Source: Bacteroidales bacterium (GTDB taxonomy: Bacteria > Bacteroidota > Bacteroidia > Bacteroidales > UBA10428). From it: a DNA stretch of 38,452 nucleotides. Positions 1 through 38,452 of the stretch are shown here, piece by piece; positions within the stretch are counted from its first letter, which is position 1, and every line of letters begins with the position of its first letter. Location of the stretch: positions 1-38,452 of the forward strand of contig JAFGPL010000220.1 of assembly GCA_016936215.1 (NCBI GenBank), read 5' to 3'. The position numbers and the translations under genes are program-made. The notes beneath the pieces are model-generated. The model made no database searches, had not been told where the DNA came from, and saw only the letters and a program-made list of their open reading frames with translations.

Positions 1-93
1 AATCCGTTGTACCCCCTGCCGAAATTTTTAAAAACAACAGCCCTTAGTATCAGTCTTTTACGAACCTAATCCTGCAATGTGGGTTAAAAAGAT

Positions 94-110
94 GCTGAAA
101 CGAGTTCAGC
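94..110. repeat. Short palindrome in interspersed-repeat region
   Basis: GCTGAA (94-99) and TTCAGC (105-110) form a perfect six-base inverted repeat around a five-base loop, in a gene-free stretch (1-223) that also carries the REP-like core at 140-198. No U-tract follows, so a terminator is unlikely. I read it as part of a short interspersed palindromic repeat; whether it is repeated elsewhere in the genome cannot be seen here. The rest of 1-139 shows nothing I can name. Confidence 0.4.
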
Positions 111-139
111 ATGACTGAGAGTGGGTGTCATTGGCAGCA

Positions 140-198
140 CCTGTCCGTCGTATTGTTAAAGCAGGCGGATGGTCGAAGGGTGTTTATTACCAATTAAA
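140..198. repeat. REP-like interspersed repeat, copy 1
   Basis: The 31 bases at 140-170 match 8804-8834 at all but one position. The adjoining 27 bases at 172-198 match the reverse complement of 8748-8774 at all but one position. Two separate blocks shared with a site 8.6 kb away, one in direct and one in inverted orientation, show a dispersed modular repeat rather than chance. It lies just downstream of the DUF4249 lipoprotein gene. Confidence 0.75.
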
Positions 199-223
199 TA
201 ATTAATAACCTACGGATTGAAGG

Positions 224-1093
224 TTATCTTTTATCTGTCAGATTTGGCGGTAACTGCATTTTAATAATTTGCGTGGCAGCAGTTTTCCTGTCGGAAGCAC
301 GAAAGAAACCTATTGCCCCGTTGCTGATATTTGAAACAGCGTTTGCGGGAGGACCGTCCCAGGGGCTCCCTTTCCAGACAGTTTCAAGCAGCAGTCCGGT
401 TAAAAAATCATGGTATGCTTTCGAAATCGAAAACATTTCTATCACTACCGGGGTGGTGTCGTTTTCAAGGGCAGCCTCTGGAACAAAGAAAAGCTTAAAG
501 TCTTTGATATAGTTGCCATCAACAAAATCGTCATTGGTAAAGACGCTCTCCTGCAATGAATCGTTCTGAAGTATCCCGTCAAGGTACATATTCCAAATGT
601 AGCAGTGCCCAAGGCCTGCGGGTTCAGGGCCATAGTAACTGATATAGTATCCCTGTGCAAGGCTGCCTGCATTTGGGTCGAATCCTGCTTCGAATACAGG
701 CACCACAGAATCTATTTCGGGCAGCGGGGTTAATTTGTCTGTGGTAGTGAAAACCGAATCGTTTTTTAACCTGATATTCAGCGTGTAGGTTTTGCCAACT
801 ATTCCATAAACATCAGGATCGGTTTTGTATACCCCAGGTTCCTGTTCACTGAGCAAAATGGTATTTTCCCCGTCGCTTATGGTAACCGTTGCCCCGGTTT
901 CCATTATCTGCGGGCCTTTGTCGAAAAAATCGTTCCACCACGACAGGGTAACAGTGTGCGAAACGGTGTCGGTTGTAATCATTCCCTCCACCACCAGTTT
1001 TTGTTCATCACTGCCTTCAATGTTAATATCCATATATTCTTCGCAGGATATAAACGCGATCAGTCCGATGATGATGATGATTAAATTTTTCAT
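224..1093 (-). CDS. DUF4249 family outer-membrane lipoprotein
   Basis: A 289-residue secreted lipoprotein. The N-terminus is a short lysine-containing, isoleucine-rich signal sequence ending in a lipobox with Cys17 (LIAFISC), so it should be lipidated. The body, with the VVEGMITTD segment near residue 35 and a predicted beta-rich region (GATVTISDGEN), resembles DUF4249 proteins, which in Bacteroidota are usually encoded next to a TonB-dependent receptor. Here the gene starts 12 bases after the receptor stop, in the same orientation, so the two are very likely co-transcribed. By analogy to SusC/SusD-like pairs it may be the surface partner of the receptor, but the substrate is unknown. The family call is from sequence recognition only. 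Confidence 0.8.
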   Translation of the reverse strand: MKNLIIIIIGLIAFISCEEYMDINIEGSDEQKLVVEGMITTDTVSHTVTLSWWNDFFDKGPQIMETGATVTISDGENTILLSEQEPGVYKTDPDVYGIVGKTYTLNIRLKNDSVFTTTDKLTPLPEIDSVVPVFEAGFDPNAGSLAQGYYISYYGPEPAGLGHCYIWNMYLDGILQNDSLQESVFTNDDFVDGNYIKDFKLFFVPEAALENDTTPVVIEMFSISKAYHDFLTGLLLETVWKGSPWDGPPANAVSNISNGAIGFFRASDRKTAATQIIKMQLPPNLTDKR

Positions 1094-1105
1094 TTAAGTA
1101 GTGGT

Positions 1106-3457
1106 TTAAAATTTAAAATTATAGGTGAACGAAGGAATAATCGGAAACAGGTATAGCTTTACAACATCTACCCCGTCTGGTACATTTTCATCGCCATTGT
1201 CGTTCATTTCCCTTCTGAGTCCCCTGTCCCTGAAGTAGATGGCAAAAGCATTATGCCGGTTGTATGCATTGTATACCGACACGTTCAGGTTGCTTTCAAA
1301 ACCGAATAGTTTGAAATTATATGTTGCTGAAAGATCAAGCCTGTGATAACTTGTTTTGGGGATACGTACTGCATTTCTGTCGGTATAGTAGGGAATCCAT
1401 ACATTGGCATAATAGAAGCCCCCCTTTGGCACAGTTACAGGTATTGCAGAAGAGTATACCCAGTTGGCCGAAAAGAGGAACCTCTTATTAAGTTCATACG
1501 AAAGCACAACCGAAACATTATGGGGCTTATCAAAAGGGGCAGGGTATTTTTTGCCCCCGTTTATCTCGGGCACATCCCTGATAACCCTTGACAGGGTATA
1601 ACTTACCCATCCGTTGAGTTTACCTGACTGTTTCTTTACCATCAATTCCAGTCCATAGGCTTCTGCGTCGCCTATCCTAAGTTCACCTTCAAGGTGAGGG
1701 TTAGGGACAAGAAAGGCATGGTCTTTAAAATCAATAATGTTGTCAAATTTTTTATAATATGCCTCAACGGAGGTTTCGAATGTATTGTTCCTGAAATTTC
1801 TGAAATAACCGGCTGCAACCTGGTCAACCCTCTGGGGTTTTACATTAGGGCTGCTCATAAACCAGAGGTCGAGCGGGAAGGTAGCTGTTGAGTTCGAAGC
1901 CAGGTGCATATACTGGAACATACGGTTGTAACCTGCTTTTACCGAGCTTTTTTCATTTATGGTGTATCTTATGCCAAATCGAGGTTCCAGCCCTGAATAA
2001 CTGTTGAAAATATCCCTGGCCCGATAATAGATAGTATCTGTAACTTCATAGTTTTCATTGTATTTGTTGATGGTGGCTTTACCTATATTATTAAACCATG
2101 TATAGCGCAACCCGTAATCTATGCCGAAACGCTTGCCGAGGGTCTGCTCATTGCCTATAAACACAGAACTTTCAATACCATAAGCATATGGATACTTGAT
2201 ATTGCTGATGAAACTTTCCGCCAATGACTCCGAAACACCGGGTTTTAAAGTATGATAAATACTTTGGGCCCCGAAAGTGATTTTGTTGGACAGGTTATGG
2301 TAATAGGTATAATCTGCCTGTACGCTGTAATCAATGATGTGAGAGGTCCATTTGAATCCATCGCTGCCTTCCGGTACGCCCAGGCTATAACTGAAATCGC
2401 TGTAAAGCAGGGTTACGTTTGAAAACAGTTTGCCGTTATAAATATGGTTCCATCTTAAGGTGCCGGTAGCATTGCCGTAATCCATCTGGAAGAAATTGCC
2501 AAACTTGTTTACATCGCGGCCAAAATAGCCCGACAGGTAAACCCTGTCATTTTCTCCGGCTATCCAGTTGAGTTTTGCATTCAGGTCGTAAAAGTAGAGT
2601 TTGCTTTTTTTCGCAATGCTGTCTGTGGCAAACGGCAGCATCAGGTCGGCATAGGTTCTTCTTCCTGAAACGATGAACGACAGTTTGTTTTTAACAATAG
2701 GGCCTTCAAGCGTAAGCCGGCTTGAGATAAGCCCGATTCCACCCTCGCCGGAAAACTTCTGGTTGTTGCCCTCCCTCATCCTCACATCAAGCACAGATGA
2801 TAATCTTCCGCCATACTGGGCAGGAATGGCACCCTTATAAAGTTCTACGTTTTTAATGGCATCGCTGTTGAAAACAGAGAAAAAGCCAAAGAGGTGTGCA
2901 GGATTGTATACTGTGGCTTCATCAAGCAATACCAGGTTCTGGTCGGCATTGCCGCCCCGTACATAGAAACCGCTTGAACCTTCCACACTGGTCTGCACCC
3001 CGGGCAGCAACTGGATGGATTTAATCACATCTGTTTCGCCCATCAGTACAGGAATTTTCTTTATGGTCTTTGCCTGTATCTGAACCGAGCCCATCCGGGT
3101 TTCGGTAATATTCTGGTCGGGCCTTCTGGCAGTGATGGTTACCTCGTCCAATTGGGTGACTTCGGATGTAATCTTTACATTCAGACGGTTATTGGCTGCC
3201 AGGTTTAAAGGTTTTGTAAGAATATCGTAACCAATAGAAGAATAGACAATTTCATGCGGGCCTTCAGGCAGTGTAAGGGAATAAAAGCCATATTCGTTGG
3301 TAACAGTACCGGCATCTTTTACTGAGTTATAAACATTTACACCGATAAGCAGTTCGCCGTTCTCATCGGTCACCGTGCCGCTGATTGTAAATTTTTTCTG
3401 TGCATACGAGGTAGCCAATGTTGACAGAATTAAGGTTAACATTATAAAATATTTCAT
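1106..3457 (-). CDS. TonB-dependent receptor with carboxypeptidase-regulatory-like N-terminal domain
   Basis: A 783-residue outer-membrane transporter. A signal peptide (to about residue 19, ending SYAQ) is followed by a CarboxypepD_reg-like beta domain (about 23-105, with GTVTDENGELLIGVNVYN). The plug domain follows (about 120-225, with YVRGGNADQNLVLLDEA near 165) and then a long beta-barrel ending in the aromatic residue F typical of outer-membrane barrels (YNFKF). Such receptors import large or scarce ligands using TonB energy; this one has no SusD neighbour and is paired instead with the downstream DUF4249 lipoprotein. Its length is normal for the short-barrel group of these receptors. 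The ligand cannot be inferred. A -7 box candidate lies at 3511-3518. Confidence 0.92.
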   Translation of the reverse strand: MKYFIMLTLILSTLATSYAQKKFTISGTVTDENGELLIGVNVYNSVKDAGTVTNEYGFYSLTLPEGPHEIVYSSIGYDILTKPLNLAANNRLNVKITSEVTQLDEVTITARRPDQNITETRMGSVQIQAKTIKKIPVLMGETDVIKSIQLLPGVQTSVEGSSGFYVRGGNADQNLVLLDEATVYNPAHLFGFFSVFNSDAIKNVELYKGAIPAQYGGRLSSVLDVRMREGNNQKFSGEGGIGLISSRLTLEGPIVKNKLSFIVSGRRTYADLMLPFATDSIAKKSKLYFYDLNAKLNWIAGENDRVYLSGYFGRDVNKFGNFFQMDYGNATGTLRWNHIYNGKLFSNVTLLYSDFSYSLGVPEGSDGFKWTSHIIDYSVQADYTYYHNLSNKITFGAQSIYHTLKPGVSESLAESFISNIKYPYAYGIESSVFIGNEQTLGKRFGIDYGLRYTWFNNIGKATINKYNENYEVTDTIYYRARDIFNSYSGLEPRFGIRYTINEKSSVKAGYNRMFQYMHLASNSTATFPLDLWFMSSPNVKPQRVDQVAAGYFRNFRNNTFETSVEAYYKKFDNIIDFKDHAFLVPNPHLEGELRIGDAEAYGLELMVKKQSGKLNGWVSYTLSRVIRDVPEINGGKKYPAPFDKPHNVSVVLSYELNKRFLFSANWVYSSAIPVTVPKGGFYYANVWIPYYTDRNAVRIPKTSYHRLDLSATYNFKLFGFESNLNVSVYNAYNRHNAFAIYFRDRGLRREMNDNGDENVPDGVDVVKLYLFPIIPSFTYNFKF

Positions 3458-3510
3458 CTCATCAAACTTTTAAATAGTTAAATAATAACATCTGGTTGAA
3501 ATTGTTGGTT

Positions 3511-3518
3511 CAAAAATA
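3511..3518 (-). promoter_or_regulatory. Candidate -7 box for the TonB receptor operon
   Basis: On the minus strand these bases read TATTTTTG, a full match to the Bacteroidota -7 consensus TAnnTTTG, 54 bases upstream of the receptor start. The nearest upstream TTTG is about 26 bases away, more than the usual 19-21, so the -33 element is doubtful. Confidence 0.4.
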
Positions 3519-3601
3519 ATCCCTAAAAATTGCCGTGGTTAGTACAAATCGGCAAACACATCTATTATGTCGGTTAAAATATGCAGGAGCGGTTTGAAAT
3601 A

Positions 3602-3633
3602 ACGGCCGGCAATTTAAAACAAGCGCCGGCCGT
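3602..3633 (-). terminator. GC-rich hairpin after the small outer-membrane protein gene
   Basis: ACGGCCGGC (3602-3610) and GCCGGCCGT (3625-3633) form a perfect nine-base stem with a 14-base loop, 28 bases past the stop of the gene at 3661-4296. No run of T follows on the minus strand, so it is not a canonical intrinsic terminator; it may end or stabilise the transcript. Confidence 0.4.
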
Positions 3634-3660
3634 GAGAATATAATGGTATTGAATCGGAGG

Positions 3661-4296
3661 TTAGAACTTACCAAACTTAAAGTTTACACCATATGAGAAG
3701 CCATGGAGCATATCTTTGGGGCTGTTCTGGAGCTGAATGTTTGAGGTATACCTGTAATATGCCCCGAATGAGAAACGGAAGAATTTGGTGACGTTCAGTT
3801 CAAGTTCTACTCCCGGCTCCACAACAAAGAAAGCTTCAGAGTCTTCTACAAACCAGTCTTCTTCCCACGTATCGTTTACACTGCTGTAAGCAACGCCCCC
3901 AACACCCACAAGGACAGGTATGGTGACATGTACAGGAAATTTGGGTAGTATTATCGGTTCGAAAAACAGTCCACCGTAACCGCCGGCTATGCTTACGTCT
4001 GTTGCAAGTGCATCATCATAAAATATATCGGTTACGAAGCCCGATCCGCCGAACCCGAGCGCAAACGAGTGGCCCATGATGGCTGCCCCGCGTGCCCCGA
4101 AACAAAAGCCGTCTTTCCCGTTAATTTCAGAATAGAGAATTGAAAGCCCTCCATAACCGCCTAGGGCATTGCTGCTGCCAAGTAATGTCATCATATCGTC
4201 ATCATTCCTGGTTTTTATTTCTATTGTTTCGTCTTCCTGTGCATATACTGAAGCCAGGACTGAAACCATCATCATGAATAAGAATAGTTTTTTCAT
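3661..4296 (-). CDS. Predicted outer-membrane beta-barrel protein
   Basis: A 211-residue protein with a clear signal peptide (MKKLFLFMMMVSVLASVYAQ). The mature part is rich in glycine and aromatic residues in alternating patterns and ends GVNFKFGKF, which is close to a barrel-closing C-terminal strand. I cannot assign a named family with certainty. It is the most distal gene of a minus-strand row that begins with an ECF sigma factor at 7997, lies 11 bases from the next upstream gene, and is followed by a GC-rich hairpin. A structural or sensing role in the outer membrane is inferred only from localisation and company. Confidence 0.7.
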   Translation of the reverse strand: MKKLFLFMMMVSVLASVYAQEDETIEIKTRNDDDMMTLLGSSNALGGYGGLSILYSEINGKDGFCFGARGAAIMGHSFALGFGGSGFVTDIFYDDALATDVSIAGGYGGLFFEPIILPKFPVHVTIPVLVGVGGVAYSSVNDTWEEDWFVEDSEAFFVVEPGVELELNVTKFFRFSFGAYYRYTSNIQLQNSPKDMLHGFSYGVNFKFGKF

Positions 4297-4307
4297 TTTA
4301 TTATTTG

Positions 4308-4802
4308 TTAGAATTTATATTTAATACTTATTGCTGTATCGTCGAGTAGAATATAGAAAAACCTGTTGGTAGAAAATTCAAAAAACGGTATAAAACTTAG
4401 TTCAATAATCAGCGGATATTCCCTCACATTGTATTCAAGTCCAAGGTATGCATCGAGGCCTATCAGGGGGCCGACTGTGCGGTCGCTTAAAGAATAATTT
4501 CTCGTTAAAAATTTGTAATTGCTATACCGGCTTATACCTGCATGGGCACCATAACCGTATGTAAAATACAGGTTGTCTGATAATTCGTTAAAGGCAGGCT
4601 GGAAGAATTGTCTCATTATCCTGAACCGCAACCCGTCTTTCCCGATCAGCGACTGTGCCTCAATCGCTTTTATTTCCCCAAGGTATTGCCGGTAGGTGAT
4701 GCCGTTCAGTGTACCGAACCTTAAGCCTGCATCGCGTGTATAATTCTGGCTTATGCCTGCCATGCATAAAAGCAGGCCTGAAATAAGTAGTGTTAGCTTC
4801 AT
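4308..4802 (-). CDS. Small predicted outer-membrane protein, function unknown
   Basis: A 164-residue protein with a signal peptide (to about residue 18, LLLCMAGISQ). The body has alternating hydrophobic and polar residues (YRQYLGEIKAIEAQSL, FRIMRQFFQPAF) and ends in IKYKF, an aromatic C-terminus consistent with a small eight-stranded barrel. It resembles short outer-membrane proteins often found in Bacteroidota, but I do not recognise a specific family. It sits between the DUF2807 lipoprotein gene (22 bases upstream) and a second barrel gene (11 bases downstream), and probably belongs to the same transcript. Confidence 0.65.
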   Translation of the reverse strand: MKLTLLISGLLLCMAGISQNYTRDAGLRFGTLNGITYRQYLGEIKAIEAQSLIGKDGLRFRIMRQFFQPAFNELSDNLYFTYGYGAHAGISRYSNYKFLTRNYSLSDRTVGPLIGLDAYLGLEYNVREYPLIIELSFIPFFEFSTNRFFYILLDDTAISIKYKF

Positions 4803-4824
4803 GAATAAAATTTTGTTGAGGGTT

Positions 4825-5613
4825 TTATCTTTTTATAACTTTTCCGGAACCGGTGATATTTTTAACCACATTTTCAGGGTTTCCGTAATAATAAACCGTA
4901 CCGCTTCCGGTGATTTGTGCATCAAGCAGATCGCTTGCAAACACTGTGGCATTTCCCGACCCGATAATGGTTACTTCGCAATCTTCGGTGATGAAATCTC
5001 CGGCCTTGATATTGCCCGATCCAAGAATCTTTATATCTGCCAGTTGGCAGGTGCCGTCTATATTGATTTCCCCTGAGCCATCAATTTCCACGTCGGCACT
5101 GATAGTTTCAGCAAAACCGTTTATTTCGCCCGAACCGCTGATATTCAGATACAATTCGTCGGTAACGGCCATATCGAAATTGATATCGCCCGATCCATTT
5201 ACTTCAATTTTTGCTTCACCGGTTTCAAAATTGCTGCAGTCAACCCTTCCTGATCCATTGAGGACAATCTCGTCTATATAAGGAGTTGTTATGTATATGG
5301 CAATCCTGTTATCCGACTTCAGGCAGCGGTCGCGGTAGGTGTCAATTACCAGCATATCACCCCTCACCCTTGTCTTTATATAGTCTATGAGGTTTTCATC
5401 GGCTTCAACAAGAACGCTGGTTACATCGCTTGTGTCAATATAAACATCGAAACTGCCATTTACTTCCACACCTGAAAAATCTGAAACCACCCTCTCTTCG
5501 GTGGTGAGTCGGTCGTTCCCGTCAATGCAGCCGAATCCCCATTCTTCACAGGAATTTAAAGAGATCACTGCAATAATTGATAATGCTGCTGTTATAATTT
5601 TTTTTGCTTCCAT
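4825..5613 (-). CDS. Head-GIN/DUF2807 domain lipoprotein
   Basis: A 262-residue lipoprotein: signal sequence with lipobox Cys22 (SLNSC), then a long run of short beta repeats. The motif GSG recurs about every 18-20 residues (NGSGRV, NGSGDI, SGSGEI, DGSGEI, LGSGNI, IGSGNA, TGSGTV, TGSGKV). This is typical of the DUF2807 putative auto-transporter adhesin / head-GIN domain, which folds as a beta-helix. The function of the family is poorly known; a cell-surface role is inferred. The row beginning with an ECF sigma factor continues into this gene, but a 194-base gap to the upstream gene leaves room for its own promoter. A perfect inverted repeat lies at 5664-5679. Confidence 0.85.
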   Translation of the reverse strand: MEAKKIITAALSIIAVISLNSCEEWGFGCIDGNDRLTTEERVVSDFSGVEVNGSFDVYIDTSDVTSVLVEADENLIDYIKTRVRGDMLVIDTYRDRCLKSDNRIAIYITTPYIDEIVLNGSGRVDCSNFETGEAKIEVNGSGDINFDMAVTDELYLNISGSGEINGFAETISADVEIDGSGEINIDGTCQLADIKILGSGNIKAGDFITEDCEVTIIGSGNATVFASDLLDAQITGSGTVYYYGNPENVVKNITGSGKVIKR

Positions 5614-5663
5614 AATATTTTAGTTTTATTTAATGACAAGAGATTTTAATTTTGGTTGCACGC

Positions 5664-5679
5664 TGCAGAAAATTCTGCA
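5664..5679. promoter_or_regulatory. Perfect short palindrome upstream of the DUF2807 gene
   Basis: TGCAGAA and TTCTGCA flank a two-base centre, giving a 16-base inverted repeat 51 bases upstream of the DUF2807 start. Size and position suit a dimeric regulator site, but no regulator is known and no U-tract supports a terminator. Confidence 0.3.
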
Positions 5680-5807
5680 TCATTTTTTTAAGAAAAAGTT
5701 TATAGTAATGAGCTGATATTGGTTACCCGGCGGCATTTTCTTCTGATATGCCCAAAATGCAGGGTATCCTGATTATAATAATTTAAATTCACACGGGTAT
5801 ATCCTGC

Positions 5808-6929
5808 CTATTTGTGGATAATGTTGAGGGTGCATTTTTTTGGCGCATTGATTTTTACCTTAGATGCGGTGCTCGCGCTGCCAATGCGGCCATAAGTAAG
5901 GTTTTGTTTTTCATCGGGATTGATGACCTTGGTTTGAAGGTTTGCAAGTTGCCTGGGATAATTAAGTATCACATCGGTGTGATGTGTAATGTCAATGTCG
6001 TAGGTGGCGCCCCTTGCAAATACCAGGTCCAGGTCGGTATATTCAGACACGATCTGTATAAAAGAGAACCCCCGGCTGATTTCTTCAACAGAAAGGTTTC
6101 CGTATTTGAAATTGAAATTCATCTCTTTAAACAGATTATGTAAAGTAAAATCTGAAAAATAACTTTCGCCATATAGTTCTGATATCTCGGGGAGGTAAAA
6201 TTTATCCCTCCTTGATACAATTTTTAAAAACCCGGCTTGTTCAATATTTATTACCGATGAACGGCTGTCAACAGTTAATTTGTCTGCATTTTTCGCATGG
6301 AAATTTGAATATGAGACATTTATTTTCCCTTCTTTCACCGAATTAATCACAGCATCCGCCGAACTCAGGTTAATGATGGTATTTCCTGTGAGCTCGTTTG
6401 CTTTCAGCTCACCGTTTGAAAGTGTAAGATTGATATTGCCGTCAAGGTCGTCAATATACACATCGCCAAATTTGTTCTCGAGTTTTAAATTGATATGCCT
6501 GGGCATCATTACTATATAATCAATGGTAACCTTATTGTCAGAAGGCATTAGTGAACCCGCGATATCGGCCAGGTCGCTGAATATGGCCCCGGTGTTGGTA
6601 CCGATCCTTGTTTTGGCAATTACATAATACTCGGTCCCGGTAAAATCAAAATCTATGCTGTTTCTGAGCTTGTTAAGCCTTGAGTCGCTGGTAGCTTTTA
6701 TCTTCAGCCTGATATCGAAGCGCACGGAGTCTTTTTCCCATGTTACAATATGTATCTTACCGTATTTATTGAATACATCCACGGTGGTTGAATTGTTCAC
6801 CCTGTATGATTTTTCAATTCTTTTGGTATATTCCTGCGCCTTGAGCGAAGGAAGGAAAATGAACATGGCAATTGCAGCCGTGCAGATTTTCTTACATATC
6901 ATAGCTGTTGTTTTTTTCAGTGTCATCAT
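5808..6929 (-). CDS. Exported beta-rich protein, DUF4097/adhesin-like
   Basis: A 373-residue exported protein. A signal peptide (ICTAAIAMFIFLPSLKAQ) is followed by repeating beta segments such as VDVFNKYGKIHIVTWEKDS and LKLENKFGDVYIDDLDG. This pattern resembles DUF4097-like beta-helix proteins often placed downstream of ECF sigma/anti-sigma pairs in Bacteroidota. The listed start overlaps the anti-sigma-like gene by 38 bases. A second in-frame ATG at 6902 would overlap it by only 11 bases and places the signal peptide at the very N-terminus, so it is a credible alternative start. Either way translation is probably coupled to the upstream gene. The biochemical role is unknown. Confidence 0.75.
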   Translation of the reverse strand: MMTLKKTTAMICKKICTAAIAMFIFLPSLKAQEYTKRIEKSYRVNNSTTVDVFNKYGKIHIVTWEKDSVRFDIRLKIKATSDSRLNKLRNSIDFDFTGTEYYVIAKTRIGTNTGAIFSDLADIAGSLMPSDNKVTIDYIVMMPRHINLKLENKFGDVYIDDLDGNINLTLSNGELKANELTGNTIINLSSADAVINSVKEGKINVSYSNFHAKNADKLTVDSRSSVINIEQAGFLKIVSRRDKFYLPEISELYGESYFSDFTLHNLFKEMNFNFKYGNLSVEEISRGFSFIQIVSEYTDLDLVFARGATYDIDITHHTDVILNYPRQLANLQTKVINPDEKQNLTYGRIGSASTASKVKINAPKKCTLNIIHK

Positions 6930-7449
6930 TTTCTTCTGGTTTTAATTGAGTCAATATGTCTTCCAGGATGGTAAGCCTCAGCCTGTAATTCTCAATCATG
7001 GCTTCAATAACTTCCTGGCTGGCAATATTTTCTTTCAGGTCTTGCTTCAGCGAAGCATAGATGCTGTCAAGCTGGTTTAGATCGTACCTTATCTCGTTTT
7101 CGAGTATCGGGTTGTCTGAAAGCATTGGCTTAATCTCCTGCAACTTTTCGTTTATGAGACCTGAATAGTATATTTCTGCCTCCCTTATTTCTGGGATGAT
7201 AAGTTCTTTTTTATTCCTGGCATCGCCGCGTGCAAGCCTTTGATCTTTTCCGTCAAGCACTTCGTGCACCATGTAAGACAGCGAGAAGATAAGGATTACG
7301 GCTGCAACCCTTCCCATCACTTTGTACCAGTTAATGGTTTTCTTAGGGCGGATGTTTTTTTCAATATTGGCCCACACGCCATCACCGGGCTCAAGAACAT
7401 CAAATGCCTCCCTGTTTTCGATGATAAATTTTTCAAACCTGTCTTTCAT
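6892..7449 (-). CDS. Probable anti-sigma factor, single-pass membrane protein
   Basis: A 185-residue protein. The cytoplasmic N-terminal part (about 1-45, with VLEPGDGVWANIEKNIRPKK) is followed by one transmembrane segment (about 46-62, VAAVILIFSLSYMVHEV). After it comes a charged, predicted helical C-terminal part (about 85-175) that may form a coiled coil in the periplasm. It follows the ECF sigma gene with an ATGA overlap of four bases, the arrangement typical of sigma/anti-sigma pairs. There is no visible zinc-binding HxxxCxxC motif, so it is not a classical ZAS-type anti-sigma. The assignment rests on topology and gene order. Confidence 0.75.
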   Translation of the reverse strand: MKDRFEKFIIENREAFDVLEPGDGVWANIEKNIRPKKTINWYKVMGRVAAVILIFSLSYMVHEVLDGKDQRLARGDARNKKELIIPEIREAEIYYSGLINEKLQEIKPMLSDNPILENEIRYDLNQLDSIYASLKQDLKENIASQEVIEAMIENYRLRLTILEDILTQLKPEENDDTEKNNSYDM

Positions 7450-7997
7450 GACATGCTTTGTTTTAATAATTCTTTCATTTTCTGTTTAGCCCTCGAAAAC
7501 TGCGATTTCGAGGTTGATTCCGTAATGCCCATTATCTGGGCAATTTCAGTATGATCGTACCCTTCGAGAAGGTAGAGCGAGAAAATTACCCTGTACCCTT
7601 CGGGAAGTTTTTCCATGGCTTTCATCACATCATTTACTTTCAGGCTGATTACTTCAAAATCGTCTTCTTCATTATCCGCACTGTTGTCGGGGATGTTTTC
7701 GGTAAGCACCAGTTCTGCCTTTTTTCTCTTGAGTTCATTGATACATTTGTTTATTACAATTCTTTTTATCCACGATCCGAACGACGATTCATACCTGAAA
7801 GTATCAAGCTTTGTAAATGCCTCGGTAAAAGACTCCTGCAGCATATCTTCAGCCTCCTCGCGGTTGTTCATCATTCTGTAACTAATGTTGAACATAGCTT
7901 TTGAGTAAAGCTGGTAAAGCTGATACTGCGCCTTAGGGTTACCAGCCTTGCTGAGTTCAATTATTTCGCGGTGTATGTCCTGATATGCTGTTGTCAA
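7446..7997 (-). CDS. ECF-type (sigma-70 family) RNA polymerase sigma factor
   Basis: A 183-residue sigma factor. Region 2 is at about 25-95 (YRMMNNREEAEDMLQESF, then SFGSWIKRIVINKCINELKR) and region 4 at about 125-180 (LPEGYRVIFSLYLLEGYDHT, then EIAQIMGITESTSKSQFSRA helix-turn-helix). It should direct RNA polymerase to a small regulon, probably including its own operon and the surface proteins downstream. The start is TTG: an in-frame TAA lies two codons upstream, so no longer version is possible. It overlaps the anti-sigma-like gene by four bases. A transposon-like element ends about 150 bases upstream of the start. Confidence 0.93.
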   Translation of the reverse strand: MTTAYQDIHREIIELSKAGNPKAQYQLYQLYSKAMFNISYRMMNNREEAEDMLQESFTEAFTKLDTFRYESSFGSWIKRIVINKCINELKRKKAELVLTENIPDNSADNEEDDFEVISLKVNDVMKAMEKLPEGYRVIFSLYLLEGYDHTEIAQIMGITESTSKSQFSRAKQKMKELLKQSMS

Positions 7998-8149
7998 CGC
8001 TTACCGATATAATCCAGTTAGTAAAACCTAAATATCGTAATTCTAAACCAATTACCCTAATGACAAAAAGAAAATTGAAGGGTTGCATCTTTTTCTGTAT
8101 AAATTTTATCTGCAGGGGGAAAATTTATTTCTTAAATCCGCAATTTAGT

Positions 8150-8158
8150 ATTTGTTTA
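8150..8158. repeat. Left target-site duplication (ATTTGTTTA)
   Basis: ATTTGTTTA directly abuts the left terminal inverted repeat of the element at 8159-8742 and is repeated exactly at 8743-8751, directly abutting the right terminus. A perfect nine-base direct repeat in this position is the footprint of transposition. Confidence 0.8.
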
Positions 8159-8218
8159 CACTACTGTCCGACTAAAATATTTTTCATATTATAAATCCCC
8201 TGTAATAAAAAGGTTTAT

Positions 8219-8406
8219 TGATATTACGCCGTCTACGGGCCCCAAAATATTACCCAAATTATTCTATAAATATTTCGCCTCTCACGAGGCTGAAAACAAG
8301 TACCGTAAGTACAAAATATTTGTAGAACAGGCAATTGTATAATTATTTCAAAGTACCGCAGGTACGAAATATAAACAACATAGAATTTAACCGGACAATA
8401 GTGATT
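8219..8406. repeat. Direct repeat module A
   Basis: 188 bases nearly identical to 8556-8745. In the central ~130 bases only about three positions differ. It contains small hairpins: GCCTC/GAGGC (8277-8290), a GTAC...GTAC palindrome, and a GTACCGCAGGTAC palindrome with a three-base loop. It ends in a copy of the terminal inverted repeat. Confidence 0.85.
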
Positions 8407-8463
8407 CAAAAATTCTTCTGTCTGAGATGCTGAAAGAACTTGTCTGACCTCTACATTCCTCCG

Positions 8464-8476
8464 TCCCTCAAAGGGA
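8464..8476. repeat. Small hairpin between the two modules
   Basis: TCCCT (8464-8468) and AGGGA (8472-8476) form a five-base stem with a CAA loop, inside the spacer (8407-8555) that separates the two direct-repeat modules. It looks like another short palindromic unit. Confidence 0.35.
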
Positions 8477-8555
8477 TGGCGCATGAACATTCGTATAACC
8501 GTAATCTCCGGGGGAAGGGTCACATGATGAAAGCTTACCCTTAATCAGGGCTAAA

Positions 8556-8745
8556 TGATATTACGCCACCTACGGGGCTTAAATTATCACCATCAGATTA
8601 TTCTATAAATATTTCGCCTCTAACGAGGCTGAAAACAAGTACCGTAGGTACAAAATATTTGTAGAACAGGCAATTGTATAATTATTTCAAAGTACCGCAG
8701 GTACGAAATATAAACAATATAGAATTTATTCGGACAATAGTGATT
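8556..8745. repeat. Direct repeat module B
   Basis: 190 bases, second copy of module A. Its first ~40 bases are more divergent than the rest. Its right end carries the right terminal inverted repeat of the transposon-like element. Where module A reads GTACCGTAAGTAC, this copy reads GTACCGTAGGTAC and so has the fully paired five-base stem. Confidence 0.85.
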
Positions 8746-8751
8746 TGTTTA
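8743..8751. repeat. Right target-site duplication (ATTTGTTTA)
   Basis: Exact copy of 8150-8158, directly following the right terminal inverted repeat. It overlaps by four bases the edge of the REP-like repeat starting at 8748, so the element seems to have inserted at the border of that repeat. Confidence 0.8.
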
Positions 8752-8878
8752 ATTGGTAATAAATACCCTTCGACTGCATTTAGGGCGACTGTCAGGCTGA
8801 GCGCCTGTCCGCCGTATTGTTAAAGCAGGCGGATAGGCGAAGCCTGATAGCAAAAACCAAAATAACTTGCGGATTTAA
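8748..8878. repeat. REP-like interspersed repeat, copy 2, with long imperfect palindrome
   Basis: Bases 8793-8846 form a long imperfect hairpin: CAGGCT/AGCCTG, CGCCT/AGGCG and TCCGCC/GGCGGA stacked around the loop GTATTGTTAAAGCA, interrupted by one- to three-base bulges. The core (8804-8834) is shared with 140-170. The left shoulder (8748-8774) is shared in inverted orientation with 172-198. The element lies just upstream of the rpsF promoter. Confidence 0.75.
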
Positions 8879-8900
8879 TGTAATTATATGCTGAAATTAA

Positions 8901-8931
8901 TTTGATTAGAATAAAAAAGTTAATACTTTTG
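8901..8931 (+). promoter_or_regulatory. Bacteroidota-type promoter of the rpsF operon
   Basis: TTTG (8901-8904) and TACTTTTG (8924-8931) are separated by 19 bases and match the -33 TTTG / -7 TAnnTTTG consensus exactly. The predicted transcript starts about 8938, giving a leader of roughly 35 bases before rpsF. Confidence 0.8.
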
Positions 8932-8972
8932 CGTTCCGAAAATTTTATTTATTGTTTAATTAATTAATTATC

Positions 8973-9329
8973 ATGATGAATCAATACGAAACCGTTTTCA
9001 TTACAACTCCCGTTTTGTCTGAGGCCCAGATGAAGGAAGCGGTTGAAAAATTCAAAAAGGTGATTACTGCCAATGGCGGGGAAATCATCAACGAAGAGAA
9101 TTGGGGCTTACGAAAGCTGGCTTACCCTATTCAGAAAAAATCAACAGGGTTTTATTACCTTATTGAGTTTAAAGCACCGAGCAAACTTATCCAGACACTC
9201 GAGATTGAGTACAGGCGTGATGAACGTATCATACGCTTTCTTACTGTAAAACTGGATAAATATGCTGTGGAATACAGTACAAAAAGGAAAAATAAAGTAG
9301 AAACCGAAGAAACTGTAAAGGAGGGATAA
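8973..9329 (+). CDS. rpsF: 30S ribosomal protein S6
   Basis: A 118-residue S6 protein, which binds S18 on the platform of the small subunit. The S6 fold is visible as an N-terminal strand ([13 protein letters not shown]), helix ([14 protein letters not shown]), the [20 protein letters not shown] segment and the [20 protein letters not shown] region. The C-terminal tail is charged ([14 protein letters not shown]), as often in this phylum. There are two adjacent ATG codons (8973, 8976); either may be used. It is the first gene of rpsF-rpsR-rplI, three bases before rpsR, and has a strong promoter at 8901-8931. Confidence 0.97.
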
Positions 9330-9332
9330 GCT

Positions 9333-9602
9333 ATGGCACAGAATCAGAATGAAATAAGATATTTAACACCCCCAACTGTAGAAATTAAAAAGAAAAAATT
9401 CTGCAGGTTCAGAAAAAGCAGGATTAAATATGTAGACTTTAAAGATCCGGAATTTCTCAAGAAGTTCCTGAATGAACAGGGCAAGATACTTCCGCGGCGT
9501 GTTACCGGCACATCGCTGAAATTTCAGCGCAAAGTGGCCACTGCTGTTAAACGTGCGCGCCATATAGCCTTATTGCCTTATGTAACCGACTTATTGAAAT
9601 AA
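9333..9602 (+). CDS. rpsR: 30S ribosomal protein S18
   Basis: An 89-residue S18 protein of the small-subunit platform. Family hallmarks are the basic [20 protein letters not shown] segment, the [18 protein letters not shown] motif and the C-terminal [19 protein letters not shown]. It keeps only one of the cysteines seen in zinc-binding S18 versions (CRF), so it looks like a C- form. It lies between rpsF and rplI, the common conserved order. Confidence 0.97.
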
Positions 9603-9617
9603 ACCGGAGGAATTATT

Positions 9618-10064
9618 ATGGAAATTATATTAAAACAGGATATACCCAATCTGGGATATAAAGATGAAATTGTGAAGGTAAAAAACGGTTATGCCCTGAA
9701 TTACCTTATTCCTAAAGGCATGGCCATTAATGCCACGGCTTCTGCAAAAAAATCGCATGCCGAAACCATTAAGCAGAGGGCGCATAAAGAGGCCAAACTG
9801 AAAGAGCAGGCTGCTGAACTTGCTGAAAAACTCAAAGCAGTTTCACTGACCATAGGTGCAAAAACAAGTTCGAAAGGAAAGATTTTCGGCTCTGTGAACA
9901 CCATTCAGGTTGCTGAAGCGCTTGCTGAAAAAGGATATGAAATTGACCGCAAGAACATTTCCTTCCATGAGGATATTATAAAGGAAGTAGGTAAATACAC
10001 AGCCAAAATAAGGCTTCACCGTGAAGTGGTTGTTGAGATACCTTTTGAAATAGTATCTGAATAA
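9618..10064 (+). CDS. rplI: 50S ribosomal protein L9
   Basis: A 148-residue L9 protein, of normal length. The N-terminal RNA-binding domain carries the signature MEIILKQDIPNLGYKDEIVK followed by VKNGYALNYLIPKGMAINAT. A long connecting helix (about 42-75, rich in K, E and A) leads to the C-terminal domain (about 80-148, TSSKGKIFGSVNTIQVAEAL). An AGGAG-like sequence (ACCGGAGGAA) lies just before the start, one of the few SD-like sites here. Last gene of the rpsF operon. Confidence 0.97.
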   Translation: MEIILKQDIPNLGYKDEIVKVKNGYALNYLIPKGMAINATASAKKSHAETIKQRAHKEAKLKEQAAELAEKLKAVSLTIGAKTSSKGKIFGSVNTIQVAEALAEKGYEIDRKNISFHEDIIKEVGKYTAKIRLHREVVVEIPFEIVSE

Positions 10065-10075
10065 CACGATTTGTC

Positions 10076-10107
10076 ATGTTTCATCCCGATATAATGGATT
10101 GAAACAT
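10076..10107 (+). terminator. Hairpin downstream of rplI
   Basis: ATGTTTCA (10076-10083) pairs with TGAAACAT (10100-10107), extendable by TCC/GGA over a one-base bulge. No T-run follows directly, so termination here is uncertain; the stronger hairpin at 10181-10208 may complete it. Confidence 0.35.
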
Positions 10108-10180
10108 TTCATATTCAATAATATAGGTTACTCTCTGTGGTGGTGAAGGAGATTCTTTGCTGTCGCTCAGAATGATAAAA

Positions 10181-10208
10181 AAAGAGGCTTTTTACAGAGC
10201 CTCTTTTT
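10181..10208. terminator. Bidirectional intrinsic terminator (ridA / rplI)
   Basis: AAAGAGGCT and AGCCTCTTT form a perfect nine-base stem. On the minus strand it is followed by TTTTTTT, a classical terminator for lptD-ridA. On the plus strand a shorter T-run follows, so it may also stop readthrough from rplI. The stem overlaps the last codons of ridA. Confidence 0.8.
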
Positions 10209-10584
10209 GCTTTACAGCTATAGCTTCAATCTCGATATTTACATCTTTAGGCAGGCGTGCCACCTGGTAAGCTGCCCTGGCAGGAGGGTTCTCTTTAAAA
10301 AAGCTGCCATACACCTCATTCATCGCCTGGAAATCGCTCATGTCTTTCATCATGCAGGTACACTTAACCACGTTTTCAAAATGATAACCGGCGGCTTCAA
10401 GCACCGCCCCGATATTTTTCAACACCTGGTTTGTCTGTTCCCCTGTTCCCCCTTCAACAATTTGTCCGGTGGCAGGATCAACCGGTATCTGGCCGCTGAT
10501 AAACAACATGCCGTTTATTTCCACAGCCTGGCTATATGGCCCGATGGCTGCAGGGGCCTTTGGGGTTTTAATTATTTTCTTCAT
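10192..10584 (-). CDS. ridA: RidA family reactive-intermediate deaminase
   Basis: A 130-residue RidA/YjgF/UK114 protein, the usual length. These trimeric enzymes hydrolyse reactive enamine/imine intermediates released by PLP enzymes such as threonine dehydratase. Visible signatures are [15 protein letters not shown] near the N-terminus, [13 protein letters not shown], the central [20 protein letters not shown], and the C-terminal [14 protein letters not shown] holding the arginine that binds the substrate carboxylate, followed by [10 protein letters not shown]. It lies 33 bases downstream of lptD in the same direction and ends in a terminator. Confidence 0.94.
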
Positions 10585-10617
10585 TGTGTTAACCTTTAGG
10601 TTTTGCAGTAATCCATT

Positions 10618-13308
10618 TTAATAACTGTCGTACCAGCTTTTACGTTTATCCCATTTCAGGTCGCGCAGCATGGCCGACTTCGCGTTAATGCTGAAAGAAT
10701 ATGATTTACGCGGCCCGAAAGGCACGGCGCTTATCTGCATCGTCCAGCAATGCAGGTCGCGCGAAATGCTCAGGTTGGTTGTAGCTACCTTTCCTGCAAT
10801 AAAATCATAACCCGTATTGCCGCCAATCTTCCATTTCTTGGTCAGGCTCAGGTCACCCGAAAGACGGACTGTATGGTCAATATTTTTTACAAGTCCGGCT
10901 TTGCTGTAATTCCAGGCATATTGTATTGATAGTGTCCAGGGTATGCTGAAATCCACATAGTCCACGAACAGGTCTGCTTCATCATTGTATGTGGTGCGGT
11001 TGCCCTCAGGCGGCTGTTCACCTGTTTCTGATGAAGATTTTTTGCCACCCCCCGACTGTAAAGATGTACTTAAACTGAAATTGAAACGGGTAAGCCTGAG
11101 CAATTTACTCGTTTCATTAAAGTAAAGCCTGTTATAAGGCCTGCCGGCTTTATCAATCGAGTAGGGGCTGAAATTTCCACCAAAGGTTAAACTCACCTTA
11201 TTGTTAAACAGGCGGGTAGAGCCGTTCATGGATATATCCGCCAGGCGCATGGAATCTTTGAAAGGGTTATAAGAACTGCTGAAGTTAAGATTGTCCAGTA
11301 TGGAAACCTTTTTGGGTTCACCGGTGGTGTCGTTTTTTGACAGTACCTTCATCTCGAGGTTGTTCCCGAAACCAAGGGAGATAGCGCCAACACTTCCCCG
11401 TGCTACTGGTGTTCCATACAAATAGCCATCAAAAATAGAATAAGTTTGCTCATTGACTTTTTCGTTGGGTGAACGTGGATACCTGATGGTGCGGTAGTAT
11501 TTTGGCATATAGTCTGAAATGTCAGGTGAAAAGCCAAACCCTGCTGAAAAAGTCATTACATGCCTTACCGCCCTGATATAAGAGTTGGGGTTTGTTGACT
11601 GGAACATCCCGTATAATTTCGGGCTGGCAGATATGCTGATGGAAGGCTTAATGGCATGCGCATATCTGAAACCAAAAGTGGTATCGGTAATGATATAAGC
11701 CGAAGGGTTTTTGGTAAAAGGCACTGTGTCGGGATAACTCTTTTCAATATTGCTGGTGTAGGCTACTCCCTGGTAACTCAGGCTGGGGGTGATGTTTATA
11801 ACCTTCAGCAACCTGATATTTGCCATTGAAACAGGGATACTATGAGAAAAGCCGTTCTGCATTTTTCGCCAGTCGAATTTCTTAAACAATGTGGTATCGG
11901 TGGCGGATATTTTATTTTGAAGTGAGGAACTGTAACTTAACTGAATGTTTTCGAACCACCTGGGTGCGCCTTTCATGTTTTTGCTCCTGAAGGGGTAAAA
12001 CCGGTTCACCGTAAATGCAACATTAGGCAGGGTCATATTGACCTGCTTTGTCCTGTTGTCCTGGTTGTGGTTAAGTGTCGCGTTGAGGGCGAACATCGAG
12101 CCCCAGCGCTTACTGTACTGAATGCTTGAGCTCTGGTTATTTCGCAGGTAGGTCTCCTGGTCGTAACTGTAGTTTTTATTGTAACTGGCAGTTGAAATGC
12201 TAACATTGGCGCTGAATGTCCTCGTGGGGTTGGCTTTTGGCGATTGTGAATGGCGCCAGTTTATTGAATAATCGTTATATGAGTTGTAAGTCGGGTCATC
12301 ATTTACCCTGTTAAAATATATTTTACCATCAAAACTGCCGGTAAAATGGTACTTCCAGTTGTAGGTAGATTTGGCGTTGAAACCGAACGTCCCCCTGGTA
12401 TAAACATCTGCCTGGAGGACAAAATCAAAATAATCGCTGATGGGGATATAAATGCCGCCCTGCCTTAGAAAGAAACCCCTTGCCTGTTCTTCCCCGTAAG
12501 AGGGGATTAAAATTCCTGCAGCCCTTCTTTTGGAATTTGGAAAAAAGCCAAACGGAAGCATTATCGGTAGCGGAATATCCTCAATTACCAGGTATGCCGG
12601 TCCGCTTATGATTTTATCATCGGGGATGGCAATGGCTTTTGTAAGCCCGATATAAAAGTGGGGGTGCGGGGCATCGCAGGTGGTATACCGTCCATTTTTA
12701 ATGTGAATATGCCCGCTTGCATGTTTTTTCGTAATCTGGCTGTGCAGGAATCCTTCACCCTGCTGGGTGACAATATTTTTTATCATCCCCTTTTTGGTCT
12801 TGAAGTTGTAACTTATGGTATCTGATTCGAAAGTCTCGGCATCCTGCTTAAAAGAAGGCTTTCCGATAGGATTTCCCGTGGAGTCGTTCATACTGGTGGC
12901 CTTAACAACGCTGTTGCCCATGTCAAAAGCCATGTAATCGGCTTTTAATTCAATGTTTTCATAATTCACCTGTGTTTCGCCGTAAAGATATAGTTTGCGG
13001 TCGCTTACCGAAGTAACCATCGAATCTTTTGCAGTGTATGTTACTTTCGAATCAATGCTCTGTTTGCTGCCGCTTTTGCCGACCGGAATTGAAATTGTAT
13101 CAGCAATGCTATTCATTAACAGGGTATCGGCTGAAGTTGTGTCAGCAAAAATGCTATCGCCAAATACTGTATCTGCAGAAATGGTGTCGGGAAGAAACTT
13201 ATTAACAAGTGTATCCTTTGGCAAATCTGTATCCTGTGACATGGCAGGTATACAAATCCCCGTCAACAAACAAACGACTATTTGAAAAATTAATGTTCTA
13301 GTAAACAA
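10618..13308 (-). CDS. lptD: LPS-assembly protein LptD homologue
   Basis: An 896-residue outer-membrane protein. After a signal peptide (to about residue 25) comes a low-complexity Asp/Thr/Ser-rich linker (about 26-70, repeated DTISADT-like units). An OstA/LptA-like beta-jellyroll follows (about 85-210: LYLYGETQVNYENIELKADY, then YMAFDMGNSVVKA). The large LptD barrel runs to the end (IPLPIMLPFGFFPNSKRRAA near 245 is typical of Bacteroidota LptD). It should insert lipopolysaccharide into the outer leaflet. The start is TTG, needed to keep the signal peptide. A TAGTTTTG -7 box lies on the minus strand at 13350-13357. It is divergent from an amidase and co-directional with ridA. No lptE is seen nearby. 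Confidence 0.85.
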   Translation of the reverse strand: MFTRTLIFQIVVCLLTGICIPAMSQDTDLPKDTLVNKFLPDTISADTVFGDSIFADTTSADTLLMNSIADTISIPVGKSGSKQSIDSKVTYTAKDSMVTSVSDRKLYLYGETQVNYENIELKADYMAFDMGNSVVKATSMNDSTGNPIGKPSFKQDAETFESDTISYNFKTKKGMIKNIVTQQGEGFLHSQITKKHASGHIHIKNGRYTTCDAPHPHFYIGLTKAIAIPDDKIISGPAYLVIEDIPLPIMLPFGFFPNSKRRAAGILIPSYGEEQARGFFLRQGGIYIPISDYFDFVLQADVYTRGTFGFNAKSTYNWKYHFTGSFDGKIYFNRVNDDPTYNSYNDYSINWRHSQSPKANPTRTFSANVSISTASYNKNYSYDQETYLRNNQSSSIQYSKRWGSMFALNATLNHNQDNRTKQVNMTLPNVAFTVNRFYPFRSKNMKGAPRWFENIQLSYSSSLQNKISATDTTLFKKFDWRKMQNGFSHSIPVSMANIRLLKVINITPSLSYQGVAYTSNIEKSYPDTVPFTKNPSAYIITDTTFGFRYAHAIKPSISISASPKLYGMFQSTNPNSYIRAVRHVMTFSAGFGFSPDISDYMPKYYRTIRYPRSPNEKVNEQTYSIFDGYLYGTPVARGSVGAISLGFGNNLEMKVLSKNDTTGEPKKVSILDNLNFSSSYNPFKDSMRLADISMNGSTRLFNNKVSLTFGGNFSPYSIDKAGRPYNRLYFNETSKLLRLTRFNFSLSTSLQSGGGKKSSSETGEQPPEGNRTTYNDEADLFVDYVDFSIPWTLSIQYAWNYSKAGLVKNIDHTVRLSGDLSLTKKWKIGGNTGYDFIAGKVATTNLSISRDLHCWTMQISAVPFGPRKSYSFSINAKSAMLRDLKWDKRKSWYDSY

Positions 13309-13317
13309 TTTTAATAC

Positions 13318-13357
13318 TATTTTTGTAGCAGTCAGTTCTACAGAAGCTGCAAAACTA
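13318..13357. promoter_or_regulatory. Divergent -7 boxes between lptD and the amidase gene
   Basis: TATTTTTG on the plus strand (13318-13325) and TAGTTTTG on the minus strand (13350-13357) both match TAnnTTTG exactly. The plus-strand box would serve the amidase, the minus-strand box lptD. Convincing -33 TTTG elements at 19-21 bases were not found for either. Confidence 0.5.
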
Positions 13358-13377
13358 ATAAAATAACGTGATTATAG

Positions 13378-14613
13378 ATGCATATTGTAAATATAAGTAT
13401 ATCCGCAATAGAACGTAAAATTGTATTAATTCTTATATTTTTTCTGCATTTTCTTTCACTGGGAGCTCAAAATTCAGGTAACCTTGAATATCACCTCAGA
13501 ACTGTGGTGATTGATCCCGGGCATGGGGGGAAAGACCCCGGGTCTGTGGGCACAAAAACCTGTGAAAAAGATGTGGTACTCGCTATAGCATTAAAGCTTG
13601 GTAATTATATTGAAACAAAATTCAATGATGTAAAAGTTATCTATACACGAAAAACCGATGAATTTATCCCCCTTTACAAGCGGGCCGAAATTGCCAATAA
13701 CAGTAAAGCTGATCTGTTTATTTCCATTCATGCCAATGGTCTTACCAGGAAAGATGTAGACGGTACCGAAACGCTTGTGCTTGGCTTGCACCGGGCAGAA
13801 GAGAATTTCGAGGTAGCCAAAAAAGAGAACTCTGTGATTCTGCTTGAAGAGGATTACAGTGCCAGGTACGAGGGGTTCAACCCCGAATCCCCCGAGTCAT
13901 ATATTATGCTTACCCTTATGCAGAGCATATATTTTGACCACAGTATTAATTTTGCCAAAAACGTTCAGGACCAGTTTCGTGACCGGGCCAGAAGAAAAGA
14001 CCGGGGGGTAAAACAGCAGGGATTACTTGTGCTTGCACAAACATCTATGCCCGGTGTACTAATTGAAACAGGGTTTGTTACCAATCCCGAGGAGGAACGC
14101 TACCTTATGTCTGAAGAAGGACAGGATTATATTGCTTCGGCAATATTCAGGGCGTTCAGGGATTATAAACACTTTATTGAATCACGGAGCATTGCTGCAG
14201 CAGGTATCATTAAAGAAAATACAGTAACGGATTCGGCAACAGTGATTACAACAATGGATACCGTTGATGCGAAAGAAACCGCAGAAGTCGTTGAAAATAA
14301 ATCTGTTAAAAAAAGTCATTCCGAAACCGGCAAAAACGAAAAAGGAATTGAGTTTAAAGTGCAGGTAGCTGTTTCAGGCAAAAGAATTCCGCTTGATTCA
14401 GATTTTTTTAAAGAAATTACCGATGTGTATGAATTTAAAGAGAATAACTATTATAAATACGCCGTAGGCAGTAAAAAAACTTACAACGAGATTGTGGAAT
14501 ACAGCAAATGGGTTAAAAATAAATTTCCCGATGCCTTTGTAATTGCTTTGAAAAACGGGAAGGTAATACCCATGGAACAGGCGTTAAAACTCACTACTAC
14601 AGACAACAATTAA
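13378..14613 (+). CDS. N-acetylmuramoyl-L-alanine amidase (Amidase_3) with SPOR-like C-terminus
   Basis: A 411-residue exported zinc amidase that cuts the bond between N-acetylmuramic acid and the stem peptide. A signal/anchor segment (about 13-30) is followed by the Amidase_3 domain (about 40-270). Zinc and catalytic residues are in VVIDPGHGGKDPGS (His), TCEKDVVLAIALKLG (Glu), DLFISIHANG (His) and GVLIETGFVTNPEEE (Glu). A low-complexity linker (about 280-320) leads to a C-terminal SPOR-like region (about 325-405, FKVQVAVSGKRIPLDSD), which would target denuded septal glycan. The 10-base gap to the MCE gene suggests an operon. It is divergent from lptD. Confidence 0.92.
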   Translation: MHIVNISISAIERKIVLILIFFLHFLSLGAQNSGNLEYHLRTVVIDPGHGGKDPGSVGTKTCEKDVVLAIALKLGNYIETKFNDVKVIYTRKTDEFIPLYKRAEIANNSKADLFISIHANGLTRKDVDGTETLVLGLHRAEENFEVAKKENSVILLEEDYSARYEGFNPESPESYIMLTLMQSIYFDHSINFAKNVQDQFRDRARRKDRGVKQQGLLVLAQTSMPGVLIETGFVTNPEEERYLMSEEGQDYIASAIFRAFRDYKHFIESRSIAAAGIIKENTVTDSATVITTMDTVDAKETAEVVENKSVKKSHSETGKNEKGIEFKVQVAVSGKRIPLDSDFFKEITDVYEFKENNYYKYAVGSKKTYNEIVEYSKWVKNKFPDAFVIALKNGKVIPMEQALKLTTTDNN

Positions 14614-14623
14614 AACCATAATA

Positions 14624-15568
14624 ATGAAACTTTCAAGAGAATTGAAAATAGGAATTGTCGCTATCATAACCATTGCATTGCTTATCTGGGGTATGAATTA
14701 TCTGAAAGGGATCAATGTTTTTAAATCTTCTGATTATTACTATTCAACATACGAAAATATTGACGGGCTTATCGAATCGGGGGTTATCTATCTTAGAGGT
14801 TTCCGTATCGGCAATGTTAGCGGGATTGAATTCGATAAACAGGGTAACGGGGATATCATTGTAAAATATAATATTAAAGAAAAAATTGAGATTCCAAGGA
14901 ATTCTGTCTTTGAAATTTACAGTTCGAGTATTGTTTCAGGTACCAAGGATGTAAGGTTATTGCTTGCTGTTAATGATACGGTTTACGAATCGGGCGACAC
15001 TGTCCCCGGCCGGCTTGACAGGGGGTTATCTGCAATTATTGATCCTGTAAAAGATCAGGCCTTGCTTGCAGTTTCAAGATTAGATTCACTGCTGGCCTCG
15101 CTGAATATGCTGGTAAACGAACAAAGCGCAGCCCTGTTTCATACCACCCTCGAACACGCCGGGAATGTTGCCGGGTCTCTGGACCGAAGCCTTGCCCCGG
15201 GCGGGTCGCTAAAGGCAAGCCTCGATAATCTTGCATCAGTAACCGAAAACCTTAAGAAAAGCAACGCTGAACTTAAAATGATTATGGTGAATTTTGCCAC
15301 TGTTTCTGATTCGGTTGCCAGCTCTGATCTAAAATCGGCTATTGATAATGCCAGCATCACCCTTCAGAACAGCGCACAAATACTCACTAAGGTAGATAAT
15401 GGGGAGGGAAGCCTTGGCTTACTGGTGAATAATGATTCACTTTATAACAACCTTAAAAGTGTATCGGAAAGTCTTGATCTTTTATTAAAAGATTTGCGCG
15501 ACCACCCGAAAAGATATGTACATTTTTCACTTTTTGGCAAAAAAGATAAAGAAAAGGAAAACAACTGA
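14624..15568 (+). CDS. MCE/MlaD family protein
   Basis: A 314-residue protein with an N-terminal transmembrane segment (about 8-27, IGIVAIITIALLIWGMNYL) and one MCE domain (about 36-115, with the pattern DGLIESGVIYLRGFRIGNVS). A long helical region follows (about 140-290) with repeated SLDxxL/N-type heptads. MCE proteins are periplasmic components of phospholipid transporters; MlaD-like ones partner with an ABC ATPase and permease, none of which is present here. It follows the amidase by 10 bases. A lipid-trafficking role is inferred from the family. Confidence 0.88.
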   Translation: MKLSRELKIGIVAIITIALLIWGMNYLKGINVFKSSDYYYSTYENIDGLIESGVIYLRGFRIGNVSGIEFDKQGNGDIIVKYNIKEKIEIPRNSVFEIYSSSIVSGTKDVRLLLAVNDTVYESGDTVPGRLDRGLSAIIDPVKDQALLAVSRLDSLLASLNMLVNEQSAALFHTTLEHAGNVAGSLDRSLAPGGSLKASLDNLASVTENLKKSNAELKMIMVNFATVSDSVASSDLKSAIDNASITLQNSAQILTKVDNGEGSLGLLVNNDSLYNNLKSVSESLDLLLKDLRDHPKRYVHFSLFGKKDKEKENN

Positions 15569-16013
15569 CATTCAGTCATCCATTTTTAACCCACGCTGGT
15601 ATAGTTACTTAACGAACGTTATTTTTTATCTGTAAAAGTTGTTTTAATCATTGCAATTTTGAATGATTATTATATGGGGTTTAGTTATTAACATTTCATG
15701 ATTGACTGAAAAAAAGCTTATTTAAAATAATTCTTAATAAAGTTTTTGGGTAATTGATTAAACTTTGCTTTAATTAAAATTCAATAAACGATTAATTAAC
15801 AATTTTTTAAGGTTCATATTATCTAAGTATAAGATATATAATAACATATGTTTTTAATTTTTTTTTGACGAAATTAATTTTCTGATTGTAAATTCAATAA
15901 TACTTAATATTAAAAGTCAAGGGAAATTAAATTTTTTTTTTATTTTTTTTTTCACAATATTGCTATACGATTAAAAATTAACCTTAATTTTTTAAACACC
16001 TAAGCATAAAAAT
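15569..16013. other. AT-rich intergenic region upstream of dnaA; possible oriC
   Basis: 445 bases without an ORF, very AT-rich, with two runs of ten T separated by one A (15932-15952). One match to the relaxed DnaA-box form TTWTNCACA (15948-15956) lies inside the T-run and a near match occurs around TTATTAACA; no cluster of TTATCCACA boxes is visible. Placement before dnaA and AT-richness fit an origin or dnaA leader, but evidence is weak. Confidence 0.25.
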
Positions 16014-17432
16014 ATGCACCACGAAGAAATTTGGAACAACTGCTTAAAGGTAATTAGAGATAATGTACCCTCAATCAGTTTCAGAACCTGGTTTGAACCT
16101 ATTGTTCCCGTTAAACTGGAAGAAAAGGTACTGACCATTCAGGTTCCGAGTCCTTTTTTCTATGAGTATCTTGAGGAAAAGTACATTGAGATCATTAGCA
16201 AAACGCTGAGAAAAGAGCTGGGGTATGATGCCAAGCTGGAATACAGTATCGTGATGGAGAATAACAATTTCAACTCCAGGCCATATACAGTGAAATTTCC
16301 TGCAAAAAACCAGACAGAGCTGAAAAACAAGCCTGTAAGTATGCCGCTCACAGAAGAGAGCGGTATTAAAAATCCGTTTATCATACCCGGCATAAAAAAG
16401 CTAAGCATTGATCCCCGCCTTAACCCCGAGAATTCGTTCGATAATTTTATTGAAGGAGAATGTAACCGGCTTGCAAGGTCTGCAGGGTATGCCGTGGCCA
16501 GCAATCCAGGGGGGACTGCTTTTAACCCGTTGCTGATTTATGGCGATTCGGGGCTCGGGAAAACCCACCTCGCACAGGCTATTGGCATTGAAATTAAAAA
16601 CAAATTCCCCGACAAGGTGGTGCTTTATGTTAATGCCAACAGGTTTCAGACCCAATTTGTTGAATCAATCAGAAACAACAACAAGAATGATTTCCTGCAT
16701 TTTTACCAGATGATTGATGTTCTGATCATTGATGACGTTCATGAATTTGCCGGTAAAGAAAAAACCCAGGATATTTTTTTCCATATCTTTAATCATCTGC
16801 ACCAGTCGGGCAAACAACTCATCCTTACTTCAGATAAACCCCCGGTTGAACTGCAGGGTTTGGAACAGCGGCTCCTGTCAAGGTTTAAATGGGGCTTATC
16901 TGCCGATTTGCAGATACCCGATTATGAAACACGCATTGCCATTCTAAGGAAAAAAACCTATAAAGATGGTATTGAACTGCCCGAAGATGTGATTGAGTAT
17001 ATTGCAAGCCATATAACCGACAATATCAGGGAACTTGAAGGCGCACTTATTTCGCTGCTTGCACAATCAACCCTTAACAAAAAAGAAATTACACTCGAGC
17101 TTGCCAAAGAGATGATTGACAAGCTTATAAAGAATACGAAGCGGGAAGTTTCCATTGATTATATTCAAAAGGTGGTTTGTGGATTTTTTGAAATCCCCGT
17201 TGATTCAATCCAGACCAAAACCCGTAAAAGAGAAATTGTGCAGGCCAGGCAGGTAGCAATGTTTTTCTCCAAAAATCTCACAAAGGCATCGCTGGCCACT
17301 ATTGGTTCGCAGATAGGAGGTAAAGACCATGCTACGGTATTACATGCATGTAAAACAGTAAATAACCTGCTCGAAACCGATAAAGCCTTTAAGGGGCAGA
17401 TGGACGAAATCGAAAAGAAACTAAAGTTTTGA
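16014..17432 (+). CDS. dnaA: Chromosomal replication initiator protein DnaA
   Basis: A 472-residue DnaA, the normal length. Domain I (about 1-85, IWNNCLKVIRDNVPSISFRT) and a flexible domain II (about 90-140) precede the AAA+ domain III. That domain has Walker A GDSGLGKT at residues 177-184, Walker B VLIIDDVHEF near 240 and sensor/arginine-finger region LEQRLLSRFKWGL near 285. DNA-binding domain IV (about 380-472) has the DnaA signature GGKDHATVLHACKTV. It binds oriC and opens the duplex with ATP. A strong terminator follows immediately. No dnaN neighbours it, which is common in Bacteroidota. Confidence 0.98.
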   Translation: MHHEEIWNNCLKVIRDNVPSISFRTWFEPIVPVKLEEKVLTIQVPSPFFYEYLEEKYIEIISKTLRKELGYDAKLEYSIVMENNNFNSRPYTVKFPAKNQTELKNKPVSMPLTEESGIKNPFIIPGIKKLSIDPRLNPENSFDNFIEGECNRLARSAGYAVASNPGGTAFNPLLIYGDSGLGKTHLAQAIGIEIKNKFPDKVVLYVNANRFQTQFVESIRNNNKNDFLHFYQMIDVLIIDDVHEFAGKEKTQDIFFHIFNHLHQSGKQLILTSDKPPVELQGLEQRLLSRFKWGLSADLQIPDYETRIAILRKKTYKDGIELPEDVIEYIASHITDNIRELEGALISLLAQSTLNKKEITLELAKEMIDKLIKNTKREVSIDYIQKVVCGFFEIPVDSIQTKTRKREIVQARQVAMFFSKNLTKASLATIGSQIGGKDHATVLHACKTVNNLLETDKAFKGQMDEIEKKLKF

Positions 17433-17440
17433 AAAACTAC

Positions 17441-17475
17441 AAAGGCTGTTCAATTTTATAACAGCCTTTTTTTTT
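17441..17475 (+). terminator. Intrinsic terminator of dnaA
   Basis: AAAGGCTGTT (17441-17450) pairs perfectly with AACAGCCTTT (17460-17469), loop of nine bases, followed by a run of T. Nine bases after the dnaA stop. Confidence 0.9.
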
Positions 17476-17515
17476 ACATACAGATTAAAAATATCATCAG
17501 GACAGCGGTGAAAAA

Positions 17516-18121
17516 TTGAAAAACGAAGACACTTATCTGACGATTGCCTCACCGTGCGAGGGCTTATTTAAAGACAAAGGCAGCAGGTTTCTGGCATTTG
17601 CTTTTCCTGTATACAGTGAAGAAGATGCCAGAACGATTATTGAAAATCTCAGGAAGAAGTATCACGATGCGCGCCATCATTGCTATGCATATAAGATGGG
17701 TGTAGATCGTTTGATATATCGCACCAACGACGACGGGGAGCCATCGGGTACTGCAGGAAAACCAATCTACGGGCAAATTCAGTCTTTCGGGCTTACCAAT
17801 GTGCTGATTGTTGTGGTACGCTATTTTGGCGGCAAATTGCTCGGTACGGGCGGACTGGTCAATGCATACAAAAGCGCAGCCGAAGACGCCCTGTCCCATG
17901 CCAGAATTGTTAAAGATTATCTTTATAAAAGTGCCGAATTAAAATTTGAATATAAACACCTCAGCGAAATAAACAGGGTTTTACAATCTTTTAACTGTGA
18001 GATAATTGAGCAGCTATACGATGAACATTGTTACCTGAAGGTAAAAATCAGGCGGAGCTTCGCGACATTACTGGCTGAAAAATTTAGTCCCTTTAAGGAC
18101 ATTCACATTTCTTTAATATGA
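17516..18121 (+). CDS. YigZ/IMPACT family protein (UPF0029)
   Basis: A 201-residue protein of the YigZ/Impact family. The N-terminal UPF0029 domain (about 18-125) shows KKYHDARHHCYAYKMG, the signature NDDGEPSGTAGKPIYGQIQS and the VVVRYFGGKLLGTGGLVNAY motif. A ferredoxin-like C-terminal domain follows (about 135-200). Eukaryotic IMPACT modulates GCN2; the bacterial function is not settled, with a possible role linked to ribosomes or nucleic acids. The start is TTG: an in-frame TAA lies ten codons upstream and no ATG or GTG lies in between. It stands alone after the dnaA terminator. Confidence 0.92.
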   Translation: MKNEDTYLTIASPCEGLFKDKGSRFLAFAFPVYSEEDARTIIENLRKKYHDARHHCYAYKMGVDRLIYRTNDDGEPSGTAGKPIYGQIQSFGLTNVLIVVVRYFGGKLLGTGGLVNAYKSAAEDALSHARIVKDYLYKSAELKFEYKHLSEINRVLQSFNCEIIEQLYDEHCYLKVKIRRSFATLLAEKFSPFKDIHISLI

Positions 18122-18174
18122 AAATTTTTATAAAAACGATAGTATGGCATGTATTTATCATAAACTTACATAAC

Positions 18175-18182
18175 TATTTTTG
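18175..18182 (+). promoter_or_regulatory. Candidate -7 box of pyrBI
   Basis: TATTTTTG matches TAnnTTTG exactly, 27 bases before the ATG at 18210. It covers a TTG at 18180 that would otherwise extend pyrB, which argues for the ATG start. The -33 element is not clear (nearest TTTA about 17 bases upstream). Confidence 0.5.
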
Positions 18183-18209
18183 ATTAAATTTGGTAAATCA
18201 GATTTGAAA

Positions 18210-19121
18210 ATGAAAAACCGAAGCCTTGTTTCTATCAACGATTACAGTAAAGACGAATACCTTAAGATTCTTGATCTTGCAGAAGAGTTTGAAAAAAAAC
18301 CGGTAAGGGAATTGTTGGCCGGAAAAATTGTGGCAACTCTTTTTTTTGAACCCTCCACCCGCACGCGAATATCATTCGAAAGTGCTGTAAACAGGTTGGG
18401 GGGAAGGATAGTTGGTTTCAGCGATTCAAACTCCTCCAGCGTAACAAAAGGTGAAACACTTTACGATACGATAAAAATTGTCAGCAATTACTGCGATTTA
18501 ATCGTGATGAGACATCCGCTTGAAGGCAGCGCAAGGTTTGCAAGCGAAATTTCACAGGTGCCTATAATCAATGCAGGAGACGGGGCAAACCAGCATCCTA
18601 CACAAACTTTGCTTGATCTCTATTCAATCAGAAAAACCCAGGGCAGGCTCGACAATATCAATATTTTTATGGTGGGGGACCTGAAATACGGGCGTACAGT
18701 GCACTCTTTGCTTATGGCTATGTCAAAATTCAACAAAATCACTTTCAACTTTATCTCACCCGAGGAACTTAAAATGCCGGAAGAATACAAAATTGTGCTT
18801 GATAATCTGGGTCTTAAATATTATGAGCATAAAGATTTTACCGATATTGTTTCCGAAGCAGATATTATATACATGACAAGGGTGCAAAAAGAAAGGTTTT
18901 CTGACCCGATAGAATATGAAAAAACGAAAAACGCTTATATTCTGAAGGACCATATGCTGGTAAACACCAAGCCGGGCATGAAGGTGTTGCATCCATTGCC
19001 CCGTGTTAACGAAATTGACCCCTGCGTGGATGAAAACCCCAAAGCATATTATTTTACCCAGGCGCTGAATGGTGTTTACGTGCGCCAGGCAATCATATCA
19101 AGTATACTTGGACTAATCTGA
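18210..19121 (+). CDS. pyrB: Aspartate carbamoyltransferase catalytic subunit
   Basis: A 303-residue ATCase catalytic chain, joining carbamoyl phosphate and aspartate in pyrimidine synthesis. Motifs: carbamoyl-phosphate site [14 protein letters not shown], the [12 protein letters not shown] segment, aspartate-side RVQKERF, and C-terminal [10 protein letters not shown] chose the ATG at 18210 ([13 protein letters not shown]), which matches the usual start of Bacteroidota PyrB; a longer frame from TTG 18180 would add ten residues and begin inside the predicted -7 box. The regulatory chain gene pyrI follows after 8 bases, so the enzyme is probably the allosteric dodecameric type. Confidence 0.95.
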
Positions 19122-19129
19122 TAACCGCT

Positions 19130-19588
19130 ATGAAAGATAAAATACTTGTTGTTAGCGCCATTAAAGATGGAACTGTGATAGATCACATCAGCGCCAAAAG
19201 CCTGTTTAAAGTAATCTCAATTCTTGGCCTCGATAAAATTGACAAAACCATAACATTCGGCACAAACCTCGAAAGCAAAAAGCTTGGGCGTAAGGCCATT
19301 ATTAAATTATCGGATATCTTTTTTAAAGATAAGGATATTAATAAAATAGCTTTGGTTGCCCCCGATGCAAAACTGAATATCATAAAAAACTACGAAGTTG
19401 TTGAAAAAAAGGTAGTTGAAGTACCCGACGAAATCACGGGAATTGTTAAATGCATGAACCCTAAATGCATTACCAACAGCGAAAAAATCGTTACAAAATT
19501 TGATGTCCTTTCAAAGAAAGACGTAAAACTCAAATGCAGGTACTGTGAAAAAATCACTGATCAGGAACATATGGAAATCTTAAGGTAA
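19130..19588 (+). CDS. pyrI: Aspartate carbamoyltransferase regulatory subunit
   Basis: A 152-residue PyrI protein, full length. The N-terminal nucleotide-binding domain (about 1-95; VSAIKDGTVIDHISAKSLFK) would bind CTP/ATP effectors. The C-terminal zinc domain (about 100-152) has the four cysteine ligands in KCMNPKCITNSE and LKCRYCEK, which hold the interface to PyrB. Co-transcribed with pyrB. Confidence 0.96.
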   Translation: MKDKILVVSAIKDGTVIDHISAKSLFKVISILGLDKIDKTITFGTNLESKKLGRKAIIKLSDIFFKDKDINKIALVAPDAKLNIIKNYEVVEKKVVEVPDEITGIVKCMNPKCITNSEKIVTKFDVLSKKDVKLKCRYCEKITDQEHMEILR

Positions 19589-19637
19589 AGTCTTGTGCTT
19601 AATGAGGCTTTATCTATGGGCATTTTTTAGTGCAACG

Positions 19638-20108
19638 CTATTTTCTTAACCTCTCATAAGTCTTTACAAGTAACTCGTCCCTCCTGATACCGCTAAAAGC
19701 CATAATGCTTAACGCGATACACAACACCGGAAAAATAATGCCAATTTTGAAGGCATGATGGGTGACTTCAAAAGATTTCTGTATAAAGCGAAAATAGAAA
19801 TAGGTAAGACCCAGCAACCCTATCAATAATAAAATATTGTAAACACACAGCCTCATTTGCACCATACGCCGATGAAACAAAAAGATAGTATAAAAACTGA
19901 TACCGGCAATGACCAACACCAGGAAAAAAAGTGGCCAGGAAGACATAAGTTTTTGTGTTTCCCCATCCATGGTTTTTTTAAGCGCGTAACTAAAAAACCT
20001 GTATTGCATTTCATCTCCTGTTCCGAAAGTTATTATGGGGAATATAAGGTAAAAACTCATCAAAACTACTACCAGGAATAAATACACAGACTGTGCCCTT
20101 TGTATCAT
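19638..20108 (-). CDS. DUF4293 family membrane protein
   Basis: A 156-residue integral membrane protein with four predicted transmembrane helices (about 7-28, 54-76, 82-105 and 118-141). The opening MIQRAQSVYLFLVVVLM is characteristic of DUF4293, a family of unknown function in Bacteroidota. The frame stays open 16 codons further upstream, but a TATCTTTG -7 box (20125-20132) lies inside that extension, so the ATG at 20108 is preferred. It is convergent with pyrI. Confidence 0.8.
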   Translation of the reverse strand: MIQRAQSVYLFLVVVLMSFYLIFPIITFGTGDEMQYRFFSYALKKTMDGETQKLMSSWPLFFLVLVIAGISFYTIFLFHRRMVQMRLCVYNILLLIGLLGLTYFYFRFIQKSFEVTHHAFKIGIIFPVLCIALSIMAFSGIRRDELLVKTYERLRK

Positions 20109-20124
20109 TTTTATACTTTTTGGC

Positions 20125-20132
20125 CAAAGATA
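20125..20132 (-). promoter_or_regulatory. Candidate -7 box of the DUF4293 gene
   Basis: On the minus strand these bases read TATCTTTG, an exact TAnnTTTG match, 16 bases upstream of the ATG at 20108. The leader would be only about ten bases. No good -33 box at standard spacing. Confidence 0.5.
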
Positions 20133-20340
20133 CAAAACTTTCAATTTATCTTGCATGAAAGCCTTTCGGACTTATGAACTGTTTACTGTTTAAAAAAATA
20201 TCCCGGGCATTTTTCCATACAGGTAAAATTGTTAATAACTGGCCATTTCAAAAATTGCTGTTCATATCCATTTTAAATAGTTTTGGTAATTAGTTTTAAC
20301 ACATAAATATATGGCCTGTGATTTTTTGAATGTTATTTTA

Positions 20341-20348
20341 TAATTTTG
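20341..20348 (+). promoter_or_regulatory. Candidate -7 box for the SirB1-like gene
   Basis: TAATTTTG matches TAnnTTTG. A TGTG about 20 bases upstream (20317-20320) is a one-mismatch -33 element. The leader would be about 85 bases. The rest of the 20157-20438 gap shows nothing else. Confidence 0.35.
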
Positions 20349-20438
20349 TAACAATCAGAAATCAAAAGTTTAACTGGGTATGTTATTCCTTAAACCATTG
20401 ACCATATAGTATTTGACGATATTATATTATACACTGAT

Positions 20439-21305
20439 ATGACCATTGATATTAAGGAACTTAAAGCTTTGATTTCGTTGCTTGACGATTCAGACAACGA
20501 AGTGATCAATGTAGTTTCTTCTAACCTTCTTAACCAGGGGCCGGAAGCGATACCTGAACTTGAGAAAGCATGGGAAACAACCCTTAACGAACAGTTACAG
20601 GAAAGGCTTGAAAATGTAATTCAGAAAATACAATTTACCCATGCCAAAAAGAACCTGCAGAACTGGGTCAGATCAGGCGCTGAAAATATTCTCGAGGGCG
20701 CTGTTTACCTTGCACAATTTCAGTTTCCCGAACTTTCTTTTGAAGCACAGGACAAAGAAATTGAAAAGATAAGGAAAGATGTATGGCTTGAGATTAACAA
20801 TAACCTTACAGCACTCGAGAAGATCAAGGTCATTAATTACATTATATTTGAAATTCACAAGTTTAAAAGAAATTCAACCAACTTTTATTCACCGCAGAAT
20901 TCATTTATAAACCAGGTGCTTGAAACAAAGCGGGGGAACCCCATCTCACTTGCCATAGTATATCTTGCAGTGGCACAAAAGTTAAACCTGCCCATTTATG
21001 GGGTTAACCTTCCAAAGAACTTTATTCTTGCCTATAAAGATGAATACAGGCAGCACGATTCTGAAGATGAGAAAGAGGATATTTTGTTCTATATAAACCC
21101 GTACAACAAAGGCGCTGTATTGGGCAGGCGTGAAATTGACTATTTCATAAAGCAGCAGCAACTGGAGCAGAGACAGGAGTATTATGTTCCCTGTTCAAAC
21201 AGCGATATCATGGTCAGGTTGATTAATAACCTGATACTCTCTTATAAAAAGCTTGATTTTACTGAAAAAATTGAAAGATTACAGGAACTTCTAGGAATCT
21301 TTTGA
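20439..21305 (+). CDS. SirB1 / transglutaminase-like family protein
   Basis: A 288-residue protein of the SirB1_N / Transglut_core2 family. The recognisable core lies at about 130-245: FYSPQNSFINQVLETKRGNP followed by ISLAIVYLAVAQKLNLPIYG and VNLPKNFILAY. The N-terminal ~80 residues form helical repeats. The cysteine of true transglutaminases is not seen in the matching place (ISLAIVYLA), so catalytic activity is doubtful. The family is widespread but functionally obscure. The gene is convergent with rny, and its last codons are part of a 12-base inverted repeat (21281-21317). Confidence 0.8.
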   Translation: MTIDIKELKALISLLDDSDNEVINVVSSNLLNQGPEAIPELEKAWETTLNEQLQERLENVIQKIQFTHAKKNLQNWVRSGAENILEGAVYLAQFQFPELSFEAQDKEIEKIRKDVWLEINNNLTALEKIKVINYIIFEIHKFKRNSTNFYSPQNSFINQVLETKRGNPISLAIVYLAVAQKLNLPIYGVNLPKNFILAYKDEYRQHDSEDEKEDILFYINPYNKGAVLGRREIDYFIKQQQLEQRQEYYVPCSNSDIMVRLINNLILSYKKLDFTEKIERLQELLGIF

Positions 21306-21317
21306 AGAAGTTCCTGT
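21281..21317. terminator. Hairpin between convergent genes
   Basis: ACAGGAACTTCT (21281-21292) and AGAAGTTCCTGT (21306-21317) are perfectly complementary over 12 bases with a 13-base loop that includes the stop codon of the SirB1-like gene. T-rich sequence follows on both strands, so it may terminate both that gene and rny. Confidence 0.6.
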
Positions 21318-21323
21318 AGGTAT

Positions 21324-22895
21324 TTATTTTGCATAGGCAACTGCCCTTGTTTCCCTTATCACTGTTATTTTTATCTGTCCGGGATAGGTCATTTCATTTT
21401 GTATTTTCTTGGAAATTTCAAACGAGAGGTTTTCGGCTTCTTTGTCGTCAACTTTATCGCTGCCAACAATTACGCGTAATTCGCGACCGGCCTGGATGGC
21501 ATATGTTTTCAATACCCCTGGGTATGAAAGTGCCAGCGATTCAAGTTCTTTAAGCCTTTTTATATACGACTGTACAACCTCTCTGCGTGCTCCCGGGCGG
21601 GCGCCCGAAATAGCATCGCAAACCTGCACGATTGGTGCAATGAGACTGGTCATTTCAACCTCGTCATGATGTGCGCCAATGGCATTGCATATTTCAGGTT
21701 TTTCCTTATATTTTTCTGCGAGTTTCATCCCGAAGACTGCATGCGGAAGTTCGGGCTCATCATCTGGCACTTTGCCGATATCATGCAGCAGTCCGGCACG
21801 TTTGGCTAATTTCGGGTTCAGTCCGAGTTCTGAGGCCATAATCGAGCAAAGATTGGCAACTTCCCTCGAGTGTTGCAACAGGTTCTGACCGTATGAAGAA
21901 CGGTATTTCATTTTCCCCACCAGTCTTATCAGTTCAGGGTGAAGCCCGTGAATACCAAGGTCAATGGTTGTGCGCTTGCCGATTTCAATAATCTCTTCTT
22001 CTATCTGTTTTTGTGTTTTTGACACGATTTCCTCAATTCTGGCCGGGTGTATCCTTCCGTCGGTAACGAGCTGGTGAAGCGCGAGCCTTGCTATTTCCCT
22101 CCGAACAGGGTCAAAAGCTGAGAGGATGATAGCCTCCGGGGTGTCGTCCACAATTATCTCAACGCCGGTGGCTGCTTCAAGTGCCCTGATGTTGCGGCCT
22201 TCACGACCTATGATCCTGCCTTTGATCTCATCCGATTCGATATTGAAGACCGTAACAGAATTTTCAATGGCCGTTTCACTGGCAACACGCTGGATGGTTT
22301 CGATGATGATTTTCTTCGCGTTGCGCGAAGCGGTCATCTTGGCCTCATCCATTATTTCGTTGATCAGCGACATCGCATCGGTTTTAGCCTCTTCTTTAAG
22401 CGATTCGATCAACTGGTTTTTGGCTTGTTCGCCTGAGATGCCAGATATGGCTTCCAGTTGTTCTACTTGCTGCTTATGCAGTTTTTCCAGCTCTTCATTT
22501 TTTTTGTCTACCAGCGACAACTGTGCATTGAGGTTCTCCCTGATAATCTCAATTTCGTTTTTGGCACGCTGGGTTTCTTCAATTTTTTGCGAAAGCTGCG
22601 TCTCCTTCTGCTTGATACGCGATTCAGCAATGGTCATTTTGCTGTTTCTCTCGTTGATAAACTTCTCGTGATCGGATTTCAATTGCAGGAACCTTTCTTT
22701 TGCCTGCAGCATTTTGTCTTTTTTAATTACTTCTGCCTCTGTTTCGGCATCTTTGACGATCTGTTCTTTCTTATGCCTTAGCGCTATCTGCCAGATAAAA
22801 TAGGAGATGGCTGCACCCCCTGTAAAGGAAAAAGCCCCGGTGATAAGAAATTTCAGCATTGCCGGGCTTTCTGTTATCAATAATATATCTATCAT
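21324..22895 (-). CDS. rny: Ribonuclease Y
   Basis: A 523-residue membrane-anchored endoribonuclease that starts mRNA decay. It has one N-terminal transmembrane segment (about 13-38), a long coiled coil (about 45-170), and a KH domain with [20 protein letters not shown] (about 230-250). The HD domain follows, with HSREVANLC and the metal-binding LLHDIGK near 370. Length is typical. It lies downstream of zapA and the 6S-like RNA on the minus strand and may share transcription with them. Convergent with the SirB1-like gene. Confidence 0.96.
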
Positions 22896-22916
22896 TTTTG
22901 TTAATTTTTAGTATAT

Positions 22917-23123
22917 AAAAAAACCCGCATACATTTCTCCAGCTTTTGATAAAACCCCAGTAAGACATGGGTGGAACGTCCAGTTATTGTCGAGTTTCCA
23001 ATGATCCCGACGAGTCGGGATTTTCCGGCGAACCGGAAATAAGGCCTGCTCTTGAATAACTGAGTGAAGCTCCAATTTGTTTAATGTTGAGTTTCACAAT
23101 CGAATGAAGAAACTATGCGGGCT
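22917..23123 (-). ncRNA. ssrS: Probable 6S RNA
   Basis: About 207 bases between zapA and rny fold into the 6S layout. The ends pair: CCCGCATA (minus strand, 23121-23114) with TATGCGGG (22931-22924), then TTTCTTC with GGAGAAA. A large open central region follows, then a closing arm CAGTTATT/AATAACTG, a 3x3 internal loop and GAG/CTC. The tip holds two tetraloop-type hairpins (23022-23039 and 23004-23021). Seven U residues end the RNA, so it has its own terminator. 6S RNA binds the housekeeping RNA polymerase holoenzyme by mimicking an open promoter; in gammaproteobacteria its gene also lies next to zapA. No clear TAnnTTTG box precedes it, so it may be processed from the zapA transcript. The call rests on structure and context, not a covariance search. 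Confidence 0.75.
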
Positions 23124-23150
23124 ATTTCTTGTCTATGTTAAAGAACCTTA

Positions 23151-23441
23151 TTACTCTCCTTTGAGATATTCGGCCAGTTCTTCGTCAAGTTCTTTCAGGC
23201 TTTGTTCCATAACAGCAGAATTATTATGTTGCTCCGATTCAATTACCTTGATGGCATATTGCAATGCCGCCATGGCCAAAAAATCCTGCGTGTCTTTGTC
23301 GCTGTAACGCTGCTTGTATAAAAGAACCTTATCGTTAATCAACCTGGCTGCTTTTCTAATTTTCTCCTCGTCGTTAATATCAATCTTTAAAGGATAAAAC
23401 CTGTCGGCTACATTTACTTTTATTGAAAGTTTATCCTCCAT
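23151..23441 (-). CDS. zapA: Cell division protein ZapA
   Basis: A 96-residue ZapA, which binds and cross-links FtsZ filaments at midcell. The N-terminal beta-rich globular part (about 1-45: LSIKVNVADRFYPLKIDIND, then EEKIRKAARLINDKV) is followed by a long helix for dimerisation (about 50-92; QDFLAMAALQYAIKVIE). It lies 16 bases after a small coiled-coil gene and is followed by the 6S-like RNA. Confidence 0.9.
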   Translation of the reverse strand: MEDKLSIKVNVADRFYPLKIDINDEEKIRKAARLINDKVLLYKQRYSDKDTQDFLAMAALQYAIKVIESEQHNNSAVMEQSLKELDEELAEYLKGE

Positions 23442-23457
23442 TTATATTTATTAAATC

Positions 23458-23751
23458 CTATCTATTTAAAAGAGCAATACACTTATCTATTTCCCGCACT
23501 ATTTTGTTTACTTTGATTTTAGCATCGTGCGAACTGTCTCCTGTTGCTAAAATCGTTTTTGCAATTTTTATATTATCGTATTTTTTTTCTGTTTCTGCCA
23601 GTTTTTTTTCTAATATACTATTTTTTTCTGAAAGTTCCCTGTTATTTAATTCAAGGGTTTGGTTTTTAGTTTTTGTTTCTTCGTAAAGTGAAATCAGTTT
23701 TTTAATCCTGGTTCTTAAATTACTTGTTAAAGCATCAATTGTGGTTTCCAT
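23458..23751 (-). CDS. Small coiled-coil protein upstream of zapA
   Basis: A 97-residue protein starting METTIDALTSNLRTRIKKL. From about 10 to 65 it is a continuous charged coiled coil (LEEKLAETEKKYDNIK-type heptads); the C-terminal part contains IVREIDKCIALLN. It has no recognised domain beyond this. Short coiled-coil genes directly upstream of zapA are common in Bacteroidota, and a divisome role similar in spirit to ZapB is a guess from context. The frame stays open 27 codons further, but a TATCTTTG -7 box (23758-23765) lies in the extension, so the ATG at 23751 is preferred. Confidence 0.75.
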   Translation of the reverse strand: METTIDALTSNLRTRIKKLISLYEETKTKNQTLELNNRELSEKNSILEKKLAETEKKYDNIKIAKTILATGDSSHDAKIKVNKIVREIDKCIALLNR

Positions 23752-23757
23752 CAGAAG

Positions 23758-23765
23758 CAAAGATA
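23758..23765 (-). promoter_or_regulatory. -7 box immediately before the zapA-operon coiled-coil gene
   Basis: The minus strand reads TATCTTTG, an exact TAnnTTTG match, ending only six bases before the ATG at 23751. If used, the transcript would start at or next to the start codon. A TTTG lies 24 bases upstream, slightly far for a -33 box. Confidence 0.5.
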
Positions 23766-23884
23766 CATGAAAAATTAAACATTTTTTAACAAAGTTATAA
23801 AATTTTATGAATGCCAAACCGATGTGCGGCATTTAAAAATCAAGTCTTATCTTAGCATTTATTTTGATCTTAATTTTTCATTGT

Positions 23885-25612
23885 ATGCAGTTATTTCGTG
23901 TCTTTTCGGTAGTTTACATTTTGCTTGGGTCTGCAGGCAGTTACGCCCAAAAGTCTTACAATCAATACGATTTTGCACCCCCTCTTGATATTCCGCTTTT
24001 TTTGTCGGCTAATTTTGGCGAACTCAGGGGTACCCATTTTCATTCAGGCCTTGATTTTAAAACTCAACAACAGATTGGTAAAAATGTATATGCCTCGGAT
24101 GAAGGGTATATTTCAAGGATCAAGGTGCAGAGCGGAAGCTACGGTAAATCGCTGTATATTACCCATCCTAACGGGTTTACAACGGTTTACGCGCATCTTA
24201 ACGAATATATGCCTGAAGTTGAAAAGTATATCAACAGTTACCAGTATGCAGTCAAGAAATTTGAAGTAGATGTCTACCCCGGTAAAAATGAATTTCCGGT
24301 TTCGAAGAGACAATTCATAGCCAAATCGGGAAATACCGGGTATTCAGGAGGCCCCCATCTGCACTTTGAAATCAGGGACCAAAACCAGCATCCACTTAAT
24401 GCGCTGAAATTCAATTTCAACATTACAGATAATATCAGGCCTGAAATTGTGAACCTTGCCATCTATCCAGTTGATGAATTCAGAAGCTTAATCAATGGTA
24501 AACCCGGCAAAATGATATTGAGACCGGTTAAAACAAAGGATGGCTATACACTAAAAGATACTGTTCTTATTTCAGGCAATACAGGTTTTGGTATTGAAAC
24601 TTATGATTATCTCAACGGATCGGGAAACAAATGCACTGTATATTCTATAGAACTCTCGGTAAATGGCTTGGTATATTATTATCACCTGATGGATAAATTC
24701 TCATTTGACGAATCAAAATATATCAGCAGCCATGTTGACTATGAGGAGTATATACTGCAGAAAATAAAACTGCATAAACTTTTCCCCGATCCAAATAATA
24801 AATTAAGCATATACAGGATAATTAAAGATGGCGGTGTGGTGAATTTTCAGCCCGACTCTGTTTATAATATAAAAATAGAGGTTAAAGACACCTACCTGAA
24901 CACTTCTGTCCTGAGTTTTATGGTCAAAGGCGGGCCAGCAGTGTGTCTTGAACCAAAATATGTTATTGACAGTTCTTTTGTAAGAACTTTATACTACCAT
25001 CAATTCAACGGATACATTGGCGATGGGTGCAGGATATCAATGCAGCCGAATACATTGTTTAAGAATATAAATTTTACCTGTTCGGCCCTTGAGGTTGACA
25101 CGCTCTTATACTCACCCCTGCATTTTGTTCATTCAGATTTGGTGCCTGTTGGCCGTTCATATACCCTTGCAATAAAAGCAGAAAATTTAGCACGTCAATA
25201 TTATACCAAAGCATTGATTGCATGTCTTGACAGGGAAAATAAGCAGGTTGCCGAAGGTGGTGCATGGAACAACGGTTTTATTGAAGCTTCAGTCAGGAAG
25301 TTCGGAAGGTTTTTTATCGCCCTCGATACAATCCCGCCAGATATTAAGCCTTTGGACTTTAAAAATAACGGAATATTCCAGGCCGGCGACATCATAAAAT
25401 TTAAGATCACGGATGATTTTTCCGGCATAAAATCATACAACGGATACATTGATAATGAATGGGCGCTTTTTGAATACGATGCCAAAGAGGATATGCTGAG
25501 TTACAGGCTCGATAACTCAAGGATCAAAGGTGAAGGGTTGCATTCCATCGAGGTGGTGGTGGTGGATGAAAGGAATAATATTGCTGTTTACAGGTCAACG
25601 TTTTACAATTAA
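23885..25612 (+). CDS. M23 family metallopeptidase (LytM type)
   Basis: A 575-residue exported peptidoglycan endopeptidase. A signal peptide (about 1-22, VYILLGSAGSYAQ) is followed early by the LytM domain (about 35-170). Zinc-site motifs are HFHSGLDF (His, Asp) and GGPHLHFEIRD (HxH) near 157. The remaining ~400 residues are beta-rich with no clear named domain and may bind glycan or partners. I prefer ATG 23885; a TTG at 23864 would add seven residues before the signal peptide. anmK follows after 5 bases, linking wall cleavage with recycling. Confidence 0.92.
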   Translation: MQLFRVFSVVYILLGSAGSYAQKSYNQYDFAPPLDIPLFLSANFGELRGTHFHSGLDFKTQQQIGKNVYASDEGYISRIKVQSGSYGKSLYITHPNGFTTVYAHLNEYMPEVEKYINSYQYAVKKFEVDVYPGKNEFPVSKRQFIAKSGNTGYSGGPHLHFEIRDQNQHPLNALKFNFNITDNIRPEIVNLAIYPVDEFRSLINGKPGKMILRPVKTKDGYTLKDTVLISGNTGFGIETYDYLNGSGNKCTVYSIELSVNGLVYYYHLMDKFSFDESKYISSHVDYEEYILQKIKLHKLFPDPNNKLSIYRIIKDGGVVNFQPDSVYNIKIEVKDTYLNTSVLSFMVKGGPAVCLEPKYVIDSSFVRTLYYHQFNGYIGDGCRISMQPNTLFKNINFTCSALEVDTLLYSPLHFVHSDLVPVGRSYTLAIKAENLARQYYTKALIACLDRENKQVAEGGAWNNGFIEASVRKFGRFFIALDTIPPDIKPLDFKNNGIFQAGDIIKFKITDDFSGIKSYNGYIDNEWALFEYDAKEDMLSYRLDNSRIKGEGLHSIEVVVVDERNNIAVYRSTFYN

Positions 25613-25617
25613 AGCGG

Positions 25618-26688
25618 ATGGAACAATATAAAGTTGTTGGAGTGATGTCGGGGACAAGCCTCGACGGTCTTGACCTTGCTTTTTGCATGTTCAAAAAAAA
25701 ACCTGAAGGATGGGTTTTTGAGCTTAAAGAAGCCGAAACCATAGAATATGACAAGGAGATGTCTGGTTACCTTTCTGAAGCCTTTAATTTCAATGGCCCT
25801 GAACTTATTGACAAACATGCCGTCTATGGAAGATACATCGGCTTTGAAATTAACAAATTTCTCAAGAGGCACAATTTAAAGGCCGGACTTGTGGCATCAC
25901 ATGGACATACTGTTTTTCATCAACCCGGCAGAGGATGGACTTTTCAGTTAGGCAGCGGTGCACATATTGCTGCAGCTACAGGGTTGGACACCGTGAGTGA
26001 TTTCAGGCTGCTTGACACGGCATATGGCGGACAGGGAGCGCCCCTGGTGCCTGTTGGCGATGAGTTGCTTTTTAATCAGTATGATTTTTGCCTTAACTTT
26101 GGCGGGTTCTCTAATATTTCTTTTAAGGATAAAGGCCAACGAATAGCATTTGACATTTGCCCGGTGAATATTTTTATAAACCAGTGGATGAACAAAGCAG
26201 GAAAACCTTTCGATGATAAAGGACAGACTGGAGCAACCGGTTTGATAAACGCACAATTGCTGAACAAACTGAATGGGATTGTTTATTACAAAGAGCAACA
26301 TCCCAAGTCGCTTGGCCGGGAATGGTTTGAGGATGTATTCATGAAAGTTGTTTTGTCTTTTGACGATTCGTTTGAAAATATACTTAGAACTGTATATGAG
26401 CACATAGCCATACAGGTTGCCAATACCTTAAACAGAAAGAAAGAAGGCAACGTTTTTTTAACAGGCGGAGGTGCCTTTAACGATTTTCTGGTATCACTTA
26501 TAACTGCAAAAACAGCTGTTCGGATAGTAATACCCGATGCCATGTTGGTTAAATATAAAGAGGCATTAATATTTGGTTTTCTTGGAGTGCTTAGGTACAG
26601 AAATGAGATCAACTGTTTTGCATCGGTAACCGGGGCATTGTCAGATACTTCATCAGGAACCATACACATTGCAGCGCCAGGGCGATAA
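25618..26688 (+). CDS. anmK: Anhydro-N-acetylmuramic acid kinase
   Basis: A 356-residue AnmK, near the usual ~370. It phosphorylates and opens 1,6-anhydro-MurNAc from cell-wall turnover to give MurNAc-6-phosphate. Motifs: nucleotide-binding GVMSGTSLDGLDLAF at the N-terminus, SHGHTVFHQPGRGWTFQLG, DTAYGGQGAPLVPVGDELLF, and NVFLTGGGAFNDFL in the second ATPase lobe. It is co-transcribed with the M23 peptidase (5-base gap). In the window no murQ or anhydromuropeptide permease is seen, so the rest of the pathway must lie elsewhere. Confidence 0.96.
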   Translation: MEQYKVVGVMSGTSLDGLDLAFCMFKKKPEGWVFELKEAETIEYDKEMSGYLSEAFNFNGPELIDKHAVYGRYIGFEINKFLKRHNLKAGLVASHGHTVFHQPGRGWTFQLGSGAHIAAATGLDTVSDFRLLDTAYGGQGAPLVPVGDELLFNQYDFCLNFGGFSNISFKDKGQRIAFDICPVNIFINQWMNKAGKPFDDKGQTGATGLINAQLLNKLNGIVYYKEQHPKSLGREWFEDVFMKVVLSFDDSFENILRTVYEHIAIQVANTLNRKKEGNVFLTGGGAFNDFLVSLITAKTAVRIVIPDAMLVKYKEALIFGFLGVLRYRNEINCFASVTGALSDTSSGTIHIAAPGR

Positions 26689-26710
26689 CCCCGGATTTTA
26701 CAAAAAAAAA

Positions 26711-26736
26711 GGGTGAGAGTTTGTTAACTCTCACCC
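26711..26736. terminator. Strong 11-bp hairpin downstream of anmK
   Basis: GGGTGAGAGTT (26711-26721) and AACTCTCACCC (26726-26736) pair perfectly over 11 bases with the loop TGTT. On the plus strand no U-tract follows. On the minus strand nine T follow, which makes a textbook terminator for leftward transcripts, although no minus-strand gene is near. It may also serve as a 5' or 3' stabilising hairpin on the plus strand. Confidence 0.6.
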
Positions 26737-26820
26737 AACCTTAACCCTAACTACAAAATGACAATCTAATTATTAACTAAACCTACTAACTACTAAAAAC
26801 TAAAACTAACCAAAACTTTT
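26737..26820 (+). promoter_or_regulatory. G-depleted, CTAA-rich leader stretch
   Basis: 84 bases containing a single G. CTAA recurs seven times. As RNA it could hardly form secondary structure. It lies between the 11-bp hairpin and a 29-codon ORF. The composition contrasts sharply with neighbouring sequence and suggests selection for an unstructured leader. Confidence 0.4.
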
Positions 26821-26826
26821 TATGCT

Positions 26827-26916
26827 ATGAAAGAATTTATGAACTTGTTATTAACAATCCTAAAAAAACATGGTACAAAATTAAGCAATACCCAAAAACA
26901 ACGGGTTAATTTTTGA
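26827..26916 (+). CDS. Possible 29-residue small protein or leader peptide
   Basis: An ATG-initiated frame of 29 codons ending in TGA, right after the G-depleted leader. The N-terminal half (MKEFMNLLLTILKKHG) is hydrophobic with flanking lysines, like a small amphipathic or membrane-active helix; the second half is polar and basic. No family is recognised and no SD site is obvious. It lies 159 bases upstream of the C69 dipeptidase gene. It could be a real small protein, a leader peptide, or chance. The remaining bases to 27075 show nothing else. Confidence 0.3.
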   Translation: MKEFMNLLLTILKKHGTKLSNTQKQRVNF

Positions 26917-27075
26917 TTAACTAAACATTATTTAATGCTTACCTCTGTTTTTTTATGGTTAGAAAATCTTTTCGTTTAATATTTTCAAAGAACTCATTTT
27001 TCTGATATGAAAAAACTCATGTAAAAATTTTTAAAATAATCTTATTTTAGACATTTCATATCAAAATCTATAATT

Positions 27076-28755
27076 ATGACACGCAAGAACCTTGCCACAC
27101 TTATTTTTATATCATTTTTTTTTGTAAATAATTTATATCCGTGTACAAATTTTCTTGTTACCCGTGGGGCATCTGCCGATGGATCAACAATGATAAGCTA
27201 TTCAGCCGATTCACATGTGCTCTATGGAGAACTCTATCATTGGCCTGCTTCCGATTACCCCGAAGGTACTATGCTTGACGTTTATGAATGGGATACCGGG
27301 AAATTTCTGGGAAAAATCAGTCAGGTCAGACATACCTATTCGGTCATCGGCAATATGAATGAACACCAGGTTGCTATTGGAGAAACCACCTATGGGGGTA
27401 AGCCAGAACTGGTTGATACCACCGGCATTATTGATTACGGAAGCCTGATGTACATTGCCCTGCAACGTTCCAGAACGGCAAGGGAGGCAATTAAGATCAT
27501 GACAGGTTTAGTTGCAGAATATGGCTATTACAGCTCGGGTGAGTCATTTTCTATCTCAGACCCTAATGAAGTATGGATAATGGAGATGATAGGAAAAGGG
27601 ACGAATATGGTAAGCGCCGGGAAAGGCAAAAATGCAACTTTGGTTAATGCAAACAAAGGCGCTGTTTGGGTTGCTTTGAGAATACCCGATGGATACATAA
27701 GCGGTCATGCGAACCAGGCCAGGATTACAACTTTTCCGCTCAACGATCCCGAAAACTGCCTTTATGCCCCTGATGTGATTTCATTTGCCCGGGAGAAAGG
27801 CTATTATAGCGGCACCGATGAGGCTTTTAGTTTTTCAGACACATACGCACCTGTGGATTTTGGAGGCGCGAGGTTTTGTGAAGCGAGGGTATGGGCAGGT
27901 TTCAACCGCGTAACAGGCGGTATGGACAAGTATCTTGATTACGCAAAGGGTGAAAACCTTAAGAACAAGATGCCTTTATGGATAAAACCCGACAAGAAAA
28001 TTACGCTTAAAGACATGATTGGTATCATGCGCGATTACTACCAGGGTACACCTCTTGATATGACCCTCGATCCTGGTGCCGGACCAAACAAAAGCATTGT
28101 AAGGTGGAGACCGCTGACATGGGAGGTAGATGGCAAGACCTACTTTAACGAAAGGGCTACTTCTACACAGCAGACCGGTTTTTCGTTTATAGCACAATCG
28201 CGTTCCTGGTTGCCGGACCACATTGGCGGTATCCTGTGGTTTGGGGTAGACGATACATACAGCACCGTATATTCACCAATGTATTGCGGGATAACAGATG
28301 TTCCGGAATCGTATGCGGAAGGCAACGGTTCTATGATGGAGTTTAGTGAAGATGCTGCTTTCTGGGTCTTTAACCAGGTTTCTAATTTTGCGTATCTGCG
28401 TTATAACCTCATGATCGCGGATATTCAAAAAAAACAGCAGCAACTTGAAAATCATTATATTCAAATTACTGATGCGGTGGATAAAACTGCCCTCGGGATA
28501 TATAAATCAGATACAGCCAAAGGACGTGAATTCCTTACAATGTATTCGGCCAATGCCGGCAATAACACCGTGAGTGAATGGAAACAGCTATACAGGTATC
28601 TTTTTACAAAATACATGGACGGTAATGTAAAAGTTAAGGTTGAGGATGAGAGAAACCCCGCTGTTGAGTATCCCGGTTATAGCCAGGATTGGTACAAAAG
28701 ACTGATAAATGAAACAGGGGATAAATTTCTGGAACCCGGGGGTACCTCACATTAA
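27076..28755 (+). CDS. C69 family dipeptidase
   Basis: A 559-residue exported peptidase of family C69/U34 (Ntn hydrolase fold). The signal peptide ends right before Cys23 in CTNFLVTRGASADGS; this cysteine should become the N-terminal nucleophile after processing. Other family marks are NEHQVAIGETTYGGKPEL and the DYGSLMYIALQRSRTAREAI segment, which ends in a helix. It probably cleaves dipeptides in the periplasm. The gene is separated from anmK by a 387-base region with an unusual leader. No tight operon partner; rplS follows 109 bases after. Confidence 0.92.
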   Translation: MTRKNLATLIFISFFFVNNLYPCTNFLVTRGASADGSTMISYSADSHVLYGELYHWPASDYPEGTMLDVYEWDTGKFLGKISQVRHTYSVIGNMNEHQVAIGETTYGGKPELVDTTGIIDYGSLMYIALQRSRTAREAIKIMTGLVAEYGYYSSGESFSISDPNEVWIMEMIGKGTNMVSAGKGKNATLVNANKGAVWVALRIPDGYISGHANQARITTFPLNDPENCLYAPDVISFAREKGYYSGTDEAFSFSDTYAPVDFGGARFCEARVWAGFNRVTGGMDKYLDYAKGENLKNKMPLWIKPDKKITLKDMIGIMRDYYQGTPLDMTLDPGAGPNKSIVRWRPLTWEVDGKTYFNERATSTQQTGFSFIAQSRSWLPDHIGGILWFGVDDTYSTVYSPMYCGITDVPESYAEGNGSMMEFSEDAAFWVFNQVSNFAYLRYNLMIADIQKKQQQLENHYIQITDAVDKTALGIYKSDTAKGREFLTMYSANAGNNTVSEWKQLYRYLFTKYMDGNVKVKVEDERNPAVEYPGYSQDWYKRLINETGDKFLEPGGTSH

Positions 28756-28788
28756 AATTGCTTTTCTTTACAAAATAATGCAAATATT

Positions 28789-28821
28789 TTTGCTTCATGT
28801 AAAAAATTATTGCTAATATTG
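28789..28821 (+). promoter_or_regulatory. Promoter of rplS
   Basis: TTTG (28789-28792) and TAATATTG (28814-28821), 21 bases apart, fit the Bacteroidota -33/-7 pattern with one mismatch in the -7 box. The leader would be about 37 bases to the ATG at 28865. Confidence 0.55.
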
Positions 28822-28864
28822 CGCTCTGAAAAATTTGGGTACTAAGAATTAATTTTTGGCAAGA

Positions 28865-29212
28865 ATGGACAAACTGAAAACTATTGAAAGTCACTTTGAT
28901 ATAAAGAAAGAATACCCTAAGTTTACCGCAGGGGATACAGTGACTGTTCATTATAAGATAAAAGAAGGTAACAAAGAGAGAATTCAGCAATATCGCGGTG
29001 TAGTTTTGCAGCGCAGAGGTTCCGGTATCAACGAAACTTTTACGGTACGTAAAATGTCTGGTAATATCGGTGTTGAGAGAATTTTCCCGGTTCTTTCGCC
29101 CTTTATCGAAAAGATTGAAGTGAACAAATTTGGTAAAGTAAGAAGGGCAAGGATTTTCTACCTGAGAAACCTTACCGGTAAAAAAGCAAGGATACAGGAA
29201 AGAAGAGTCTGA
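28865..29212 (+). CDS. rplS: 50S ribosomal protein L19
   Basis: A 115-residue L19 protein at the 30S-50S interface. Family motifs: [56 protein letters not shown] and the basic C-terminus [16 protein letters not shown] prefer ATG 28865 ([11 protein letters not shown]), which matches known L19 starts; a TTG at 28856 would add three residues. It is monocistronic with its own promoter and a strong terminator. Confidence 0.96.
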
Positions 29213-29232
29213 TAGTTATATAAAAATATTAG

Positions 29233-29268
29233 AAAAAGCGGATTGCAAACAGTCCGCTTTTTTTTTAA
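29233..29268 (+). terminator. Intrinsic terminator of rplS
   Basis: AAAAAGCGGA (29233-29242) pairs with TCCGCTTTTT (29253-29262) and runs into more T. Twenty bases after the rplS stop; the A-run makes it potentially bidirectional for the convergent fhs gene. Confidence 0.9.
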
Positions 29269-29294
29269 TAATAGTCTTTAAACCAGCAACGGGA

Positions 29295-30935
29295 TTAACA
29301 CAATCCTACTGCTTTGCCATTCGGCAATACGCGCATTTTTGTTGCGGCCGGTACCTTTGGCAGTCCGGGCATGGTCATAATGTTTCCGCAAATAATAACG
29401 ACAAAACCGGCACCTGCCGAAATTCTTGCTTCATTCACAGTAATTCTGAACCCTCTTGGCCTGCCCTGCAATTTCTCATTATCAGAAAGCGACCTGGCAG
29501 TTTTTGCGATACAAACCGGCAGATTGTCATATCCGTGTTTGGTAATGAGGTTGAGGTCATTTTCTGCTTTTATGTCAAAGTCTACCCCATCGGCGCCGTA
29601 AATTTTTTGTGCAATTACAGTTATTTTATCTTTTACCGCCATCTCAGGAGGGTATAGGAATTTGAGGTGTTTTTCCTTATTAAGGTTAATAGTTTCGATC
29701 ACAGCCTTTGCCAGTTCGGCAGCGCCTTTCCCTCCTTCTTTATAATGATTTGCAACTACCGCTTTTACTCCATTTTTTGTGTAATAACCGAGCACCTGAT
29801 CAAGGTCTTCAGGCTGGTCATCATCAAACTTATTGATGGCAACTACAGGTTCAAGCCCAAACAACCTGATGTTTTCAATATGTTTATCAAGATTGTCGAA
29901 ACCGCCGTTTTCGTTATTCCATCCGTGGTATTTCAATGCTTTTATAGTGGCAACAATTACGACTGCTTTGGGCTCAAGTCCTGCACTGCGGCATTTTATA
30001 TGAAAAAATTTCTCGGCTCCCAGGTCAGAGGCAAACCCTGCTTCTGTAACCACATAGTCGGCAAGTTTCAGGGCCATTTTTGTGGCTATTACTGAATTGG
30101 TGCCTTGTGCAATGTTTGCAAACGGCCCGGCATGGACAAATGCAGGGGTGCCTTCAAGTGTTTGAACAAGGTTCGGGTGAATGGTATCCCTCAGGAGTAT
30201 CTGCATCGCTCCGTCTGCCAGCAGGTCTTTTGCCCGTATAGGTTCTCCCCTGAAGGTAAAGGCTACGATTGTTCTTGCGATTCTTTCACCAAGATCGCAG
30301 AAATCTTTTGCAAGACAAAGCATAGCCATAACCTCGGATGCAGGTGTGATATTGAACCCGTCTTGCCGGGGAATTCCATGTTTTACGCCCCCGAGACCAA
30401 TGAAAATTTCACGCAATGCCCTGTCATTTAGATCAATAACCCTACGCCAGATGATACGTCGCGGATCAATATTCAGTTCATTACCATGCTGCAGGTGATT
30501 GTCAATCATGGCCGCCAGCAGGTTGTTGGCTTTGCTTACCGAATACATGTCGCCCACGAAATGCAGGTTGATATCTTCTGCCGGCATAACTTGTGCCATA
30601 CCCGCTCCTGTACCTCCGCCTTTTATTCCGAAATATGGCCCCAGCGATGGCTCTCGCAGGCAGATTGCAGTTTTTTTACCCGATTGCCTTAAGGCATCCC
30701 CCAAACCAATGGTGGTGGTTGTTTTACCTTCTCCCTGAGGGGTAGGGGTCATGGCTGTAACAAGTATCAGTTTCCCGTCGGGATGGTCTATCCTGTTCTC
30801 AAGGTGAAAAACCGGAACCTTGGCAATATAATGCCCGTGAGGAAGAATTGTTTCGGCATCGAGCCCAAGCTCTGCTGCAACATCATATATCTTCTTTATT
30901 TTATAATCATTGTATTCTGCACTGTACATGGTCAT
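29295..30935 (-). CDS. fhs: Formate-tetrahydrofolate ligase
   Basis: A 546-residue formyl-THF synthetase, close to the usual ~555. It makes 10-formyl-THF from formate, THF and ATP in one-carbon metabolism. Motifs: P-loop-like TPTPQGEGKTTTTIGLGDAL (about 65-84), REPSLGPYFGIKGGGTGAG (about 95-112), and GGVKHGIPRQDGFNITPASE near 190. It starts at MTMYSAEYNDY; a second ATG two codons later is possible. It follows the M43-like gene after an 85-base gap in the same direction, but the function is unrelated. Confidence 0.97.
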   Translation of the reverse strand: MTMYSAEYNDYKIKKIYDVAAELGLDAETILPHGHYIAKVPVFHLENRIDHPDGKLILVTAMTPTPQGEGKTTTTIGLGDALRQSGKKTAICLREPSLGPYFGIKGGGTGAGMAQVMPAEDINLHFVGDMYSVSKANNLLAAMIDNHLQHGNELNIDPRRIIWRRVIDLNDRALREIFIGLGGVKHGIPRQDGFNITPASEVMAMLCLAKDFCDLGERIARTIVAFTFRGEPIRAKDLLADGAMQILLRDTIHPNLVQTLEGTPAFVHAGPFANIAQGTNSVIATKMALKLADYVVTEAGFASDLGAEKFFHIKCRSAGLEPKAVVIVATIKALKYHGWNNENGGFDNLDKHIENIRLFGLEPVVAINKFDDDQPEDLDQVLGYYTKNGVKAVVANHYKEGGKGAAELAKAVIETINLNKEKHLKFLYPPEMAVKDKITVIAQKIYGADGVDFDIKAENDLNLITKHGYDNLPVCIAKTARSLSDNEKLQGRPRGFRITVNEARISAGAGFVVIICGNIMTMPGLPKVPAATKMRVLPNGKAVGLC

Positions 30936-31020
30936 TTATTTTATTGGGAATGGTTGCCTTTGAAAAAAACTTATTTTGAATCCCGGGAAAGGTTTTATAA
31001 TTATCTGTTTTTTCTGTTGC

Positions 31021-31860
31021 TTACCACAAATGGCTTTTTGATTTCAGGATGCAGTTTATCATCCTTAAGTATTGATCTGATGAAAAGAAGCACTTGTTGC
31101 AGGCATCAGGGGCAAAAGACATATAATTATAGACGGTAGGCAGGTAATAGTCATCGTTGCTGTCTTTTTCTGTTGAGCTATACTGGCAGTCGAAAGAAAC
31201 TTTGCCCGTGAGGTTTGGATCGGCAGGTGTATCACAACACAGATCACCAGCCGTGGCGCAATTTGAGCCATTCACCAGTTCTTTCGCAAAGCCTGTTTCG
31301 TGTGTGTGGTAAAGATTGAAAAAATGGCCAAACTGTTCTATAAGTATAGATGCGCTGATGCAGGTTTTGACAAGAAATATTACATCCTTGTTTTCAGAAG
31401 GGTAATAAGTATAGGCGCATACAGGCTGACTGGCAGCATCATACAATTCACTTACCAGGTATAGGTTAATGCTATGTGATGTTTGAAACTGTGCTGTAAG
31501 TTCGGTTTCATTTCCTCCTTTTTGTACTTCGTCGAAGTGGTAGTTATCTATTATTTGAGGCGATGAAAGATCAAAGCTAAGTCCTATTTGCTCAAAGGCA
31601 TTATTAAGCGCTGTAAAAGCTGTACTGAGGGCAGTTAAGTCAACACCGGTTTCACCTTCTTCATTTTTCACAAAATAAAGGCTTACAGCAAGTTTACGGT
31701 CTAACCTTATAAGTGTGTTAACGCTGTCTGTAAATCCCAGTTCATAGTCACGTTGCTTGTCGGTAAGTTCTGTGCCGCAAATGTTGGTCTGTGAATACCC
31801 ACAAATGGAAATTAAGCTTAAAAATAGTGCGATTGCTGCGTTTTTTTTGTACCTGTACAT
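31021..31860 (-). CDS. Secreted M43-like (pappalysin-type) protein with altered active site
   Basis: A 279-residue exported protein (signal peptide to about residue 22, CGYSQ). The C-terminal half looks like an M43 metalloprotease: ATAGDLCCDTPADPN, a Met-turn-like YNYMSF, and several cysteines that may form disulfides. The zinc motif HExxHxxGxxH should lie at 175-185 but reads EQFGHFFNLYH. The first His and the catalytic Glu are replaced by Glu175 and Gln176 and the Gly by Asn182, while His179 and His185 remain. Proteolysis is therefore unlikely. It follows the OmpA/PD40 gene by 20 bases and may be a binding or structural part of the surface system. Confidence 0.7.
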   Translation of the reverse strand: MYRYKKNAAIALFLSLISICGYSQTNICGTELTDKQRDYELGFTDSVNTLIRLDRKLAVSLYFVKNEEGETGVDLTALSTAFTALNNAFEQIGLSFDLSSPQIIDNYHFDEVQKGGNETELTAQFQTSHSINLYLVSELYDAASQPVCAYTYYPSENKDVIFLVKTCISASILIEQFGHFFNLYHTHETGFAKELVNGSNCATAGDLCCDTPADPNLTGKVSFDCQYSSTEKDSNDDYYLPTVYNYMSFAPDACNKCFFSSDQYLRMINCILKSKSHLW

Positions 31861-31880
31861 AAATCTGTTTATTACTCGTA

Positions 31881-34001
31881 TTAATTATCATCAGCAAAGT
31901 CTTCATCTTCTTCTTCTTCGCCCAAAGTACCTATTATCCTGAATTCTGTTCTCCTGTTTTTTTCACGCCCCTCGGGATTATCGGTACCATCGGGGTTTTT
32001 ATTTGGTGCTATCGGAAATTCGGCGCCATATCCTTTTGCGACAAGCCGCTCGGGCGAAATACCTTTGCTTATGAGGTAGGCAATTACACCGTTTGCCCTG
32101 TCCTGCGAGAGTTTCGTGTTGTACTCATGATCGCCGATGCTATCGGTATGTGCGCCTATTTCAACAATAAATTCAGGGGCTTCCTTCAGCATTACCAGCA
32201 AGGTGGTGTCAAGTACATTTTTTGCCCTTTGTGACAACTCTGCACTGTTGAATTCATAGTAAATGTTTTCAAGTACAACGGGTTTGTCTGTGAGTACGTT
32301 TACCCAGATCGGGGGCATTTCTATAGAATCGGAGAAGTTGAAAAATTCTGTTGACAGGTGTAATTCACTGTTGAAATATTGAAATCCCTGCATCTTGAAC
32401 TGATAATTTTGTTCGGGGATAAGATGGAAATAGAATTTTCCGTCTTCACCGGTTGAATAATTATCAAGAAAAACATACTCTTTGGTTTCTTTATCCTGGA
32501 CATATAGTGCGATGGTGGCATCATTCAAAGGTTTGATTGATGCATCGGGGTTCATAAAATCGAAGTTGGAAAGGTCTTTTTTCCTTCCGTACTTATCCTG
32601 TTCAAATGGATAGATGGTAGCATACACCACAATGTTGATGAACTCGTTCCAGCGGTAATAGTAAATATCATCGCAGCAGGTTTCGTTATTAAAACTATTT
32701 CCTCCCGGCCTGTTCGAGACAAAGAACCCGTCTTCACCAGACCGGCTTACGGTAAAATAAAGATCATCGTAACTCGAATTGAGCGGATAACCAATATTCT
32801 TAATATCAGACCATTTTCTTCTTTCCCCGAATGCACTGAAGATGTCGAGGCCGCCCAATCCGGGTAGTCCGGTTGAGCTGAAAAAGAGATTTCTTGTACG
32901 GGGATCGTAGAAAGGGGTCATTTCATCCCCCAGCGTGTTAATGCGGCTTCCGAGGTTACGCACCTTGCTGTAAAGGTTTCTTTTCGGGTCCCATACAGTG
33001 TACCAGATATCAAGGCCTCCACGGCCTTCGGGCCTGTCTGAAACAAAATAGATTATATCCCTGTTGGTTTTGGCGGTTCTTCCCAGTGCCGGTTGCGTGG
33101 CTGTATAATTAGGATCGTTAATGGTTGCAGGAAGTTTTTCAGGTTTCTGCCACTGGTTATTAATTTTATGACTGACATACAATGCACAGATTGGCTTACC
33201 CTGCCAGTTTTTTGCGCAACGTGTAAAATAAAAACGGTTGCCATCTCTCGACAAAGCCCCGTTACCGGTTTCCACACCGGGCAGGTTAAACGGTCCTTCA
33301 AGCAGTTGTCCGCCAATCCAGTCCATACCCTGTTTTTTTGCAGTGTAAAATTGTCTTACCGGCCGCTCGGTATCTTCGTTTTCCTGGGTAAAATATACCA
33401 GTGAATCTACACGCAGCGAGGCATAAATAAACATGGTATCGCTGAAAGGAATGGGTGAAAACTCTATATGAGGCCCGTTGACTGATGAGTTGATGTTTTC
33501 GATGGAAACATTCAGCGGCGACTGAATAATTTTTTTTGCCGAATCGCAACCTTCGGTTTCCATTCTCACCAGTTTGCTGTATGTTCTTTCTTCTTTATTG
33601 CCCCTGAGGCTCCTTCTGTATTTGGTAAACTCATCAATAGCTTCATCATATTGTCCCATGGATTTTAGCATCTGTGCATGGTAAAACTGTGCATGGGGAT
33701 ACTTTTTGCCTGCTTTTTTGGCCAACAGTTGGTATAGTTCCGCAGCTTTTTCATAATTGCGGGCATTTCTGTGGAGTTCCGCAAGTGTATAATTGACTTC
33801 ATCATTGTTTGCCCTGAAAGTGCGGTATTTCTCGTAAAAAAATATCGCAGTGTAGATATCACCTGCCCTTGAAGCACTCTTACCATATTTTTTTAACTGA
33901 CCGGGGGTGAGTTCATCAATGTTAGCCAGTTGCGCGGTGGCAATGCCGGCTAAAAAAATGAACGTTGTTGTTAATATGACTTTTATTTTAAAATCTTTCA
34001 C
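31881..34001 (-). CDS. OmpA family protein with TPR and PD40 repeats (PorE-like)
   Basis: A 706-residue exported protein. A signal peptide (to about 23) is followed by TPR-like helices (about 30-135) and a WD40-like/PD40 propeller (about 170-440; repeats such as NGALSRDGNRFYFTRC and IYFVSDRPEGRGGLDIWYT). A carboxypeptidase-regulatory-like beta domain (about 460-560) precedes the C-terminal OmpA peptidoglycan-binding domain (about 580-695; EIGAHTDSIGDHEYNTKLSQ, then DRANGVIAYL). The same layout is known for PorE-type proteins linked to type IX secretion. It starts with GTG and overlaps the PorP/SprF gene by 14 bases, so translation is probably coupled. It likely anchors the outer-membrane partner to peptidoglycan. 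Confidence 0.9.
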   Translation of the reverse strand: MKDFKIKVILTTTFIFLAGIATAQLANIDELTPGQLKKYGKSASRAGDIYTAIFFYEKYRTFRANNDEVNYTLAELHRNARNYEKAAELYQLLAKKAGKKYPHAQFYHAQMLKSMGQYDEAIDEFTKYRRSLRGNKEERTYSKLVRMETEGCDSAKKIIQSPLNVSIENINSSVNGPHIEFSPIPFSDTMFIYASLRVDSLVYFTQENEDTERPVRQFYTAKKQGMDWIGGQLLEGPFNLPGVETGNGALSRDGNRFYFTRCAKNWQGKPICALYVSHKINNQWQKPEKLPATINDPNYTATQPALGRTAKTNRDIIYFVSDRPEGRGGLDIWYTVWDPKRNLYSKVRNLGSRINTLGDEMTPFYDPRTRNLFFSSTGLPGLGGLDIFSAFGERRKWSDIKNIGYPLNSSYDDLYFTVSRSGEDGFFVSNRPGGNSFNNETCCDDIYYYRWNEFINIVVYATIYPFEQDKYGRKKDLSNFDFMNPDASIKPLNDATIALYVQDKETKEYVFLDNYSTGEDGKFYFHLIPEQNYQFKMQGFQYFNSELHLSTEFFNFSDSIEMPPIWVNVLTDKPVVLENIYYEFNSAELSQRAKNVLDTTLLVMLKEAPEFIVEIGAHTDSIGDHEYNTKLSQDRANGVIAYLISKGISPERLVAKGYGAEFPIAPNKNPDGTDNPEGREKNRRTEFRIIGTLGEEEEDEDFADDN

Positions 34002-35022
34002 AGGGAATGGAATAACTGTTTAACACTGTGCTTATACTGCGGTAACCAAAGGAAATTTCAAATGCCCCCTGGTTGCCGGTTGCTTTTTTCAAACCTGAAA
34101 TATTATAATCATAGCAGATGGAAATGTCTATTCTGCCCACTGTAGCGCCCCCCGTTACTGAAATAGCATCGGGATTGTTTTGCAAACCGTTCCTGAAATA
34201 AACACCTGTAGATAACATTTTTACAGGCGAACGTTTGCCGAAGTTTTTGAAGCCGATGTCTGTACCCGCTACCATTGCATTGGCTGCCCGTCTTGTAATA
34301 TAAATTATTGACGGGAATACAAACAAATTGTCAGAAATATTGGCTTTTACCCTTCCATGAATGTTATATCGTATGGGAAGCCTCCCTTTTTCGTCGTTAT
34401 AGAACGATTCGTTTGGATAATTGATGTGTGACAGCGAAAAACCGGCTTCAGGTTCAAATTTATTAATGCTTGTTCGCCATAGCGCCCCAATGTTTATATC
34501 TAAATATCCTTTTTTTTCGGCAGGGTTATTTATACCAACATATATCCCTTCTTCTCTGCTATAGCCGGAAGGAAAACTGTAATTGCCTTTGCCATAAGCA
34601 CGGTATGCATAACCGGCCTGGATACCTGCCCTGAAAATGTTTTTACCGATAGATTTTTCATATGCTGCAGAAAGTAACAGCTCATTAAGCGATAGTTCTA
34701 TGGCGCCTGAATTGTCATTAATAAAATAAAGGCCACCGTTTATCTTATGTCCCTTCACAAAGAAGTTCATGTCGAAACTCATGGTAGCCGTAGTAAAGGG
34801 TTCCGAAATGGCCCTCCACTGGTCACGATATGTGCCAGTCAGTCGCCAGTTTCCTTCAAAATTTCCTGTATTCGCAGGGTTTAAAAAAAGCGGGGAGTTG
34901 TTGAAAAGGGTAAAATGAATATCCTGTGAAAAGGAATTACAAAAGAGGCCCATAAATAATATGAACAATTTTATGAACCTGAAAATGATACTTGCAGCGC
35001 GATGTTTATGGGTTGATTTCAT
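33988..35022 (-). CDS. PorP/SprF family type IX secretion-associated membrane protein
   Basis: A 344-residue outer-membrane beta-barrel of the PorP/SprF family. The signal peptide ends near residue 33 (CNSFSQ). The mature start DIHFTLFNNSPLFLNPANTG, followed by WRLTGTYRDQWRAI, is the family signature. SprF-like proteins are needed for export or surface attachment of large adhesins such as SprB; PorP is a type IX component. Here it is divergent from a giant PKD-repeat protein, the likely client, and is coupled to an OmpA/PD40 gene. Core T9SS genes are not in the window. Confidence 0.92.
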   Translation of the reverse strand: MKSTHKHRAASIIFRFIKLFILFMGLFCNSFSQDIHFTLFNNSPLFLNPANTGNFEGNWRLTGTYRDQWRAISEPFTTATMSFDMNFFVKGHKINGGLYFINDNSGAIELSLNELLLSAAYEKSIGKNIFRAGIQAGYAYRAYGKGNYSFPSGYSREEGIYVGINNPAEKKGYLDINIGALWRTSINKFEPEAGFSLSHINYPNESFYNDEKGRLPIRYNIHGRVKANISDNLFVFPSIIYITRRAANAMVAGTDIGFKNFGKRSPVKMLSTGVYFRNGLQNNPDAISVTGGATVGRIDISICYDYNISGLKKATGNQGAFEISFGYRSISTVLNSYSIPCERF

Positions 35023-35170
35023 ACATATACATGCATTTTGTGACAGAAATTTATAATTTTTTTTATTAAGCTGTATAATGAGTTGTTGACAAATTAAGAT
35101 TTAAATTACTATTATTTTTTTTATAATTACCTGTAAAGTAATAAATTTAGTACGATTTATACACATTCTT

Positions 35171-38100
35171 ATGAAACCTGTACAAAAAACCACTACGTTA
35201 ATAACTTTTTTATTCTTGTCAATAACTTATGGAAAATCGCAGGTAAATGCAGATTTTACCATGAATATCCAGGCGGGTTGCTCTCCGTTGAAAGTAAGTT
35301 TTATCAACCAAAGCACCCCTTCCGATTCACTTGATTACTTTTGGGACCTTGGTGTGCAACAGGGCACTTCAACGCTTGAAAACCCGCAGGCCACTTACAT
35401 CACCCCTGGTGCATACGATGTTAAATTAGTGGTACAGCATAACGAGCAGAAAGATTCTGTAACGAAAAAAATCATTGTTTATAAAAACCCCGTTGCAAAA
35501 TTTACCTCCGAACAAAAAGGGTGTGCCCCGTTCCAGGTTCAGTTTACCGACCAGAGCATTCAGGGCGACGGCCAGATTGTGAAATGGTACTGGGATTTCA
35601 GGACAGGTGATACACTCACAATCAGGAACCCGGTTAAAACATTTACCTTTCCGGGACAGTATGATATCTATTTTGAGGTAACCGATGTACATGGCTGTAA
35701 AGATTTTGTTGATTCTCTCAAATATATTGATGTGGTTAATCCCCCGGTTGCCAATTTCTCTTTATCACCGGTATCGGCCTGCCAGGTGCCGGCAACTTTC
35801 ACCTTTACCAACCAGTCGGTAACCCAGGGCAATGTTACCTACAACTGGGATTTCGGCGATGGCACACAATCACAGCAGTCCAATCCTTCAAAAACATACA
35901 ATACCTTTAATAACTACCCTGTTCGGCTTACTGTAACCAGCGACCACGGTTGCTTTGACGATACAGTGAAAACTGCTTATGTAAGCGAAGTAGTGGCCTC
36001 GGGTATCCTCAGGCAAAATGAGAAACCATTGTCGGCCAACGATACCATCTGCCTGGGCATCTTCGACTTTTCAAATGCATCAACCGGTACCGATAATGTG
36101 CTGTGGATTTTTGGCGATGGGACAACATCAACAAGCAAATTCGGGTTTCATGAGTTTACTACTGCAAAAACATACCAGGTGAAGCTTATTGCATCACCGG
36201 GTACTATATGCGCGGATACCTTTACATGGAACCTTATGGTTGAGGATATTAAAGCAAATTTTTCCATGAGCACCGAATATTCCTGCGCATCGCCGGTTGA
36301 AATCCAGTTCACCGACCTCTCGGTGAACGCTGTTAAATGGGAATGGTCTTTTTATGATGATACAAAGGCTTATACACAAAATACTTCGCATACCTTTGCA
36401 GTATCACCTCCCGTTGATCCTTACAAGATTAATGAAGGGGAACCTTTTGTTACTGCACTTACAGTGGAAAGTCCCGGAGGTTGTAAATCCACAACTTTAA
36501 AGACACTTGTCATTCACAAACCTACAGCGCAGTTTACCGTGGATAAAACCAGCGGTTGTGTTCCGTTAACGGTCAAATTTAAAGACAAAAGCATACCCGA
36601 CAAATCTGAAAATGTCATTACCAACTGGGAATGGATTTTTAGTGAAACACAAAAAATATCGGGTACAGTTGATTCGGCTGTTTTTACTTATAATAACGAT
36701 GGCTCGTTTCCTTCTAAGCTGGTAATTACAAATAACAAAGGTTGTACCGATACCTCTTATATAATAGATATAACCCCCGGGAAAAAACTATTGCCCGATT
36801 TTACCATATCTGTAGCTGATGTTTGTCAAAATGAAGAAATTATTTTTACAGACAATACGCCTGAATCGTCACTGATACAAAGATGGCATTACCAGGTGGA
36901 AGGGGTTGATATTGATGCCGAACCCGATGACCCCAATCCTGTCTGGAAGATGAAAGCTGATACCGGCTTACTTGATATGAAGCTTGAAGTAGAGTATAAC
37001 GGCTGTGTATCTGAAATTATTAAAACTGATTTTATACATAACAAAGGCCCCATGGCATCTTTCAGATATGATTTCGATTGCGCATCACCATTCGAATATT
37101 CGTTTACAAACCTTTCAAAAGGACAGGATTCTTACCAGTGGAAGTTTGGTGACGGGGCTGAAACCAATTCAGATTTGAACCCTGCCCATACCTATGCTTC
37201 AGAAGGTAATTACCTTGTTGAACTTAATGTCGTTAAGGGTACCTGTACAGATAAACACACAATTCTATTGCCGGTAAGGGAGCCAAAAGCCATTATTCAG
37301 GCAGAGGTAAATGCATGTGCCGGTCAGCCGCTTAAACTCACAGGAGCAGCATCTTACGGTCTTGTTGATTATTGTCACGAAAAATACCTTTGGGATTTTG
37401 GGGACAGTACTGCAGGTGTTTATACCATTCTGGATACTGTTTTCCATACTTATTCAAACAGGGGCAATTACACGGCCAAACTGAAGACCCGCTTTGATAA
37501 CGGCTGCGTTGATTCGGCCACTCACGACCTTACAGTGTTCAAACCATTTGTGGGTTTTGATCCCGATACGCTGCTGGGGTGTTCCCCGTTTATTGTAAAT
37601 TTCACAGATACATCCACAGCCAATGTCCATCCGCTTGAACAGTGGAACTGGTCGTTCGGCACAGGACAGGACAGTGTTTACTATAGCCAGGTACCGGTTA
37701 TCAGCCATTGGTTTAACAACCCGGGTGTGTACACTGTTTCTTTACAGGTAACCGACACATTAGGTTGCACAGGCGAAGCCTTTGCCACCATTTCAACCGC
37801 AAACCCCAATGCCGAATTCTTCGTGGTAAAACCCAATATCTGTCTTGGCGACGAAATTTCTATTAATTATTATCCGCAAAGCATTGACAGCATGATCTGG
37901 GATTTTGGAGACGGCCTTTTTTCAAGAAGCGATGCTCTGCCGGTGACGCACACCTATTTAGATTCGGGTCATTATTATGCAAACCTCACCATATGGCGAT
38001 ACGGGTGTAGTGCCAATTACACGCAGTTTACACCTACCATCGTTCAGTTGGCCGATGCACGTTTCCAGGTGTCCGATACTTTCTGGAACTGTTATCCGCA

Positions 38101-38452
38101 TGAAGTTGTTTTCAACCACAATATTCCGGGGCAGGCAATTGTTTCCGGAATCTGGAATTTTGGCTATGGGAACACCCCGCCCTCGGAATACAGCGCAGAA
38201 AAGGTTTTCACTTATCCCAAACCGGGTAATTATACTGCCAGCCTGAGCATCGTTACATCATTCGGGTGTATGGATACTGCTTTTAAGAATATAGAGATAA
38301 CCGGCCCTACAGGAGATTTTTCTATTTCAAGTAATTATGCCTGCAAAGGCGATGAAATTCGCTTTGATACCCTTTATACCAATGATGTTTTTGATTATGA
38401 ATGGGATATGGGCGACGGATCGGAATTCAAAAAAGGCAGTCCCGTTTTTCAT
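35171..38452 (+). CDS. Giant PKD-repeat surface protein (truncated by window end)
   Basis: An open frame of 1094 codons that continues past the window edge, so the C-terminus is unseen. A signal peptide (about 1-24, LFLSITYGKSQ) is followed by at least 13 tandem PKD-like domains of about 80-90 residues. Each starts with a pattern like ADFTMNIQAGCSPLKVSF and most contain the WxFGDG hallmark, as in YNWDFGDGTQS. PKD arrays in Bacteroidota form adhesins exported by type IX secretion, usually with a gliding-type (type B) sorting domain at the end. The divergent PorP/SprF and OmpA genes suggest a dedicated export/anchoring unit. Ligand unknown. Confidence 0.88.
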   Translation, partial: MKPVQKTTTLITFLFLSITYGKSQVNADFTMNIQAGCSPLKVSFINQSTPSDSLDYFWDLGVQQGTSTLENPQATYITPGAYDVKLVVQHNEQKDSVTKKIIVYKNPVAKFTSEQKGCAPFQVQFTDQSIQGDGQIVKWYWDFRTGDTLTIRNPVKTFTFPGQYDIYFEVTDVHGCKDFVDSLKYIDVVNPPVANFSLSPVSACQVPATFTFTNQSVTQGNVTYNWDFGDGTQSQQSNPSKTYNTFNNYPVRLTVTSDHGCFDDTVKTAYVSEVVASGILRQNEKPLSANDTICLGIFDFSNASTGTDNVLWIFGDGTTSTSKFGFHEFTTAKTYQVKLIASPGTICADTFTWNLMVEDIKANFSMSTEYSCASPVEIQFTDLSVNAVKWEWSFYDDTKAYTQNTSHTFAVSPPVDPYKINEGEPFVTALTVESPGGCKSTTLKTLVIHKPTAQFTVDKTSGCVPLTVKFKDKSIPDKSENVITNWEWIFSETQKISGTVDSAVFTYNNDGSFPSKLVITNNKGCTDTSYIIDITPGKKLLPDFTISVADVCQNEEIIFTDNTPESSLIQRWHYQVEGVDIDAEPDDPNPVWKMKADTGLLDMKLEVEYNGCVSEIIKTDFIHNKGPMASFRYDFDCASPFEYSFTNLSKGQDSYQWKFGDGAETNSDLNPAHTYASEGNYLVELNVVKGTCTDKHTILLPVREPKAIIQAEVNACAGQPLKLTGAASYGLVDYCHEKYLWDFGDSTAGVYTILDTVFHTYSNRGNYTAKLKTRFDNGCVDSATHDLTVFKPFVGFDPDTLLGCSPFIVNFTDTSTANVHPLEQWNWSFGTGQDSVYYSQVPVISHWFNNPGVYTVSLQVTDTLGCTGEAFATISTANPNAEFFVVKPNICLGDEISINYYPQSIDSMIWDFGDGLFSRSDALPVTHTYLDSGHYYANLTIWRYGCSANYTQFTPTIVQLADARFQVSDTFWNCYPHEVVFNHNIPGQAIVSGIWNFGYGNTPPSEYSAEKVFTYPKPGNYTASLSIVTSFGCMDTAFKNIEITGPTGDFSISSNYACKGDEIRFDTLYTNDVFDYEWDMGDGSEFKKGSPVFH

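Follow-up and report, generated by a model that had tools for sequence, protein, structure and literature searches.

A predicted pappalysin-fold pseudoprotease encoded beside a type B T9SS adhesin module in a Bacteroidales genome

The window, the whole 38,452-nucleotide stretch of DNA analyzed here (contig JAFGPL010000220.1 of a Bacteroidales bacterium), carries in order an FTHFS gene, an M43-like gene, a PorE-like gene, and a gene for a PorP/SprF-family carrier, followed on the opposite strand by a PKD-repeat adhesin gene (Table 1). The M43-like gene is the third of a porP-porE-M43 run that faces the adhesin gene. In the PorE-like protein, OmpA and PD40 models scored above their cutoffs and TPR models below theirs. 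The window copy of the adhesin is cut by the contig end; its 1460-aa orthologue in genome G001 (locus L024) combines ten PKD_4 stretches with a type B C-terminal domain (CTD; TIGR04131, 42.3 bits, cutoff 35; PF13585, 41.3 bits). The genome to which the window belongs encodes the SprA translocon (TIGR04189, 2588.4 bits, cutoff 200), with 16 PorP-family matches (13 above cutoff) and 15 type B CTD matches (11 above cutoff).

Table 1. Genes and sequence features of the adhesin module in the window
Feature	Position	Strand	Basis
M43/pappalysin-like pseudoprotease gene, 279 aa	31021..31860	-	ORF; Pfam M43; AlphaFold2 model; Z versus proulilysin
Degenerate zinc motif E175-Q-F-G-H179-F-F-N182-L-Y-H185	31306..31338	-	Read from sequence
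Met-turn N245-Y-M-S-F249	31114..31128	-	Tyrosine-switch position is Phe
CDTPADPN, residues 209-216	31213..31236	-	Read from sequence
C28 of C-G-T zymogen (cysteine-switch) motif in retained pro-segment	31777..31779	-	Sequence
Predicted Sec signal peptide, residues 1-24, SQ at its end	31789..31860	-	By-eye reading
PorE-like protein (TPR, PD40, OmpA), 706 aa	31881..34001	-	T9SS_PorE 290.8 bits, below cutoff of 600
PorP/SprF-family carrier, 344 aa, C-tail ..IPCERF	33988..35022	-	TIGR03519 152.1 bits, cutoff 90.55
PKD-repeat adhesin gene, runs off the window (= whole contig)	35171..38452	+	ORF; G001 orthologue

At the zinc site, the window protein reads EQFGHFFNLYH in place of the M43 motif HExxHxxGxxH, with the first zinc His and the catalytic Glu replaced by Glu-Gln (E175-Q) and the motif Gly by Asn (N182). 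Two of the three zinc-ligand histidines are kept (H179 and H185), as is the Met-turn methionine M247, which is invariant in all 23 aligned members of the family. The tyrosine-switch position (Met+2), defined by Tyr286 of mirolysin in PMC6949598, is Phe in the window protein, and the pro-segment sequence contains C28-G29, corresponding to the Cys-Gly zymogen motif of the same source. The disulfides of mirolysin are also described there, and C209 of CDTPADPN probably matches one of its structural disulfide cysteines, judging from motif spacing. Reading of the minus-strand ORF at 31021-31860 upheld what a preliminary description of this DNA had seen: EQ in place of HE, absence of both the first zinc ligand and the catalytic Glu, and retention of CDTPADPN (209-216) and the Met-turn (245-249). 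The span that it gave for the motif, 31320-31345, covers only about residues 172 to 180, the full motif lying at 31306-31338.

Peptidase_M43 (Pfam) matched the window protein with 24.4 bits (cutoff 23), while searches of NCBIfam with the protein and of the PDB with its single sequence gave no match at E <= 1. A PDB search with a family profile found ulilysin (5e-15), and the profile and the structure model both retrieved ulilysin, mirolysin, and PAPP-A. Ulilysin, mirolysin, and cytophagalysin belong to MEROPS family M43. Pfam M43 matched 16 of the 23 aligned members at E <= 0.01 and gave no match at all for the L074 protein. The AlphaFold2 model of the window protein, with 23 family sequences as input, had a mean pLDDT of 90.3, with low confidence over residues 1 to 30 (62-65). 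Its top Foldseek match was proulilysin 8cdb (E 1.5e-11), and VIA-align gave Z 21.0 against proulilysin (240 aligned, rmsd 3.1) and Z 20.2 against promirolysin. The best 18 PDB matches were pappalysins only (Z 18.0-21.0), and the next was a snake-venom metzincin (Z 13.5). The structure alignment to proulilysin starts by pairing model residue 23 with residue 18 and so includes the pro-segment; that to promirolysin starts with model residue 26 against residue 21. A model of the L063 protein, from a more decayed branch (TM...S), gave the same fold picture (pLDDT 87.3, Z 21.8). The predicted fold of the window protein is that of a pappalysin; an unrelated fold, on which the preliminary description would have given up its reading, is ruled out by the Foldseek and VIA-align matches. 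The window protein has the metzincin/pappalysin fold in its predicted model and has neither HExxHxxGxxH/D with the catalytic Glu nor a Met+2 Tyr; since this motif and the Tyr switch were looked for and found missing, we did not file it as an M43 peptidase. With a pappalysin fold predicted, the Glu base and Tyr switch gone, and the frame and residues kept across genomes, the earlier proposal of a pseudoprotease is strongly supported.

M43-like matches were present in 19 of 99 relatives' genomes, 59 of 393 genomes from the order, 86 of 395 from the class, and 14 of 395 from a phylum sample, counts that rest on differing queries and thresholds, include the window's own genome each time, and, beyond the relatives' set, take in many ordinary M43 proteins. 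Because the profiles used for searching came from the window protein's own family, the counts are not unbiased for M43 genes. The neighborhood comparison took in 34 of the 59 order-level and 41 of the 86 class-level genomes with a match.

EQ is common to four genomes (the window, L024, L025, and L026) whose proteins share 48-58% identity. Other HE-less states were RQ (L065), HQ (L041, L066, L067, L071-L073, L149, and L119), HL (L069 and L152), HT (L150), TQ/TM/TL (L027, L028, L030, L031, L063, L064, and L148), AG (L151), and EL (L074). The preliminary description held that orthologues with an intact HExxH would point to a recent mutation in the window. Such orthologues do occur in distant lineages at like loci (among them L032, L068, L070, L138, L143, and L145-L147), whereas EQ runs throughout the window's own four-genome family, and this sharing rules out a recent mutation or a sequencing error as its source. 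Four genomes hold two copies with differing motif states (L026/L027 in G022, L063/L066 in G281, L064/L067 in G349, and L147/L148 in G440), and in G440 one copy has HE (L147) and the other is dead (L148). Three module members, L116, L122, and L144, have HExxHxxGxxD and no switch Tyr, and their close relative L119 has HQ; they perhaps represent an intermediate state. At L033, positions 7779-8237 hold a 153-codon orphan remnant with TLHGKYFGLLN, an aberrant C terminus, and no module neighbors.

The placement of the M43-like gene after PorP/SprF and OmpA genes, noted from the window at the outset, is confirmed, and other orders of the class show it again. Homologues of the PKD, PorP, and PorE-like genes adjoin the M43-like gene at L024, L026, L027, L030-L032, L063-L066, and L068-L070, and class-level loci with the same three neighbors include L138, L143-L146, and L156; the neighborhoods of L025 and L028 are cut by contig ends. 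Gene order varies, with the M43-like gene lying between the PKD and PorP genes in L032, L068, and L070 and after the PorE-like gene in all four EQ genomes. At L028, the PorE-like gene (1475-3636) is split into two overlapping ORFs, and the neighboring M43-like frame is intact.

A row counted as linked if BLAST matched the window's PKD, PorP, or OmpA protein to something within 6 kb. Among 95 M43-like rows with a readable motif, 27 were without HE, of which 24 were linked and 3 unlinked, compared with 23 linked and 45 unlinked HE rows. HE was thus kept in 45 of 48 unlinked rows. In 34 of these 45, one flank or both ran to less than 3 kb, which made the test of their neighborhood only partial, and two others or the same (in L132 and L136) are truncated copies of proteins that overlapping loci also contribute to the count. 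The 24 linked HE-less rows comprised 16 with all three neighbors, 2 with PorP and OmpA, 1 with PKD and PorP, 4 with PKD only, and 1 with OmpA only. All three neighbors accompanied 15 of the 23 linked HE rows and PKD only another 4, and L080, a linked HE row of 430 aa whose sole module neighbor is OmpA at 26%, is doubtful. The three unlinked HE-less rows were L029 and L067, at contig ends, and the degraded orphan L033. A dead enzyme is no requirement of the module, since 23 HE rows were linked as well.

A class-level tree built from 54 domains, with the motif, Met-turn, and leader columns left out, needed 7 switches between HE and not-HE, of which 6 or more fell on well-supported (starred) branches. 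A previous tree, whose 39 rows were mostly order-level, needed 3, with as few as 1 forced by starred branches, and the count rose after class-level lineages were added. Both trees were built without the fragments L029, L033, and L078, and the second also without L098 (the same protein as L141) and short loci repeating longer ones. We infer the direction from HE to not-HE from the retention of HE in 45 of 48 unlinked rows and from the need of HE for catalysis. The joins at L074/L075 and L153/L155 are unsure because long branches meet there, and the module M43 proteins need not form one clade, as the seven outgroup M43 rows are interspersed with them in a tree whose root was not inferred. All 25 HE-less rows lack Tyr at Met+2, which 23 of 29 HE rows have, the six exceptions being L070, L127, L155, and the third-ligand-Asp rows L116, L122, and L144; because of these six, loss of the Tyr alone does not mark a dead enzyme. 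Over six independent pairs on starred branches, about 4.6 agreed in losing Tyr and HE together, 0 disagreed, and about 1.4 showed no difference (median P = 0.0625). Relatives of the window protein appear to have lost the catalytic residues several separate times, mostly beside adhesin-export genes.

By eye, the leader of the window protein resembles a Sec signal peptide without a lipobox, and Q24 is invariant in the 23 aligned members. No T9SS type A or type B CTD was found among the Pfam or NCBIfam matches of the 23 family members at E <= 0.01, so the M43-like protein would stay periplasmic unless a partner carries it, and the periplasm is a likelier location than the surface. The role in a surface complex hinted at in the preliminary description needs correction to this extent: the protein itself is more likely periplasmic, and the partner expected at the surface is the PKD adhesin encoded next door.

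We consider it probable, short of firmly established, that the window protein binds without cutting, as a subunit of an anchored T9SS type B adhesin complex, its partner being deduced from the module; the short flanks of many unlinked loci and the outgroup rows among the module proteins temper this reading slightly. The M43-like protein would be exported by Sec to the periplasm, where its substrate cleft and retained pro-segment would bind a segment of a module partner without cutting it. This partner would most likely be the PKD adhesin or its PorP/PorE-like anchor, and the bound protein would help to assemble or hold the adhesin complex, with the PKD adhesin presumably anchored through PorP and the PorE-like protein by analogy with published complexes. 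Lineages with HExxH would probably cut the same partner, and those without it would have kept binding only. A Sec-type leader, the absence of a T9SS signal among the matches of the 23 relatives, and a gene position after porP and the PorE-like gene would also suit a periplasmic chaperone or quality-control factor that serves PorP or the adhesin before export and is no stable part of the complex. We regard such a factor as unlikely, at perhaps the level of a serious minority view, and the present evidence does not separate transient from stable binding.

It is possible that the binding protein still holds a metal. E175, H179, H185, and C28 are present in all four EQ proteins, and among HE-less rows a possible ligand triad occurred in 10 of 11 with an N-terminal switch Cys and in 3 of 14 without one, the other 11 of these 14 having a broken triad. 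This association of the switch Cys with a possible triad suggests that the EQ clade may still bind metal through these four residues. An N-terminal Cys is no firm mark of a metal site, since 17 of 29 HE rows are without it (the one scored in HE row L120 is an artifact that lies in the leader). A further step would be a non-classical active hydrolase in which Glu175, His179, and His185 bind zinc, with Cys28 as the switch, and some other residue activates water. The same residue counts favor it, but both the general base and the Tyr switch are gone, R or T takes the place of the first ligand in relatives, many HE rows do without the switch Cys, and Glu-to-Ala mutants of cytophagalysin (PMC11674741) and mirolysin (PMC6949598) lost activity; we consider such an enzyme improbable.

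Other cysteines suggest alternative uses. Of 9 window-clade rows, 8 have both C28 and C208 and one (L065) has neither, and the HE protein L138 has C28 without C208; a C28-C208 disulfide is a lead for another use of C28 in the window clade. Residues 148 and 167 (window 31358-31419) are Cys together in 7 of 12 sequences compared and absent together in the other 5, which suggests a clade-specific disulfide. A close Cys pair follows the Met-turn in 32 of 47 module rows and in 0 of 23 unlinked rows, typically as C-x-C and as C-x-x-C in the window and L024. In this count, L067 was put with the module and L033 and L029 were left out, and the 23 unlinked rows were 7 outgroup and 16 longer order-level proteins, including L080, which is linked in the 95-row table. 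Every one of the 42 PorP rows from module loci (37 distinct) carries Cys at position -4, mostly in P-C-x-x-x, reminiscent of the C-tail Cys-X-Cys of SprF that bonds GldK, as reported in PMC12635249. As a marker of the module neighborhood alone, the PorP C-tail Cys was ruled out: it was also found in 5 of 14 other PorP genes of the window genome (14 of the 15 found were read, with Cys sought in the last 12 residues). A fuller version of the binding-subunit reading would make the M43-like protein an extra subunit of peptidoglycan-anchored type B adhesin complexes in which proteolysis was repeatedly discarded and the grip on the partner kept. Its further parts are that the window-clade protein may be a permanently locked zymogen and that the M43-like protein may be disulfide-tied to the complex; we hold the three together only tentatively, as an unlikely conjunction.

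Pseudoenzymes can regulate active relatives, according to a review (PMC11266112) that makes no mention of M43 in its main text, and the HE and dead copies in G440 could be such a couple. In the window genome (332 contigs), the window gene was the sole M43 match at E <= 0.01, with no second one to serve, which makes a role as decoy for, or regulator of, an active M43 enzyme of its own cell highly improbable.

Between the window and the other three EQ genomes, the M43-like gene had raw pN of 0.27-0.34 and pS of 0.76-0.85 (dS saturated), a pN similar to that of PorP (0.26-0.37) and faster than that of the PorE-like gene (0.14-0.19). Decayed copies do exist, such as the L033 orphan, as does the split PorE-like gene at L028, but a pseudogene on its way out is the least probable reading for the window gene, with 0 internal stops in four EQ genomes, pN well below pS, ten mature cysteines of the window protein all common to the four EQ proteins, and an unchanged position behind the PorE-like gene in each of them.

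The finding holds and reaches further than the preliminary description had it: a non-peptidase pappalysin homologue of a T9SS type B adhesin neighborhood, with recurrent loss of the catalytic residues. How type B T9SS adhesins are held on the cell is understood only in part. A recurring extra gene whose motif is that of an enzyme in certain lineages and that of a dead one elsewhere (about 7 changes on the class-level tree) amounts to a natural experiment; the mix of HE and HE-less forms points to a partner for which binding is a must and cutting is not, and matched HE and HE-less homologues are on offer for direct comparison. Among the matches listed for the open literature, outside which most subscription papers lie, none concerned a pappalysin pseudoprotease or placed an M43-like protein at a locus of the PorP/SprF or type B kind.

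The window protein shares with the lower pappalysins ulilysin, mirolysin, and cytophagalysin the pro-segment fold (Z 20-21), the Met-turn Met, the second and third zinc His, the C-G zymogen motif in the window clade, and likely disulfide positions. Unlike them, it has Glu-Gln for the first His and Glu, Asn for the motif Gly, and Phe for the switch Tyr. A PorE-PorP-PG1035 complex is demonstrated for P. gingivalis in PMC9143113. For F. johnsoniae, PMC12618676 describes five operons of the type B/SprF-like/PorE kind, and it proposes that type B substrates whose genes accompany SprF-like and PorE-like ones are statically anchored to the cell wall. Like the PG1035 and Fjoh_3950-3952 systems of these two species, the window module brings together a PorP/SprF carrier, a PorE-like putative anchor, and an adhesin whose G001 orthologue has a type B CTD; unlike them, it has an added M43-like gene. 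No word starting with "metallo" occurs in the main texts of PMC9143113, PMC12618676, and PMC12635249, and neither M43 nor pappalysin occurs in the main text of PMC11266112. As in the inactive metallopeptidase homologues covered by that review, the peptidase fold has outlived the catalytic residues; unlike in those homologues, the M43-like loss recurs in one kind of gene neighborhood.
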